Below are positions 1 to 64,000 of a stretch of 64,000 nucleotides of DNA, in pieces. This stretch comes from Microbispora corallina (lineage in GTDB: Bacteria; Actinomycetota; Actinomycetes; Streptosporangiales; Streptosporangiaceae): assembly GCF_016863035.1 (NCBI RefSeq), contig NZ_BOOC01000007.1, positions 62,001 through 126,000 on the forward strand. The letters are read 5' to 3'. A model generated the notes under the pieces. It saw only the letters and a program-made list of their open reading frames with translations. It was not told the DNA's origin and did no database searches. The translations under genes and the position numbers were made by a program. Each line of letters starts with the position of its first letter. Within the stretch, counting starts at the first letter, position 1.

Positions 1-887
1 AAGGTCACCACCCCGGTGGACAAGCCGGAGTGGCGCGAAGGCCTGAAGTACATCCACTCGCTGTTCCAGGAGGGGTTGATCGACCCGGCCTCGTTCACGC
101 AGAACGCCGAGGCGCTGCAGGCGACCGGCAACAACCCCGACGCCGTCATGATCGGCTCGTCGCCGCTCCTGCACCCGGCCATCTTCGTGCAGCTGGGCTC
201 CAAGGACGGCCGCGACAAGCAGTACGACGCCGCGCCGCCGCTGACCGGGCCGTCCGGTAAGAGCTACAGCGGCATGAACTACCCGAGCTCCAGCACCTTC
301 ACCTTCATGCTGACCAACAAGGCCAGCAAAGAGGCGCAGGTCGCGGCGATCAAGATGCTCGACTACATCTACACGACCGAGGGCACCGAGACCGCGGTCA
401 TGGGTCCGGAGGGCGTGGGCTGGACCAAGCCGGGGCCCGGCGACGTCGCGCTCGACAACAGCGTCCAGCCGCTCTACAAGCGCACGCCCGGCTCGGAGGC
501 GCCCAAGAACCTCTCCTGGGACGCGATGGCGCAGTACAACCTGACGCTCGCCTACCGCAACGCCCAGGTGACGCCGATGGACATCTACGCCGAGGACGGG
601 TACGAGCGGCGGCTGTTCCAGGCGACGAAGCTGTACGAGGGCCACGAGGACAAGGCGCAGTTCTTCCCGACGGTCTCCGTCTGGATCGATCCGAGCGTGA
701 GCTCCGAGATGGCGACGCTGAAGACGAACCTCGACAGCTACGTCACCCAGGGTGAGCTGGCCTTCGTCACCGGGTCGAAGAACATCGACACCGACTGGGA
801 CGCCTACGTCAGCGGTCTCGACGGCGTCGGCATGAAGCGGTACCTGGAGCTGAACCAGCAGGCCTACGACAAGTACAAGGCCGGGCA

Positions 888-891
<4 letters not shown>
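1..891 (+). CDS. Sugar ABC transporter substrate-binding protein, C-terminal part (5' end outside window)
   Basis: The reading frame is open from base 1, so the gene starts before the window and no start, signal peptide or lipobox can be seen. The visible 296 residues resemble the C-terminal lobe of LplA/YtcQ-like extracellular binding proteins of CUT1 sugar importers: an APPLTGPSGK stretch, then a hinge, then the YxxTTEG segment typical of bacterial solute-binding protein family 1. The protein should deliver an oligosaccharide to a membrane importer encoded upstream, outside the window. Its TGA overlaps the GTG of the next gene (GTGA), so it is translationally coupled to the GH110 enzyme, which supports a role in galactose-containing glycan uptake. 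Exact substrate unknown. Confidence 0.8.
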
Positions 892-8454
<7,563 letters not shown>

Positions 8455-8504
8455 GAGGAGAGGGACCTTCTGCTGGTGGGAGACGGAGGAGCGGGGAGGC
8501 GGGG

Positions 8505-9362
8505 TCACTTGAGGGCGCCGGAGGCGAGCCCGGTGCGCCAGAACCGCTGGAGGAGGACGAACACGATGATCACGGGCACGATCGAGACCAGCGCGCCGGT
8601 GATCACGGATTCCTGGAGAAGGGAGACGCGGGCGGTCTGGCCGTTCCACTCGTAGAGGCCGAGCGTGATCGGGAAGAGCGACTCCTTCTGCAGCATCACC
8701 ATCGGCAGGAAGAAGTTGTTCCAGATGCCGACGAACTGGAACAGGAAGATGGTCACCAGCGACGGCGTCAGCAGCTTGAACGCCACCGAGAAGAACGTGC
8801 GGAACTCCCCGGCGCCGTCCAGCCGGGCCGACTCGACGATCTCCCGGGGGACGGCGGCGACGGTGAAGATGCGGGCGAGGTAGACGCCGAACGGGCTCAC
8901 GATGCTGGGCAGGAACACCGCGAGATAGGTGTTGACGATCCCGGTCGCGGAGAACAGGAGGAACAGCGGGAGCGCGAGCGCCGTGGTGGGGACGAGGACG
9001 CCGCCAAGGATGACGTTGAACAGGAACTCGCGGCCCCGGAACGTGAACGTGGCGAGCGCGTAGCCGCACAGCGCGGAGATCAGCGTCCCGACGGCGGCGC
9101 CCAGCACCGCGTAGATCACGCTGTTCAGCGCCCACCGCCCGAAGACGCCGTCGCTGCGGCCGAACAGGGTGCCCAGGTTCTTCGCCAGGTCGAAGTGCGA
9201 GAACGCCAGCCCGAAGGTGGAGGCGAGGTCGCCCTGCGGTTTCGTCGCCGCGACGAGCAGGAAGTAGATCGGGAGCAGGAAGTACACCGCCAGGACGAGC
9301 ATCAGGGCCATGGCGGCCGTGCGGCTGACGCGGCTCTCGCGGATCGCGGTCTGGGTGCTCAC
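8505..9362 (-). CDS. Carbohydrate ABC transporter permease, MalG-like
   Basis: A 285-aa inner-membrane permease of the CUT1 family with six predicted hydrophobic segments; the first, AALMLVLAVYFLLPIYFLL, follows a short cytoplasmic tail. The EAA loop that contacts the ATPase is ESARLDGAGEFRTFF. The GTG start (9362) overlaps the TGA of the partner permease (GTGA), so the two subunits are translationally coupled. No ATPase gene is present in the operon; such actinobacterial importers commonly share an MsiK-type ATPase encoded elsewhere. Substrate inferred from neighbours to be a mannose- or galactose-containing oligosaccharide. Confidence 0.93.
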   Translation of the reverse strand: MSTQTAIRESRVSRTAAMALMLVLAVYFLLPIYFLLVAATKPQGDLASTFGLAFSHFDLAKNLGTLFGRSDGVFGRWALNSVIYAVLGAAVGTLISALCGYALATFTFRGREFLFNVILGGVLVPTTALALPLFLLFSATGIVNTYLAVFLPSIVSPFGVYLARIFTVAAVPREIVESARLDGAGEFRTFFSVAFKLLTPSLVTIFLFQFVGIWNNFFLPMVMLQKESLFPITLGLYEWNGQTARVSLLQESVITGALVSIVPVIIVFVLLQRFWRTGLASGALK

Positions 9363-10306
9363 AGTCCGGCCCTCTTCGCGGTCAGTCGCATGAACCCGAA
9401 GCTCAAGACGAAGGTGATGACGGCGATGACCACGGAGATCGCCGCCGCCTGCTGGTAGTTGTTCCCGGAGGCCACGGCGTACGCGAGCATGTTCGGCGTG
9501 AACGTGCTCGAGATGTTCGAGGAGATCTGGCGCAGCACGGCCGGTTCGGCGTAGAGCTGCAGCGTGCCGATGATCGAGAACACCGTGGTGAGGATGATCG
9601 AGGGGGCGATGATCGGGACCTTGATCCGCCACGCGATCGCCCAGTTGCTCGCGCCGTCGATCGTGGCGGCCTCGTAGAGCTCCTGCGGGATCGACTGCAG
9701 CGCCGAGAACATGATCAGCATGTTGTAGCCGGTCCAGAGCCAGGTGGAGACGTTCGCCGCCGACCACAGCACGGCGCCCGGGCCGAGGAAGTCGGCATGG
9801 AGGCCGATGCCTTTCAGCACGTCGACCACGGGGCTGAGCTGCGGCGAGTAGAGGAACGACCACATGATCGCGGCGATGACGCCGGGCACGGCGTACGGCA
9901 TGAAGGCCGAGACGCGGAAGAACGCCTTCAGCCTCAGGAGGGGGGTGTCCAGCAGCAGCGCCATGATCAGCGCGACGAACAGCATGACCGGCACCTGCAC
10001 GATGCCGAACAGGGCGATGCGCCCGATGCTGGCCCAGAACTCGCCGTTCTGGAACACCTGCGCGTACTGCGTGACACCGCCGAAGGCCGTGTACGACGTG
10101 CCGTACTGGCCGGCTGTGCGGCGCACGACGAGGAGGCTCTGCCAGACCGCGTAGGCGATCGGCACCAGGTAGAACAGCACGAACGGGAGGAAGAACGGGA
10201 GGAGGAACGCGACGATGGTGCTCGCCCGGGGGCCGCCGCCGTTGTGACGGCGGAGGTCCCCGGGCGCGGCCACCGCCCCGGTCGTGCCGGTCGCGATGTC
10301 GGTCAT
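9359..10306 (-). CDS. Carbohydrate ABC transporter permease, MalF-like
   Basis: A 315-aa permease with a hydrophilic N-terminus, a first membrane segment near residues 30-50 (IVAFLLPFFLPFVLFYLVP) and five further segments. The EAA motif EAATIDGASNWAIAWRI is well conserved. It begins seven bases after the binding-protein stop and overlaps the MalG-like gene by four bases, so binding protein, MalF and MalG form one importer operon. A long periplasmic loop after segment 1 is typical of MalF-like subunits. Confidence 0.93.
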   Translation of the reverse strand: MTDIATGTTGAVAAPGDLRRHNGGGPRASTIVAFLLPFFLPFVLFYLVPIAYAVWQSLLVVRRTAGQYGTSYTAFGGVTQYAQVFQNGEFWASIGRIALFGIVQVPVMLFVALIMALLLDTPLLRLKAFFRVSAFMPYAVPGVIAAIMWSFLYSPQLSPVVDVLKGIGLHADFLGPGAVLWSAANVSTWLWTGYNMLIMFSALQSIPQELYEAATIDGASNWAIAWRIKVPIIAPSIILTTVFSIIGTLQLYAEPAVLRQISSNISSTFTPNMLAYAVASGNNYQQAAAISVVIAVITFVLSFGFMRLTAKRAGL

Positions 10307-10313
10307 GCCGCGG

Positions 10314-11654
10314 TCAGTCGCCCGCCACGGCGGGGATCGCCTGGTCCGCCATCGACTTCAGCGCCGTCGCCTGCGCGGACGAGAGCGCGTCGGTGAGCGT
10401 GCCGCCGCCCGCCGCCGCCTTCGCCATCGCGTCCTGAAGGGCCAGGTTCACGGTCTTCTGCGTGGGACCCCAGGTGAAGCTCGTGTCGATGTTCTTGGAC
10501 GACTCGGCGAAGACGTCGAAGATCTTCTCGTTGTTGTAGTACGGGACGCCCTGCGAGAGCGCGGGAAGCGCGGAACCGGCGAGGGCCGCCGGATACAGGC
10601 CGCCCAGCTTGTTCTCCAGCGCGAGGGCCTCCGGGTCGGTGTTCAGCCAGGAGTTGAACGCGACCGACTCGTACAGGTGCGTGTTGCCCTTCATGAACGC
10701 GACGGTGGACCCGCCCCAGTCGCCGGACGCGGCGCTCGAGCCCCAGGTCGGCATCGGGACGATCGTCCACTTCCCGGCCTGGTCGGGCAGGTTGTCGCGG
10801 AACATGCTGTAGCCCCAGGCGGCGCCGACATAGGTGGCGATCTGGTTCTTCTGGTACGCGGCGTACATGGGGGTCGAGCCGTTGGCGAGGTCGGTGCGGA
10901 CGAGCTTGGCGTCGATCAGCTTCTGCCAGTAGCCGGCGACCTGCTTGCTGTGGTCGGACTCGACGGTGACGTGCCACTTGTCACCCGCGTACGCGTACAT
11001 CGTGGCGCTGTTCTGCCAGAGCAGCCCGTTGAACCACTCGGCGTTGTTCGGGTCGAAGAACGTGATGCTCAGGTTCGGATCCGCGTCGTGCAGCTTCTGC
11101 GCGTCCGTCGCGTACTCGTCCCAGGTCTTCGGGATCTCCAGGCCGTGCTCCTTGAAGATGTCGCTGCGCACGAAGAGCGCCATCGGGCCGGTGTCCTGCG
11201 GGAACGCGAACACGCCTGTGCCGCCGAAGCTGGTCTGCGACCAGGTCCACGGCACGAACTTCGACTTGGCCGCGGGGGCCGCCGAGCAGGCCGAGGCGTC
11301 CACGAAGGCGTCCTGGGTGCGCAGGTAGGGGAGCTCGTCGTAGCCGACCTGGGCGAGCTCCGGCGCCTTGCCCGCCTTGAGGGCGTTGCCGATGGTGCCG
11401 TACTGGTCGTTGGAGATGTTCTTCGTCTGGACCTGGATGTTCGGGTTCTTCTTGTTCCACAGGGCGACGACCTGGTCCATGCCCGGAACCGTGTTCCAGT
11501 ACTGGAGGGTGACCGTGCCCTTCGCGGGCTCGCAGGAGGGTGCGGACGCGCCGCCCGACGGAGCGGGCGACGAGCACGCGGCGAGTCCGGCAAGGCCGGC
11601 TGCCGCGGCGACGACGGCACCCGCGATGCGGACGCGCGTGACCGTGGTGCTCAT
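10314..11654 (-). CDS. Sugar-binding lipoprotein of CUT1 ABC importer
   Basis: A 446-aa extracytoplasmic binding protein anchored as a lipoprotein: a short basic N-terminus, a hydrophobic segment and the lipobox LAAC at about residues 26-29, then a Ser/Gly/Ala-rich tether. The mature part has the family-1 binding-protein pattern (VTLQYWNTVPGMDQVV, GKAPELAQVGYDELPYL, FPQDTGPMALFVRSD). ATG 11654 is chosen because GGAAGGA sits five bases upstream; the frame stays open farther back but without a better ribosome site. First gene of the import and degradation operon, directly downstream of the ROK repressor gene and probably transcribed from its own promoter in the 198-bp gap. Confidence 0.94.
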   Translation of the reverse strand: MSTTVTRVRIAGAVVAAAAGLAGLAACSSPAPSGGASAPSCEPAKGTVTLQYWNTVPGMDQVVALWNKKNPNIQVQTKNISNDQYGTIGNALKAGKAPELAQVGYDELPYLRTQDAFVDASACSAAPAAKSKFVPWTWSQTSFGGTGVFAFPQDTGPMALFVRSDIFKEHGLEIPKTWDEYATDAQKLHDADPNLSITFFDPNNAEWFNGLLWQNSATMYAYAGDKWHVTVESDHSKQVAGYWQKLIDAKLVRTDLANGSTPMYAAYQKNQIATYVGAAWGYSMFRDNLPDQAGKWTIVPMPTWGSSAASGDWGGSTVAFMKGNTHLYESVAFNSWLNTDPEALALENKLGGLYPAALAGSALPALSQGVPYYNNEKIFDVFAESSKNIDTSFTWGPTQKTVNLALQDAMAKAAAGGGTLTDALSSAQATALKSMADQAIPAVAGD

Positions 11655-11795
11655 ATGTTCCTTCCAGAAAGCGACGGGCGACGGACGCCGGACAGGTCGG
11701 CGACGACACCTCGGGCAGGGGGTTCGAGATGTCCGCTGGTCGGAGGGCATGGCGCGCCGCTGCCGGTTCACCCGCAAGGGCGCCATGGCGGGTTA

Positions 11796-11824
11796 GCAAA
11801 TCATGTTTTCAAATTAGCCGTCAA
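11796..11824 (-). promoter_or_regulatory. Candidate promoter of the glycan import operon
   Basis: On the - strand TTGACG at 11824-11819 is a good -35 match. The best -10 at 17-bp spacing is the weak ATTTGC (11801-11796). The segment is the only AT-rich patch between the ROK gene and the binding-protein gene, which begins about 140 bases downstream. Start point not determinable. Confidence 0.4.
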
Positions 11825-11827
11825 CGG

Positions 11828-11841
11828 TTTGTGCGGACAAA
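11828..11841. promoter_or_regulatory. Candidate ROK operator (inverted repeat)
   Basis: TTTGT-GCGG-ACAAA forms perfect 5-bp arms around a 4-base centre immediately upstream of the candidate -35 box. Its position in the only gap between the ROK gene and the operon makes it a plausible repressor site; short arms keep confidence low. Confidence 0.3.
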
Positions 11842-11852
11842 GTTCGACATGA

Positions 11853-13094
11853 TCACTCAGCCGCGAGCAGCAGGGCGGACGGCCGGGGGGAGAAGGTGTT
11901 GTCCAGCACGAGGGTCGCGGCGCCGACCGCGGCGACGTCGACGGGGATCGCGGACTGGGCGAACCGGACGGGGTGCGGCGAGATCAGCGCCGGGTCGCTC
12001 CGCACGGCCTCCGGCAGCGCGTCGAGGATCGCCGCGGAGACGCGCCCCCAGAACGGCCCCCCGAAGATGACCTCGTCGATGTCGAGGAGGTTCACGATCA
12101 CCACGATCGCCCGGGCCAGAGACCGGGCGGCGCCGGCCAGGATCGCGCTCGCGCCGGAGTTCCCGGCCGAGGCGAGGGCCGCCAGCCGGGTGAACGCCTC
12201 GTCCACGTCCACCGTGTCGTCGAGGTTGCCGGCCTCGGCCGCCGAGAGCACGCCGTCGAGCACGGCGCGTTCGACGAGCGCCCGCGGAACCGTGATGTAC
12301 CCGACGCAGCCGCGCCGGCCGCAGGTGCACACCGGGCCGTCCGGGTCGACCGTGACGTGCCCCGCGTCGCCCGCGTTGGAGCTGAGCCCGCGGACGACCT
12401 CGCCCGACACCGACAGTCCGGTGCCGAGACCGGTGCCGTAGTACATGAACGCGAAGTCGCGGCTGCTGCCCGGGCCCGCGAACCACAGCTCGGCGACGAC
12501 CGCGGCCGTCGTGTCCTTCTCCAGCAGCACGGGCAGGCCGGTCGCCTCGGCGAGCGCGCGCCGCAGGGCCACCCCATGCCAGCTGGGCATCATCGGCGGG
12601 TTCAGGAGCAGGCCCTCGTCGACGTTCACCGGGCCGGGCGACGCGATCCCGATGCCGAGGATGCGGGACCTGTCCACGGCGGAACCCGCGATCAGCGCCC
12701 TGATCGCGTTCGCCATCTCGTCGATGACCGCGCTCGGGTCTCCCGCGGTCGGGGTGCCCGTACGCGCGTGGTCCCGGACCGCGCCGGACAGGTCGACGAG
12801 CACATAGGTCACCGACGCGGGGTCGATGTGCACCCCGATCGCGAAACCGCCGTCCGGGTTCAGCTTGACGACCGCCGCCGGCTTGCCGGGGCCGCTCGTG
12901 CGCGTGCCGTGCTCGTCGACGAGGCCGGCGTCGAGGAGGCGCCGGCAGACCTTCGTCACGGTCATCCCGCTCAGGGCGGTCAGCGCGGCGAGCTCGGATC
13001 GGGTGATCCCCTCGGGGCGGCGGCGGATTGCGTCGAGAACGACCGTCTGGTTGTACCCGCCGACGGCGGGAAGGTTCGTTCCCGTGCGATCCAC
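11853..13094 (-). CDS. ROK-family transcriptional repressor
   Basis: A 413-aa regulator with an N-terminal winged helix-turn-helix (GITRSELAALTALSGMTVTK) fused to a sugar-kinase-like ROK domain. Zinc-binding CTCGRRGCVGYI and the preceding GDAGHVTVDP are intact. Members bind DNA until a sugar or sugar derivative binds the ROK domain. The start is decided by the ribosome site: a frame opens at GTG 13109, but AGGAGG lies inside its codons 2-3, exactly six bases before GTG 13094, which is therefore the likely start. The gene lies upstream of and co-oriented with the importer, mannosidase and beta-galactosidase genes, which it probably represses. Confidence 0.9.
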   Translation of the reverse strand: MDRTGTNLPAVGGYNQTVVLDAIRRRPEGITRSELAALTALSGMTVTKVCRRLLDAGLVDEHGTRTSGPGKPAAVVKLNPDGGFAIGVHIDPASVTYVLVDLSGAVRDHARTGTPTAGDPSAVIDEMANAIRALIAGSAVDRSRILGIGIASPGPVNVDEGLLLNPPMMPSWHGVALRRALAEATGLPVLLEKDTTAAVVAELWFAGPGSSRDFAFMYYGTGLGTGLSVSGEVVRGLSSNAGDAGHVTVDPDGPVCTCGRRGCVGYITVPRALVERAVLDGVLSAAEAGNLDDTVDVDEAFTRLAALASAGNSGASAILAGAARSLARAIVVIVNLLDIDEVIFGGPFWGRVSAAILDALPEAVRSDPALISPHPVRFAQSAIPVDVAAVGAATLVLDNTFSPRPSALLLAAE

Positions 13095-13213
13095 GACTGA
13101 CCTCCTCACACGCTGCGACCGGTCGAAAGCCTAGACGATCGCGTTCACGCGATCGCCTGTGGGAATCCGGGCGTGGGTGCGCGACTGAGCCGCCGCGCCG
13201 ACCGTCCAGGGGG

Positions 13214-13705
13214 TCACGCGCCGGAGGGCGAGCCGAGGTGCCTGCGCAGGGTCGCGGCGACCTCCCCGGCAGCGACGAGCTGCTCCGGCGTGAGCGCGTC
13301 GACGAAGAGCTCGCGGATGGCGCGCAGGTGCGGAATCGAGGCGGACCGGAACGCGTCCGCGCCGGTGGGGGTGAGCACGACCTCGGCTCCCCGGCTGTCG
13401 GTGACGCACTCCTCGCGCCGGATGAGCCCGCGCCGCTCCATCCGCCCGAGATGGTGGGACAGGCGGCTGCGCTCCCAGCCGATGGCGGCCGCCAGCTCCG
13501 AGGAGCGCATCCGCCGCTCCCTCGCCTCGCTGAGGGCGAGCAGCACCCCGTAGTCCCCCGTCGACAGCGAGGACTCGCTCTGCAGCCGCGAGGCGAGCTC
13601 GGACCTGAGTATCTCGGCGGTCTCGATGTAGTCGCGCCAGAGCCGCAGCTCGTCGGCGGTAGGCAAGTGCCGTTTCCTGCGACCTTCTGGCGTGCTGCCC
13701 GTCAT
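13214..13705 (-). CDS. MarR-family transcriptional repressor
   Basis: A 163-aa winged-helix regulator. The DNA-recognition helix region is MRSSELAAAIGWERSRLSHHLGRMERRGL and the wing contains REECVTDSRGAEVVLT. ATG 13705 is chosen over upstream in-frame ATGs because AGGAGG sits six bases before it. It is divergent from the two luciferase-like oxidoreductase genes. The two identical TTGACACGTCAA boxes between them overlap both promoters, so it likely represses itself and the + strand operon until a small ligand is sensed. Ligand unknown. Confidence 0.92.
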   Translation of the reverse strand: MTGSTPEGRRKRHLPTADELRLWRDYIETAEILRSELASRLQSESSLSTGDYGVLLALSEARERRMRSSELAAAIGWERSRLSHHLGRMERRGLIRREECVTDSRGAEVVLTPTGADAFRSASIPHLRAIRELFVDALTPEQLVAAGEVAATLRRHLGSPSGA

Positions 13706-13719
13706 GCCCGGCCTCCTGA

Positions 13720-13748
13720 TTGACACGTCAAGCATATGGTACATAATT
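13720..13748 (+). promoter_or_regulatory. Promoter of the oxidoreductase operon
   Basis: TTGACA at 13720-13725 is a perfect -35 box; at 16 bp spacing follows CATAAT (13742-13747), or ATAATT at 17 bp. The -35 box is the left half of operator 1 and the -10 box abuts operator 2, so repressor binding would block RNA polymerase. Confidence 0.7.
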
Positions 13749-13758
13749 GACACGTCAA
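13731..13758 (-). promoter_or_regulatory. Promoter of the MarR gene
   Basis: On the - strand TTGACG (13758-13753) is followed at 16 bp by TATGCT (13736-13731). The -35 lies in operator 2 and the -10 touches operator 1, mirroring the + strand arrangement and implying autoregulation. Confidence 0.6.
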
Positions 13759-13815
13759 TCAGTTGGCGTCGCGACGGCGCGAGGCACCGCCCCGAGGCCG
13801 GAAATAGGAGGAGAC

Positions 13816-14865
13816 ATGACGGCCGAAGGCTTCGAGCTGGGCCTCGACTCGTTCGGGGAGGTGGCCACGGACGGCGACCGCGTCCTCAGTGACGCCGAGA
13901 CCGTGCGCCTCCTCGTGGAGGAGGCCAGGCTCGCCGAGTCGTCCGGGCTCGACGTGTTCAGCGTGGGCGAGCACTACCGGGAGGGCCACAACGACTCGGC
14001 GACGCCCGTGCTGCTCGCCGCGATCGCGTCCGCGACCGAGCGGATCCGGCTCGGGACGTCGGTCACCGTGCTCAGCACGAACGACCCGGTCCGGCTCTAC
14101 CAGGAGTTCTCGACCCTGGACGCGGTGTCCGAAGGCCGCGCCCAGATCGTCCTCGGGCGTGCCTCGGCGACCGAGTCGTTCCCGCTGTTCGGGTACGACC
14201 TGGCGGACTACGAGCGGCTGTTCGAGGAGAAGCTCGACCTGTTCATGCGGCTCCAGCGGGAGGAGTCGGTCACCTGGTCGGGGACCGTGCGCAGCCCTCT
14301 CGTGGAGCAGCGGCTGCACCCCCGGATGCGGCCGGGAGGCATCCCGACCTGGATCGGCGTGGGCGGCAGCCCGAACTCGGTGGTCCGCGCCGCCCGCTAC
14401 GGGCTCCCGCTCATGCTCGCGATCATCGGCGGGCGCCCGCAGCGGTTCGCCGGGCACGTCGAGCTCTACCTGCACGCGCTGCAGGAGTCCGGGCATCCCG
14501 TGCGGCCGATCGGGCAGCACTCGCTCGGTCTCGTCGCGGACACCGACGAGGAGGCCGTGGAGACCTGGTGGCGCTACTGGCAGCCGGTCGTGGCGGATCT
14601 CGCCGCCGAGCGCGGCTTCTACGCGCCGGACCGCGAACGCTACGAGGCCGAGATCGCGCACGGCGCCCTGTTCGTCGGGTCACCCGAGACCGTCGCGCGG
14701 AAGATCGCCACAGTGGCCCGCGACCTGCGGCTGAGCCGCTTCGACCTCAAGTACGACATCATGCGCCTGCCCCGCGAGGCCCGCGCCCGCACGATCGAGC
14801 TGCTCGGCCGTGAGGTCGCCCCCCGGGTCCGCCGACTCCTCAGGATGGAGCCTGCTCATGTCTGA
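13816..14865 (+). CDS. LLM-class flavin-dependent oxidoreductase, copy 1
   Basis: A 349-aa luciferase-like TIM-barrel oxidoreductase expected to use FMN or F420. It belongs to the group with the N-terminal ELGLDSFGEV, VGEHYREGHN, LGTSVTVLSTNDPVRLYQ and [13 protein letters not shown] motifs and the GVGGSPNSVVRAA phosphate-binding loop, resembling the CE1758/Atu2631-type LLM subfamily of unknown substrate. ATG 13816 has AGGAGG four bases upstream. It overlaps the following paralogue by eight bases, and the two share most motifs, so they arose by tandem duplication. The MarR operators upstream suggest induction by a xenobiotic or reactive compound. Confidence 0.9.
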   Translation: MTAEGFELGLDSFGEVATDGDRVLSDAETVRLLVEEARLAESSGLDVFSVGEHYREGHNDSATPVLLAAIASATERIRLGTSVTVLSTNDPVRLYQEFSTLDAVSEGRAQIVLGRASATESFPLFGYDLADYERLFEEKLDLFMRLQREESVTWSGTVRSPLVEQRLHPRMRPGGIPTWIGVGGSPNSVVRAARYGLPLMLAIIGGRPQRFAGHVELYLHALQESGHPVRPIGQHSLGLVADTDEEAVETWWRYWQPVVADLAAERGFYAPDRERYEAEIAHGALFVGSPETVARKIATVARDLRLSRFDLKYDIMRLPREARARTIELLGREVAPRVRRLLRMEPAHV

Positions 14866-15889
14866 TCTCGTGTTCGGCCTCGACACCTTCGGCGACGTGC
14901 CGGAGGACGACACCGGCGCCCTCGTCTCGTACGCCGCGGGGATCCGGCAGGTGGTCGACGAGGCGGTGCTGGCGGACGAGCTCGGGGTCGACGTCATCGC
15001 CCTGGGCGAGCACCACCGGCCGGAGTACTCGGTGTCCACCCCCGAGACCGTGCTCGCCGGGATCGCCACCCGCACGAGCCGCATCCGGCTGTCGTCCGGC
15101 GTGACCGTGCTGAGCTCGGACGACCCCGTCCGGGTGTTCCAGCGCTTCGCCACCGTGGACGCGCTGTCGCACGGCCGCGCCGAGGTCATCCTCGGCCGCG
15201 GCTCGTTCACCGAGTCGTTCCCGCTGTTCGGGTACGACCTGCGCGACTACGACGCGCTGTTCGAGGAGAAGATCGAGCTCTTCGTGAAGCTGCTCGACGA
15301 GCGGCCGGTCACCTGGAGCGGCGCCCTGCGCGCCCCGCTGGAGCAGGCCGACGTCTTCCCGAAGACCGAGTCGGGACGGCTCACCACCTGGGTGGGGGTC
15401 GGCGGCTCGCCGCAGTCGGTCGTCCGCACCGCCAGCTACGGCCTGCCGCTCATGCTCGCCATCATCGGCGGCCCGCCCGCGCGTTTCGCCGCCTACATCG
15501 ACCTGTACCGGCGGGCCGCCGAGCAACTCGGCACGACCGCGCATCCGGTCGGGATGCACTCGCCGGGCTTCGTCGCCGACACCGACGAGGAGGCCAGGGA
15601 GATCTTCTGGCCGCACTACCGGGTCATCCGCGACCGGATCGGCGCGCTGCGCGGCTGGCCGCCGATCCGCCGGCAGGAGTTCGACGCCGAGATCGAGCAC
15701 GGGTCCCTCTACATCGGCTCACCGGAGACCGTGGCCCGCAAGATCGCCCACGTGGTCGGTACCCTCGGCGTCGGACGGTTCGACCTCATCTACACCGCGG
15801 GATCGCAGCCGGTGAGCGCCCGTCTGCGCGCCGTCGAGCTGTACGGCGCCAAGGTGATCCCGATGGTCCGCGACATCCTCGCCGGCTGA
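14858..15889 (+). CDS. LLM-class flavin-dependent oxidoreductase, copy 2
   Basis: A 343-aa paralogue of the preceding gene, beginning eight bases before its stop. Conserved blocks include [54 protein letters not shown] and [14 protein letters not shown]. The His pair in GEHHR, which is GEHYR in copy 1, lies where luciferase-like proteins hold substrate or flavin, so the copies may differ in substrate. The two proteins could form a heterodimer as LuxA/LuxB do; that is inference. Followed after 37 bases by a nucleotide-dependent reductase-like gene that could supply reduced cofactor. Confidence 0.9.
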
Positions 15890-15926
15890 CCGGGCCCGCG
15901 ATCGGCATCGATACTGGAGGACGACA

Positions 15927-16634
15927 GTGAACGACAGCGCCCCGACCGGTCCCCTGACCGTCGGCATCCTCGGCGCCGGCAAGGTGGGGACCGTGCTCGC
16001 CCGGCTCGCCCTGGCCGCGGGCCACCGGGTGCTCATCGCCGGCTCGGGCGACCCCGCGAAGATCGCCCTCACCGTCGACGTGCTGACCCCGGGTGCGGTC
16101 GCCACGACGGCCGCCGGCGCCGCGGCCCGCGCCGACGTCGTCATCCTCGCCCTCCCGCTCGGCAAGCACCGCGGCATCCCCGTCGACGCGCTGCGCGGCA
16201 AGCTGGTCGTGGACGCCATGAACTACTGGTGGGAGGTCGACGGCATCCGCGACGACCTCACCGATCCCCGCACCTCGTCCAGTGAGATCGTCCAGGCGTT
16301 CCTTCCCGGGTCCCGCGTCGTCAAGGCGTTCAACCACATGGGCTACCACGACCTGGAGGACGAGGCCCGACCCGCCGGCGAAGCCGGCCGCAAGGCCATC
16401 GCGATCGCCGGTGACGACCCCGCGGACCTCGCCACCGTCGCGTCCCTCGTCGACGCGCTCGGCTTCGACCCGGTCGTCGCCGGCCCGCTCGCCGAAGGCA
16501 TGCGCTTCGAACCGCACACGGAACTCTTCGGCGCCGACGTCGAGGCCGACGAGGTCCGCGCCAGACTCGACCGCTTCTGGGAGTCGGAGCGCGGCCGGGT
16601 CGTCGCCGAGGCGCGTGCCGGGACTCGGGCCTGA
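15927..16634 (+). CDS. NADPH-dependent F420 reductase-like (FNO family) protein
   Basis: A 235-aa Rossmann protein. The nucleotide site is [20 protein letters not shown] near the N-terminus, followed by AGSGDP where FNO enzymes recognise the NADP phosphate; the region [11 protein letters not shown] and VVDAMNYWW follow the FNO pattern, as does [13 protein letters not shown]. Known members exchange hydride between NADP(H) and coenzyme F420; others in the superfamily are ferric reductase-like. GTG start at 15927 with GGAGG seven bases upstream. As the third gene of the operon it may provide reduced deazaflavin to the two LLM oxidoreductases, which is an inference from position. Confidence 0.8.
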
Positions 16635-16657
16635 ACGACGTCCGGAGACCACGTCGT
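16635..16657 (+). terminator. Possible hairpin terminator
   Basis: ACGACGT (16635-16641) and ACGTCGT (16651-16657) pair perfectly with a 9-base loop directly after the FNO-like stop. There is no T run, so termination is only suggested by position. Confidence 0.35.
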
Positions 16658-16681
16658 CCCTGGACGCCCCGGCGGCGGGCT

Positions 16682-16819
16682 TAGTGGTCCCCAAAGCTGG
16701 CTGAGGTAGAGGTTGCAGGCGCAGTCGAGGGCGTCTTGGGGAGTGCCGGCCGGTAGGCCGGTGGGCAGGATTTGGTTCTCGTACTTGCCGCTGCTGCAGC
16801 CTGCCTCACGACGAACCAT
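16682..16819 (-). other. Short open segment, possible gene remnant
   Basis: The 224-bp gap downstream of the FNO-like gene carries a - strand frame reading KYENQILPTGLPAG then DALDCACNLYLSQLW. Its end resembles that of the 61-aa frame at 17803-17988 (KALDLACDLYVTN). The frame runs on without a stop into the neighbouring gene, so it looks like a fragment rather than an intact gene. Function unknown. Confidence 0.25.
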
Positions 16820-16858
16820 CCCATAACCGGCTACGACTCCCGAAACGGAGCACGCCGG

Positions 16859-17236
16859 TCAGGCCGCGCGCTGGAGGGAGCTGGCATCGACGACCGGCCA
16901 GATCTCGGCCACCTTGCCGTCCTCCATCCTGAAGACGACGCAGGCGCGGACCTCCACGGGACGGCCGGTGGGCGGGAAGCCGAAGAAGTCGCCCTCGTGC
17001 GTGCCGCGCAGCGTCCACCGGGTGGCCACCCGGTCGCCTTCGGCGATCATGTCCTCGATGTCGAAGTGCAGGTCGGGCATGGCCGAGCGGAGGTAGCGGG
17101 CGATCTGCTTGAGCGCCTCGGGGCCGGCGGGACCAGCGCCGCGGGGCGAGAAGCCCGGAGTGATGATCTCGTCGGCTACGTCCAGGTCGTCGCCGTTGAG
17201 CACCTCGTCGTAAAAGCGCTTGATGACGTCTTTCAT
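16859..17236 (-). CDS. SnoaL-like ester cyclase / NTF2-fold protein
   Basis: A 125-aa single-domain NTF2-fold protein. DVIKRFYDEVLNG, then RYLRSAMPDLHFDIEDMIAEGDRVATRWTL-type strands and GFPPTGRPVEV match the SnoaL-like polyketide cyclase family (shown here only in short pieces). Such proteins catalyse aldol or ester ring chemistry or simply bind small hydrophobic ligands. ATG 17236 is preferred over GTG 17242 because AAGGA lies eight bases before the ATG and only two before the GTG. Divergent from a MarR gene with a palindrome between them, so probably under MarR control. Confidence 0.82.
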   Translation of the reverse strand: MKDVIKRFYDEVLNGDDLDVADEIITPGFSPRGAGPAGPEALKQIARYLRSAMPDLHFDIEDMIAEGDRVATRWTLRGTHEGDFFGFPPTGRPVEVRACVVFRMEDGKVAEIWPVVDASSLQRAA

Positions 17237-17262
17237 CGCCACATCCTTACTCTAGACTAGCT

Positions 17263-17284
17263 ACTAGAGAGCCATATCTCTAGT
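17263..17284. promoter_or_regulatory. Palindromic MarR operator
   Basis: ACTAGAGA and TCTCTAGT are perfect 8-bp inverted arms around a 6-base centre. The 22-bp site lies in an AT-rich divergent region between the cyclase and MarR starts; extra CTAG repeats flank it on both sides. Confidence 0.7.
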
Positions 17285-17317
17285 TTTGCTAGATACTTGG
17301 AACATTAAGGAGTTCGG

Positions 17318-17782
17318 GTGGCGATGTCAAGGCGTGCCGATCTCATGGCCCGGTTGCTGGACGCGCTGCGCCGTGCCAATGCGCTGTCGGTCGCGATGAG
17401 TCAGGCGGCCGCCGAGCGGATCGGGATCAACACCACTGACCTGCACTGCCTCAACCTGCTCACCAACGGCCCGCTGACCGCCAGCGAGCTGGCCAGGCGT
17501 GCGGGCATCACGACCGCGTCCGTCACGGGGGTGATCGATCGACTGGAGACGGTCGGTTACGTGCGGAGAGAACGCGACAGCGTCGATCGCCGCAAGGTCG
17601 TCGTCACGCTCCAGGTCCAGCAGGCCGCGCAGGACGTCGCTCCCGTCTTCAGCCCGTTCGTACGGGCATGGCGAGGCGCGATGGAGGGCTATACCGACGA
17701 GCAGCTCGAGCTGATCGCCGGGTTCCTGGACAAGACGGAGGAGGTGTTCCAGACGGAAGTCGGACGCATGCGCGCCGGGTGA
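17318..17782 (+). CDS. MarR-family transcriptional regulator
   Basis: A 154-aa winged helix-turn-helix protein: LTASELARRAGITTASVTGVIDRLETVGY is the DNA-binding helix pair and RERDSVDRRKVVV the wing with the DxRxxxV signature of MarR proteins. GTG 17318 has AAGGAG five bases upstream; an in-frame ATG at 17324 is spaced less well. Divergent from the SnoaL-like gene; the perfect 22-bp palindrome between them is the likely operator. Confidence 0.92.
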   Translation: MAMSRRADLMARLLDALRRANALSVAMSQAAAERIGINTTDLHCLNLLTNGPLTASELARRAGITTASVTGVIDRLETVGYVRRERDSVDRRKVVVTLQVQQAAQDVAPVFSPFVRAWRGAMEGYTDEQLELIAGFLDKTEEVFQTEVGRMRAG

Positions 17783-17802
17783 GCCCGCACAGACCCCGGC
17801 TC

Positions 17803-17988
17803 ATGGGAAGCCGACTCGGCGCGATCTGGGCGGCCTTTCGGATCTGGCCGACATCGGCGGGGGTGCAGTGGCCACCACTGCGGCAGCAGTGCGTGGATCG
17901 TCTCAAAGGCGCATCGGGTTTTCCTACCGAGGATCGCAAAGCCCTCGACCTCGCCTGCGACCTCTACGTCACCAACTCCGACCCCTGA
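17803..17988 (+). CDS. Small hypothetical protein (61 aa), perhaps a remnant
   Basis: An ATG frame after the MarR gene encoding 61 residues with WAAFRIWP, LRQQCVDRLKG and the ending KALDLACDLYVTN. I do not recognise a family. The similarity of its end to the - strand fragment at 16682-16819 suggests both derive from one repeated coding unit. No clear ribosome site, so translation is uncertain. Confidence 0.3.
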   Translation: MGSRLGAIWAAFRIWPTSAGVQWPPLRQQCVDRLKGASGFPTEDRKALDLACDLYVTNSDP

Positions 17989-18049
17989 TCAGTGGCTCAA
18001 CGCCAGGCCCTGAGCCGTCAACCCCCAAGGGATTTCCGCCCCAGACCAC

Positions 18050-18646
18050 CTAGCGCAGGTGTGCGAACGCCAGGTCGGCGTCGGCGACGGCCTCGGGGTG
18101 GACGTCGCGGGCGGTTCGCCCGTCGGCGATCTTCTGCCAGTTGGTCCGGGCGAGCACCCGTTGGACCGCGAGCACCTGGGCGGCCCGCAGCCGGGCCTCG
18201 ACGCCCGCGCCGAGGGCGCCCGCCAGTGCCTCCTCGTCGTCGAGCATGTACTGCGTGAGCCGTCCCGCCAGGCTCGGCGTGGTGAACACCAGCCGGTGGA
18301 AGGCCACCACCACCGGGTGGTCGTTGAGGCCGGTGACCGGCTCGTGACGGTCGAGACCGGCCCGGAAGTGCCGGTGCAGCGCCGCCACCGGCGGCACGCC
18401 GGGCTCGCGGTCACGCACGACGCGCGCGGCCTCGCCGTTGTGATCCGCGAACCGGTGCAGGACGAGGTCCTCCTTGCTCGCGAAGTACCGGAAGAGGGTC
18501 GGCTTGGACACCTCCGCCGCCGCGGCGATGTCGTTGATCGACACCTGGTCGAAGCCGTGCGCCAGGAACAGCGAGATCGCCGCGTCGGCGATGGCGTCGC
18601 GGGTCCGCGCCTTCTTCCTGGCCCGCAGTCCTGTCGGCTCGATCAT
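18050..18646 (-). CDS. TetR-family transcriptional repressor
   Basis: A 198-aa regulator with a canonical TetR N-terminus: RDAIADAAISLFLAHGFDQVSINDIAAAAE then VSKPTLFRYFASKEDL (given as two pieces of one helix-turn-helix). The C-terminal half is the ligand pocket and dimer interface (HPVVVAFHRLVF). It is divergent from an FAD-dependent monooxygenase; the inverted repeat in the 62-bp gap is the probable operator, so it most likely represses the monooxygenase until an aromatic ligand binds. Confidence 0.92.
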   Translation of the reverse strand: MIEPTGLRARKKARTRDAIADAAISLFLAHGFDQVSINDIAAAAEVSKPTLFRYFASKEDLVLHRFADHNGEAARVVRDREPGVPPVAALHRHFRAGLDRHEPVTGLNDHPVVVAFHRLVFTTPSLAGRLTQYMLDDEEALAGALGAGVEARLRAAQVLAVQRVLARTNWQKIADGRTARDVHPEAVADADLAFAHLR

Positions 18647-18665
18647 GTGGTCAGCGTAACATTAC

Positions 18666-18693
18666 TAACCGGGTTGCTTTTTTAACTCGGTAA
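18666..18693. promoter_or_regulatory. TetR operator candidate
   Basis: TAACCGGGTT (18666-18675) and AACTCGGTAA (18684-18693) form an imperfect inverted repeat, 8 of 10 positions paired, with an 8-base T-rich centre, between divergent TetR and monooxygenase starts. Confidence 0.55.
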
Positions 18694-18708
18694 CACTTTC
18701 ATGGTGGG

Positions 18709-20202
18709 GTGACTCATACAGACGTCCTCGTGGTCGGCGCCGGCCCGACCGGCCTGACGCTGGCATGTGACCTCGCCCGGCGTGGCGTCGCCGTGCGCGT
18801 CGTCGACCGGGCTCCGGAGTTCCCTGTCGGTTCCCGCGGCAAGGGACTGACCCCGCGCAGTCTCGAAGTGTTCGACGACCTCGCGGTGATCGACAAGGTG
18901 CTGGCCTCCGGGACCACCCACCTGCCGCATCGCAAGTACCAGGGGGCGGAGGTGATCGCCGAGGTCGATCCCGAGGCCGGACGGGTGCCCACACCGGACA
19001 TCCCGTACCCGACCGGCCTGCTGATCCCACAGTGGCGGGTGGAGCACATCCTGCGCGAACGGCTGGCGGACTTCGGCGTCGAGGTCGAACGGGGCGCCGA
19101 CCTGCGAGGTTTCGCCCAGGACGCCGACGGCGTGACCGCCACGGTCGGCGACGCCCGGATCCGGGCGCGATACCTGGCCGGCTGCGACGGAGGCCGCAGC
19201 ACCGTCCGCAGGACACTCGGCCTGACGCTGCGCGGCCGGACGCCGGACGTGCAGCTCATGGCCGTCGGCGACCTCGAGGCCGACGGGCTGGGCCGCGACG
19301 CCTGGCACCAGTGGCTGACCCCCGACGGCGGGATCATGCTGTGCCCGCTCCCCGGCACCGCCGCCTTCCAGGTGCAGGCGTCGCACGAACTCGACGGGGA
19401 CGGTTCGCCCCTCGAACCGACCCTGGAACGGTTCCAGCGGACCTTCGACCGGATCGCCGGCGTCCCGGGCGTGCGGCTGCACAACCTGACCTGGCGGTCG
19501 ACCTACCGGGTCAACGTCCGCATGGTCGACCGGCTCCGGGTGGGCCCCGTGTTCCTCGCCGGGGACGCCGCGCACGTCCACCCGATCGCGGGTGGCCTCG
19601 GCATGAACAGCGGGATCCAGGACGCCTACAACCTCGGCTGGAAGCTGGGCGCCGTGCTCGCCGGCGACGCGTCGTCAGGCCTGCTCGACACGTACGAGGA
19701 GGAACGCCTCCCGATCGCCAGTTGGCTGCTCGACATCACGTCGGACCTGCTCGACGCCGTCCTCGAGGCGATCAAGGAGAAGGGCGGCGGCCTGGACGCC
19801 ATCGCCGCGACCGAGCTCACCCAGCTCATGCTCCGGTACCCGTGGAGCCGGCTCTCCCGGCAGGCTGCGAGCCGATCCGCCGGGCCACGCGCAGGCGACC
19901 GGGCGCCGGACGCGCCGCTGCGCGACCCCGCCACCGGCAGGCGGCTTCGCCTCTTCGACCTCTTCCGCGGACCGCACTTCACGCTGCTCCGCCTCGGCGA
20001 AGGACGCGCGCTCGACGACGTCGGAACCGGCCTCGTCAAGCCCTGCCTCGTCGGGCCCGGCGGCTTCTCGGACGACGACGGACACGTGGCGGACGCGTAC
20101 GGCACCGACGCCCTGATCCTCGTCCGCCCGGACGGGTACATCGGGCTGGTCGCGGCCCCGGCGGACACCGCTGCCGTCGGCGACTACCTCCGCTCCCTGT
20201 GA
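18709..20202 (+). CDS. FAD-dependent aromatic monooxygenase (PHBH/TetX-type)
   Basis: A 497-aa class A flavoprotein hydroxylase. N-terminal dinucleotide motif VVGAGPTGLTLACDLARRG, the DG motif CDGGRSTVR (about residues 162-170) and the FAD-ribose motif GDAAHVHPIAGGLGMNSG are intact. The C-terminal thioredoxin-like extension (GDRAPDAPLRDPATG, LVRPDGYIGLV) matches polyketide and rifampicin hydroxylases, which use NAD(P)H and O2 to hydroxylate or inactivate aromatic compounds. GTG 18709 is the only sensible start, preceded by GGTGGGG. TetR control from the divergent gene suggests inducible detoxification or tailoring. Substrate not predictable. Confidence 0.9.
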   Translation: MTHTDVLVVGAGPTGLTLACDLARRGVAVRVVDRAPEFPVGSRGKGLTPRSLEVFDDLAVIDKVLASGTTHLPHRKYQGAEVIAEVDPEAGRVPTPDIPYPTGLLIPQWRVEHILRERLADFGVEVERGADLRGFAQDADGVTATVGDARIRARYLAGCDGGRSTVRRTLGLTLRGRTPDVQLMAVGDLEADGLGRDAWHQWLTPDGGIMLCPLPGTAAFQVQASHELDGDGSPLEPTLERFQRTFDRIAGVPGVRLHNLTWRSTYRVNVRMVDRLRVGPVFLAGDAAHVHPIAGGLGMNSGIQDAYNLGWKLGAVLAGDASSGLLDTYEEERLPIASWLLDITSDLLDAVLEAIKEKGGGLDAIAATELTQLMLRYPWSRLSRQAASRSAGPRAGDRAPDAPLRDPATGRRLRLFDLFRGPHFTLLRLGEGRALDDVGTGLVKPCLVGPGGFSDDDGHVADAYGTDALILVRPDGYIGLVAAPADTAAVGDYLRSL

Positions 20203-20248
20203 AGCCGTGCGGTGGCGCTCGTCCGCCGGACGGGCTTAGGGTGCGGCG

Positions 20249-21193
20249 GTGAGCGTGATGGAGTGGCTGCTCGCCTCTGACCCCGCCGTACGCTGGCAGG
20301 TACTGCGGGATCTCACGAACGCCCCGCCCGACGAGGTCGCCGCCGCGCGGGCACGCGTGGAGTGCGAGGGCTGGGGCGCCCGTCTCCTGGCGCTGCAGGG
20401 CGCCGACGGAATGTGGGACGGCGGCGCCTGCTTCCCCGCCTCCTACAAGGGCGACGAACCCGGGCAGCCCTGGACGGCCACGATGCACACCCTGCAGACC
20501 CTGCAGATCTTCGGGCTCGACCCGGCATCGGAGGCGGCGCGGCACGCGGTGGCGCTCGTCGACGAGCGCGGGCGGTGGGAGCACGCCGGTCAGCGGTACT
20601 TCGACGGCGAGGTCGAGCCCTGCATCAACGGCAGGACGATCGAGGCCGGCGCCTACTTCGGGGTGGACGTCTCGGCGATCGTGGAACGGGTCCTCGGCGA
20701 GCGGCTCGCCGACGGCGGATGGAACTGCGAGGCCGAGAACGGATCCGTCCGCTCCTCGTTCCACACGACGCTCAACGTGCTGGACGGCCTGCTCGAATAC
20801 GAACGCGCGACCGGGCGATCCGCCGGGGTAGGCGAGGCGCGCCGCGGCGGGGAGGAGTACCTGCTCGACCGCGGCCTGTTCCGCCGCAGGAGCACGGGCG
20901 AGGTGGCCGATGCGGCGTTCGTCGACTTCGCCTTCCCGTACTACTGGCACCACGACGTGCTCCGCGCGCTCGACTACTTCAGGCGCTCGGGGGCCGAACC
21001 GGATCCGCGGATGGCGGAGGCGGTGGAGGTCGTCCGTTCGAAGCGGCAGCCCGACGGTCGTTGGCTGCTCGACCGCGTCCATCCGGGGCGCGTCCACTTC
21101 GCCCTGGAGGAAGGCCTGGGGCAGCCGAGCCGCTGGAACACCCTCCGTGCGCTCCGCGTGCTCGACTGGTGGCAGCGCCGACCCGCGGTGTGA
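20249..21193 (+). CDS. Prenyltransferase/squalene-cyclase-fold hypothetical protein
   Basis: A 314-aa soluble protein made of repeated alpha-hairpins: WLLASDPAVRWQVLRDL at the N-terminus and repeated QxxDGxW-like units (ALQGADGMWDGG, LADGGWNCE, KRQPDGRWLLD). This is the pattern of the alpha/alpha-toroid (squalene cyclase, prenyltransferase beta) fold; the DxDD cyclase motif is absent, so no terpene cyclase activity is claimed. GTG 20249 has TAGGGT 6 bases upstream, hinting at a leaderless message. Function unknown. Confidence 0.75.
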   Translation: MSVMEWLLASDPAVRWQVLRDLTNAPPDEVAAARARVECEGWGARLLALQGADGMWDGGACFPASYKGDEPGQPWTATMHTLQTLQIFGLDPASEAARHAVALVDERGRWEHAGQRYFDGEVEPCINGRTIEAGAYFGVDVSAIVERVLGERLADGGWNCEAENGSVRSSFHTTLNVLDGLLEYERATGRSAGVGEARRGGEEYLLDRGLFRRRSTGEVADAAFVDFAFPYYWHHDVLRALDYFRRSGAEPDPRMAEAVEVVRSKRQPDGRWLLDRVHPGRVHFALEEGLGQPSRWNTLRALRVLDWWQRRPAV

Positions 21194-21203
21194 TCAAAAG
21201 GCG

Positions 21204-21743
21204 TCACTCGCGGTGCGCGACGACCCGGGTGCCGCCGAGCAGGTCGTAGGGCGTCCTGGTCGAGGGCAGGAAAAGGCCGACCAGCCAGGCGATCATGATG
21301 GCGTAGACGACGATCGTCAGCACCATCAGTGACGCGGACGGGTTCCGGCCCGCGGCGGCGAACCCGTACGCGACCGTGTGCCCCAGCTCCCACGGCAGAG
21401 CGATCTTGAGGGCGTTGCGCAGCAGCGCCCGTGCGAAGCCGATCGGCCGCCCGGAGCGGGCGTCGACCACGATCAGGCCCCTCGCCCTCTTCCCAGGGGT
21501 GGCCTGGAAGCGGCCGGACTCGCGCCAGGCACACCACAGGGTCACCGGCACGATCAACAGGAGGAACGTGATGAGGTTCCACAGGCCGACGGGCAGTCGC
21601 AGTCCCGCCGCGTAGAGGGCCACGCCGACGGGGACCAGGAGCAGCGGAAGGATGAGGATCCGCACCCAGTCGATCAGCCAGGCGACGACGCGCTGCCACC
21701 CCGGTGCCCGGGTCCCCCCGTTGATCGATGCTGTAGTCGACAT
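21204..21743 (-). CDS. RDD-family membrane protein
   Basis: A 179-aa protein with about four hydrophobic helices; the first is VVAWLIDWVRILILPLLLVP, holding the RDD-type Asp in the first helix. GKRARGLIVVDARSGRPIGF is the conserved cytoplasmic segment. ATG 21743 has GAAAGGA upstream. RDD proteins are poorly understood; some are proposed Na+/H+ transporters. Convergent with the toroid-fold gene. Confidence 0.85.
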   Translation of the reverse strand: MSTTASINGGTRAPGWQRVVAWLIDWVRILILPLLLVPVGVALYAAGLRLPVGLWNLITFLLLIVPVTLWCAWRESGRFQATPGKRARGLIVVDARSGRPIGFARALLRNALKIALPWELGHTVAYGFAAAGRNPSASLMVLTIVVYAIMIAWLVGLFLPSTRTPYDLLGGTRVVAHRE

Positions 21744-21809
21744 GGCGTCCTTTCACGAACGTGCAGGACGCTACCCGGGCGGAGCGAGTTTCGCGCAGCC
21801 CGGTCGAGT

Positions 21810-22295
21810 TTGCGGTTGCACTACGACTACTACGGCCCGCGGTGCGTGAAGGACCTGCACCTGGAGCGGATCGCGTTCGACGAGACCGGACGAGAGAACT
21901 CCATGGAACTCGCGTTCCGCCACAACTGCTGGAAGCACGAAGAGGACCTGATCATCCGCTACGAAGGCGTGTCGGACTACAGACTCGACCTCGCCGGACC
22001 CTTGGAGGTCAGGCCGAGCAGCGTGGTGATCTTCGACGAGATCCTGCCGCATCCCAACGGATGCAGCCACGAGATCGCCTTCCGGCCAGGAACGATCATG
22101 GTGGTCTGCCGGGACCTGACCGTCACGTGGGTGGAAGCCGATTGCCCGACAAGCCGTGAGCGGCGGAGCCGGGCCGGGGAGGAACGTCCCCACACGGTCC
22201 ACGCCGGCTCGGCCGAGCTGGACGCTGGCGTGGATGTGCTCGCGCGGGGTGCTTCCCTGGCTGACAGCGATCTCAGAGTTTGTACAGCTTGTTGA
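21810..22295 (+). CDS. Conserved hypothetical protein, possible 3' frameshift
   Basis: The coding signal runs from about LRLHYDYYGPRCVKDLHLER to VVCRDLTVTWVEADCP, an acidic, Trp- and Cys-containing protein of about 110 residues that I recognise only as a hypothetical actinobacterial type. The start is uncertain: TTG 21810 or 21816, or GTG 21846. After ADCP (about 22145) the frame continues for about 50 low-quality residues to 22295, while the +1 frame would end at once with DKP and a TGA at 22157-22159. A one-base deletion there is likely. The extended frame overlaps the convergent gene by 23 bases, also pointing to an unnatural end. Confidence 0.55.
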   Translation: MRLHYDYYGPRCVKDLHLERIAFDETGRENSMELAFRHNCWKHEEDLIIRYEGVSDYRLDLAGPLEVRPSSVVIFDEILPHPNGCSHEIAFRPGTIMVVCRDLTVTWVEADCPTSRERRSRAGEERPHTVHAGSAELDAGVDVLARGASLADSDLRVCTAC

Positions 22296-22500
22296 ACGGT
22301 GTGGTGATTCGTTCCTGCCGCGATCCGAAATCCACGAACACGGCGATCTCGTCTTCCACAGCGATGACGACGCCGAGACCGTACCGATCATGGGTCACTC
22401 GGTCGTTCACGTCGAACCGCTCCGGAGCCGGGGCGGGGGGCGGGGGCTTGAAGGGACTTGTGGGCAGGTGGCGACGGGACGCGCCGCTGGCTGGCTTCAT
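22273..22500 (-). CDS. Small Tudor/SH3-like domain protein
   Basis: A 75-aa protein whose second half, RFDVNDRVTHDRYGLGVVIAV followed by VFVDFGSRQERI and the terminal FNKLYKL, matches small actinobacterial proteins and the UvrD/PcrA C-terminal Tudor-like or CarD-like fold, which contacts RNA polymerase or nucleic acid in larger proteins. A Pro-rich tail precedes it. ATG 22500 or GTG 22506 may start it. Stand-alone role unknown. Confidence 0.7.
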   Translation of the reverse strand: MKPASGASRRHLPTSPFKPPPPAPAPERFDVNDRVTHDRYGLGVVIAVEDEIAVFVDFGSRQERITTPFNKLYKL

Positions 22501-22777
22501 CCCCACCAGTATGTGCCGTCCGTGAGAACGCTCGCGACCCGGGATGGATATCGCTTTGAATTGATCAAGTCGCGAATCTGGATCAGCGCCCTGACCTGGG
22601 CCTTCGCATGCGGAACGGGTGAGGAACAGAACCCGTGCCGTCAGCTTGGGAATACATGGATCACGGCTTGTAGGACCCCTGCCTGCGGTTGGCGCCGGTC
22701 AGAGTGACTGCGGTTGCCCCTCGGCACCCTGGTTGACGGCCGGCTGATCGCCTGGCGATCACCGGCCGAGCTGGGGT

Positions 22778-23038
22778 CTACCACTCCTTGCCTTCGGCCT
22801 GGCGGCGCTCTTTCATCACGTCGATCGCAGCACCGATCGCGTGCAGCACCTTGCGGGCTTGCTCGCGATCGACACCCATGCGGGTCTGGAAGTCCCACTC
22901 GTCGAGGTGGACGCCGTTGCAGATCTCGTTCAGGGCGTTGTTGATGGCGACAGCGTCGTCCGGCTCGAGGCTGACTGTGATCGCGTCGGATGTCGCTCTG
23001 ATGATCTCCACGGTCAGATTCTGCAGAAGCGAGGGCAT
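22778..23038 (-). CDS. Conserved hypothetical protein (86 aa)
   Basis: A compact acidic protein starting MPSLLQNLTVEIIRATSD, with AINNALNEICNGVHLDEWDF and a C-terminal helix VLHAIGAAIDVMKERRQAEG. Codon usage and amino acid balance look genuine. No family recognised and no partner gene evident; the 271 bases between its stop and the Tudor-like gene's start hold nothing I can identify. Confidence 0.6.
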   Translation of the reverse strand: MPSLLQNLTVEIIRATSDAITVSLEPDDAVAINNALNEICNGVHLDEWDFQTRMGVDREQARKVLHAIGAAIDVMKERRQAEGKEW

Positions 23039-23265
23039 CGACGCAGACCTCGCGCCCTCCTGATCACCCCGTTCGCTGTCGACTCGCGCGAAGGGGAAGC
23101 GGGCCTTGGCCGCATGGCTTGTCCCGGATCGATGACGCGGGGGGGCGAGGCCCTACCCCAGCCATCTACGGGCCCGTCACAATGAGCAGGCCCTTGGGCA
23201 TCACCCCCGAGCCGGAGCGCCCCGCCGAGGGCGAATCGGGTGTCGTCTTGGCTGGGGAGGCCACG

Positions 23266-23625
23266 ATGAGCGGGCAGTCTCAGACGGTGTTCGTACTGCT
23301 GCGGGGTCGTCGGCCGGTTGCGGAGTTGGAGGTGGACGGCGAGGACTTTCCACGGCTGTACTGCCAGGTTCGCCCTCTCCCTGGTTTCGAGGAGGTGCGG
23401 TCCGTCTTGGAGAAGGCGTGGGAGTCGATGGAGGGCGATAGAGGGATCTCGCCAATCCTGCGTACGCGGCTGCTGCGGTTGCGCCTGCGCCCGAACTATG
23501 GCGGCCCCCTGATTACGAGGGTCACATTGATTCTGGACGGCGAGAGAGCAGTCTTGCGCTACAGCTATGGGCGGTTGGCCCGTTGGCGTTTGCGGCGCTG
23601 GGCACGTCGTGCAGGGAGTCGGTGA
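23266..23625 (+). CDS. Hypothetical protein (119 aa)
   Basis: ATG 23266 has GGGGAGG five bases upstream and is preferred to in-frame ATGs farther back. The protein has MSGQSQTVFVLLRGRRP, alternating beta-strand-like segments (ELEVDGEDFPRLYCQVRPL, TRVTLILDGERAVLRYSY) and a very basic tail rich in Arg and Trp. No family recognised; the tail may bind nucleic acid or membrane, which is speculation. Confidence 0.55.
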   Translation: MSGQSQTVFVLLRGRRPVAELEVDGEDFPRLYCQVRPLPGFEEVRSVLEKAWESMEGDRGISPILRTRLLRLRLRPNYGGPLITRVTLILDGERAVLRYSYGRLARWRLRRWARRAGSR

Positions 23626-24065
23626 TCTGGGGTAGCCTCGCGTGGCCCTGAGTCGCCGGTCGGGACCCGTCCCTCAGAAGGCCCGGAAAGCGCCGCGCGA
23701 TCTGGGAAACGCCATCGACATCATCCCGCGTTTTCCCGCTACTGGCGACGGCGGCGGCTTTCGGCGGCGTAGACCCTGCGGCAGACCATGGCCAGGGTGA
23801 CACGGATTTGACGCTGGCATTAAAGGAATCCATTTGCGTGATCGAATTAAAGAAGGATCGCCAACCAAAAAAACTTGAACACGGACTGACAAATCAGTGG
23901 CTGACCTGCCGCTCACCGGGTCGATTCCCGGCGGGAAGCCGCCAGGGATCGGCCCGGTCCCGTCTCACGCGTCGAAGCGATGTCGAGAACGTTCTCGCCA
24001 CTCCGACTCTCCTGCGAGGGAACCGCCGGGCGTCCCATGGACGACCCCGATCTGAAGGAGCGGGC
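23626..24065. other. Intergenic region, no gene seen
   Basis: About 440 bases including an A-rich patch near 23820-23900 that contrasts with its surroundings. No frame with convincing coding character on either strand; a GGTCGATTCCC stretch near 23925 recalls a tRNA T-loop but no cloverleaf forms around it. AAGGAG at 24055-24060 serves the next gene. Confidence 0.5.
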
Positions 24066-24434
24066 ATGTCACGCAACATTGAGACCGTCACCACCTACCT
24101 GGACGGCTTCCGCAAGAACGATCACAAGCAGATCCTGTCCTGCCTGACCGACGACATCGAGTGGACCGTCTTCGGCGCCTTCCACCTGACCGGCAAAGCC
24201 GCTTACGACAGGGCCATCGATGGCCCACCCGAGTTCGTCGACCCTCCCCACCTGGAGGTCGTGCGGATGGTCGAGCAGGACGATGTCGTCATGGCGGAGC
24301 TCACCGGGACGGTGAAGCGAGTCGCGGGCGGCGAAATGCGCCTGTCCATGGCGGAGGTGTTCGTCATGCGCGACGGCAAGATCGCAGAGCGCCGTGCCTG
24401 GGTCATCGAACTGAAGGAGAACGACTACCGCTGA
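24066..24434 (+). CDS. SnoaL-like NTF2-fold protein
   Basis: A 122-aa protein with the NTF2/SnoaL topology: NIETVTTYLDGFRKNDHKQILSCL helix, DDIEWTVFGAFHLTGK, then the strands VVMAELTGTVK and MAEVFVMRDGKIAERRAWV typical of the family. It may be a cyclase, isomerase or ligand-binding protein. ATG 24066 has AAGGAG five bases upstream. No pathway partner adjacent; distinct in sequence from the cyclase at 16859-17236. Confidence 0.8.
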   Translation: MSRNIETVTTYLDGFRKNDHKQILSCLTDDIEWTVFGAFHLTGKAAYDRAIDGPPEFVDPPHLEVVRMVEQDDVVMAELTGTVKRVAGGEMRLSMAEVFVMRDGKIAERRAWVIELKENDYR

Positions 24435-24631
24435 CCGGAGGAGTTCGAGCACAGGCCGCCCGGCCTGACACAGGCGCGGAATCCGCCTGGCCGGGCCCGG
24501 TCCCGCGCACGAACGGCTGACAGACAATCAAAGGCCAGATCCGTGCCACTGCAGGCGTTTCATTTCGTGCGGCTCATAGCGTTATTTCTGGCGAACGATT
24601 CTGTAATTTCTGTGATGGCTTCCATGCTTAG

Positions 24632-24637
24632 TAGAAT
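24632..24637 (+). promoter_or_regulatory. -10 box of lacI-type gene, leaderless
   Basis: TAGAAT ends 6 bases before the GTG start at 24644 and no ribosome site is present, so transcription probably begins at or beside the start codon. No good -35 box. Confidence 0.45.
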
Positions 24638-24643
24638 CTCGGT

Positions 24644-25684
24644 GTGACCGCTACCCCCCACGACCCGTACGCGGCGCCGCGTCCCCGCCCGGAGGTCACG
24701 CTGGCGCATATCGCGAAGCTGGCCGGCGTGTCCGCCCCGACCGTCTCTAAGGTGATCAACGGCCATCCCGGCGTGGCGGCCGGCACCCGCCGCAAGGTCG
24801 AGGAACTGGTCCGGGAGCACGGCTGGCGGCGCCGGCCGGACGCCGTCGACTCCAGCGCGGTGGTGGAGGTCGTCTTCGAGTCCCTGGACAGCCTGTGGGC
24901 GCTGGAGCTGATCCGGGGCATGGACGAGGTCGTCCAAGCCCGCGGCCTGGTCCTGGGCCTTACCGACATGCGCGGTCGGCGCTCCCCGCACTCGGGCTGG
25001 ATCGACCAGGTGCTGGCCCGCCGCCCGGTCGGGGTGATCGCGGTCTCGGCCGACCTCAGTGAACGCCAGCGGGCCCGGCTGGCCAGCCGCTCCATCCCGG
25101 TGGTCGCCCTGGACCCGCGCGGCGAGCCCGACCACTGCGTCCCCTCGGTGGGGGCCACCAACTGGAACGGCGGCCTTGCCGCCACCCGTCACCTGCTGGA
25201 GCTGGGCCACCGCAGGATCGCCATGATCAACGGGCCGGACACGCTGATGTGCTGCCGGGCCCGCCTGGACGGCTACCGGGCGGCCCTGGACTCAGCCGGC
25301 ATCCCGGCTGATCCCGACCTGGTGTGCACCGGCCCCCTGTATGTGGAGGGCGGCCGCACCCAGGCCCGAGCGCTGCTGGCGCTCCCGGATCCGCCGAGCG
25401 CGATCTTCGCCGCCAACGACCTGCAGGCCCTCGGGGTCTACCAGGCCGCCCACCGGGCCGGGCTGCGCGTTCCCGAGGACCTGAGCGTCGTCGGGTTCGA
25501 CGACCTGCCCCTCGCGCAGTGGGCGGACCCGCCGATGACCACCGTGCGTCAGCCCCTGCAGAAGATGGGCACCGCCGCCGCCGAGATGGTGATGGCCCTG
25601 GCCTCCCGCAGGACCCCGGTCGCGGACCGGGTGGAGCTGGCCACCCGGCTGCAGGTGCGCTCCAGCACCGCTCCCCTCATCTAA
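24644..25684 (+). CDS. LacI-family transcriptional regulator
   Basis: A 346-aa repressor with the N-terminal LacI helix-turn-helix and hinge (VTLAHIAKLAGVSAPTVSKVING, shown here for its position at residues 18-40 in part: LAHIAKLAGVSAPTVSKV) and a periplasmic-binding-protein-like ligand domain (GGLAATRHLLELGHRRIAMI, FAANDLQALGVYQAA, VGFDDLPLAQWADPPMTTV). GTG 24644 is 6 bases after TAGAAT, implying a leaderless message. It precedes the secreted beta-mannanase, and a 21-bp palindrome sits just before that gene, so it is the likely mannan- or cello/manno-oligosaccharide-responsive repressor. Confidence 0.93.
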   Translation: MTATPHDPYAAPRPRPEVTLAHIAKLAGVSAPTVSKVINGHPGVAAGTRRKVEELVREHGWRRRPDAVDSSAVVEVVFESLDSLWALELIRGMDEVVQARGLVLGLTDMRGRRSPHSGWIDQVLARRPVGVIAVSADLSERQRARLASRSIPVVALDPRGEPDHCVPSVGATNWNGGLAATRHLLELGHRRIAMINGPDTLMCCRARLDGYRAALDSAGIPADPDLVCTGPLYVEGGRTQARALLALPDPPSAIFAANDLQALGVYQAAHRAGLRVPEDLSVVGFDDLPLAQWADPPMTTVRQPLQKMGTAAAEMVMALASRRTPVADRVELATRLQVRSSTAPLI

Positions 25685-26195
25685 CCCTGGATCACCTGCC
25701 TACTGTGGGGCCGGCTTCCTGCCACGAGCGTCGAGAGGACCACCCCACGCTCCCGGCCGGCCGTCATAACGTCCCCCGTCAGTAGATGTCGGCCGGGCAC
25801 GCGGCTGAGAGGGCATGCCCTCTACGACGCCGTCCCCGCTCGCGCGTACCCGCGGCGGGCCTGCCCGCCGGCGCGCCGTCCTGGTTCCTCGGCCCGGCGC
25901 CGGGGCCGGACGAGCCGCCGGGATGGCGGTTGGTGACTGCGGACACCGTGGGGCCGGCCCTCGGTGAACTCAGGAACGAGTGTTTCGTGAAATTTTCAGA
26001 AGCATTCATTCCATTATCTGCATTTACCTGCGGAAACAATCACAAAATCCGACCTGGGCTGTTCCCCTGTAGCCATCTCATTCACCATTTGGGCACACAA
26101 AACTCGCCCTCTCACACGGCGAAGCCGAACCACCGGCGAGCGGCCGACCGCACGAGTGGCGCAGGCCGACCGGTCTGACCACCCGGATCTCCGCG
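25685..26195. other. Intergenic region between LacI gene and mannanase
   Basis: No gene is supported. It holds a perfect 16-bp palindrome at 25808-25823 (AGAGGGCATGCCCTCT), an AT-rich stretch at about 25980-26060 with TGAAA-T-TTTCA at 25988-25998, and a Pro/Gly-rich open frame that does not look coding. Long upstream region of the mannanase, probably regulatory. Confidence 0.5.
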
Positions 26196-26216
26196 TGACC
26201 CGATCGGATCGCGTCA
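26196..26216. promoter_or_regulatory. Probable LacI operator before mannanase
   Basis: A 21-bp palindrome, TGAC-C-CGATC-G-GATCG-C-GTCA, with 9 of 10 arm positions paired around a central G. It ends six bases before GGAGG of the mannanase ribosome site, so a bound repressor would block transcription or early elongation. Confidence 0.65.
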
Positions 26217-26232
26217 AATCCATGGAGGACAT

Positions 26233-27681
26233 ATGAAACGCAAGATCGAGTTCGGGCGCCTCCGAACTACGGTCATCTTCGCCGCCAGTGTCCTGATGTG
26301 CGCGGCGCTGACCGTCTCCACCCAGGCCGCCGCCGCGGATGCCTCAACCAAGTACCTCGGGGTGTTCCGCGAGACGAGCCCCGCCCAGATCCCCTCGGGA
26401 ACCGTCAGCCGGTACGGGGTCACCCCGGCCAGCGTCGAGTGGTTCGACAGCTGGGCCACCGGCAACGCCTTCAACGCGGCCGATGCCAGGGCCCTGTGGA
26501 ACCAGGGCGTCATGACGCACTTCACCTGGGAACCCTGGAACACGGCTCTCGGCGTGAGCGACTCCAACCAGATCCACCTCCAAGACATCGTCGACGGGAA
26601 ATGGGACAGCTACATCAAGGCCCGCGGCGCGGAGTTCGCATCGGTCGGAGCGCCGATCATGGTTCGCTGGGGCCACGAGTTCAACGGCAACTGGTACCCC
26701 TGGGGCATCGTCAACAACGGCAGCAACCCCGCCCTCTACATAAGCGCCTACCGGCGGGTGCACGACCTGGTCGTCGCCGCCGGCGCCACCAACGTCCAGT
26801 GGGTGTGGTGCTTCAACAACAGCTCCACCCCCAACTCCTCCTTCAACGACCCCGCGCAGTCCTACCCCGGTGACGCTTACGTCGACTGGGTCGGCATCGA
26901 CGGCTACAACTGGGGCCTCGGCCCGTCCTGGGACCCGTCCGGCAACTACTGGACGAGCTTCGACTCGTTGTTCGCCAGCGCCTACGCCAAGGCACGCGCC
27001 GTCGCCCCGAGGCGCCCGGTGATGATCGGCGAGGTCGCCTCCAGCGAGGACGGCGGCAACAAGGCCCAGTGGATCAACGACATGGCGTCAACCCTGAACT
27101 CAGGCCGCTACCCCGACCTGAAGAACGTCGTCTACTTCGACCAGGACAAGGAGGAGCGGTGGTCGGGCACCTCGTCATCGGCCGTCCAAACCGCTTTCAC
27201 CTCGTGGGTCAACCAGACCTACATGAGGGGAACGGGCACGGACCTGGCCAAGGTGGCCGCGGAGTACAAGGGAACGTCCGCGAGCCCGTCGCCCTCGGCT
27301 TCGCCGTCCGCGAGCCCGTCGCCCTCAGCTTCGCCGTCCGCGAGCCCGTCGCCCTCGGCTTCGCCGACTGCGAGCCCGTCGCCGGTCGGCGCATGCTCGG
27401 CCACCTACAGGACGGTTAGCTCCTGGCCCGGCGGGTTCCAGGGCGAGGTGACGGTGCGTACCGGAACCTCAGGGATCAACGGTTGGACGGCACGCTGGAC
27501 CTTGGCCGGCGGGCAGACGATCAGCCAGCTCTGGAACGGCACCTTGAGTATCAGCGGTTCCGTGGTGACGGTGAAGAACGTGAGCTGGAACGGCTCGCTG
27601 GGCGCGAACGCCTCCACCACGTTCGGGTTCCTCGCCAACGGATCGCCGGCATCACCCACGCTCACCTGCAGCAGCCCGTGA
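26233..27681 (+). CDS. Secreted GH26 beta-mannanase with C-terminal CBM2
   Basis: A 482-aa extracellular endo-beta-1,4-mannanase. Signal peptide of about 35 residues (basic start, VIFAASVLMCAALTV core, AAAAD end). The GH26 domain has acid/base Glu149 in RWGHEFNGNWYPWG and nucleophile Glu267 in IGEVASSEDG. A Ser/Pro/Ala linker at about 349-387 is encoded by 30-bp DNA repeats, and a family 2 carbohydrate-binding module follows (SSWPGGFQGEV, INGWTARWTLAGGQTI, QLWNGT, NVSWNGSLG), with paired Cys at its ends. ATG 26233 has GGAGG six bases upstream. Regulation by the upstream LacI protein is inferred from the palindrome. Confidence 0.95.
   Translation: MKRKIEFGRLRTTVIFAASVLMCAALTVSTQAAAADASTKYLGVFRETSPAQIPSGTVSRYGVTPASVEWFDSWATGNAFNAADARALWNQGVMTHFTWEPWNTALGVSDSNQIHLQDIVDGKWDSYIKARGAEFASVGAPIMVRWGHEFNGNWYPWGIVNNGSNPALYISAYRRVHDLVVAAGATNVQWVWCFNNSSTPNSSFNDPAQSYPGDAYVDWVGIDGYNWGLGPSWDPSGNYWTSFDSLFASAYAKARAVAPRRPVMIGEVASSEDGGNKAQWINDMASTLNSGRYPDLKNVVYFDQDKEERWSGTSSSAVQTAFTSWVNQTYMRGTGTDLAKVAAEYKGTSASPSPSASPSASPSPSASPSASPSPSASPTASPSPVGACSATYRTVSSWPGGFQGEVTVRTGTSGINGWTARWTLAGGQTISQLWNGTLSISGSVVTVKNVSWNGSLGANASTTFGFLANGSPASPTLTCSSP
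27277..27366 (+). repeat. Three 30-bp in-frame linker repeats
   Basis: Three tandem 30-bp units at 27277, 27307 and 27337, differing at one base, with a diverged partial fourth to about 27390. Each encodes SASPSPSASP-like linker of the mannanase, so linker length can change by unit slippage. Confidence 0.9.
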
Positions 27682-27848
27682 CTTGTCGAACGCCTCATCG
27701 CGTTGACAAACCACCTCGTTTTTCTCGCGTCGGAAGGCGGCGTTAGAACGCATCGGTGCCCGGTGGTGACAGACAGCGCGACGGTCAGATGAGGGTCGGA
27801 CGATCAAGAGGCCAGGTCCCGGATATGAGCACCTACTATCTCTTACCT

Positions 27849-28232
27849 CTACGCCGCGGGCCACGGTGTGAGCGGATCGGCGGGACGCCCCGCACGAGCG
27901 GCTCCAAGGCTTGGCTGTCGTGAGCGCGACCAGTTCAGCTCGCCGCGCGAGCCCAAGTCATCCAGCAGGATCCGGCACAGCTTGGCCCACACCCGGGCGG
28001 CGCTCCACTCCGCGAAACGGCGATGCACCGTCTGCCAGGACGCTCCGAAGACGGGCGCCAGCTGCCGCCAGGTGCAGCTGGTGGTGGCCACGAAGATGAT
28101 CGCTGCCAGGATCAGACGGTCATCGGCCCGCCGCCGCCCACCGCCCTGCGGACGCGTGGGCGACGGCGGTACCACCCGCTGGAACAGCTCCCACAACTCA
28201 TCGGGAACCGGCCGATCCATGAACGTCGTCAC
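27849..28232 (-). pseudogene. IS5-family transposase remnant, copy 1
   Basis: The N-terminal part of a DDE transposase: VPDELWELFQRVVPPSP, RLILAAIIFVATTSCTWRQL and FGASWQTVHRRFAEW are the DUF4096-type N-terminal domain of IS5-group enzymes. After GSRGELNWSRS the frame departs from the family and stops at 27849; no catalytic Asp or Glu blocks follow, so the element is dead. A nearly identical shorter piece lies at 30236-30406 in the same orientation. Confidence 0.85.
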
Positions 28233-28276
28233 GCCCGTTCAAACGATCAGCAGCCGAATAGGACACAGGTCATTTG

Positions 28277-28322
28277 GAGCGCGCCCTGAGGGATTCGAAC
28301 CCCCGACCGTCGGATTAGAAGT
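28277..28322. repeat. 46-bp copy of tRNA-Arg 3' part, attachment-site-like
   Basis: Identical over 46 bases to 35150-35195, which is the 3' half (T arm, variable loop, anticodon stem) and trailer of tRNA-Arg(TCT). The 5' half of the tRNA is absent here, so it is not a tRNA gene. A partial tRNA copy in direct orientation is the classical scar of integration into a tRNA 3' end, marking the far boundary of an element spanning about 28.3-35.2 kb. Confidence 0.85.
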
Positions 28323-28367
28323 GGATCGCCCTCATGGCGCAGCACTTGGCTGGTGACCTGCTGATGG

Positions 28368-28443
28368 TCAGCCGGTTACGGTCATCGCTTCATTGATCAT
28401 TCCGTGCATATGCCGGATCTTGCTCTCGGCGGTGTGCCACGCT
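28368..28443 (-). pseudogene. C-terminal remnant of a repeated protein, copy 1
   Basis: On the - strand this reads AWHTAESKIRHMHGMINEA and ends at TGA after MTVTG. A second copy with the same layout (AWHAIGSKIRNMIGMINAK) is at 32468-32542. Both lack an upstream open frame. Probably ends of transposase genes; family not identified. Confidence 0.5.
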
Positions 28444-28626
28444 CGTGCGCTTCCACGGATTGGTCTAGTCGGCTCTGAGACCCAAGTCACGCCAGGTCAG
28501 CCCCTCGCCAGAGGCTGCAGTCTTTTGCCGGGCCTACCCCAAGCTTTGCCTAGCTTCGGGACGTTATGGGCCAGATATCGCAGTTACTGGACTTATAGGG
28601 GTGAGCGCCTGACGTTCGGGGAGCAG

Positions 28627-30105
28627 ATGCTGAATTGGTATCGACTATCACTACGGGTTCGTAGGACAGCGGTGACCGGCGCCCTCGCGGCACTGGTGTG
28701 CGTCGGGGTCAGCGTGCTCTTCCTCCTGTTCGCGGGCACCAAGGCGGCCGACAGCGCCCTGGATCGGAGCATGGGGACATGGAACCGTATGGTGCCCCTC
28801 ATCAAGCAGGGCCCCCTCCCGCCTGTATTGCGGAGTGGCAGGGTCAAAGCGATTCAGGTCCTGGACGCACGAGGCCGGGTGGTTGCGGCGACCCCACAAC
28901 TCGTGGGCAAGCCGCCGATGGCCACCTTCCGGTCGACCAGCAGCATCGTGCGTACCACACGGGTGCTGTGCCCTCCGGCCGGGTTGAAGGGCTGCATGAG
29001 GGTCTTCTCGTGGAAGGTCTACCAGCCGGACGGGATCTGGCTGCTCTATGCGGCGGTCCCGGTCGTCCCCTGGTACGGGGACTCCACAGCGGTGTTCCTG
29101 GCCATCAGCGTGTCCCTGCTGGTGACCACGATGATGACCGCCTGGATGTTCCGTGATCTGACCAAGGCCATGGCTCCGGTGAACGCCATCCGGGCGGAAC
29201 TGGCGGAGATCACCGCCACCGGCCTCGATCGCCGGGTCCCCGTACCCAGGAAGTACAAAGAGTTCAAGTCACTGGCTGAAACGGTGAACGACACCCTGGA
29301 CCGCCTTGAGGGCGCCTACCAGCAGCTACGGCGCTTCACCTCGGACGCCTCCCACGACCTGCGCAGCCCGATCACCGCCATCAGGGCTCAGCTCGAGGAG
29401 GCGCTCATGTACCCGCAGGACACCCGCTGGCCGAAGATGGCCACGGAGGTGCTCGCCGGGGTGGACCGGCTCCAGGCGATCGTGACCGACCTCCTGACCC
29501 TCGCCCGGCTGGACGCGCGCGCGCCCCTCAAGCGCCATCCGACCGATCTGGGCCAGCTGGTCGACGACGAGCTCGACCGCCGGACCTACCGGACGGCGAT
29601 CGTCAAGGATCTACGGCAGAACGTCTGCATCAACTGTGACCGGCTGCGGATAGCCCGGGTGCTGGTCAACCTGCTCGACAACGCCGAACGTCACGCCACC
29701 TCACAGATCACCGTCAGCGTGCGAGCCGACGGACAAACGGCGACCCTGGAGGTCCTCGACGACGGCGCCGGAATCGCCGCCGAACACCGGGAGATAGTCT
29801 TCGACCGCTTCACCCGGCTGGACGCCTCACGCCACCGCGACGCGGGAGGGACCGGGTTGGGGCTAGCGATCGCAAGGGAGATCGCCGAAGCACACGAGGG
29901 CACCCTGACCATCCAGGACAGCGAACGAGGAGCACGCTTCGTCCTGCGCCTCCCCATATGCGATCACTCTCCAGCCGTTGACCCACATGGCTCTTCTGAG
30001 ACACGATCCCCGAGCGCAGGCGACGGCGGCGGGGAGGCTCGGCCGGGACCACCCGCACGTCGGAGCTGGACGATTCCGCACGTGCGCAGGGGCGAGGCCT
30101 CGTAG
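28627..30105 (+). CDS. Orphan sensor histidine kinase (HAMP, HisKA, HATPase)
   Basis: A 492-aa membrane kinase. Two membrane helices (VTGALAALVCVGVSVLFLLF and AVFLAISVSLLVTTMMTAWM) flank an extracytoplasmic sensor of about 130 residues with two Cys in CPPAGLKGC. A HAMP linker, HisKA with SDASHDLRSP (His243), and HATPase boxes NLLDNAERHA, DDGAGI and GGTGLGLAIA follow. ATG 28627 is preceded by GGGGAG at three bases; the frame is open upstream but without coding character. No response-regulator gene is adjacent on either side, although most such kinases follow one, so its partner was lost or lies elsewhere. The gene lies between IS remnants inside the tRNA-bounded element. Confidence 0.9.
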   Translation: MLNWYRLSLRVRRTAVTGALAALVCVGVSVLFLLFAGTKAADSALDRSMGTWNRMVPLIKQGPLPPVLRSGRVKAIQVLDARGRVVAATPQLVGKPPMATFRSTSSIVRTTRVLCPPAGLKGCMRVFSWKVYQPDGIWLLYAAVPVVPWYGDSTAVFLAISVSLLVTTMMTAWMFRDLTKAMAPVNAIRAELAEITATGLDRRVPVPRKYKEFKSLAETVNDTLDRLEGAYQQLRRFTSDASHDLRSPITAIRAQLEEALMYPQDTRWPKMATEVLAGVDRLQAIVTDLLTLARLDARAPLKRHPTDLGQLVDDELDRRTYRTAIVKDLRQNVCINCDRLRIARVLVNLLDNAERHATSQITVSVRADGQTATLEVLDDGAGIAAEHREIVFDRFTRLDASRHRDAGGTGLGLAIAREIAEAHEGTLTIQDSERGARFVLRLPICDHSPAVDPHGSSETRSPSAGDGGGEARPGPPARRSWTIPHVRRGEAS

Positions 30106-30235
30106 CCTGAGTCGGCGGACGGGCGGCTCGCCACCTTCCGCACTGGCACGTCTATGACACCGGGTAAAACTGCCGGCGGTTTTACAGCGGCTCTCTGCGG
30201 CAAGATAATTGCACGCATATTGCACGGCGCCCTTT

Positions 30236-30406
30236 CGGCCAGTGCGGCACCGCACGCTCCTCCCCACTCCGCGAAACGGCGGCGCACCGTCTGCCACGAC
30301 GCTCCGAAGACGGGCGGCAGTTGCCGCCAGGTGCAGCCGGTGGTGGTGGCCACGAAGATGATCGCTGCCAGGATCAGGCGGTCAGCGGCTCACCGCCGCC
30401 CCCCGC
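30236..30406 (-). pseudogene. IS5-family transposase remnant, copy 2
   Basis: A shorter piece of the same transposase as at 27849-28232: RLILAAIIFVATTTGCTWRQ and PPVFGASWQTVRRRFAEW on the - strand, with about 90% nucleotide identity by eye to 28008-28160. Frame ends quickly on both sides. Together the copies bracket the orphan kinase. Confidence 0.8.
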
Positions 30407-30409
30407 CTT

Positions 30410-30450
30410 AAGAGGCCCGTCACCAGCGGAAACGCGGCGGCGGGCCTCTT
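30410..30450. terminator. Hairpin, possible terminator
   Basis: AAGAGGCCCG (30410-30419) and CGGGCCTCTT (30441-30450) pair perfectly over 10 bp with a 21-base loop; TTA-rich ends on both sides allow bidirectional termination. Confidence 0.5.
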
Positions 30451-30593
30451 ACGGTGTGTCCGGCCGTTCATGGTCGTCCACGGAGATCTACGGGGGCTCG
30501 CCGTCGTAGCGCGTCGGCGTCAGTCGGCCTGGTCTCTGGTGTGCCCTTGGATCAGTTGGTTTGGCGAGTGGGTTCGGGGACCGGCGAACACGA

Positions 30594-30632
30594 CGAGCCC
30601 TCCAACGGACGATCAACGCGGTGGAGGGCTCG
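30594..30632 (-). terminator. Hairpin terminator of the phosphatase gene
   Basis: CGAGCCCTCCA (30594-30604) and TGGAGGGCTCG (30622-30632) form an 11-bp perfect stem with a 17-base loop, 48 bases downstream of the phosphatase stop on the - strand. No T run. Confidence 0.6.
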
Positions 30633-30679
30633 TGGTCACGTGTGGCCGGTGCCGGAAAACGCCGACCTGGGCCGTGCCG

Positions 30680-32080
30680 TCAGGCCTTACCGAAGCAGCG
30701 CTTCAACTCGTTCAGGTCGTAGAAGGCACTGCCCTTGCTGATCGGCTTGCAGGAGGGCTTGAAGGCGGTCTCCTTCTCGTTGTAGAGCATCCGCACCAGG
30801 TAGTCGGCGCCCTTCGCGCTGCCGGTCGGTTTGCCATTGTGACCGTTGTGGGAGGTCCTGGCGTACAGGTCCCACTCGATGTTCGCGCCCATCGGAGCCA
30901 CGTTCTCGCCGCGCCAGGGGTTGTTCTGGTAGCTGTATGGCTGGTCCAGCGCCGCCGCCTTGGTGCTGCCGGGCAGGTCGAGCAGCACCGCGAGTGGCAG
31001 GATCTCCTCGGCGTGGGTGAACCGGAGCACCGCCCCGGTGTCATCGGTGCCGTCGGCCTTGGCCTCGACCTTGGCGAACAGGTCGTCGAGCAGGACGCCG
31101 GCCATGTCATAGGTGATCGTGCGCCCGCTGAAGGACGGGCCCTTCGTGTAGAACTCCTCGGCGTCGTCGAGGTAGGCGAACCAGCGGGCGTCCTCGGCCG
31201 GAAGGAAGGCGTCGAGATCGACGTTCGGCGCCTCGACGCTCAGGGCCGGCACCGCGCTGTAGAGCGCGTACAGCGAGCGTGCGAAGGAGATTTGGTCGTC
31301 GCCGGACATCGTGGCGACAAAGCCGGGGGTGAACAGGCGCGAGACGACGTGCGCGGCCGACTTCGCGGTGGCCGGCTCCCCATCGATCTTGGCCAGGACC
31401 GCGGCCAGATCGGGGTCATTGTCCACGTACTCCTGGTAGTCCGCGTTCTGCGGCTGCTTGTGGAAGTACAGCAGATCCTTGTTGGTCACCGGAGCCTGGA
31501 TCAACCCGGCCACCGCGGAGTTACCGGCGGCAAGGCCGCTGGTGAAGGCGTTGGCGCTCGCCACCGCGCGGTCGACGCCGGAGGTCACGACCTTGATCGG
31601 CTCCTTGTCGTCGGCGATGGTGGAGAAGAGTGTGGGCATGCGGCGCTCCATGCGCAGCGCGATCCCCTGCTGCTCCTGCACGCCGCGACCGGTGAGATTG
31701 CCGAAACCGATCGACGACCCGCCGGCGAGCAGCGCCTGTACCTGCGGCGCGAGTTGCGCGCCGAGCTTGGTCAGCGCGCTCTGTGACTGCGCGGTCTGCA
31801 GCACCGCGAGCACCGCGTCGCCGTCGTCGCCGTCGCTCATGGCACGCGACCCGTGCCGGACGACGTTCTCGGCGAAAACGGGAGCAAAGCCCTTCGGCGG
31901 CGCCTGGTAGGAACCGATCCGCTCCTGCGGAGCGTACGGGGTCTTCGTTGTGTAGTAGTGCGGACCCGTCTGAGCGGGATGTGACAGATCCTGTGCCGAT
32001 GCGGCACCGGCCGGGACGGCGATGGCGGCGGCCACCAGAGCCGCGGTCAAGGCAGCGCCGGAGGCGAGAATGCGCTTCAA
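30680..32080 (-). CDS. Secreted histidine acid phosphatase, MINPP-type phytase
   Basis: A 466-aa exported phosphatase of the branch 2 histidine phosphatases. Sec signal peptide: MKRIL start, hydrophobic ALTAALVAAAIAVPAG, cleavage near ASAQD. Catalytic RHGSR at residues 75-79 carries the phospho-His76. The proton donor motif is HAE (356-358), as in multiple inositol polyphosphate phosphatases, rather than the HD of AppA-type phytases. It likely removes phosphate from inositol phosphates outside the cell. Start is TTG 32080, with AAAGGA six bases upstream and no ATG or GTG alternative. It lies within the tRNA-bounded element. Confidence 0.88.
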   Translation of the reverse strand: MKRILASGAALTAALVAAAIAVPAGAASAQDLSHPAQTGPHYYTTKTPYAPQERIGSYQAPPKGFAPVFAENVVRHGSRAMSDGDDGDAVLAVLQTAQSQSALTKLGAQLAPQVQALLAGGSSIGFGNLTGRGVQEQQGIALRMERRMPTLFSTIADDKEPIKVVTSGVDRAVASANAFTSGLAAGNSAVAGLIQAPVTNKDLLYFHKQPQNADYQEYVDNDPDLAAVLAKIDGEPATAKSAAHVVSRLFTPGFVATMSGDDQISFARSLYALYSAVPALSVEAPNVDLDAFLPAEDARWFAYLDDAEEFYTKGPSFSGRTITYDMAGVLLDDLFAKVEAKADGTDDTGAVLRFTHAEEILPLAVLLDLPGSTKAAALDQPYSYQNNPWRGENVAPMGANIEWDLYARTSHNGHNGKPTGSAKGADYLVRMLYNEKETAFKPSCKPISKGSAFYDLNELKRCFGKA

Positions 32081-32467
32081 GGGGAATCCTTTGGGGGCAG
32101 GCCACTGGGTTGTTGATCAGGAATACGGCAGCCTCGTATGGTGGCAAACTCCCCGGAACCACCAGAGAAGGGTAAATTTCCCAAGAGTGAGGCGGAGATG
32201 AACTCGGTCGATGCCCCAGGGCACGACCGCCCAGGGCGCCAGCGGTCGCTCACAGTTCGCCCTTGCAGGAGGCGGCGCCCCAGGCTCAGCAGAAGACGGC
32301 CGGCGAGGTGTGTCGCCGCCACCCTTGACCGGCCATACGAGGCCAGGGCCCTACGTCGTATGCGCGTCGCCGCGAGTGCTCAGCTAGCCGATTTCATTTG
32401 CTACCGCCGACTGGCCAAATAAGACGACGTCTTATGACACCGCACATGACTGCTGGCCTGCTGGTGC
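32081..32467. other. Intergenic region upstream of phosphatase
   Basis: About 390 bases with no convincing gene on either strand. It contains the phosphatase 5' region and, at its right end, borders the second copy of the repeated C-terminal remnant. Composition is locally less GC-rich near 32380-32450. Confidence 0.45.
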
Positions 32468-32542
32468 TTAGCTGGCTGCGGTGCTCTTGGCGTTGATCAT
32501 TCCGATCATGTTCCGGATCTTGCTGCCGATGGCATGCCAAGC
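32468..32542 (-). pseudogene. C-terminal remnant of a repeated protein, copy 2
   Basis: Reads AWHAIGSKIRNMIGMINAK and stops at TAA (32470-32468) after STAAS. Same layout as 28368-28443 with many shared bases around the TTGATCATTCCG core. Probably the tail of a degraded transposase gene. Confidence 0.5.
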
Positions 32543-32550
32543 TTGTCGAT

Positions 32551-32988
32551 ATGGAGAGCACTTCAGTGCGCAGGGTCCTGGCTGTCAAGCCGGAGGGTCC
32601 GTGGCTGGTCATTGTCGACAGGGCCTGGACTGTCGAGTCACTTAATGCGGGGACTGATACTCCTTTCGAAAGATCAAGGATGTGGCTCCTCCCTCTACTG
32701 GAGAGGTCACGCAACGAATTGGAGAGCGACGCCAGACAGTTGCTGGGTCCCGATGATCCAGACCTAGCCCAGGCGTTGCGGGCGGTTGTCCAGCGTGGTC
32801 TCACCGCGTGGTCTGACTACTGGATCTCAAGGACCCTGGCATGGATGGTTACTGATAAGATCGCGCTCTTCGCTGAGTTGCTCCAAGAGATCGCCCTTGG
32901 ACGAGGGTCTCAAGCCACTCAGCACGCTGCGAAGCGGCTCTTGAAAGAAAATGGCCTCTGGCCGACCGATCCTCGCCGGCCGTCATAA
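32551..32988 (+). CDS. Hypothetical protein (145 aa)
   Basis: An ATG frame encoding a mostly helical acidic protein: WLVIVDRAWTVESLNAGTD, LLPLLERSRNELESDARQLL, WSDYWISRTLAWMVTDKIALF and a basic tail. Lower GC and more A/T-ending codons than neighbours suggest recent transfer, in keeping with the element. No ribosome site of note, family not recognised. Confidence 0.5.
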   Translation: MESTSVRRVLAVKPEGPWLVIVDRAWTVESLNAGTDTPFERSRMWLLPLLERSRNELESDARQLLGPDDPDLAQALRAVVQRGLTAWSDYWISRTLAWMVTDKIALFAELLQEIALGRGSQATQHAAKRLLKENGLWPTDPRRPS

Positions 32989-33258
32989 CCAGTTTGGAAG
33001 ATCTCGGCGCGCGGCCCTCTGAGCTGCTACGTCCCAGGTCAAAGGCGGTATCGCCTTACCTGTGAGTCACCGTGATTCCCCCTTGGCGACCCTCCTGACG
33101 GGCACGCAGCGGGCACCGCCTGAGAACCCCGTGCGGACGGACACATCCGGCTTCCACCTCAGCCCCTCGGGTCCTCGGCGATGCGCGGGCGATCACCGCC
33201 ATGCGCCGGTCGATGAAAGCGAGTGGTTGGCCGCCTCTGCCTTCTCTAGGTTGGCTCC

Positions 33259-34041
33259 ATGACTGATCACCCGTTCCAGATCATCTGCGAGATCGAACCG
33301 CCCACCCGGCCAGACCTGAAGCACGTCCGGCACCAGATCGGCACCCTGAGCAAGGTGGCCGACACTTTCCTCGTGCCCGACAACCACATCGGCCGTGCCA
33401 CGGTGTCCAGCGTGGCGGTCGCGCACGAGGTTGAGGCAATGGGGGGACGTAGTATCGCCTGCCTCAACTCACGCGACCGTAACCTGTTGGGGTTCCGCCG
33501 GGACCTGCTCACCGCAGCCGCATACGGCGTCGACCAGTTCCTGTTCGTCTACGGGGACAAACCCAGTTCAGGCAGCCGAACCGGAGAGCTGAACGTGCGG
33601 GCGATGATCGAGGAGGTCCGCGCCCTGCCGAAGGACAGTGCGTTCGCGGGAGTGCGGCCCTTCCGCGTTGGCACAGCTGCGGCGCTGCGTCCGCTGCCGG
33701 CCTGGAAGCGAGCAGCGGACTTCATGTTTGTCCAGGTCAGCTTCTCGCTGGAGGCCCTGCTGAGGTGGCGGGAGGCCAACCCGGTGGACGTTCCGGTATA
33801 TGCGGGCGTGATGGTTCTCGCAAGTGAGGCGCACGCCCAACGTCTCGCGGCTGCGATCCCGGACATCGACATCCCGAGCGGACTGGTGGAGAAGGTCGCC
33901 TCCGACCGCCTCGCCGGTGTTGAGGCCACCTGCGAGCAAGTGCTTCAGATCCGAGACTCCGGAGCTTTCGACGGCGTACATCTAATCCCGGTGGCCCGGT
34001 ATCGCGAGGTAGCCGCGCGCCTGGAGCACCTGCTCAGCTGA
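33259..34041 (+). CDS. Methylenetetrahydrofolate reductase-like protein
   Basis: A 260-aa single-domain TIM-barrel protein of the MTHFR superfamily: FQIICEIEPPTRPDLKHV at the N-terminus (the EIxPP signature), GGRSIACLNSRDRN, FLFVYGDKPSS and GVHLIPVARY. It is shorter than the usual 290-310 residues of MetF and lacks the RGDPP motif, so it may be a one-carbon or methyltransferase partner rather than a true MetF. ATG 33259 lies six bases after TAGGTT (33247-33252), suggesting a leaderless message. No methionine gene nearby; carried on the tRNA-bounded element. Confidence 0.75.
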   Translation: MTDHPFQIICEIEPPTRPDLKHVRHQIGTLSKVADTFLVPDNHIGRATVSSVAVAHEVEAMGGRSIACLNSRDRNLLGFRRDLLTAAAYGVDQFLFVYGDKPSSGSRTGELNVRAMIEEVRALPKDSAFAGVRPFRVGTAAALRPLPAWKRAADFMFVQVSFSLEALLRWREANPVDVPVYAGVMVLASEAHAQRLAAAIPDIDIPSGLVEKVASDRLAGVEATCEQVLQIRDSGAFDGVHLIPVARYREVAARLEHLLS

Positions 34042-34273
34042 CGGCATGGTTGGGCAGTCCTGGCCGGTAATCGGTCCGGCTGCTCGGAGCACCTTGGCGG
34101 CGGCGCGTCGCTGGGGTCGGTGAGTGCGTTGGGTACGGCGGGGGTGCGTGGTACGGGTACGGCCCCGGGGCGCCGCCGGCCGCACCCGGCCCCCAGGCCA
34201 CACGTCCGGCCGGCGGGCGGCAGAGGGCCGGGTACGGCGGCGCGGCGCGCCGCCGCTTGAGAAGACCAAACCG

Positions 34274-34450
34274 CAAAGCAACAAGCGGTTCACCGACTCG
34301 GGCAAGACCCACGATGATCGTGGGCTCAAGCACCGGGGCGAGAAGGACACGCGGCAGGTACCGATCCCGCCCGAGCTGGTCGCCATCCTCCGCGAGCACA
34401 TCGAGCGGCACGGCGTCGGCGACGATGGACGGCTGGGTCTCGGCTCACAC
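34274..34450 (+). pseudogene. Tyrosine integrase remnant (central segment)
   Basis: The + frame reads KRFTDSGKTHDDRGLKHRG and KDTRQVPIPPELVAILREHI then HGVGDDGRL, matching the middle of actinobacterial phage/AICE tyrosine integrases, between the first catalytic Arg and the HxxR box. The N-terminus, all catalytic residues and the C-terminus are gone. It lies just inside the tRNA end of the element, where an integrase gene is expected. Confidence 0.75.
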
Positions 34451-34478
34451 CGGGACCCTTCGGCCTGTCCTGAGCTGA

Positions 34479-34907
34479 TCAGTAGCCCGCCATGCGCTGG
34501 TGCCACCATCCGTCAAGCTGCGAGGGAAGCAGTTGGTAAGAACGAGGCTCGGGGAGAGTGCGCCTGCGGTATTCCTCGTCGAGGCGGTGTACCAGTCGTC
34601 CGAGATCGCGACGAGCTGCGGGTGGCAGTCGACGTAGTGCGAGTTCCAGGGTGTCGCGCGCCTCTGCGGGGTCACAGCATGGACATTGATATGGCGACAG
34701 ATACAGGGTGCGGCCCCGGCGTCGGAGGAAGCTTTTGTACTGATCAAGGGCTTGAGCGACGATGCCTGTCCCCAGTCCTTGGGCCTCCAGGCGCGCGATC
34801 GCCGCGAGAGTTCGGCCGGATATGCCAGGAATCTGACAAGTCGGCCGGTCCCTTCTTTGGGCTGCTGCTTGGCAAGCGCGGATGGCGCTGGGCGGCCTAC
34901 GGGGCAT
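34479..34907 (-). CDS. Hypothetical protein with CPCCDPAEA motif (142 aa)
   Basis: The C-terminal two thirds look genuine: ALDQYKSFLRRRGRTLYLSP, CPCCDPAEARDTLELALRRL, AARRDLGRLVHRLDEEYRRR and LLPSQLDGWWHQRM. The CxCC cluster could bind metal. The first 40 residues are less convincing, so the start at 34907 is uncertain. I recognise it only as a small actinobacterial hypothetical. The 245 bases between it and the tRNA hold nothing I can support. Confidence 0.5.
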   Translation of the reverse strand: MPRRPPSAIRACQAAAQRRDRPTCQIPGISGRTLAAIARLEAQGLGTGIVAQALDQYKSFLRRRGRTLYLSPYQCPCCDPAEARDTLELALRRLPPAARRDLGRLVHRLDEEYRRRTLPEPRSYQLLPSQLDGWWHQRMAGY

Positions 34908-35149
34908 CGCCCTTTCTGATCGTCATGGTTCGCATCGTGCCATACCTCGACTCCATGGACGACCCTGCGGAGCTCCCTCTCGGATTCGTTCCTGAGGCCG
35001 GCGGAATCTGCATGCCGACCTGCGGAAACGCGCCCAAGATCATTCCGGGACTGGCCGCCTGAGGCTGCATCTGGTGGCCCACGGCTGCGCACGCTGGGAG
35101 TGCGGGATCAAGCAGAAGCCCAGGTCAGAGGGAGATGGGCTGATGAGGA

Positions 35150-35195
35150 GAGCGCGCCCTGAGGGATTCGAACCCCCGACCGTCGGATTAGAAGT
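35150..35195. repeat. 46-bp direct repeat inside tRNA-Arg (attachment site)
   Basis: Identical to 28277-28322. It covers the trailer, acceptor 3' strand, T arm, variable loop and the 3' side of the anticodon arm, so an integrated copy restores a working tRNA. Near boundary of the proposed element. Confidence 0.85.
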
Positions 35196-35226
35196 CCGAT
35201 GCTCTATCCAGCTGAGCTAAGGGCGC
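35153..35226 (-). tRNA. tRNA-Arg (anticodon TCT)
   Basis: Reads 5' to 3' on the - strand with acceptor GCGCCCT/AGGGCGC, D arm TTAGCTCAGCTGGATAGAGC, anticodon stem TCGGA/TCCGA enclosing loop CTTCTAA, and T loop TTCGAAT. Discriminator G; CCA not encoded. Decodes AGA, rare in this genome type. Its 3' part is duplicated at 28277-28322. Confidence 0.97.
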
Positions 35227-35321
35227 CTGAAAATGGGGATTGACCAGCGGGGATGCTGACCCTGGCTTAAGGTAGCATAGCCGCACACCGATGAAACAGC
35301 ATCGGATTTGGAGCTTTCCCC

Positions 35322-36320
35322 ATGGGTAGATCCCCACTGCTGCGTGACCTGGTCCCCTCCTGGCGCCTGGCGCTGGAGAGCGAGAAGCTCGCCGCCGGAA
35401 CGATCACGAGCTACCTCCACTCCGCCCGACTCCTGATCGAGTACCTCGACAAGCATGACATGGCCGGGCAGCTCGACAAGATACGGGCGAAGCACCTGCG
35501 CGCCTTCCTTGCCGCGCGGTTGAACGGCTGCTGGCTCGACGACACGCGTGTCCAGCCGTGCCCCTGCGGCGACACCCGGGCCCGCAGCGCCGGCGACGCG
35601 CACAAGCACTTCCGCAACCTGCGGGTCCTGTTCAACTGGCTGGTCGCCGAGGACGAGCTCGCGGCCTCGCCCATGGCCAACGTCGCCCCACCCAACGTCG
35701 TGGTGCAGCCGGTCGAGCCGCTCACGGAGGAGGAGCTGCGGCTGATGCTCAAGACGTGCGACGGCACCACGTTCATCGACCGCCGCGACACCGCCATCAT
35801 GCGGATCCTGCTCGACAACGGCATGCGCGGCTCCGGCCTCGCCGGGCTGCGCTACCACCCCGACGACCCCGAGCTGACGGACGTGTTCCTGCCCCAGCAT
35901 GTGCTCCGGATCCGGTTGAAGGGCGGCCGCACGCACATGGCGCCGATCGGGCGGAAGACCGCGGCCGCCGTCGACCGTTATCTCCGCGCCCGGGCCCGTC
36001 ACAGCCACGCCGACAGCCCATGGCTGTGGCTGCCCGAGCGCGGCCGTACGGCGGCCGGCGGCGACCGCCGACTCACCACGACCGGCATCCTGCAGATGCT
36101 CAAGCGCCGGGCCAAGGAAGCGGGCATTCCCGGGGTCTACACGCACCGGTTCCGCACGACCATGGCCACGTCGTTCCTCGACGCCGGCGGCGACCCGATC
36201 GACCTGATGCGCGTCGGCGGCTGGAACTCCCTGGCCATGGTCCAGCGGTACACCGCGGCGACGGCCGAGCGCCGGGCGCGCGAGGCGCACGCCCGGCTGT
36301 CACCCAGCGACCGGATCTAG
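35322..36320 (+). CDS. Tyrosine recombinase/integrase
   Basis: A 332-aa site-specific recombinase. An N-terminal SAM-like core-binding domain (WRLALESEKLAAGTITSYL) carries an unusual CPCGDTRAR insertion. The catalytic domain has Arg in NGMRGSGLAGLRY, Lys in LKGGRTHM, His and Arg in HRFRTTMATSFL, Trp in place of the second His in GGWNSLAMVQ, and the Tyr nucleophile in QRYTAAT. All residues are present, so it may be active. ATG 35322 has GGAG eight bases upstream. It lies on the 5' side of the tRNA, outside the proposed 28.3-35.2 kb element, and is unrelated in detail to the remnant at 34274-34450, so it may belong to another insertion or to plasmid/dimer resolution. Confidence 0.9.
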   Translation: MGRSPLLRDLVPSWRLALESEKLAAGTITSYLHSARLLIEYLDKHDMAGQLDKIRAKHLRAFLAARLNGCWLDDTRVQPCPCGDTRARSAGDAHKHFRNLRVLFNWLVAEDELAASPMANVAPPNVVVQPVEPLTEEELRLMLKTCDGTTFIDRRDTAIMRILLDNGMRGSGLAGLRYHPDDPELTDVFLPQHVLRIRLKGGRTHMAPIGRKTAAAVDRYLRARARHSHADSPWLWLPERGRTAAGGDRRLTTTGILQMLKRRAKEAGIPGVYTHRFRTTMATSFLDAGGDPIDLMRVGGWNSLAMVQRYTAATAERRAREAHARLSPSDRI

Positions 36321-36399
36321 CAGGCGCCGGCCCACGGCCTCGACTCCGCCCTCGGCCAGGCGCCCTCTCCACCACCCCGAGCACGACATGGCCTGTGCG

Positions 36400-36792
36400 T
36401 CATGCTGGGCCGAGCAGGTCCCATCGGTTGCCCGCGATGTCGAGGAACACGGCGACGCGCCCATAAGGCTCGGTACGGGGCGAGGTCACGAACTCGACGC
36501 CGGCGGAGACCATACGCTCGTACGCGGTGTCGAAATGATCAACCTGGAGGAAGAACCCGACGCGGCCGGCTACTTGGTTCCCGACGGCAGCGTCCTGGCG
36601 CTCTCCATCGGCCCGGGCGAGCAGGATGCCGGTCTCGGCTCCGGGTGGCCGCACGACCACCCACCGCTTCGGCCGTCCGTCGTTCGTCAGCGAGGGCGAG
36701 TCCTCCACGAGATCGAACCCCAGAAGTTCGGTGAAGAACTCGATGGCCGGGTCGTACTCCTTGACGACGACAGCGACGAGATCGATTCGCAT
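36400..36792 (-). CDS. VOC-superfamily (glyoxalase-like) protein
   Basis: A 130-aa protein with two beta-alpha-beta-beta-beta units: DLVAVVVKEYDPAIEFFTELLGF in the first and VDHFDTAYERMVSAGVEF in the second, ending VAVFLDIAGNRWDLL. The metal ligand in the last strand is Asp-rich rather than the usual Glu (normally DPxGNxxEL), so metal binding is not assured. Possible roles: glyoxalase, dioxygenase or drug-binding resistance protein. Confidence 0.85.
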   Translation of the reverse strand: MRIDLVAVVVKEYDPAIEFFTELLGFDLVEDSPSLTNDGRPKRWVVVRPPGAETGILLARADGERQDAAVGNQVAGRVGFFLQVDHFDTAYERMVSAGVEFVTSPRTEPYGRVAVFLDIAGNRWDLLGPA

Positions 36793-37037
36793 CGCAGGAG
36801 CATAGGCACTTTCCGCAACGTCGGCACCGCGGCACCGGCTGGTGCGGGTGGCCGCGTCACTCCCAGGACAGCGTGTCCGAGGAGTGCCGCGGCCTTACCT
36901 CTCGGGAACCCGAGGCGCACGATGCGAAATACATCGACAGACGCTCCCCGCCTCAGGGGGTGACCTCCTTGGGACAGGAGCACCTCACGGTCTGCTGAGA
37001 GGGCACAAGGCGGACCGCCGCGCAGAAGGAATCTCTC

Positions 37038-38246
37038 GTGCGAACCACCCTGAACCTTGCCGGCGTCCCGTCGATCGTGGCCGAATTCGCCACATCACAC
37101 CGCCGCCGGATCGCCGACGCGCTCCTGGCGACAGCGATCCTCTGCTTCACCGTCCCGACGACGCTCCTGGGTCTGTCCTTCTCACTGTGGGGCCCGATAC
37201 CGGATTGGATCGAGATCCTCGTCGAGGTGATCACGGTGGGCACCCTGCTGATCCGCCGGCGCACCGCGCTCCCCATGATCGTCGCCTCGGTCCTCTGCGC
37301 CGTCCTCACCGGGCAGATCGTGCCCATGGCCTTCGCCGCGTACTCGATGACGGCGGAGAACAAGGTGCGTCACTGGCAGCTGATGTCCGTCCCGCTGGTC
37401 GCGGCCGCCGCCGCGATCGACTACGTGGACCCCAGGACGGACGACTTGCTCTACCTCTGCCTGGTGCGCGCGCTGACGCTCATCTACCTGCCCGCCCTGG
37501 TGGGAACGTGGGTGCGCGGCTACCGGGGGATGATCCTGGAGTTGCGGGCGGGGATGCGGGAACGTGAGCAGCAGGCCGCCCGCCGGGAGCGCCGCAAGAT
37601 CGCGCGGGAGATGCACGACACCGTGACGCACGCGGTGACCGTGATGGTCCTCAACGCGGGGATGCTTCACGAAGCCACGGACAGCGAGGTGGACAGGCTC
37701 GCCGCCACGATCGAGGACAAGGGTGTGGAGGCCCTCGGCGAGCTGCGCGAACTGCTCACGGTGCTCCGGCGTGAGGACACGCCGCGGACCGCGGCGGGGG
37801 CGAGGGCGGTCTCCGGCCTTGTGGAGGAGGCGGCCGCCACGGGCACCCGGGTCACCCTTCACTACGACCTGCCCGACATCGGTCTTCCCACCCAGGTGGG
37901 GCACGCCTGCTACCGGGTCGTGCAGGAGGGGCTGAGCAACGTCAGCAAGCACGCCCCCCGATCCCGGGTGCGTGTCGTCTGCGAGGCCCACGACGGCGTC
38001 GTGACCGTCTCGGTGGTGAACGACAGGGGCGGGGGCGGGCCGCGGATGTCTCTCCAGCGCCTGCTCCCTCATTCGGGTTTCGGCCTGGCGGGGCTCGAGG
38101 AGCGCATCACGCTCCTGAACGGGCGGTTGGAGAGAGGACCGACTCCCGACGGCGGCTTCATGCTGACGGCGCGGATCCCCCTCCAGCCCGGCGCCCGGCT
38201 CTCCGGGGCCTCCGCGGATGAGGCGGCGGGCGGCGAGAGGCCGTGA
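37038..38246 (+). CDS. NarL-type sensor histidine kinase (HisKA_3), orphan
   Basis: A 402-aa kinase with four or five N-terminal membrane helices (LLATAILCFTVPTTLLGLSF, TALPMIVASVLCAVLTGQIV), a coiled-coil-like linker EREQQAARRERRKI, the dimerisation box REMHDTVTHAV with phospho-His193, and an HATPase with CYRVVQEGLSNVSKHA and SGFGLAGLEERI. GTG 37038 has AGAAGGA upstream. Kinases of this type normally precede a LuxR-type response regulator; here the next + strand gene is 1.3 kb away and unrelated, so it is an orphan or its regulator gene was lost. Confidence 0.9.
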   Translation: MRTTLNLAGVPSIVAEFATSHRRRIADALLATAILCFTVPTTLLGLSFSLWGPIPDWIEILVEVITVGTLLIRRRTALPMIVASVLCAVLTGQIVPMAFAAYSMTAENKVRHWQLMSVPLVAAAAAIDYVDPRTDDLLYLCLVRALTLIYLPALVGTWVRGYRGMILELRAGMREREQQAARRERRKIAREMHDTVTHAVTVMVLNAGMLHEATDSEVDRLAATIEDKGVEALGELRELLTVLRREDTPRTAAGARAVSGLVEEAAATGTRVTLHYDLPDIGLPTQVGHACYRVVQEGLSNVSKHAPRSRVRVVCEAHDGVVTVSVVNDRGGGGPRMSLQRLLPHSGFGLAGLEERITLLNGRLERGPTPDGGFMLTARIPLQPGARLSGASADEAAGGERP

Positions 38247-38344
38247 AGCGGTGACGCCGAGAGGGCGGGCCGAACCAGCGCCACCATCGAAGCAGGCCTG
38301 CGCCGGGATGCCGGCCGTGGGGAAGCGGGGGACAGACGCCGCGG

Positions 38345-38692
38345 CTACGGCTCGGCGCCGTAGGTCAACGCGTCTTCCAGCGTGGGATAGGTGGGGATCC
38401 GGCCGGTGATCCCCATCAGGTCGAAGAGCCGCTGCTGGTGAGTCGAAAGCCCGCAGACGGCCACCCGGCCCGCCTGGTCAAGGCGGCTGTAGCAGTCGAG
38501 GATGACGTCCATCCCGGAGCTGTCGATGAAATCCAGGTGGGTGAGGTCGAACAGCAGGAGCACGTCGGGGCGCGTCAGAGGGGTTTCCACTGCCTCGCGG
38601 ACCAGGTGCTGGTTCGCGGCGTCCAACTCTCCCGTCACGGTGATGATCGTGAACGGGGGGTACAGGTTCGTGGTGACGTGAAGGTCTTTCAT
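38345..38692 (-). CDS. STAS-domain anti-anti-sigma factor
   Basis: A 115-aa SpoIIAA-like protein: ITVTGELDAANQHLV, LFDLTHLDFIDSSGMDVIL with the Ser that is phosphorylated by anti-sigma kinases, and VAVCGLSTHQQRLFDLMGI. When unphosphorylated such proteins release a sigma factor by binding its anti-sigma kinase. ATG 38692 starts the domain; in-frame ATGs farther upstream would add 29 residues with no domain. No anti-sigma kinase or sigma gene is adjacent. Confidence 0.85.
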   Translation of the reverse strand: MKDLHVTTNLYPPFTIITVTGELDAANQHLVREAVETPLTRPDVLLLFDLTHLDFIDSSGMDVILDCYSRLDQAGRVAVCGLSTHQQRLFDLMGITGRIPTYPTLEDALTYGAEP

Positions 38693-38861
38693 GAGAGCCA
38701 CCACTCGGCTCAAAGGATGCGTGAAGCACATCTGCGTGTCTTGGACCGATTCTCCCAAGCCCCGGCCCACCGATCTCATCCCGCCCCCACCTACAACTCA
38801 AGGAAGCCTCCGGCCGGGCGCCTGCTCGACGCCAGGGTTCGGCGTCGTTCCGGTCGGCGGC

Positions 38862-39494
38862 CTATGGGAGCGGGAGGCCGACAATCTTGGCCAGAAAACG
38901 ATCGACCTGCTCCTCCAGCGGAGGCCATGGCAGGTCCGGCTGATTGAGCCGCATCGACACGGCCCCGTGAACCGCCGCCCTCAGGTCCAGTGAGACCACC
39001 GCGGCGTCGTCGGCCGGGGCGAGCCCGGCGTCCATGCACCGCTGCACCGCGGCGGTGGTGCGCTCGGCCAGCTCCTGCTTGAACGTCATGGCCGCCCGCT
39101 GATTGAGCGTGCTCTCGTGCAACACCTTGTACAGGCCGCGGTGCTGTTGAACCCACCGGCCGAGGAGCAGGACGCGGGCACGCAGCTTGCCCGCCGGCCC
39201 CGTGGCGCCGGTCTCGGCCTGGTCGACGGCCTCCACGAGATCGCGATGGAACCTCTCCAGGGCGGCCAGTACGAGCGCGTCCCGGTCGGCGAAATGGATG
39301 TACACCGAGGTCGCCGCCACGCCCACCTCGCGGGCCACCGCGCGCATCGACAGGGCTTGATCGTCGCCGTGTTCGTCCAGCAGGCGCAGGGCGGCGCCGA
39401 CGATGTCCTCGCGCAGCCGCTCGCCCTTGCCACGCGGGTTGCGGCCACGCCTGCCACCGGGGGAGCCGGCCGGGGCGGGGGAGGTCTCGTGCAT
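38862..39494 (-). CDS. TetR-family transcriptional repressor
   Basis: A 210-aa regulator: helix-turn-helix ALSMRAVAREVGVAATSVYIHF preceded by GERLREDIVGAALRLLDEHG, and a C-terminal TetR_C-type domain (WVQQHRGLYKVLHEST). The basic, Gly/Pro-rich first 25 residues are dispensable in appearance. Divergent from a carboxymuconolactone decarboxylase gene with a palindrome in between, so it probably represses that gene and itself. Confidence 0.92.
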   Translation of the reverse strand: MHETSPAPAGSPGGRRGRNPRGKGERLREDIVGAALRLLDEHGDDQALSMRAVAREVGVAATSVYIHFADRDALVLAALERFHRDLVEAVDQAETGATGPAGKLRARVLLLGRWVQQHRGLYKVLHESTLNQRAAMTFKQELAERTTAAVQRCMDAGLAPADDAAVVSLDLRAAVHGAVSMRLNQPDLPWPPLEEQVDRFLAKIVGLPLP

Positions 39495-39515
39495 GGTGCC
39501 CTATTGTAGGCAAAC

Positions 39516-39550
39516 GACCGTTGCACTACAGTCGTAGCGCTACAACCGTC
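39516..39550. promoter_or_regulatory. TetR operator candidate
   Basis: GACCGTTG (39516-39523) and CAACCGTC (39543-39550) pair at 7 of 8 positions, and a perfect GTAGCGCTAC palindrome (39534-39543) lies inside the right half. The site occupies the 74-bp gap between divergent starts. Confidence 0.6.
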
Positions 39551-39568
39551 CACTTACGGAGGACTTCC

Positions 39569-40252
39569 ATGGAGAACCAGGTGAAGGCGCTGGACCCGGT
39601 GTTCGCCGAGATGAACGCCGCCACAGACCGCCTCCTCTGGGAGGAGATCGGCGAACTCACCAGGCGCGAGAAGGTCCTGCTGTGCCTCACCGCCGACGTC
39701 TGTCAGCAGACCCTCGGCCTGCCCTTCCACCAGCACGTGACGATGGCGGCGGACTGCGGCCTGTCGGCCGACGACCTGCGCGAGCTGCTCCGCTTCGTCG
39801 CCTACGACAGCGGCTACCCCGCCGCCCTGGCGGCCCTCGCCCGCCTGACCGACCTGGAACGGGAGCACGCCCTGCCCACCCCCACCGGCCAGGGCCACGA
39901 GGTGAACGCCGACGGCGCGGGCAGCCCGCTCCCCGAGGCGATGCGGCAGGCCGTGGCCGCCCTCGACGCACCGTTCGGCGCCTACATGGACCTGCAGTCG
40001 AGGATGCGCGCCGGCATGCGGCTGCTGTCGGTCCGTGAGCGCGCCTTCATCACGATGACCGTCGACGTGCTCTTTCAGACCCTGCAGGAGAGCTTCCGCG
40101 CCCACCTGACGCGCGCCTTCGGCGCCGGCGCCACACCGGAGGAGGCCCGTGCCGTCGTACGGTTCTCCGCGCAGTTCGGCATGACCAAGGCCTGGCGCGC
40201 CATGCACGTGCTCGACGCCCTGCTCACCGAACTCGACGCCGTCCAAGCGTGA
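39569..40252 (+). CDS. Carboxymuconolactone decarboxylase-family protein, two repeats
   Basis: A 227-aa protein with two CMD/AhpD-like repeats. Repeat 1 is LLCLTADVCQQTLGLPFHQHVTMA and repeat 2 is AFITMTVDVLFQTLQESFRAH (each given within limits). The first contains two Cys but not the CxxC of AhpD peroxidase partners; the second has none, so peroxidase activity is unlikely and a lactone decarboxylase or tautomerase role is more plausible. ATG 39569 has GGAGGA six bases upstream. Controlled by the divergent TetR protein. Confidence 0.82.
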   Translation: MENQVKALDPVFAEMNAATDRLLWEEIGELTRREKVLLCLTADVCQQTLGLPFHQHVTMAADCGLSADDLRELLRFVAYDSGYPAALAALARLTDLEREHALPTPTGQGHEVNADGAGSPLPEAMRQAVAALDAPFGAYMDLQSRMRAGMRLLSVRERAFITMTVDVLFQTLQESFRAHLTRAFGAGATPEEARAVVRFSAQFGMTKAWRAMHVLDALLTELDAVQA

Positions 40253-40286
40253 CGCCGCGGGCGGGCCCGGCCCTGGACCGTCATCA

Positions 40287-40321
40287 CCGGCCCGTCATGA
40301 TGAGGAGGCATGACGGGCCGG
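40287..40321. terminator. Bidirectional terminator hairpin
   Basis: CCGGCCCGTCATG (40287-40299) and CATGACGGGCCGG (40309-40321) form a 13-bp perfect stem with a 9-base loop, midway between two convergent genes (ends 40252 and 40368). Confidence 0.75.
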
Positions 40322-40367
40322 GTCCCGGCGATCAGGACGCGGACTCCGAAAGGCGTAGACCCGATTG

Positions 40368-41339
40368 TCAGGCCGTGCCCCGGGGAGCCAGCCCGGCCTT
40401 GCGGTAGATCTCGTCGATGATCGCCATCGTCGCGATGGAGTCGGACGGCGGGGTGAGGTTGCCCTCCCCGGTCCGTACGGCGGAGTCGAACGCCCGCAGT
40501 TGGTACGTGTACGACGGGTCGCCCGTGACCCGCTCGCGCCGGGTGACGCCGTCGATCGTCACCGACAGCCGGTTGAACATCTGCGGCAGCGCGAAGTTCA
40601 CGACCCGCATCTCGCCCGCCGAGCCGGTGACCCGGGCCGCGATCCGCAGCAGCTGGGACGACCACATCGAGGCGTGGACCCGGCCGGTCGCGCCGGACGG
40701 GAACTCCAGCGTGGCGGTCATGGCCCGGTCGACGCCGGGCGAGTGGAGGCGGGCCCGGGCCGAGCGTACGACCGGCTCGCCGCCCCCGAGCAGCCGGGCG
40801 CAGTGGACGGCGTAGCACCCGGCGTCCATGAGCGCGCCGCCGGACAGCGCCAGCGAGTAGCGGATGTCGGAGAAGCGGGGGAGCGGGAAGCACATCCACG
40901 TCTCCACCTCGCGGATCTCGCCGAGCTCCCGGACGACCGCGGCCATCCGCTGTGCCAGCGGGTGGTAGCGGTAGTGGAACGCCTCCATGACCACGGTCCC
41001 GGCCTTGTCGGCCGCCTCGGCGACCTGGCGGGCCTCGGCCTCGTTCGAGGTGAACGGCTTCTCGCACAGGACGTGCTTGCCGGCCTCCAGGGCGCGCAGG
41101 GTCCACTCGGCGTGCAGCGCGTTCGGCAGGGGGTTGTACACGGCGTCGATCGAGGGGTCGGCCACCAGGGCCTCGTACGAGTCGTGGACCGCCGGGATTC
41201 CGTGCCGCGCGGCGAAGGCCTCGGCCCGCGACCGGTCGCGGGCGGCGACCGCGGCGACCTCGACTCCCGGGACCTGCCCGGCGGGCTTCACCAGGGCGTT
41301 CGGGGTGATCCGGGCCGCGCCGAGGGTTCCGATTCGCAC
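40368..41339 (-). CDS. Gfo/Idh/MocA-family oxidoreductase
   Basis: A 323-aa NAD(P)-dependent dehydrogenase. N-terminal Rossmann fold (IGTLGAARITPNALVKPA) and the diagnostic EKP motif in VLCEKPFTSNEAEA, then the C-terminal alpha/beta catalytic domain with EAFHYRYHPLA and DAGCYAVHCARLLGG. The family oxidises sugars, inositols or trans-dihydrodiols. GTG 41339 is the start. Stands alone between two convergent/divergent neighbours, so the substrate is not indicated. Confidence 0.9.
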   Translation of the reverse strand: MRIGTLGAARITPNALVKPAGQVPGVEVAAVAARDRSRAEAFAARHGIPAVHDSYEALVADPSIDAVYNPLPNALHAEWTLRALEAGKHVLCEKPFTSNEAEARQVAEAADKAGTVVMEAFHYRYHPLAQRMAAVVRELGEIREVETWMCFPLPRFSDIRYSLALSGGALMDAGCYAVHCARLLGGGEPVVRSARARLHSPGVDRAMTATLEFPSGATGRVHASMWSSQLLRIAARVTGSAGEMRVVNFALPQMFNRLSVTIDGVTRRERVTGDPSYTYQLRAFDSAVRTGEGNLTPPSDSIATMAIIDEIYRKAGLAPRGTA

Positions 41340-41442
41340 CTGATCATCCTAGTTGCTGGGGGACGCGTCACGTAAAGACGACGGCGAGGAGAGCGCCCGT
41401 CGAGAAGCCGCATCCCAGGCCGGGCCGCTACCATCGTTCGGC

Positions 41443-42270
41443 ATGTCACCGCGTCTGGCCCTTCCCGAGATCCCCCTTGGCGGCGAGATCACCGGAGAGG
41501 TCACCCGCGGGGTCGTACGCGTCGGCGGCACGGTCCGCCGTCCCGCCCGCCCCTCGTCGCCCGCGGTGCACGCGCTGCTGCGGCACCTGGAGGCCGCCGG
41601 GTTCGAGGGCGCTCCGCGCGCCCTCGGCACCGACCACCTGGGCCGCCAGGTCCTGACATACGTCGAGGGCGAGGTGCCGGGCCGTCCGCTGCCCGGGTAC
41701 GCGGTGACCGGCGAGGCGCTCGCCGCCCTCGCGCGGCTGCTGCGCCGCTTCCACGACGCCGCGGCGTCCTTCACGCCGCCGCCCGCGGCCCGGTGGGAGG
41801 ACGGCTCCGCGGTCGGCGACCGGCCGGAGATCGTCGGCCACTGCGACGTCACCCCGCGCAACGTCGTCTTCCGGCCCTCCTCGCCCGGGGGCGGCGCCCT
41901 CGTGCCGTACGCGCTGATCGACTTCGACCTGGCGCGGCCGGTGACACGCCTGTTCGACGTGGTGACCACGCTGCGGCACTGGGCGCCGATCGCCGACCCG
42001 GTCGACCGCGATCCCGTCCAGCGCACCCTCGACGCGGGCGCGCGCCTGCGTCTCTTCTGCGACGCGTACGGCCTGGGACCGCGCGACCGGCTCCGGCTGC
42101 TGGAGACGGCCCGGACCCGGTTCGGCCGGTCGTACCAGGTCATGCGCGACAAGGCGCGGGCGGAGCCGGGATGGGCGCGCATGTGGGCCGACGGCGCGGG
42201 GGAGCGCATCAGACGGGCCGCCGCCTGGCTCGACGCCAACGAGGACGCCCTGCACGCTTATCTGATCTGA
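41443..42270 (+). CDS. Aminoglycoside phosphotransferase-like kinase (APH family)
   Basis: A 275-aa protein kinase-like phosphotransferase. The catalytic loop is GHCDVTPRNVVF (HxDxxxxN) and the metal-binding DFDLARP follows; the N-lobe is VTRGVVRVGGTVRRP with VHALLRHLEAAGFEGAPRALG. ATG 41443 lies eight bases after TACCAT, with no ribosome site, so a leaderless message is possible. Substrate unknown: these enzymes phosphorylate antibiotics, choline, homoserine or sugars. Confidence 0.85.
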   Translation: MSPRLALPEIPLGGEITGEVTRGVVRVGGTVRRPARPSSPAVHALLRHLEAAGFEGAPRALGTDHLGRQVLTYVEGEVPGRPLPGYAVTGEALAALARLLRRFHDAAASFTPPPAARWEDGSAVGDRPEIVGHCDVTPRNVVFRPSSPGGGALVPYALIDFDLARPVTRLFDVVTTLRHWAPIADPVDRDPVQRTLDAGARLRLFCDAYGLGPRDRLRLLETARTRFGRSYQVMRDKARAEPGWARMWADGAGERIRRAAAWLDANEDALHAYLI

Positions 42271-42312
42271 CCGCCCGCCCCGGACGAGCCCGAGGTGAGG
42301 GGCTGCGGGAGA

Positions 42313-43299
42313 ATGCCGGGCGTGAAGCGGATCATGGACGGGCCCACGGTCGCGGGGATGCTGCTGGGCGCCGCGGCCGACGCCGTCGTGGGCGATCCCC
42401 GGCGGGGCCATCCGGTGGCCGCCTTCGGGACCGCGGCCACCGCCCTCGAAAAGCGGATTTATCGTGACTCGCGCTCGGCGGGGGTTCTCTTCACCGCGGC
42501 CCTCGTCGGCGGAGCGGCCGCCCTGGGCCTGCTCGCCGACCGGCTGACCCGCTCGCGCCCCCTGGCCCGCACCGCGGTCACCGCCGCCGCCACCTGGGCC
42601 GTGCTGGGCGGCACCAGCCTCGCCCGGGAGGGCGCCGCGATGGCGGCCTCGCTGGAAGAGGGCGACATCCGCGCCGCGCGCGAGCGGCTGCCCCACCTGT
42701 GCGGCCGCGACCCCTCGGGTCTCGACGCCGGCGAGCTGGCCCGTGGAACGGTCGAGTCGATCGCCGAGAACACCTCCGACGCCGTGGTCGGGCCGCTCGT
42801 GTGGGGCGCGGCCCTCGGATTGCCGGGGTTGCTCGGATACCGGGCGGTCAACACGCTCGACGCGATGGTGGGCCACCGGTCGGCGCGGTACGAGCGGTTC
42901 GGCTGGGCGTCCGCCCGGCTCGACGACGTGGCGAACCTCCTGCCCGCCCGGCTGACGGCCGCGCTCACCGTCGCGCTCGCGGGCACCGCGGGCGGCTCGC
43001 CCTGGAGGGCCGCCGCCGTGCTGCGCCGGGACGGCCACCGGCACCCCAGCCCCAACTCCGGGCACTGCGAGGCCGCCTTCGCCGGGGCCCTCGGCGTACG
43101 GCTCGGGGGCGCGAACGACTACGGCGGGCGGGTCGAGCACCGGCCGGAGCTGGGCGACGGGCCGCGGCCGCGCGTCCGGGACATCCGCCGGTCGGTACGG
43201 CTGGCCCGCGGCGTCTGCCTCGCGGCCGTCGTCCTCGCCGCCGGCGCCCGCGCGGCGCTCGCCCCACGACGGAAGGCGTCCCGCCCGGCACCCGTGTGA
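42313..43299 (+). CDS. cobD: Adenosylcobinamide-phosphate synthase CobD/CbiB
   Basis: A 328-aa integral membrane protein of cobalamin biosynthesis that attaches aminopropanol (or its phosphate) to adenosylcobyric acid. Signature blocks: DAVVGDPRRGHPVAAFG near the N-terminus, GTVESIAENTSDAVVGPLVWGA, GYRAVNTLDAMVGHRSARYE, DDVANLLPARLTA, and HPSPNSGHCEAAFAGALGV. ATG 42313 preceded by GGGAGA is chosen; GTG 42295 and 42322 are alternatives. No other cobalamin genes are in the window and no cobalamin riboswitch is seen upstream. Confidence 0.94.
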   Translation: MPGVKRIMDGPTVAGMLLGAAADAVVGDPRRGHPVAAFGTAATALEKRIYRDSRSAGVLFTAALVGGAAALGLLADRLTRSRPLARTAVTAAATWAVLGGTSLAREGAAMAASLEEGDIRAARERLPHLCGRDPSGLDAGELARGTVESIAENTSDAVVGPLVWGAALGLPGLLGYRAVNTLDAMVGHRSARYERFGWASARLDDVANLLPARLTAALTVALAGTAGGSPWRAAAVLRRDGHRHPSPNSGHCEAAFAGALGVRLGGANDYGGRVEHRPELGDGPRPRVRDIRRSVRLARGVCLAAVVLAAGARAALAPRRKASRPAPV

Positions 43300-43402
43300 T
43301 CCCGCCCCGCCCGGCGTGACCGCGTTCCACGTGGCGTCCGTCTGAACGCGTCCCGATCGGCGCCGGGCTCAAGGCGCTTCCGATGCGGCGAGTGGAGCGG
43401 TC

Positions 43403-43651
43403 ATGATGGGGGCCATGTCGGCGCTCTTTCTCCTGCTGGTCCTCGCGGTGGTCTTCAGCGTCGCCGTGGCGGTGATCGTGATCGTCGTCCTCGCGCTGGG
43501 CAACGGCCGCCGGCCCCGGCGGATCCCGCCGCCACCGGCCCCCGCGCCGCGGCCGGACGCGCGGGAGATCCTCCGCGCGCGGTTCGCCGCCGGGGAGATC
43601 GACGAGGACGAGTACCTGCGCCGAATGTCGGCCTTGTCGCAGGATTGGTAG
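43403..43651 (+). CDS. Small SHOCT-domain membrane protein
   Basis: An 82-aa protein: one long membrane helix (LFLLLVLAVVFSVAVAVIVI), a Pro-rich spacer, and a C-terminal SHOCT motif, ILRARFAAGEIDEDEYLRRM. SHOCT segments are short oligomerisation modules. Start ATG 43403 or 43415. Lies immediately before the DCC protein gene. Confidence 0.8.
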   Translation: MMGAMSALFLLLVLAVVFSVAVAVIVIVVLALGNGRRPRRIPPPPAPAPRPDAREILRARFAAGEIDEDEYLRRMSALSQDW

Positions 43652-43661
43652 CTTGGGCAGT

Positions 43662-44036
43662 GTGGGCGGTGAAAACCGGCTCCTGCTGGTCTTCGATGGG
43701 GAGTGCGCCTTCTGCCAGATGTGCGTGAACGCCGGGCGCAGGCTCCTGCCGTACATGCCCGTGGTCCGCGCCTGGCAGTTCGTGGACCTCGGGGCCCTGG
43801 GACTCACCCGTGACGAGGCGTCGGCCTCGGTCCAGCTCGTCGGCCCACGCGGACTGCACGCCCACGGGGCGCGGGCGATCGGCGTGATGCTGGCCCTCCA
43901 GCCCCATCCCCTGTGGCGTCCCCTGGGCCGGGTCATGCTGGCCCCGCCCGTGAGCTGGGCGGCTGAGGGGGCGTACCGGCTGGTCTCCCGCTACCGCCAC
44001 CTCCTGCCCGGCGCCTCCGTGAAGGACGCCGCCTGA
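43662..44036 (+). CDS. DCC-family thiol-disulfide oxidoreductase-like protein (DUF393)
   Basis: A 124-aa protein with the family signature LVFDGECAFCQMCVNAGRRL; the usual CxxC is FC-x-x-C here (CAFCQMC), so a redox pair is present. C-terminal RPLGRVMLAP and GAYRLVSRYRHLL follow the family. GTG 43662 is chosen because TAGCTT (43649-43654) lies seven bases upstream, fitting a leaderless message; TTG 43653 would lie within that box. Confidence 0.83.
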   Translation: MGGENRLLLVFDGECAFCQMCVNAGRRLLPYMPVVRAWQFVDLGALGLTRDEASASVQLVGPRGLHAHGARAIGVMLALQPHPLWRPLGRVMLAPPVSWAAEGAYRLVSRYRHLLPGASVKDAA

Positions 44037-44125
44037 GCGGTTGCCGGATCCGGGAACGCAAGGGCCGGCCAGCTGTCCGGGTCCGGGCATGTCCCCGCGG
44101 GCCGCCGGGGCAGCACCATTGCGTC

Positions 44126-45034
44126 ATGACAGCAGTAGTGGAGACCGAAGGACTGACGAAGTTCTACGGCACGAGGCGGGGCCTGGAGGACCTGACGCTC
44201 GCCATCCAGCCGGGGGAGGTCTTCGGCTACCTGGGCCCGAACGGCGCCGGGAAGACGACCACCATCCGGCTGCTCCTCGACGTGATCCGCCCCACCTCCG
44301 GCCGGGCGACCGTGCTCGGAGCGGACACGCGGGACACCCGGGTGCGCGCCAGGATCGGGTACCTGCCCGGTGAGCTCGCCCTGGAGGGCCGGGAGAAGGC
44401 CCGCGACTACCTGGAGTTCCTCGCGGGCGTGCGCGGCGGGGTGAGCCGGGGCAGGATCGACGAGCTGGCCGAGCGGCTCGACGCCGACGTGTCGGTCAGG
44501 ATGAGCGAGCTGTCCAAGGGCAACAAGCAGAAGGTCGGCCTCATCCAGGCGTTCATGCACGAGCCGGAGCTGCTCGTCCTCGACGAGCCGACGAGCGGCC
44601 TCGACCCCCTGGTGCAGCAGGAGTTCCTCGCCATGGTCCGGGAGGTGCGCACCTCCGGCCGTACCGTCCTGATGTCGTCGCACGTGCTCGCCGAGGTCGA
44701 GCACGTGGCCGACCGGGTGGGGATCGTGCGGTCGGGCCGGCTGGTCGCGGTCGAGGACGTGGCGGCGCTGCGCGAGCGGGCCGTACGGCACGTGGAGTTC
44801 CACTTCGACGCGCCGGTGCCGAAGGAGGCCTTCGAGGGCCTGCCGGGGGTCCGGGACCTGGTCGTGGAGGGCACCTCGCTGCGCTGCACGATCGACGGGC
44901 GGCCCGACGCGCTCATCAAGGCGGCGGCCCGGTTCACCGTGGTCCACATGGTCAGCGCGGAGCCGGACCTCGAGGAGATCTTCCTGACCTACTACAGCGA
45001 GGAGGAGGCGCGCCATGGCCGCGCTGGTGCGTAA
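44126..45034 (+). CDS. ABC transporter ATP-binding protein (ABC-2 exporter)
   Basis: A 302-aa ATPase: Walker A GPNGAGKTTT, signature LSKGNKQKVGL, Walker B LLVLDEPTSGLD, switch His in MSSHVLAEVEH, and an extra C-terminal domain typical of multidrug DrrA-like ATPases. It overlaps the permease gene by 20 bases. The pair resembles drug or lipid exporters of the CcmA/NatA group; substrate unknown. Confidence 0.93.
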   Translation: MTAVVETEGLTKFYGTRRGLEDLTLAIQPGEVFGYLGPNGAGKTTTIRLLLDVIRPTSGRATVLGADTRDTRVRARIGYLPGELALEGREKARDYLEFLAGVRGGVSRGRIDELAERLDADVSVRMSELSKGNKQKVGLIQAFMHEPELLVLDEPTSGLDPLVQQEFLAMVREVRTSGRTVLMSSHVLAEVEHVADRVGIVRSGRLVAVEDVAALRERAVRHVEFHFDAPVPKEAFEGLPGVRDLVVEGTSLRCTIDGRPDALIKAAARFTVVHMVSAEPDLEEIFLTYYSEEEARHGRAGA

Positions 45035-45815
45035 GACGCTGCGCGAGTACCGCCGCGCGCTCATCGGGTGGACGGTCGGGATGTGCGCCTTCTTCGGGAT
45101 GTACATCTCGATCTGGGCGAGCATGAAGGACGATCCGCAGACGCTGAGCGCGCAGGCGCTGGCCAAGTATCCCGGCGCTCTGCGGGACCTGATGGGCGGC
45201 CTGGCCGACGTCGGGACCGGCGTCGGATTCCTCCAGACGGTCGCCTACCAGCTCCTCGGGCCGATGCTGTTCGTCATGGCGGCCTCGGTGCTCGGCAACC
45301 GGGCGATCGCCGTCCCCGAGGAGGCGGGCACGCTGGAGCTGACCGTGACGCTGCCGATCGACCGGCGGCGGCTCGTCCTCGACCGGTGGATCGGGCTCGC
45401 GCTCGGCGTGCTGGTCGTGGCCGTGGTGACGTTCGCGGTCATCGCGGCGGCCGCGTCCGGCGCCGGCATGGGGGTGCCCTTCGGACGGCTCCTCGCCGCC
45501 CACACCGGGTTGTTCCTTCTCGTGATGTTCTTCGGCACGCTCGCGGTCTGCGCGGGGGCGGTGACCGGGCGCAGGCAGGTCGGGCTGGCCGTCGTCGGGG
45601 TGTGGGCGGTCGCGGGCTACGTGGTCGAGACGCTCGGCCGGAGCGTGGACGCCATCGCCTGGCTGCGCTGGCTCTCGCCGTTCCACTACTACCTGGACGG
45701 CAGGCCGCTTTACCAGGGCTGGCCCGTCGGCGACTACCTTGTGCTGCTGGGCGCGACGGCCGTGCTCCTCATGACGGCGGTGCTCTCCTTCGAGCGGCGT
45801 GACGTAGGGGTGTGA
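45015..45815 (+). CDS. ABC-2 type permease
   Basis: A 266-aa membrane protein with six helices (WTVGMCAFFGMYISIWASM first; LLLGATAVLLMTAVLSF last) and the cytoplasmic PEEAGTLELTVTLPIDRRRL segment of ABC-2 permeases. It overlaps the ATPase by 20 bases and its TGA overlaps the ATG of the PucR regulator (TGATG), so the three form one operon. Confidence 0.92.
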   Translation: MAALVRKTLREYRRALIGWTVGMCAFFGMYISIWASMKDDPQTLSAQALAKYPGALRDLMGGLADVGTGVGFLQTVAYQLLGPMLFVMAASVLGNRAIAVPEEAGTLELTVTLPIDRRRLVLDRWIGLALGVLVVAVVTFAVIAAAASGAGMGVPFGRLLAAHTGLFLLVMFFGTLAVCAGAVTGRRQVGLAVVGVWAVAGYVVETLGRSVDAIAWLRWLSPFHYYLDGRPLYQGWPVGDYLVLLGATAVLLMTAVLSFERRDVGV

Positions 45816-46882
45816 TGGACAGCGTTCTCGCTCGCGTGAGCGAGGCGACAGGGGTGCCCGCCGACCTGCTCGGCGGGTTCCTCGCCGTACTGGCGGCCTC
45901 CGCCGCGACCGGGCGCCTGCCGGGCCGGGCCGACGTGGACGGCCTGCGCGAGAGCGGGGCCCTGGCCGCCGAGCGCGGCATCCCGCTGCGCGTGCTGGCC
46001 GACGCCTGCCTGCACGCCGCGGAGATCACCTCCGGCGGCGCGTTCGGCGCCGTACGGCGGAGCATGGCGGCCTTCGCCGAGGGCTACGAGGAGGCCCAGC
46101 GGGCGGCGATCCGGCGGGAGGAGGAGGCCCGCCGCGTGTTCGTCGACGACCTGCTGCAGGGCCGGGCCGACGCCGAGCGGGCCGAGCACTTCGGCCTGCG
46201 GCTGGCCGAGGCGTACGTCGTCACGGTCGCCCGGCCGGCCGCGCCGCTGCCTCCCGGCGACCCGCTGGTGCGCAGGATCGAGCAGGCGATGGTCGCCCGG
46301 TTCGGCTCGCACAACATCCTGGTCGCGGCGCGGGACGGCCTGCTGGTGTGCGCCTGCCCGGCGTCGCTGACGGCGGCCAGCGGGGAGTTCACCCACCACG
46401 TGCGGTCGGGCCTCGACGCGTGGCGGGTCGGCGTGGGCCGCGCCCACCAGGGTCCCGGGGGGATCGTCACGTCCTACCGGGAGGCGGCCAACGCCATCGA
46501 CCTGGGGGAGCGGCTCGGCCTGCGGGCCCAGGTGCTCAAGGCGTCCGACCTGCTGGTCTTCCCGGTGCTGCTGCGGGACAGGAACGCGATCGTCGACCTC
46601 GTGTCCACCGTCCTCGGGCCGCTCACCGCCGCGCGCGGCGGGCCGGAGCCGCTGCTGGAGACGCTGGAGGCCGTCTTCGCCTCCCAGGGCAACCACACGG
46701 CGGCGGCCCGGCGGCTCGGCATCAGCACCCGGGCGATCACCTACCGGCTGGAGCGGATCCGCCGCCTCACGGGGTTCTCGCCGACCGACCCCACGCAGCG
46801 GTTCACGCTGGAGACGGCGGTGCTCGGGGCGCGGCTGCTGGAGTGGCCGGCCCGGCCGCTGCGAGATCACCCCGAGAGGTGA
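45815..46882 (+). CDS. PucR/CdaR-family transcriptional regulator
   Basis: A 355-aa regulator with a C-terminal PucR helix-turn-helix: LLETLEAVFASQGNHTAAAR and LGISTRAITYRLERIRRLTG. The middle is a GGDEF-like CdaR domain, and the N-terminal 100 residues are helical. ATG 45815 overlaps the permease TGA; GTG 45812 is possible. As the last gene of the exporter operon it may autoregulate transport in response to the exported compound or a related metabolite. Confidence 0.9.
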   Translation: MDSVLARVSEATGVPADLLGGFLAVLAASAATGRLPGRADVDGLRESGALAAERGIPLRVLADACLHAAEITSGGAFGAVRRSMAAFAEGYEEAQRAAIRREEEARRVFVDDLLQGRADAERAEHFGLRLAEAYVVTVARPAAPLPPGDPLVRRIEQAMVARFGSHNILVAARDGLLVCACPASLTAASGEFTHHVRSGLDAWRVGVGRAHQGPGGIVTSYREAANAIDLGERLGLRAQVLKASDLLVFPVLLRDRNAIVDLVSTVLGPLTAARGGPEPLLETLEAVFASQGNHTAAARRLGISTRAITYRLERIRRLTGFSPTDPTQRFTLETAVLGARLLEWPARPLRDHPER

Positions 46883-46891
46883 GCTCTGGCC

Positions 46892-46897
46892 TATATT
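46892..46897 (+). promoter_or_regulatory. -10 box of leaderless membrane-protein gene
   Basis: TATATT, a close match to TATAAT, ends six bases before GTG 46904 and no Shine-Dalgarno sequence intervenes, so the message probably starts at the GTG. No clear -35. Confidence 0.6.
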
Positions 46898-46903
46898 CGT
46901 CCC

Positions 46904-47593
46904 GTGCTGACCCCACTCCAGCTCGTCCGGCGGTCCATCGGGCTGCTCGCCGGGCTCGGCGCGTTCTGCTGCGCGCTGACTCTCCTGTACCTCGCCTCGC
47001 ACGCGGTCATGTCCATCGGCGGCAGCTGCGGGTCCGGGGGCCCGTACGTCGTCGCCACGCCGTGCCCGCAGGGCATCGGCTGGATCGTCCCCGTCTCGAT
47101 CATCGGTGGGATCGCCGCGCTCGGCGTGTACGCGATCTCGGCGCTGCCGGTGGGCCCCCGGCTGACCTCCCTCGCCTGGCCGGCGCTGTTCCTCAGCCTC
47201 GGCTGGGCGTTCCTCGACGCCGCCCTCGCCCCGGAGAGCGGCGTGGAGTGGAGCTTCATGGTCTGCGCGGTGCTCTTCCTGCTGATGGGCGGGGCTCCGC
47301 TGCTGCTGTTCGCCAACCGCGAGGCGCTGCGGCGGCTGCTGTGGGGGACGCCGCCCCCGTCCGCCCCGCCCGCCCCGGCGGCCCCGCGTCCGGGCGAGGT
47401 CCGCTGGACCACGAGTGTGCGGCTCCCCGGCGACGACCGCCCCCACGTACGGCCGGTCGTGCCCGCGCCCGCCCCGGAGCGGCCGAACCTCGTGGGCGAG
47501 CTGGAGCGGCTGGCCGCCCTCCACCGGGCCGGCCAGCTCGACGACGACGAGTACTCCACCGCCAAGAAGCGCCTGCTGAACGGATCCCACTGA
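46904..47593 (+). CDS. Membrane protein with C-terminal SHOCT motif
   Basis: A 229-aa protein with four membrane helices (SIGLLAGLGAFCCALTLLYL; WIVPVSIIGGIAALGVYAI; SLAWPALFLSLGWAFLDAAL; FMVCAVLFLLMGGAPLLLF), an extracellular loop with two Cys, a Pro-rich cytoplasmic linker and a terminal SHOCT segment ELERLAALHRAGQLDDDEYS. GTG 46904 is read as leaderless. It overlaps the following 33-aa gene (TGATG). Function unknown. Confidence 0.75.
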   Translation: MLTPLQLVRRSIGLLAGLGAFCCALTLLYLASHAVMSIGGSCGSGGPYVVATPCPQGIGWIVPVSIIGGIAALGVYAISALPVGPRLTSLAWPALFLSLGWAFLDAALAPESGVEWSFMVCAVLFLLMGGAPLLLFANREALRRLLWGTPPPSAPPAPAAPRPGEVRWTTSVRLPGDDRPHVRPVVPAPAPERPNLVGELERLAALHRAGQLDDDEYSTAKKRLLNGSH

Positions 47594-47694
47594 TGAGCCC
47601 CGCCGCCGTACGCGTCCTGTCGATCGTCCTGCACGTGGTCGCGATCGCCGGGGGCGTCTACCTCGGCGTGCTCGTCTTCCACGCCGCGACCTGA
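47593..47694 (+). CDS. 33-aa single-helix membrane peptide
   Basis: ATG 47593 overlaps the stop of the preceding SHOCT gene (TGATG). It encodes MSPAAVRVLSIVLHVVAIAG followed by GVYLGVLVFHAAT, one membrane helix with little else. The overlap implies translational coupling, so it may be a subunit or regulator of the upstream membrane protein. Too short for family assignment. Confidence 0.5.
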   Translation: MSPAAVRVLSIVLHVVAIAGGVYLGVLVFHAAT

Positions 47695-47695
47695 C

Positions 47696-48655
47696 TCACG
47701 GGATCAGCAGCAGCTTGCCGGTGGTGCGGCGGGCCTCGAGGTCGTCGTGGGCGCGGGCGGCCTCGGCCAGCGGGTAGCGCTGGGACACGTGCACCTTGAG
47801 CGCGCCGGACGCCACCCACCCGAGCACGTCGTCGGCCCGGGACAGCAGCTCCTCGCGGGTGGCGACGTAGTGGCCCAGCGAGGGCCGGGTGACGAAGAGC
47901 GACCCCGCCGGGTTCAGCCGCTGGAGGTCGAAGGGCGGCACCGGCCCGCTGGCCGCGCCGTACAGGGCGAGCAGGCCGCGCGGGCGCAGCGACGCGAGCG
48001 AGCCCTCGAAGGTCGCGGCCCCGACGCCGTCGTAGACCACGTGGACCCCCGCGCCGGTGATCCGCCTGACGGCCTCGGGGACGTCCTCGTAGCCGATGAC
48101 CTCGTCGGCCCCGGCCTGCCGGGCGAGCTTCTCCTTCTCCGGGGTGGAGACGGTGCCGATCACCCGGCCCCCGCGCAGCTTGACGATCTGCGTGAGCAGC
48201 AGGCCCATGCCGCCGGCGGCCGCGTGCACCAGCACGTCGTCACCCTGCCGCACCGGGTACGTCGAGTGGGTGAGGTAGTGGGCGGTGAGGCCCTGGAGCA
48301 GCACCGCGGCCGCCAGGTCGGGCGCCAGCCCCTCGGGCAGCAGCACCGCTTTGTCGGCCGGGATGACGGCCTTGTCCGCGTACGAGCCGACGACCTGCGC
48401 CCACCCGACGCGGTCGCCGGGCACGATGTCGGTCACGCCGTCGCCGACGGCGGTGACCGTTCCGGCCCCCTCGGAGCCGGGCACCAGCGGCAGCGGCAGG
48501 GGGTAGCGGCCCTCCCGGTGGTAGACGTCGGTGAAGTTCACCCCGGCGGCCGCCACGTCCACCAGCACCTCGCCGGGGCCGGGCTCGGGATCGGGGCGCT
48601 CGGTGTACTCGAGCACGGAGGAACCCCCGTAGGCGGGGACGACGACGGCACGCAT
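47696..48655 (-). CDS. NADPH:quinone oxidoreductase, MDR zinc-independent type
   Basis: A 319-aa medium-chain reductase: AYGGSSVLEYTERPDPEPG start, GVNFTDVYHREGRYP, PGSEGAGTV, nucleotide loop HAAAGGMGLLLTQIVK and DGVGAATFEGSLASLRPRG. It lacks the Cys/His ligands for catalytic zinc, as in QOR (crystallin-zeta) enzymes, which reduce quinones with NADPH. ATG 48655 has AAGGAG six bases upstream. Convergent with the small membrane peptide gene by one base. Confidence 0.92.
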   Translation of the reverse strand: MRAVVVPAYGGSSVLEYTERPDPEPGPGEVLVDVAAAGVNFTDVYHREGRYPLPLPLVPGSEGAGTVTAVGDGVTDIVPGDRVGWAQVVGSYADKAVIPADKAVLLPEGLAPDLAAAVLLQGLTAHYLTHSTYPVRQGDDVLVHAAAGGMGLLLTQIVKLRGGRVIGTVSTPEKEKLARQAGADEVIGYEDVPEAVRRITGAGVHVVYDGVGAATFEGSLASLRPRGLLALYGAASGPVPPFDLQRLNPAGSLFVTRPSLGHYVATREELLSRADDVLGWVASGALKVHVSQRYPLAEAARAHDDLEARRTTGKLLLIP

Positions 48656-48722
48656 CTGCGACTCCTTCTGCGACTCGGCTTCATCGTCCCCAACCCCGGG
48701 GGTCTCGCGGGTTGTTCCCGCC

Positions 48723-49382
48723 TCAGGTCGCCCGCGTGACGAGCAGGCGCAGCAGCGCCAGATCGACGTTCTCCAGTGAGGAGACCGCCGCCACGCCCTC
48801 CGGCGCGGTCCCGCCGAGGCCGACCGCGAGGACGGCGCAGCCCGCGCCGGCCGCCGACGCGATGCCGGTGGGGCTGTCCTCGATCGCCACGCACGAGGCC
48901 GGGTCGACGCCCAGCCTGCGCGCGGCGGCGAGGTACGGATCGGGGGCGGGCTTGTTCCGCTCGCTGTCCCCGGCCGCGACCGACAGCCGGAACCGGTCGC
49001 CGCCCACCGTCTCCAGCACCAAATCGACGACCGGGCGGGGGGAGGCGCTGACCAGGCCGGCCGGGATCCCGGCCGCCCGCAGCGCCTCCAGCAGCGCGAC
49101 GGCGCCGGGCAGCGTCGTCACGCCGTTCTCGATCTTGGCCGTGAACGCCGTGGTCAGCAACGCCGCCACCGCTGCGGGACCGGGGGAGCCGGGGATCCGT
49201 CCGGACACGTGACTCGCGGCGTCCTCGACCGGCAGGCCGAACAGCGCCTGCCGGTCCTCGGGGCCCAGCGCGGACCCGAGGCCGACGGCGACCTCGGCGC
49301 AGGCCTCCCACCACAGGTCCTCGGTGTCCACGAGGGTGCCGTCCATGTCGAACAGCACCGCGCCGAGGGCCTCAGACGACAT
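48723..49382 (-). CDS. HAD-superfamily phosphatase (beta-phosphoglucomutase-like)
   Basis: A 219-aa HAD subfamily I hydrolase: motif I LFDMDGTLVDTEDLWW with nucleophile Asp and acid Asp, motif II GLVSASPR, motif III Lys in RNKPAPDPYLAAA, motif IV CVAIEDSPTGI. It overlaps the upstream ATPase gene by 11 bases and ends the importer operon, so it probably dephosphorylates or breaks down the imported compound. The helical cap is of the phosphatase/mutase kind; it lacks the clear Schiff-base cap Lys pattern needed to call it a phosphonatase. Confidence 0.88.
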   Translation of the reverse strand: MSSEALGAVLFDMDGTLVDTEDLWWEACAEVAVGLGSALGPEDRQALFGLPVEDAASHVSGRIPGSPGPAAVAALLTTAFTAKIENGVTTLPGAVALLEALRAAGIPAGLVSASPRPVVDLVLETVGGDRFRLSVAAGDSERNKPAPDPYLAAARRLGVDPASCVAIEDSPTGIASAAGAGCAVLAVGLGGTAPEGVAAVSSLENVDLALLRLLVTRAT

Positions 49383-50457
49383 CGGGCTCGGGCACCGCCG
49401 TCCGCACGTCGCCGGTCTCCGTACCGGGGGCCACGAGCACGGGCCGCTCGACCAGCGAGACCCGCACCTTGGTGCCGGGCGCCAGCCGCAGCGCGTCGTG
49501 ACCGGGCACGTCGGCCAGCGCCTCGGTGCCGTCGGCCAGCTGCACGCGCAGCCGCGCGGTCGAGCCGCGGAACGACGAGACCATGACGAGGGCGCCGCCG
49601 TCGCTCTCCGGCGTGACCAGCACGGTCTCCGGCCGCACCAGGACCTCGACCCGCTCGGCGGACGGCGCGGGGCCGTCGATCGGCAGGCTCTGCCCGAGCA
49701 CCTCGACGCGGTCGCCCACGACGGTGCCGGGCAGGTGGTTCATGGTCCCCACGAACTCGGCCACGAACGGGGTCGCCGGCCGGTCGTACAGGGTGGCCGG
49801 GTCGGCGACCTGCTCCAGGTGGCCGTCGCGCAGGACGGCGACCCGGTCGGCCATCGACAGGGCCTCCTCCTGGTCGTGCGTGACGAAGATCGTCGTGATG
49901 CCGAGCGAGAGCTGCAGCCGCCGGATCTCCTCCCGGAGGGTGACCCGGACCTTGGCGTCCAGCGCCGACAGCGGCTCGTCGAGCAGCAGGACGCGGGGCT
50001 CCAGGGCGATGGCGCGGGCCAGCGCGACCCGCTGCTGCTGCCCGCCGGACAGCTGGTGGGGGTAGCGGCCCCCGATGTGCGGGAGCCCGATCAGCTCCAG
50101 CAGCTCCTGCGCCCGCTCGTGCCGCCGGGCGGCCGGGACCTTGCGGACCCGCATGCCGAAGGAGATGTTGTCGCGGACGTTCAGGTTCGGGAACAGGCTG
50201 TAGGACTGGAAGACCATCCCGGCGTCGCGGCGGTTGGCCGGCACCCGGGTGACGTCCTTGTCGTCGACCAGGACCTGGCCCTCGTCCGGGTGCTCGAAGC
50301 CGGCCAGGCAGCGCAGCGCGGTGGTCTTGCCGCAGCCCGAGGGTCCGAGCAGGGCGATCAGCTCGCCCGGCTCGACCGTCAGGTTGAGGTTGTCGAGCGC
50401 GACCGTCGCGCCGAACCGGCGCCGCAGCCCGCGGAACTCGACCCGGGCCCCGTTCAT
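49372..50457 (-). CDS. ABC importer ATP-binding protein (PotA/FbpC-like)
   Basis: A 361-aa ATPase: Walker A LLGPSGCGKTTALR, Q-loop GMVFQSYSLFPNLNV, signature LSGGQQQRVALARA, Walker B VLLLDEPLSALD, His switch THDQEEAL, and a C-terminal TOBE regulatory domain (LVRPETVLV). ATG 50457 overlaps the permease TGA. Closest in type to spermidine/putrescine, ferric iron and 2-aminoethylphosphonate importers. Confidence 0.93.
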   Translation of the reverse strand: MNGARVEFRGLRRRFGATVALDNLNLTVEPGELIALLGPSGCGKTTALRCLAGFEHPDEGQVLVDDKDVTRVPANRRDAGMVFQSYSLFPNLNVRDNISFGMRVRKVPAARRHERAQELLELIGLPHIGGRYPHQLSGGQQQRVALARAIALEPRVLLLDEPLSALDAKVRVTLREEIRRLQLSLGITTIFVTHDQEEALSMADRVAVLRDGHLEQVADPATLYDRPATPFVAEFVGTMNHLPGTVVGDRVEVLGQSLPIDGPAPSAERVEVLVRPETVLVTPESDGGALVMVSSFRGSTARLRVQLADGTEALADVPGHDALRLAPGTKVRVSLVERPVLVAPGTETGDVRTAVPEPDVV

Positions 50458-51323
50458 GAACCACTCCTTTGCCTCGCACCGGCGGAGGACAGGACGAGCA
50501 GCAGCAGCCAGGTGATCAGCAGGCTGAACACCGAGACGGCCACGGACACCTGGGCCTGCGAGCCGGAGATCGTGTAGATCCAGACGGGGAAGGTCTGGAA
50601 GCTGAGCAGCTGGGCGATCGTGAACTCGCCGAGCACCAGGGCCAGCGTGAGGAAGCCGGCGCTGGCCAGACCGGACCGGAGGTTCGGGATGATCACGCGG
50701 AAGACCACGTGCGGCCACGACGCCCCGAGGTTGCGGGCCGCCTCCGACAGCGTGCGCACGTCGATCGCGCCGAGCCCGGCGTCCAGCGACCGGTACACGA
50801 ACGGCAGGGCCAGCACCACGTACGCGAGTACGAGCACGACGGGGAAGTCGGGGTTCTGCACCGCGATGATCGTCTGGTAGAACGGCGTGCTCGCCAGGTA
50901 GTCGGGACCCCAGCGGAGCACCGTGCTGATCCCGGCCACGAACGTGATCGGCGGCACGACCAGCGGGAGCGTGCACACCACCTCGAGGACCGTGCGCAGG
51001 CGCGGCGCGCTGAGCCGTACGGCGATCATCGCGGGCAGCGTCAGCAGCAGGACCAGCGCGATCGTGACCACGCCGAGCCCGAGCGACAGCAGCAGGCTCC
51101 GGCCGAAGCCCTCGGCCGAGAAGATCTGCCCGTACGCGTCGAGCGTGAATCCCTCGCTCGGGTCGTCCACCGTGAAGACGAACGACGCGAGCAGCGGCAC
51201 CAGGAAGTAGAGCGCCGCGACGACGAGGACGGCCCCCCGCCACACCCTGGGCCTGCGCGGCCGGCCCTTCGCCGCCGCGGGCGGCGTCGCGGCCGGGGCG
51301 ACCTGCGGGGTCACCGTAGCCAT
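50454..51323 (-). CDS. ABC importer permease, PotC/PhnV-like
   Basis: A 289-aa permease with six membrane helices after a Pro/Ala-rich cytoplasmic tail. EAA motif LSEAARNLGASWPHVVFRVI. Overlaps its partner permease by 13 bases and the ATPase by four, so all are in one operon. ATG 51323 is within the longer open frame and begins the recognisable protein. Confidence 0.92.
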   Translation of the reverse strand: MATVTPQVAPAATPPAAAKGRPRRPRVWRGAVLVVAALYFLVPLLASFVFTVDDPSEGFTLDAYGQIFSAEGFGRSLLLSLGLGVVTIALVLLLTLPAMIAVRLSAPRLRTVLEVVCTLPLVVPPITFVAGISTVLRWGPDYLASTPFYQTIIAVQNPDFPVVLVLAYVVLALPFVYRSLDAGLGAIDVRTLSEAARNLGASWPHVVFRVIIPNLRSGLASAGFLTLALVLGEFTIAQLLSFQTFPVWIYTISGSQAQVSVAVSVFSLLITWLLLLVLSSAGARQRSGS

Positions 51324-52147
51324 CGGGCACTCCTCTTCTGGAGCGGAAGGTAGATCGCCATGACCACGCCGGCGATGACGATCATGTCGAGGCTGAGGGC
51401 GAGGGCCACGTTCTCGTGGCCGATGAGCACGTTGCCGCTCAGCGCCGCGTCGATCTGCAGGGTGACCAGCGGGACCGAGCCGCCGACCATCGCCTTGGCG
51501 GTCGCGTAGGCCGCGAACGAGCCGCCGAACAGCAGCACGAACCCGCCCAGCAGCGTCGGGCCCAGCACCGGGATGCCGACCCACCGCCAGAACTGCCAGG
51601 TGTTGGCGCCGTTGTTCTGCGCCGCCTCCCGCCACTGGGGCTTCAGCCCGTCGAGCGCGGGCACGACCGTCAGCACCATCAACGGGATGGAGAAGTAGAG
51701 GTAGACCAGGGTGAGACCCCAGAAGTTGTAGAGGTTCCACCCGTGGTCGGACAGGCCGAGCGCCTGGGTGACCACACCCGAGTTGCCCAGCGTGGCGATC
51801 CAGGCGAACGCCAGCGGCACGCCGCCGAAGTTCGCCAGGACGCCCGAGGCCGTCAGCACGGCCTCCCGCAGGGCCCGGAACCGCGACGTCACGACGGCCT
51901 GGGCGAGGAACGTGCCGAGCACGGCCCCCACCACGGCGACCACCGTGGAGATCTTCACGCTGCCGAGCAGGGCCGTGAGGTACGCCCCCTGGAGGGACTC
52001 GGTGAGGTTCGCCGCGCTCACCGAGCCGTCGCGGGTGAACGTGCCGCCGAGGAGGACCAGCAGCGGCACGCCGAAGATCAGGGCGATGAAGGCCAGCAGC
52101 GGGACGGCCGCGAGCCAGCCTTTCGATCGCGTACGGTTACCGGTCAC
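51311..52147 (-). CDS. ABC importer permease, PotB/PhnU-like
   Basis: A 278-aa permease beginning at GTG 52147, four bases after the binding-protein stop. First helix WLAAVPLLAFIALIFGVPLL; EAA-type loop WREAAQNNGANTWQFWRWV. Forms the heterodimeric channel with the following permease. Confidence 0.92.
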   Translation of the reverse strand: MTGNRTRSKGWLAAVPLLAFIALIFGVPLLVLLGGTFTRDGSVSAANLTESLQGAYLTALLGSVKISTVVAVVGAVLGTFLAQAVVTSRFRALREAVLTASGVLANFGGVPLAFAWIATLGNSGVVTQALGLSDHGWNLYNFWGLTLVYLYFSIPLMVLTVVPALDGLKPQWREAAQNNGANTWQFWRWVGIPVLGPTLLGGFVLLFGGSFAAYATAKAMVGGSVPLVTLQIDAALSGNVLIGHENVALALSLDMIVIAGVVMAIYLPLQKRSARWLR

Positions 52148-52151
52148 CGGG

Positions 52152-53303
52152 TCAGCCCGCGACCGCCGCGCCCCAGCCGCTCGCCAGGACCTGCTTGGCC
52201 TTGTCGACCTGCTCGGGCGTCGGGAAGGTGGGGTCGCCGTCGACCTTGGGAAGCTGGGCCACCAGGGCGGCGTCCGCGGTGCCGTCCTGCTGCATCGCCG
52301 GCAGCAGCACCGGGCGGGCGTAGCCCTTCAGCCACAGGTTCTGGCCCTCGGCGCTGTAGAGGAACTCCTGCCACAGGCGGGCGGCCGCCGGGTGCGGGGC
52401 GTACTTGCTGACGGCCTGGGAGTAGAAGTTCGCGTACTTGCCGTCGCCGGGGATGGCGACCTTCCAGTCCACGCCCTTGCTGGAGAACTCCTTGGCGTAG
52501 CTGGCCTGGAGGTAGTCCCAGTCGATCGTGATGGGCGTCTCGCCCTTCTCGACCGTGGCCGGGGTGGCCTCGACCGGGGTGAAGTTGCCGTTCTCCTTCA
52601 TCTTCTTGAAGAAGTCGATGCCGGGCTGGATGTCGTCGAAGGAGCCCTGGTTGGCCAGCGAGGCGGCGTAGACGCCGGCGAAGGCGGCGCCGGCCTTGGT
52701 CGGGTCGCCGTTCAGCGCGACCTTGCCCTTGTACTCCGGCTTCAGCAGGTCCGCGAAGGACTGCGGGCACTCCTTGACGCGCTTGGCGTCGCAGCCGATC
52801 GAGATGTAGCCGCCGTAGTCGTAGTACCAGGCGCCGTTCGCGTCCTTCTGGCCGTCCGGGATCTTGTCCCAGCTCTGCACCTTGTACGGGGCGAACAGGC
52901 CCTCCTGGGCGCCGCTCAGGGCGAAGGCGCTGCCGAGGTCGAGGACGTCGGGGGCGCGGTCCTGGCCCTTCAGGGTCTTGACCGCGTTGATCTCGTCCTG
53001 GCTGGAGCCGTCGGGGTTGTCGCTGTTGATCTTGATGCCGTACTTCGCGGTGAACGCGCTGATGAGCTCGCCGTAGTTCGCCCAGTCCGGGGGCAGCGCG
53101 ATGACGTTGAGCTGTCCCTCCTTCTTGGCGGCCTCGACCAGCTTGTCCAGGCCGCCGAGGTCCTGGGCGGAGGTGGCCGTGGCGGCCTTGGAGCCGCCCG
53201 AGCCCGAGGCCGCGGTGTCGGTCTTGGGGGCCGCGCCGCACGCGGCGATGATCGAGGTCGTTATGGTGAGCGCGGCCACCAGGCCGACGGTACGTGTGGA
53301 CAA
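52152..53303 (-). CDS. Binding lipoprotein of PotD/PhnS/iron-type ABC importer
   Basis: A 383-aa lipoprotein with lipobox IAAC (about residues 18-21) and a Ser/Gly/Ala tether. The mature protein has LVEAAKKEGQLNVIALPPDW, DVLDLGSAFALSG, WYYDYGGYISIGCDAK and WQEFLYSAEGQNLWLKG, the pattern of type 2 binding proteins for polyamines, iron or 2-aminoethylphosphonate. TTG 53303 is the start, with GGGAGGG four bases upstream and no ATG or GTG alternative. First gene of the operon; divergent from a GntR/UTRA regulator. Confidence 0.9.
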   Translation of the reverse strand: MSTRTVGLVAALTITTSIIAACGAAPKTDTAASGSGGSKAATATSAQDLGGLDKLVEAAKKEGQLNVIALPPDWANYGELISAFTAKYGIKINSDNPDGSSQDEINAVKTLKGQDRAPDVLDLGSAFALSGAQEGLFAPYKVQSWDKIPDGQKDANGAWYYDYGGYISIGCDAKRVKECPQSFADLLKPEYKGKVALNGDPTKAGAAFAGVYAASLANQGSFDDIQPGIDFFKKMKENGNFTPVEATPATVEKGETPITIDWDYLQASYAKEFSSKGVDWKVAIPGDGKYANFYSQAVSKYAPHPAAARLWQEFLYSAEGQNLWLKGYARPVLLPAMQQDGTADAALVAQLPKVDGDPTFPTPEQVDKAKQVLASGWGAAVAG

Positions 53304-53343
53304 GGGTCCCTCCCACTGATTGTGTGGCTTGAACTTAAGCGAA

Positions 53344-53357
53344 CTTGTACAAACAAG
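53344..53357. promoter_or_regulatory. GntR operator candidate
   Basis: CTTGT-ACAA-ACAAG forms 5-bp inverted arms and contains the perfect 8-bp palindrome TTGTACAA (53345-53352). It lies 41 bases from the binding-protein start and 53 from the GntR start, in the divergent region. Confidence 0.6.
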
Positions 53358-53409
53358 CCAGACCTAGTAAGTCGCATATCGATGTCGGAAGAGTGAACGG
53401 GAAGGGTCC

Positions 53410-54153
53410 ATGACGATGGCGCGCTACGAACAGATCGCGGGAGACCTGCGGGAGGCGATCCTGCGGGGGGAGTACCCGATCGGCGCGCAGCTGCCCTCCG
53501 AGGCCGAGCTGGCCACACGTTACGAGGCCGCCCGTGGCACGATACGCCAGGCGGTCGCCCTGCTCGCCTCCGAGGGGCTCGTCGGATCCCGCCAGGGCGC
53601 GAGGCGCATCGTGCTCGGCGGCGAGCGCAGCCAGAGCTTCGCCGAGTTGCACAGCTTCGCGCAGTGGGCGCGTTCCATGGGCTACCGCGCCAGCGGGACC
53701 GTGCTGGCGTCCCGCCGCCGTCCCTGCTCCCCCTCCGAGGCCGTACGGCTGTCGGTCGAGCCGGGGGACGAGGTGCTCACCGTGCTGCGCCTGCGGCGGC
53801 TCGACGGCGAGCCCGTCCTGGTCGAGCGGACCGTCTACGCCGGCTGGATCGCCCCCGCCGTGGAGAAGCTCGACCCGGCGTGCGAGTCGGTCACCCAGGA
53901 GCTCTACGAGGCGGTCGGCCTCGTCTTCGCCTACGGCGAGCACCTGATCGACGCGGTCGCGGCCGGGGCCGAGGACGCCCGCCTGCTCGGCGTCCGGCGC
54001 GGCAGCCCCCTGCTGCGCCAGCGGCGCACCACCACCAGCCAGGAGGGCCGCCCGGTGGAGTGCTCCGACGACCGCTACCGCGCCGGCAGCGTCGTGTTCA
54101 GCATCCGCAACTCGACCTCCGCCAACCCCCTCGTCCGGCGCGCGGGCGACTGA
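53410..54153 (+). CDS. GntR-family regulator with UTRA domain (HutC type)
   Basis: A 247-aa regulator: winged helix (YEQIAGDLREAILRGEYPIG, LPSEAELATRYEAARGTIRQ) and a C-terminal UTRA ligand domain (ASGTVLASRRRPCSP, LVERTVYAGWIAP). ATG 53410 has GGAAGGG upstream. Divergent from the importer operon, which it likely represses until the imported small molecule or its phosphorylated form binds. Confidence 0.92.
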   Translation: MTMARYEQIAGDLREAILRGEYPIGAQLPSEAELATRYEAARGTIRQAVALLASEGLVGSRQGARRIVLGGERSQSFAELHSFAQWARSMGYRASGTVLASRRRPCSPSEAVRLSVEPGDEVLTVLRLRRLDGEPVLVERTVYAGWIAPAVEKLDPACESVTQELYEAVGLVFAYGEHLIDAVAAGAEDARLLGVRRGSPLLRQRRTTTSQEGRPVECSDDRYRAGSVVFSIRNSTSANPLVRRAGD

Positions 54154-54165
54154 CCGCTCCCCGGG

Positions 54166-55923
54166 TCAGGGGCCGGCGGGCACCGCTCCCACGCTGCCGC
54201 CCCGTTCCGGCAGCCGGTGGACGAGCTCGGCGTACCGCCCGCCCTTGGCGAGCAGCTCCTCGTGCCGGCCCTGCTCCACCAGCCGCCCCTCGTGGAGGAC
54301 GAAGATGACGTCGGCCGCGCGCACCGTGTCCGGTCGATGGGTGACCACGAGGGTCGTCCGGCCCGGCAGGAGCGGCGTCAACGCCTCCTGGACCTGCCGC
54401 TCGCTCTCGGCGTCGAGGGCGGAGGTGGCCTCGTCGAGGATGAGGACGGGCGGGTCGTTCAGGATCGCCCGCGCGATGGCGAGCCGCTGCTTTTCGCCTC
54501 CGGACAGGCGCGAGCCCCGCTCGCCCACCATCGAGTCGTAGCCGTCCGGCAGCCGGACCACGCGGTCGTGGATCCGCGCCGCCCGGCAGGCGGCCTCGAG
54601 CTCGCCCGCCGTGGCCGCCGCCTTCGCGTACCGGAGATTGTCGGCGACCGTCGCGTGGAACAGGACCGGCTCCTGGGTCACGACTCCGAACAGCGCCGCC
54701 AGCGAGTCACGCGTCAGGCGGCGGACGTCGACCCCGTCCAGGGTGACCACACCCTCGTCCGGGTCGTGCAGGCGCATGACGAGATGCGCCAGCGTGGTCT
54801 TGCCCGACCCGCTTTCCCCGACGACCGCGGCGAACTGGCCCGGCCGGATCCGCAGCGTCACGTCCCGCAGGACGGCGTGCCCGCCGTACCGGAAGGTGAC
54901 GCCGGTCAGCGCGATCTCGCCGCGGACCGCGTCGCGGCGCGCGGCGACCGCCCCCGGCCCGTCCACGACGGACGGCCGCCGGTCGAGGTACTCGAAGATC
55001 CGCTCGAACACCGCCGTCGCGGCGCGGAACTGGACCGCCACCTGCATGAGCTGGCCTGCCGGGAGGAACAGGCGCGCCTGGAGCGAGGTGAAGGCCAGCA
55101 GCGTCCCCGGTGTGGGAGGCCGCCCCAGCCCCGCGGCGAGGTAGACCACGGCGGGCGCGACGAGGAAGAGGGCCTGCAGCGCCGCGCCGAGCGCCTGCGC
55201 CCCCACGGCGGCGCGGACCTGCAGCCCCGCCAGCCGGCGGCTCTCGTCCCCGAACCGCCGCACGCCGTGGTCCTGACGGCCGAAGACCCGGGCGAGCAGG
55301 ATCCCCGAGACCGACAGCGTCTCCTCGGCGATCACGTTCATCTCGGCGCGGGACCGCTGGACGGCGGCGACGACCCGGCGCTGGTGCGTCGCCACCCGCG
55401 CGGTCAGCCACGCCGCGGCGGGCAGCAGGCAGATCGAGACCAGCGCGAGCCGCCACGACAGGGCGACCAGGCACGCCGTGGTGGCGAGGCAGGTCACGAC
55501 GTTGGCGAGCATCGCGGGCACGGTCGCGCCGGCCACGCTCTGCACCTCGGCCACGTCGCCGATGACGCGGGCCTGGATCTCCCCGGTGCGGGTGCCGGTG
55601 AAGAAGGTGAGCGGCAGCCGCTGCAGGTGCGCGTACAGGTCCGTCCGCAGCCGCTCCAGCACGTCCTGGCCCATCCGGCTGGACAGGTGGGCCTGCAGCA
55701 CGCCGATCCCGCCGGCCGCCGCGGCGGCCGCGGCCGTCGCTCCGAGCAGGGCCGCGAGCAGCCCGGCCCGCGGCCCGCCGGGCGCCAGCAGGCCCTGGTC
55801 CACCATGGCCCGGGTCAGGAAGGGGACCGCCGTGCCGAGGCCGGCCGACAGCCCGATCAGGCCGGTGATCAGGAGCACCCGCCCGGCGTACGGCCGGAAG
55901 AGCGACAGCACCCTCCGGTTCAT
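54166..55923 (-). CDS. ABC exporter (fused permease-ATPase) of graspetide cluster
   Basis: A 585-aa half-transporter: six membrane helices in residues 1-310 (RVLLITGLIGLSAGLGTAVP first), then an ATPase with Walker A GESGSGKTTLA, signature RLSGGEKQRLAIARA and Walker B VLILDEATSALD. ATG 55923 overlaps the ATP-grasp TGA (ATGA), indicating coupling. It has no N-terminal C39 peptidase, so it would export a modified peptide without cutting the leader. The dedicated position makes it the probable exporter of the modified peptide; a general MsbA/LmrA-type lipid or drug exporter is the alternative. Confidence 0.9.
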   Translation of the reverse strand: MNRRVLSLFRPYAGRVLLITGLIGLSAGLGTAVPFLTRAMVDQGLLAPGGPRAGLLAALLGATAAAAAAAGGIGVLQAHLSSRMGQDVLERLRTDLYAHLQRLPLTFFTGTRTGEIQARVIGDVAEVQSVAGATVPAMLANVVTCLATTACLVALSWRLALVSICLLPAAAWLTARVATHQRRVVAAVQRSRAEMNVIAEETLSVSGILLARVFGRQDHGVRRFGDESRRLAGLQVRAAVGAQALGAALQALFLVAPAVVYLAAGLGRPPTPGTLLAFTSLQARLFLPAGQLMQVAVQFRAATAVFERIFEYLDRRPSVVDGPGAVAARRDAVRGEIALTGVTFRYGGHAVLRDVTLRIRPGQFAAVVGESGSGKTTLAHLVMRLHDPDEGVVTLDGVDVRRLTRDSLAALFGVVTQEPVLFHATVADNLRYAKAAATAGELEAACRAARIHDRVVRLPDGYDSMVGERGSRLSGGEKQRLAIARAILNDPPVLILDEATSALDAESERQVQEALTPLLPGRTTLVVTHRPDTVRAADVIFVLHEGRLVEQGRHEELLAKGGRYAELVHRLPERGGSVGAVPAGP

Positions 55924-56861
55924 CCGGCGGCTTCGCCGTAGAGGAAGTCGCAGAACGCCTCGATCAGCGGCAGCCCCGTCATGCCTTCGACGAAGAGCCA
56001 CTGGCCCTGCGGGTTGAGCTCCAGCCAGACGTACTCGCCCTCGTCCGTGAGCTTGAGGTCGAAGATCCCCATCCTCAGGTTCAGCCGCCGCAGGATCGTC
56101 CGGAGGTCGTCCTCGACACGGTCGGGCAACCGGTGCTCCTCCGCCGGGATGTCGAGGTTCGGCCGCCAGTCCAGGTCGTCGGACTCCAGGAGCGCGGCCA
56201 GCACCCGGTCCCCGAAGACCTGGGCGCGGACGTGCCGCCGTCCGGGGACGAACTCCTGGTAGATGGCCGGGCACAGGCGGATGGACGCGTCGCCGGCGAG
56301 CAGTTCCTCGCTCACCGTCGCCGTGGCGACCGGAGCCCGCATCACCCCGTGGACGGCCTTGACGACCGCTCCCGGATGGGCGGCGCAGAACTCGCGCACC
56401 CGCTCCGGCGACTGGCTGACCAGCGTCCGCGGGATCCGCACCCCGAGATCGTGGGCCGCGCGGAGCTGGACGATCTTGTTCTGCGCGTCCCAGAACGACG
56501 CGGGGTGGTCGACCCACCGGCCCCTGAACTCGGACAGCAGCATGCCCAGCGCGGCGGTGGCGGTGTCGACGTCGATGAGCTCACGGTCGACGGGGTCGGT
56601 CACCTCCGGATTGGCCGAGGTGCGGGGGTTGCCGAGCCGCCGGAACCAGATGAGGTCGGCGGTGCCGAGATCCACGGCCGTCCCGTCGGCGGCGGGGAAC
56701 ACGGGGCGGACGAGCCCCTGGGGAGACCAGCTGAGACCGGGCTCGCGGCCGAAGCGGTCGCTCTCGAAGATGTGGACGGTCGCCGGGTGACGGCGCTCGA
56801 GCTCCGCCTTCACGGCGTGGGCGTGCAGGTCGCGCTCATGCGTGACGACGCCGATGCGCAC
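55920..56861 (-). CDS. MvdC/MvdD-like ATP-grasp ligase (graspetide synthetase)
   Basis: A 313-aa ATP-grasp enzyme. The N-terminal pre-ATP-grasp domain (VVTHERDLHAHAVKAEL, ADLIWFRRLGNPRTS, VDHPASFWDAQNKIVQLRAA) and the catalytic part (AVVKAVHG, YQEFVPGRRHVRAQVFGDRV, FDLKLTDEGEYVWLELNPQG, WLFVEGMTGLPLIEAF) match microviridin/graspetide ligases, which phosphorylate Asp or Glu side chains and join them to Ser/Thr or Lys to form macrocyclic esters or amides. Metal ligands Asp in FDLKL and Glu and Asn in LELNP are intact. GTG 56861 is preferred because AGGAG lies six bases upstream; ATG 56882 and GTG 56900 are alternatives. It follows the precursor gene directly and overlaps the exporter. Confidence 0.88.
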   Translation of the reverse strand: MRIGVVTHERDLHAHAVKAELERRHPATVHIFESDRFGREPGLSWSPQGLVRPVFPAADGTAVDLGTADLIWFRRLGNPRTSANPEVTDPVDRELIDVDTATAALGMLLSEFRGRWVDHPASFWDAQNKIVQLRAAHDLGVRIPRTLVSQSPERVREFCAAHPGAVVKAVHGVMRAPVATATVSEELLAGDASIRLCPAIYQEFVPGRRHVRAQVFGDRVLAALLESDDLDWRPNLDIPAEEHRLPDRVEDDLRTILRRLNLRMGIFDLKLTDEGEYVWLELNPQGQWLFVEGMTGLPLIEAFCDFLYGEAAG

Positions 56862-56899
56862 GGCCTTCTCCTGGACACGCATGAGCGCGACCCCCCTCA

Positions 56900-57124
56900 C
56901 TAGCCTCGGGCCGGCATGTAGTCGCAGTCGTCCCAGCCGTCACCCGAGCCGCTGATGGTCTCGTCCGGGTGCAGGTCGGGGCACGCCTCGATGTCGTACG
57001 CGCGGTCAAGCGCGAGCCGCTCGATCAGGTCGCGCTCCCACCGGGCGAGAGCCGGGGCCGGGGCCGGCCTCATCCGCTCCCGGCCCACGAAGATCGCGGG
57101 CCGTACCTGCGTGTCAACCGCCAT
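56900..57124 (-). CDS. Graspetide precursor peptide
   Basis: A 74-aa peptide, MAVDTQVRPAIFVGRER at the start, a helical leader ARWERDLIERLALDR (28-42), and an acidic C-terminus with hydroxyl donors Thr56, Ser58 and Ser60 followed by acceptors Asp62, Asp65, Asp66 and Asp68 in ISGSGDGWDDCDYMPARG. Donors before acceptors is the graspetide core rule. Cys48 and Cys67 could form a disulfide. ATG 57124 is preceded by GGAAGGG at 10 bases and GAGG at 2. The TAG stop abuts the ligase reading frame. Family not recognised; assigned as precursor from size, composition and position before the ligase. Confidence 0.78.
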   Translation of the reverse strand: MAVDTQVRPAIFVGRERMRPAPAPALARWERDLIERLALDRAYDIEACPDLHPDETISGSGDGWDDCDYMPARG

Positions 57125-57233
57125 CGCCTCATCCCTTCCGTACAGGCGGACGCGGGTTCGTCCGTCTGCCGGGATCGTCGCGGCACGCGGTTGTGAGTCG
57201 TTTGGAGGACGGTTGCGTCCGGATGGGACTGCG

Positions 57234-57247
57234 GAACTTGCGTTCGA
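57234..57247. promoter_or_regulatory. SOS (LexA) box 1
   Basis: GAAC-TTGC-GTTC followed by GA fits the actinobacterial LexA consensus CGAACNNNNGTTCG except for G in place of the first C. It lies in the divergent region between the graspetide precursor and the dnaE2 operon, 22 bp start to start from box 2. Confidence 0.75.
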
Positions 57248-57255
57248 GCTGCTGG

Positions 57256-57269
57256 GAACGTATGTTCGA
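57256..57269. promoter_or_regulatory. SOS (LexA) box 2
   Basis: GAAC-GTAT-GTTC followed by GA, same consensus and orientation as box 1. It lies 76 bases before the DUF6504 start. Tandem boxes two helical turns apart would bind LexA dimers on one face of the DNA. Confidence 0.8.
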
Positions 57270-57344
57270 AGTAGCGGCAATTCTGACCGAATTATCCGCC
57301 CGTCTTCCCCCGGGTGGCCACGCAGCCACAAGGGAGAAGGGGCC

Positions 57345-57611
57345 TTGAGCAGACTTTACGGCGAACCGATCGAGGTGTGGGTCCGGGACGGTCAGCCCGC
57401 TCAGTTCGTCTGGCGCGACCGCCTCTACGCCGTCCGCGAGGTGCAGGACCACTGGGTCGTCGCCCGCGAGTGGTGGAAGACCTCCGACGCCGATCCCGGT
57501 GAGCGGCGCTTCTGGCGCGTGGAGGCCGCCTCGGGCCGGCAGGTCGGCACGTACGAGCTGCGCTTCGACACGGCCGGCGACGGCTGGCTCCTGCTGAGGG
57601 CATGGGATTGA
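57345..57611 (+). CDS. DUF6504-type mutasome-associated small protein
   Basis: An 88-aa protein: MSRLYGEPIEVWVRDGQPAQ, FVWRDRLYAVREVQDHWVVA, REWWKTSD and YELRFDTAGDGWLLLRAWD. Small Trp-rich proteins of this type are encoded next to imuA/imuB or dnaE2 in actinobacteria. TTG 57345 is the start, with GGAGAAGGGG immediately upstream. Its TGA overlaps the ATG of a 27-aa frame, and the operon continues into dnaE2, so it probably serves in translesion synthesis. Confidence 0.85.
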   Translation: MSRLYGEPIEVWVRDGQPAQFVWRDRLYAVREVQDHWVVAREWWKTSDADPGERRFWRVEAASGRQVGTYELRFDTAGDGWLLLRAWD

Positions 57612-57694
57612 TGGGAACGCTCCAGGTTCCCGCCGCCGCGGGCGGGCCGGTACGCGCGACGGGGACGGTCCGCGCGGAGGGGAGGCCGGGCTGA
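57611..57694 (+). CDS. 27-aa mini-ORF bridging DUF6504 and dnaE2
   Basis: ATG 57611 overlaps the DUF6504 stop and its TGA overlaps the dnaE2 ATG, a double TGATG arrangement. It encodes MGTLQVPAAAGGPVRATG and nine more residues, low complexity. It may simply couple translation across the junction, or be the vestige of a lost gene such as imuB. Confidence 0.4.
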   Translation: MGTLQVPAAAGGPVRATGTVRAEGRPG

Positions 57695-60600
57695 TGGCGT
57701 CGTTCACACACCTGCACACCGCGTCCGCCTTCTCGCTGCGGTACGGCACGGCGTTCCCCGAGGCCCTGGTCCGCCGGGCGGCCGAGCACGGCATGGACGC
57801 GCTGGCGCTGACCGACCGGGACGGCCTGTACGGCGCGGTCAAGCACATCCGGGCCTGCCACGGCACGGGCCTGACCCCTGTCGTCGGCGTCGACCTCGCG
57901 CTCGACGGCGGCCCCGCGAGCCGCGGCAGGCGGGGCGACCCCCCGCGGATCGTCGTGCTGGCCCGCTCCGGCGGCTGGGGGGCCCTGTGCCGCCTCGTGA
58001 CGGCCGCCCACCACGCCGGGGAGCGCGGCGAGCCGTACGTCACGCCGGGGATGGTGGCCGAGCACGCGACCGGCCCGGACGGCGAGCCGCTGCTCGTGGT
58101 CATGCTCGGCCCCCGTTCGGGCGTCGGGCGGGCCGTCGCCGAGCGGCGGGACGACCAGGCCCGCTCCCTGCTGGCCGCCTGGCGCTCGGTCGTGCCCGAT
58201 CTCGTGGTCGAGGTCGCCGACCTGTACGGCTACCGCGACGCGAACATCGCCGCGCGCATGGCGGGGCTCGCCGACTCGATGGGCGTGCCGGTCGTGCTGA
58301 CCAACGCGGTCCGCTACCTGGACGCCGCCGACCACCAGGTGGGCGACGTGCTCGACGCGGCCCGCAAGCTCGTGCCCCTCGACGGACGGCACCTGGACCA
58401 CCCGACGGCCCACGCGTACCTGAAGGACGGCGCCGAGATGGCCCGGATCGCCGCCCGGATCTGCGGCGGCGACCCCGGCCGCGCGGAGCGACTGCTGGCC
58501 GAGACCCGCCGCGTCGCGGAGCGGTGCGCGCTCGACCCCGTCGGGATCGTCCCCCTCCTCGACCCCGTCGACCCCCGGCTCCACCTGCCCGAGACGGACG
58601 CCGACCCGGTCCCGCTGCTGCGGCGCAGGTGCGAGGACGGGCTCGGCCGGCGGGGCCTGGACCGGTCGCGCGATGCGCGGGACCGCCTGGCCGCCGAGCT
58701 CGCGGTGATCGAGAGGAAGCGGCTGTCCGGATACTTCGTGGCGGTCTCCGGGATCACCGACATGATCCGCTCGCTGGGCATCCGCTGCGCGATCCGCGGC
58801 TCGGGCGCGGGGTGCCTGGTGAACTATCTGATCGGCATCGGCGAGGTGAACCCGCTCGACCACGGCCTGCTGATGGAGCGCTTCCTGTCCGAGGGCCGCC
58901 GGGGGCTGCCCGACATCGACATCGACGTCGAGTCCGCCCGCCGCCTCGACTGCTACCGGGCCATCCTCGACCGGTACGGCGAGGCCCGCGTGGCGTGCGT
59001 CTCGATGATGGAGACCTACCGCGCCCGCAGCGCCATCCGGGACGTCGGGTCGGCGATGGGCCTGCCGCCGCACGAGATCGACGTCATCGCCAAGGCGTTC
59101 CCGCAGGTGCGGGCCAAGCAGATCAGGGCCGCGCTGTCCGACCTGCCCGAGCTGCGGGACAGCGGGCTGAACGACCGGTCGCTGCAGGCCGTGTTCCGGC
59201 TGGCCGAACGGCTCGACGGGCTGCCCCGGCACATCGCCCTGCACCCCTGCGGCGTGCTGGTCGGCAACTCCTCGCTCCGCGAGCGCACGCCGGTCGAGCG
59301 GAGCCTGCTCGACTTCCCGATGTCGCAGTTCGACAAGGACGACGTCGAGGAGGCGGGGCTGCTCAAGCTCGACGTCCTCGGCGTGCGCATGCAGTCCGCG
59401 CTGGCCTACTCCCTCCAGGAGATCGAGCGGGTGGACGGCCGGCGGATCGACCTCGACGCGGTCCCGCACGACGACGCCGGGACCTACGACCTCATCCGCG
59501 TCAGCCGCACGCTCGGGTGCTTCCAGATCGAGTCGCCCGGGCAGCGGGAGCTGGTGGCGAAGCTGGAGCCCCGCACCATGCACGACCTGATCGTGGACAT
59601 CTCGCTGTTCCGGCCGGGGCCGGTCAACTCCGACATGGTCACGCCGTACCTGGAGACCCGGCACGGCTTCCGCGAGCCGCAGTACCCGCACGAGAGCCTC
59701 CGGGAGGCGCTGCGCGAGACCAACGGCGTGGTCGTCTTCCACGAGCAGGTCCTCAAGGTCATCGACGTCATGACCGAGTGCGGGCTGTCGGAGGCGGAGC
59801 GGGCCCGCCGCGGCCTCGGCACGCCGGAGGGCCGCGAGGCCGTCCGCGCCTGGTTCGTCCCGCTCGCCCGGGAGAAGGGCTTCCCCGAGGCGACGGTGGA
59901 GCGGGCCTGGCACGTGCTCGACGCGTTCGGCGGGTTCGGGTTCTGCAAGGCGCACGCGGCGGCGTTCGCGCTGCCCACCTACCAGTCGGCCTGGCTGAAG
60001 CGGCACCACTCGGCGGCGTTCTTCGCCGGCGTGCTCACCCACGAGCCCGGCATGTACCCCAACCGGGTCATCCTCGACGAGGCCCGCCAGTGCGGCGTGG
60101 AGATCCTGCCGCTGGACGTCAACCGCTCGGGGGAGAGCTGGCTCGTGGAGCGGACCGGCCCGGTGCCGCCGCGCCGGCCGGGCGAGCTGCGCGTGGACGA
60201 GCTCGGCCGGGGGTACGGCCTGCGCGTGCCGTTCTCGGCCGTCAAGGGGATCAGTGACGCCGAGGTGGCCCGGATGGTGGCGGGCCGGCCCTACACCTCG
60301 CTCGCCGACTTCTGGGAGCGGGCCCGCCCCTCCCGGCCGGTGGCGGAGCGGATCGTGGAGGTCGGCGGGTTCGACGCGCTGCACGGGCTGCGGCCGGGGG
60401 AGCCGCGGTGGCGGCCGGGTGAGCTGACGCGGCGCGACCTGGTCGCGCAGGTCGGCGCGCTGGAGCGGGCCTCCGCGACCGGCGTCACGGCGGGGTCGGC
60501 GGTCCAGCTGCCCATGGAGTTCACCGACCGGGTCACGCCGGGGGAGCTGCCGGAGATGACCGAGGCCGAGGCCGTGGAGGCCGAGCTGGCGATCCTCGGC

Positions 60601-61194
60601 ATGGACGTCAGCCGCCACGTGATGGCTTTCCACGGCGACCTGCTCGACGCGATCGGCGTGACCCGGGCGAGGGACCTGCTGACGTGCAGGAACGGCGCCG
60701 AGATCCTGGTGGCCGGGGTCAAGGTGGCCACCCAGACCCCCGCCGTGCGGTCGGGCCAGCGGGTCATCTTCGCCACCCTGGACGACTCGACCGGCCCGGT
60801 CGACCTGACGTTCTTCGAGTCGGTGCAGGGGCACACGGCGGCGACCGTCTTCGGCTCGTGGATGCTGGTCGCCAGAGGCGTGGTCCGGCGGACCGGGGGC
60901 AGGGCGGTCTCGCTGCGCGCCCTGCACTGCTGGAACCTCGTGGACCTCGACTGGCTGTGGCGCACCCAGGGGATCGACGCGGTCCGAGCCGTGCTGAGCG
61001 AGACGCCCGCGCCCGGCGGCGGGGTGGGCGGACGGCCCGTCGAGTACGGCAACGGGTTCCGCGTGTCGCCCTACTCGGACAACGGGGCACCGCCCGCCGC
61101 CGGCGAAGGCCGGTTCCTCGGCCGGCCCGGGGAGCCCCAGCGCCGGCTCTGGCACGCCAGCTCCGGAAGCTCGGGCCCGACCTCCGGCCGCTGA
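57694..61194 (+). CDS. dnaE2: Error-prone DNA polymerase DnaE2
   Basis: An 1166-aa C-family polymerase. PHP domain at the N-terminus (FTHLHTASAFSLRYGTAF), palm with catalytic Asp407 and Asp409 in GLPDIDIDVES, DEEVGL-like DDVEEAGLLKLDVLGVR, the finger helix-hairpin-helix region, and a C-terminal OB fold (EILVAGVKVATQTPAV, VIFATLDDSTGPVDL). Its length and PHP differences match DnaE2 rather than replicative DnaE1 (usually nearer 1180 with intact PHP). ATG 57694 has GGAGGGGAGG upstream. The operon start carries two SOS boxes, as expected for damage-induced mutagenesis; its usual partners ImuA and ImuB are not in the window. Confidence 0.95.
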   Translation: MASFTHLHTASAFSLRYGTAFPEALVRRAAEHGMDALALTDRDGLYGAVKHIRACHGTGLTPVVGVDLALDGGPASRGRRGDPPRIVVLARSGGWGALCRLVTAAHHAGERGEPYVTPGMVAEHATGPDGEPLLVVMLGPRSGVGRAVAERRDDQARSLLAAWRSVVPDLVVEVADLYGYRDANIAARMAGLADSMGVPVVLTNAVRYLDAADHQVGDVLDAARKLVPLDGRHLDHPTAHAYLKDGAEMARIAARICGGDPGRAERLLAETRRVAERCALDPVGIVPLLDPVDPRLHLPETDADPVPLLRRRCEDGLGRRGLDRSRDARDRLAAELAVIERKRLSGYFVAVSGITDMIRSLGIRCAIRGSGAGCLVNYLIGIGEVNPLDHGLLMERFLSEGRRGLPDIDIDVESARRLDCYRAILDRYGEARVACVSMMETYRARSAIRDVGSAMGLPPHEIDVIAKAFPQVRAKQIRAALSDLPELRDSGLNDRSLQAVFRLAERLDGLPRHIALHPCGVLVGNSSLRERTPVERSLLDFPMSQFDKDDVEEAGLLKLDVLGVRMQSALAYSLQEIERVDGRRIDLDAVPHDDAGTYDLIRVSRTLGCFQIESPGQRELVAKLEPRTMHDLIVDISLFRPGPVNSDMVTPYLETRHGFREPQYPHESLREALRETNGVVVFHEQVLKVIDVMTECGLSEAERARRGLGTPEGREAVRAWFVPLAREKGFPEATVERAWHVLDAFGGFGFCKAHAAAFALPTYQSAWLKRHHSAAFFAGVLTHEPGMYPNRVILDEARQCGVEILPLDVNRSGESWLVERTGPVPPRRPGELRVDELGRGYGLRVPFSAVKGISDAEVARMVAGRPYTSLADFWERARPSRPVAERIVEVGGFDALHGLRPGEPRWRPGELTRRDLVAQVGALERASATGVTAGSAVQLPMEFTDRVTPGELPEMTEAEAVEAELAILGMDVSRHVMAFHGDLLDAIGVTRARDLLTCRNGAEILVAGVKVATQTPAVRSGQRVIFATLDDSTGPVDLTFFESVQGHTAATVFGSWMLVARGVVRRTGGRAVSLRALHCWNLVDLDWLWRTQGIDAVRAVLSETPAPGGGVGGRPVEYGNGFRVSPYSDNGAPPAAGEGRFLGRPGEPQRRLWHASSGSSGPTSGR

Positions 61195-61916
61195 GCCGCC
61201 GCCGTCTCGCGGTACCGCCCGCCGCGGGACGGCGGCTCCGTCACGGGGCCCGTGCCGGCGCCTCCGCTCAGCGCGACCGTCCTCCGGCCACTCCCGCGGC
61301 GCGGCGGGAGGACGGGCGTGTGCCGGGCCGTGATCTCGCGCACGGTCGCCGCGCACAGGAGGGCGGCGACCGCCGTGGCGGCGAGCTCGGGCAGGCCCAG
61401 GCCGGTCAGCGCGTTCAGCCGCTCCGGCCGCACGACCAGCAGGGACAGCGCCGCGAGCCAGCTCAGCCACCAGCAGGCGAGCAGCACGAGCCAGCGGCCG
61501 CGATCACCGGGGGCGCCCTCCGGACCGGCGTCGCGCCAGGCCCGGTCGGCAAGGACGGGAGGGGCCACCAGGTTGACGCCCGGCACGAGCCAGGCCGCCG
61601 CCAGCGCGGCTCCCGGGGTCGCGGGGCGCACGCGGCGCAGCCACGTGAGGTAGGCCAGCGCCGCGGCCGCCGTCGCCGCCACGAGGACGATCATCAGCAC
61701 CGCGAAGACCGTCGCCGCGCCGACGACCAGGTGGGCGCCGGGAGCGTGCGGGTCGGCGCCGAACGACGCGATCTGCCGGGCCAGCCTGCGGCCTCTGACC
61801 TGCTCGAAGACGGCCAGCGCCGCCACCGCGACGACATGAGCGGACAGGGTCGCGTAGACCCCCGCCGCCGCCCGGCCCACCGCCGGCGACGGCCCCGAAG
61901 ACGAGAGGGACCGCAT
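61071..61916 (-). CDS. DUF4328-type membrane protein
   Basis: A 281-aa protein with about five membrane helices (YATLSAHVVAVAALAVF; VVGAATVFAVLMIVLVAATA; LAYLTWLRRVRPATPG; WLVLLACWWLSWLAALSLLV; ATAVAALLCAATV). LTWLRRVR and AAWLVPGVNLVAPPVLADRA are the DUF4328 signature. ATG 61916 follows GGGGGGA at a good distance; GTG 61943 is possible. Its last 41 codons run antisense into the end of dnaE2 (124-bp overlap) and are low complexity, so the natural C-terminus may be shorter. Function unknown. Confidence 0.75.
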   Translation of the reverse strand: MRSLSSSGPSPAVGRAAAGVYATLSAHVVAVAALAVFEQVRGRRLARQIASFGADPHAPGAHLVVGAATVFAVLMIVLVAATAAAALAYLTWLRRVRPATPGAALAAAWLVPGVNLVAPPVLADRAWRDAGPEGAPGDRGRWLVLLACWWLSWLAALSLLVVRPERLNALTGLGLPELAATAVAALLCAATVREITARHTPVLPPRRGSGRRTVALSGGAGTGPVTEPPSRGGRYRETAAAQRPEVGPELPELACQSRRWGSPGRPRNRPSPAAGGAPLSE

Positions 61917-62081
61917 GCGGTCCCCCCTGGCTGCGCTCGTCACGCCTGAGTCCTATCCCGTCCGCGGTTCCGCTAATCAACGGTCGATTTCCATGCTTTT
62001 CAGGTAGAGAATAGAGGGTGCATGCCATGGGTGCCCCGGGCCTTCCCCGGCCCGGCTTCCCGACGACCCCGGAGTCCTTTC

Positions 62082-63008
62082 ATGACCGTCCGCATCGGCG
62101 TCCACAACCACAACCCGTCGCTGTTCTTCCTCTCGCGGCTGGAGCACGTGCTCGACGACATCGGCGAGCCGGTCGAGCTGTACTTCTACGCCGACCCCGC
62201 CCGCACCTGCGACCTGCTGGCCGAGGGGGCCGTGGACATCGGCGGCACGGGCTCCGTGCCACCCCTGGCGGGGCAGGCCGCCGGGCTGCCGATCGTGTAC
62301 GCCGCGGTCTCCGCGCCGCGTCCGGGCCGGGCCGCGCTGCTGGTCGCCCCTGACGGGCCGGTCCGCTCGGTGGCCGACCTCCGCGACCGGCCGGTGGCGC
62401 TGGTCGCCGGCTCCTGGCAGACGCACTTCCTGGCCGCGCTGCTCGACCGGCACGGCCTGTCGTACCAGGACATCGAGCCGCGCCCGGCCGGTCCCGAAGC
62501 CCGCGAGTGGCTGCGGACGGGCGAGGTCGCGGCCTGGGTGGCCCAGGGGGCGGACCTGGTCGAGGCCGAGGGCGGCCTCCGCACGCTGTCGGGCACCCTC
62601 GGCGTGGTCGCCGACCGCTCGGTCTTCACCACCCGGCGCGACTTCGCCGAGGGACGCCCCGAGGCGGTGGCGGCCGTCGCGCGCGGGCTCCGGCAGGCCG
62701 ACGCGTGGGCGCGGGCCAACCTCCGCGAGGCCGCCCACCTCACCGTGGAGGCCGTGGGGGGCTCGGTCGACTCCTGGGAGATGGCGCTCGCCAGGCTCCC
62801 CTGGCGGCTGGAGCCGGTCACCCCCGTGTTCGTGGCCGAGCAGCAGGAGGCGGCCGACGTGCTCTACGCCGGGCGCGTCCTCGCCGACCGGGTGCGCGTG
62901 CGGGCCGCCGTGGTCCCAAGCCTGGAGCCGTACGTCGGCGCGGCCCTTGCGGGAGACCCGGTCCCCGCCGCGGCCGCCCGCCCGCCCCGTCTCCGGTCCG
63001 CCGTGTGA
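62082..63008 (+). CDS. SsuA/NMT1-like binding protein without signal peptide
   Basis: A 308-aa protein with the periplasmic-binding fold of sulfonate/nitrate/thiamine-precursor proteins: VDIGGTGSVPPLAGQAAGLP (mutual position of the ligand loop), VADLRDRPVALVAGSWQTHF, LLDRHGLSYQDIEPRPAGP and LVEAEGGLRTLSG. ATG 62082 has GGAG seven bases upstream. The N-terminus, MTVRIGVHNHNPSLFFLSRL, is a beta-strand and not a signal peptide or lipobox, and there is no permease or ATPase nearby. It may therefore be cytoplasmic, either a sensor or an enzyme on this fold such as DszB-type desulfinases. Convergent with a LysR gene by 21 bases. Confidence 0.75.
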   Translation: MTVRIGVHNHNPSLFFLSRLEHVLDDIGEPVELYFYADPARTCDLLAEGAVDIGGTGSVPPLAGQAAGLPIVYAAVSAPRPGRAALLVAPDGPVRSVADLRDRPVALVAGSWQTHFLAALLDRHGLSYQDIEPRPAGPEAREWLRTGEVAAWVAQGADLVEAEGGLRTLSGTLGVVADRSVFTTRRDFAEGRPEAVAAVARGLRQADAWARANLREAAHLTVEAVGGSVDSWEMALARLPWRLEPVTPVFVAEQQEAADVLYAGRVLADRVRVRAAVVPSLEPYVGAALAGDPVPAAAARPPRLRSAV

Positions 63009-63029
63009 CCGTCCCCCGCGCATGCGAGG

Positions 63030-63941
63030 TCAGCGGGCGGTGAGGGCGTGGACGACCCGCCGGGCCGGGCCGTCGGGCAGGGACCCGTGCAGCACCTCGA
63101 TCCGGTGGACCAGCCGGGGCCAGGCCAGCGGCACGGCGGCCCCGCAGGCCGCGGCCGAGCGGGGGAGCAGGGCGAGTCCGTGCCCGGCGGCCGCGAGGCG
63201 GGCCAGCGTCGCCACGTCGTGCCCCTCGTAGCGCAGCCCGGTCCGGAACCCGTCGATCCGCGCCACCGCGCGCAGCCGGTCGAGCGGCAGCACGCCCGGG
63301 GCGTCCACCCACAGCGCGTCGGCCAGCGCGTCCAGCCGCAGGCCGGGACGGCCGGCCAGCGGATGTCCCTCCGGGAGCACCACGACCAGCGGCTCCTCGC
63401 CGACTCCCGAGGAGGTGAGCGGGCCCACGTCCGGCAGTGCGAGGGGGTCGCTCGGCGCGGCGGGGCCGTCCACCAGGGCCAGGTCCGCCTCGCCCGACGC
63501 CGCCAGCGCCACCGCCGCGCCGGGATCGGCCGTCCGCACGGTGACCGTCCCCGCCGCGCCAGGGCTCCCCGCGGACGCCTCGGGGGCCGGGACGGCGGCC
63601 GCCCGCGCCAGGGCCGCGGCCGTGCCGGGGGTGACGGCCAGGGGTGAGGCGGCCACGGTGACGACGTGCGACTCGGCCACCACCCGGGCGACGTCGGCCC
63701 TGGCGGCCCGCAGGCGCAGCAGGAGCGGACCGGCGTGCTCGAGCAGCCGCTCGCCCGCCCGCGTCGGCCGCACCGGGCGGCGCAGCAGCAGGGGGACGCC
63801 GAGGTCGGCCTCCAGCGCCGCGATCTGCTGGGACACCGCCGGCTGCGTGTACCCGAGCCGGTCGGCGGCGGCGGAGAACGACCCCTCCCGGACCACGGTC
63901 ACGAACGTGCGCAGCAGATGCGGATCCACGCCCATCAGCAT
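63030..63941 (-). CDS. LysR-family transcriptional regulator
   Basis: A 303-aa regulator: helix-turn-helix HLLRTFVTVVREGSFSAAAD then RLGYTQPAVSQQIAALEADL, and a C-terminal effector domain (GEEPLVVVLPEGHPLAGR, LAAAGHGLALLPRSAA). ATG 63941 or 63935. Its target is unclear: the gene to its right is outside the window; the binding-protein-like gene is convergent. The last 59 bases of the window hold its promoter region. Confidence 0.92.
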   Translation of the reverse strand: MLMGVDPHLLRTFVTVVREGSFSAAADRLGYTQPAVSQQIAALEADLGVPLLLRRPVRPTRAGERLLEHAGPLLLRLRAARADVARVVAESHVVTVAASPLAVTPGTAAALARAAAVPAPEASAGSPGAAGTVTVRTADPGAAVALAASGEADLALVDGPAAPSDPLALPDVGPLTSSGVGEEPLVVVLPEGHPLAGRPGLRLDALADALWVDAPGVLPLDRLRAVARIDGFRTGLRYEGHDVATLARLAAAGHGLALLPRSAAACGAAVPLAWPRLVHRIEVLHGSLPDGPARRVVHALTAR

Positions 63942-64000
63942 CGCTTATCGACAGACCAGAAATCATCATTTGTGGTTACCTCGCCTCGTCGTCAGCATGG

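Follow-up and report, generated by a model that had tools for sequence, protein, structure and literature searches.

Small reading frames beside an ATP-grasp ligase gene raise the question of whether they encode peptides that the ligase modifies. In the stretch of Microbispora corallina DNA analyzed here (the window, 64,000 nucleotides of an 8.36-Mb draft genome), the frame in question lies at 56900 to 57124 on the minus strand, and the question is whether it encodes a graspetide precursor and, if so, how the rings of the product might be arranged. Graspetides are ribosomally made peptides in which Ser or Thr side chains are joined to Asp or Glu side chains. The frame very likely is a graspetide precursor gene, because the ligase beside it has the MdnC/PsnB fold and conserved active-site residues, an exporter gene comes next, and the three genes form a discrete cassette. 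We consider it highly probable that the best explanation for the locus is a graspetide precursor heading a compact precursor-ligase-exporter cassette, with a ring chemistry that we infer.

The precursor gene starts at ATG 57124, stops at 56900-56902, and encodes 74 amino acids with the translation MAVDTQVRPAIFVGRERMRPAPAPALARWERDLIERLALDRAYDIEACPDLHPDETISGSGDGWDDCDYMPARG, the tail of which reads HPDETISGSGDGWDDCD (window minus strand). A preliminary description of this DNA had placed the frame and numbered C48, T56, S58, S60, D62, W64, D65, D66, C67, D68, and Y69 correctly. Alignment of nine sequences divides the peptide into a leader block (residues 1 to 40; 57005 to 57124, minus strand) that contains an RPAI[FY] motif, a spacer (residues 41 to 51; 56972 to 57004, minus strand) that carries the strain-specific Cys48, and a core (residues 52 to 68; 56921 to 56971, minus strand) with the pattern HP[DN]ETISGSG[DG][GD]WDDCD. 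Two of the spacer residues are an insertion unique to the window sequence. Leader residues V7-R8-P9-A10-I11 are constant in all nine sequences, and the RPAI[FY] motif is of the 'Phhx(1,2)h' leader motif type described in PMC8939145. The peptide thereby combines a conserved leader motif with C-terminal Ser/Thr donors and Asp acceptors, the combination by which precursors of this class are recognized. A low-confidence structure model predicted a helix at residues 23 to 47 and, for the unmodified precursor, no hairpin in the core (pLDDT of about 47 there). The precursor had no family match in NCBIfam or Pfam and no obvious Gly-Gly site ahead of the core. Plasmid carriage was considered and dropped, the precursor having no match in PLSDB.

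Relatives of the precursor are few. A peptide search of 297 genomes of the family recovered eight, all at E ≤ 2.4e-25 and 64 to 75% identical to the window sequence. One of these eight genomes gave an extra partial match (E of 3.7e-7), and the remaining matches, which start at an E of 0.002, look like chance. A profile search placed the precursor in 9 of 341 family genomes, its own included, and in 5 of 68 genera. Among 394 genomes of the class, a profile search found its own genome, two of the eight relatives, and one weak partial match (genome G430, E of 5e-4). When the core patterns were scanned against the genome_contigs collection, described as covering 84,980 species, 42 stretches were returned, 6 of which encode relatives, in T. 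echinospora, Nonomuraea sp. G32, P. thailandica, A. macrotermitis, A. hibisca, and A. flavalba. The genera with named relatives, Thermomonospora, Nonomuraea, Planotetraspora, and Actinomadura, belong to the same GTDB family, which we take to be Streptosporangiaceae as GTDB defines it.

Variation among the nine sequences is unevenly distributed, with 3 of 17 columns variable in the core, 16 of 40 in residues 1 to 40, and all 9 in residues 43 to 51. Part of the spacer contrast is due to the window strain alone because the figures were milder once its sequence was removed (3 of 17, 13 of 40, and 5 of 9, respectively, for the eight relatives). The core was still the least variable region without the window sequence, and the leader is also well conserved, with 24 of its 40 residues constant in the nine sequences and 27 in the eight relatives alone. 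Fourteen core residues (H52, P53, E55, T56, I57, S58, G59, S60, G61, W64, D65, D66, C67, and D68) are constant in all nine sequences, and codon-only, synonymous variation was found at 4 of these 14 positions. Long open frames are plentiful in high-GC DNA, which is the argument for a frame that lies next to the ligase by chance. However, the frame is conserved, with synonymous change, at the same place in nine species, which refutes this explanation and leaves it a negligible probability.

The Thr, Ser, and Asp columns that the preliminary description had offered as a graspetide-type core, with alignment of homologues as its own check, are kept in the relatives, and the proposal passed that check. 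Its details fared unevenly. Its Asp acceptors stand for D65, D66, and D68, which are fixed, but not for D62, because D62-G63 becomes G62-D63 in Actinomadura flavalba; the only other change in the core is D or N at position 54. The core had been described as having no Glu, whereas the invariant E55 directly precedes T56. Tyr69, also singled out, is Ala in two of the nine sequences, and the tail past residue 68 is free, with Y or A at 69 and differing ends. A disulfide between Cys48 and Cys67 can be ruled out as a family feature: Cys48 is confined to the window strain, and the eight relatives have a single Cys, at 67. The nine sequences are closely related, so an invariant column is not enough to mark a residue as donor or acceptor, and the evidence for a ring role of E55, D62, and D65 is ambiguous.

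The precursor is followed, after a gap of 17 nt if the ligase is taken to start at ATG 56882, by a gene for an ATP-grasp graspetide synthetase (55920 to 56882, minus strand; 320 amino acids from the conserved ATG). All nine loci have this ATG at the equivalent position of the protein; the listed reading frame opens at GTG 56900. The best NCBIfam model, and the best curated model for this ligase, was TIGR04187, for SAV_5884-type actinobacterial synthetases (E of 1e-51), with a score of 176.1 bits that is half of the curated cut-off of 350 bits. The MvdC/MvdD models (TIGR04185 and TIGR04184) gave 139.2 and 114.1 bits, short of their cut-offs of 425 and 475. The ligase thus matched four models of graspetide-type ligases without reaching the cut-off of any, and it scored below Pfam gathering scores too. 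The PDB yielded six sequence matches at E ≤ 0.001, every one a graspetide synthetase (MdnB, AMdnB, MdnC, PruB, PsnB, and CdnC), with MdnB 5ig8 at the top (E of 2e-37). The same six proteins, in the order MdnC, AMdnB, PruB, MdnB, PsnB, and CdnC, were the best fold matches of a structure model of the ligase (pLDDT of 88.6) built from 24 sequences, followed by RimK, ArgX, and LysX. Of the 24 ligases, nine belong to this clade and 15 come from the 27 distant loci fetched, and K136, D238xR240, and E288xN290 are among the residues invariant across them. Presumably these residues relate to ATP, leader, and magnesium.

The 9 of 341 family genomes with the precursor are also the ones with a close ligase (E ≤ 1e-45), and no ligase fell between this clade and an E of 1e-45 in those genomes. 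The next ligases among the 394 class genomes scored at most 140 bits, with 36 to 41% identity over the aligned part. A ligase of the MdnC/PsnB type adjoins the precursor in all eight relatives, as it does in the window. The M. corallina genome also encodes a second, distant graspetide-type ligase on another contig (G000:C15:84394-85176; loci L002 and L041), 35% identical, and a small reading frame near it ends QRPESGFVCSALNGSSSGDCWDM.

The third gene of the cassette (54166 to 55923, minus strand) encodes an ABC exporter with a membrane domain and an ATPase, and its ATG overlaps the ligase stop codon (ATGA). Ligase and exporter homologues follow the precursor at all eight relative loci; both are 71 to 79% identical to those of the window, and in the same tblastn comparison the precursors are 64 to 73% identical. 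When the nine loci were compared all against all, the matches linking at least three loci fall inside the cassette, among the matches listed; the exception is a distant ABC-type match of about 35% elsewhere in the window. Actinomadura flavalba has a second precursor-like gene upstream (L040:6232-6423, minus strand), in which the leader is kept (VRPAI, PAPELAQWERDL) and the end differs (HPPYQTPTWCHGILDDLI). The presence of one ligase beside two cores fits a leader-guided enzyme.

The extent of the cassette, 54165 to 57235 (3.07 kb), was judged against a congener without it, G178, in which the flanks are adjacent and 46 bp stand in place of the window's 54165-57235. The precursor and close ligase were missing, at the thresholds used, from the other 14 genomes of the genus, and none of the eight congener stretches examined contained cassette genes. 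Flank spacing in these eight varied: adjacent in G178, 3 to 7 kb apart in four, and three without the DUF6504 gene in the stretch. Seven of them (L099-L103, L105, and L106) have other DNA after the GntR gene or are missing the DUF6504 neighbor. The site seems to be a variable spot. Its content differs between congeners, and the cassette appears to come and go as one piece. Among the relatives, Planotetraspora is the only one whose locus, in the stretch examined, has the flanks of the window, with GntR on one side and DUF6504 and DnaE2 on the other.

Boxes resembling LexA sites, GAACTTGCGTTC and GAACGTATGTTC, lie within 57234-57267, before the DUF6504 and DnaE2-like genes (57345-61194), which are divergent from the graspetide cassette. 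The box GAACGTATGTTC at 57256 to 57267, which we take to be LexA-like, is outside the cassette. SOS control of the cassette through this box was not favored: of the eight relative loci examined, seven lack the DUF6504-DnaE2 genes and Planotetraspora alone has them.

With these components, maturation might proceed as follows. The ligase would dock on the RPAI[FY] motif of the leader and phosphorylate core Asp side chains, which T56, S58, and S60 would then attack to form esters. The rungs would be T56-D68 and S58-D66, with S60-D65 as a possible third and G61-[DG]-[GD] as the turn, and two to three dehydrations would therefore be expected. The leader would then be removed by a protease encoded elsewhere, and the exporter would secrete the product. 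Cleavage is assigned to a protease encoded elsewhere because the three-gene cassette contains no leader peptidase and the exporter, in which a peptidase domain was not matched, has an alignment to the peptidase-containing NHLM model that starts no earlier than profile position 158.

The ring topology favored in this scheme, a nested hairpin ladder centered on position 62, is tentative, and we put it somewhat short of an even chance. Positions 56/68, 58/66, and 60/64 are symmetric about 62, and in such a hairpin W64 would face S60. To judge from the alignment, D62 seems to belong to the turn and not to anchor a ring, since the A. flavalba variant shifts the Asp within the presumed turn. The main rival is an interlocked, cage-like pattern similar to that of rosaritide, for example S58/S60-D68 together with T56-D65/D66, which is conceivable but on balance doubtful. 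Three donors and three fixed Asp residues (D65, D66, and D68) would permit it, and rosaritide, which is also an actinomycete product, joins S8-D22, S9-D26, and T11-D24 according to PMC13097080. However, the symmetry of T56/S58 and D68/D66 about position 62 argues against interlocking, as does the location of the sole positional shift (GDG to GGD) in the presumed turn, and fuscimiditide, amycolimiditide, and OEP6-1 are nested according to PMC12291112.

The constancy of Cys67 in all nine sequences, and the single Cys in the second A. flavalba core, might reflect participation in the chemistry, either in a thioester to Asp or in an intermolecular disulfide, which would make the product more than an ester-linked graspetide. 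Non-native thioesters are possible with some graspetide synthetases (PMC13097080). Yet an internal disulfide would need another conserved Cys, which is missing, and no sulfur enzyme is among the conserved precursor, ligase, and exporter, and we regard a role for Cys67 as improbable. Another reading is that the small frame encodes a small protein that partners or regulates the ligase or the exporter, with an acidic tail that binds metal. By eye, the D/G-rich tail does resemble metal-binding loops. Nevertheless, the combination of an RP-hydrophobic leader motif with a frozen tail, the second A. flavalba gene, which shares the leader but not the core, and the position next to a ligase with the graspetide-synthetase fold make a partner protein very improbable.

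A new element noticed in this analysis, with moderate support, is a hairpin in the 5' untranslated region (57131 to 57175, minus strand; folds of 63-nt stretches) whose outer arm can pair with the Shine-Dalgarno region of the precursor gene. When the 63 nt up to the ATG were folded, all nine loci gave an inner stem resembling GGCGGACG/CGTCCGCC, and the outer arm pairs the Shine-Dalgarno region in eight of them, with only three pairs at its edge in the ninth (L033). The outer arms vary in sequence while pairing is kept, as in AUCCC/GGGAU in the window and UCUUUCU/GGAAAGG in A. flavalba. Folding z-scores of the nine loci ranged from -1.20 to -3.85. As a group, the nine 5' regions fell below 61 control starts from the same loci (control mean z of -0.08), with a p of 9e-6 that ignores relatedness and is too small because the nine sequences are related. 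The control starts were picked mechanically from long open frames, and some are perhaps not true genes. Covariation was weak, with both-side change in one of seven pairs of an automatic alignment, perhaps from misaligned hairpin arms. When 75-nt stretches are folded, L033 and L035 take different minimum-energy structures and the outer arm of the window pairs otherwise; the mean pairing probability of the Shine-Dalgarno window was 0.48 to 0.73. The signal was absent at the second A. flavalba precursor (z of -0.94). A known RNA family in the 5' region was dropped as a candidate, Rfam having returned none at E ≤ 1 in 56850-57400.

One possibility is that the hairpin, lying over the Shine-Dalgarno region in the RNA, limits how much precursor is translated until it is opened by some signal. 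We view such a translational gate as possible, without quite expecting it. The alternative is that the 5' element is a DNA operator for a repressor. The combination of a graspetide with a riboswitch was not found in the literature searched, and the only paper there that mentions both graspetides and a Shine-Dalgarno sequence is a metagenome-mining study.

If the ladder is true, the product would be a compact all-Asp ester scaffold with a donor at every second residue, made by a single ligase with no other modifying enzyme in the cassette, which would make it a convenient system for enzymologists and peptide engineers. At 3.1 kb the cassette is small; it is also discrete and present in only 9 of 341 family genomes, so that close relatives can be compared for its presence or absence. 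If the hairpin over the ribosome-binding site is real, what switches on translation of the precursor becomes a testable question. The general picture of graspetides is unchanged, and the locus is of interest mainly to specialists.

No name for this graspetide family, and none of its core sequence strings, turned up in the literature searched. The family might lie outside the published groups, distinguished by a Thr-x-Ser-x-Ser/Trp-x-Asp-x-Asp ester ladder, an invariant Cys as a reactive handle, and hairpin-gated translation, but this full combination is unlikely. Microviridins have their own core motif and are made with two ligases. The ligase described here is related in fold and sequence to those of the microviridin system (MdnA with MdnB/MdnC), whereas core and leader differ, the core at residues 52 to 68 is without Lys, and there is one ligase rather than two. 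Small reading frames near the 28 next-closest ligase loci, collected in a rough scan, included nine with an EL[DN]E-type leader ending GG and unlike tails (L058, L059, L060, L061, L063, L064, L066, L067, and L068); the filter yielded none at some loci and can miss or mistake genes. The ligase network of PMC13097080 uses an alignment-score cut-off of 70 and new groups of at least 20 members. A score of 140 bits corresponds to an alignment score of about 37, below 70, and the clade would therefore stand alone in that network. The clade might nevertheless belong to one of the numbered graspetide groups 1 to 43, or be too small for a number of its own.

Rosaritide (group 21), as presented in PMC13097080, is similar in having Ser/Ser/Thr donors and three Asp acceptors, in being joined entirely by esters, and in coming from an actinomycete. 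It differs in its wider donor-acceptor spacing and in having a PpiC-type partner and a peptidase-containing transporter, both of which are missing from this cassette. Fuscimiditide and amycolimiditide, the graspimiditides of group 13, have the leader motif RPFG in place of RPAI[FY] (PMC13003496 and PMC12291112), and ThfB is thought to bind the RPFG motif (PMC13003496). Donors are four residues apart in these two peptides and two apart here. For the PIMT that marks graspimiditides, the TIGR04188 model had seven weak matches in the M. corallina genome, none above the cut-off and, among the matches listed, none on the window's contig (C7). The ladder proposed here is similar to fuscimiditide, which according to PMC13003496 and PMC12291112 has Thr donors, Asp acceptors, and a nested stem-loop; OEP6-1 and amycolimiditide form nested stem-loops of a comparable kind (PMC12291112). 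Set beside these systems, the peptides described here are a small graspetide family, a further variant inside a known class.
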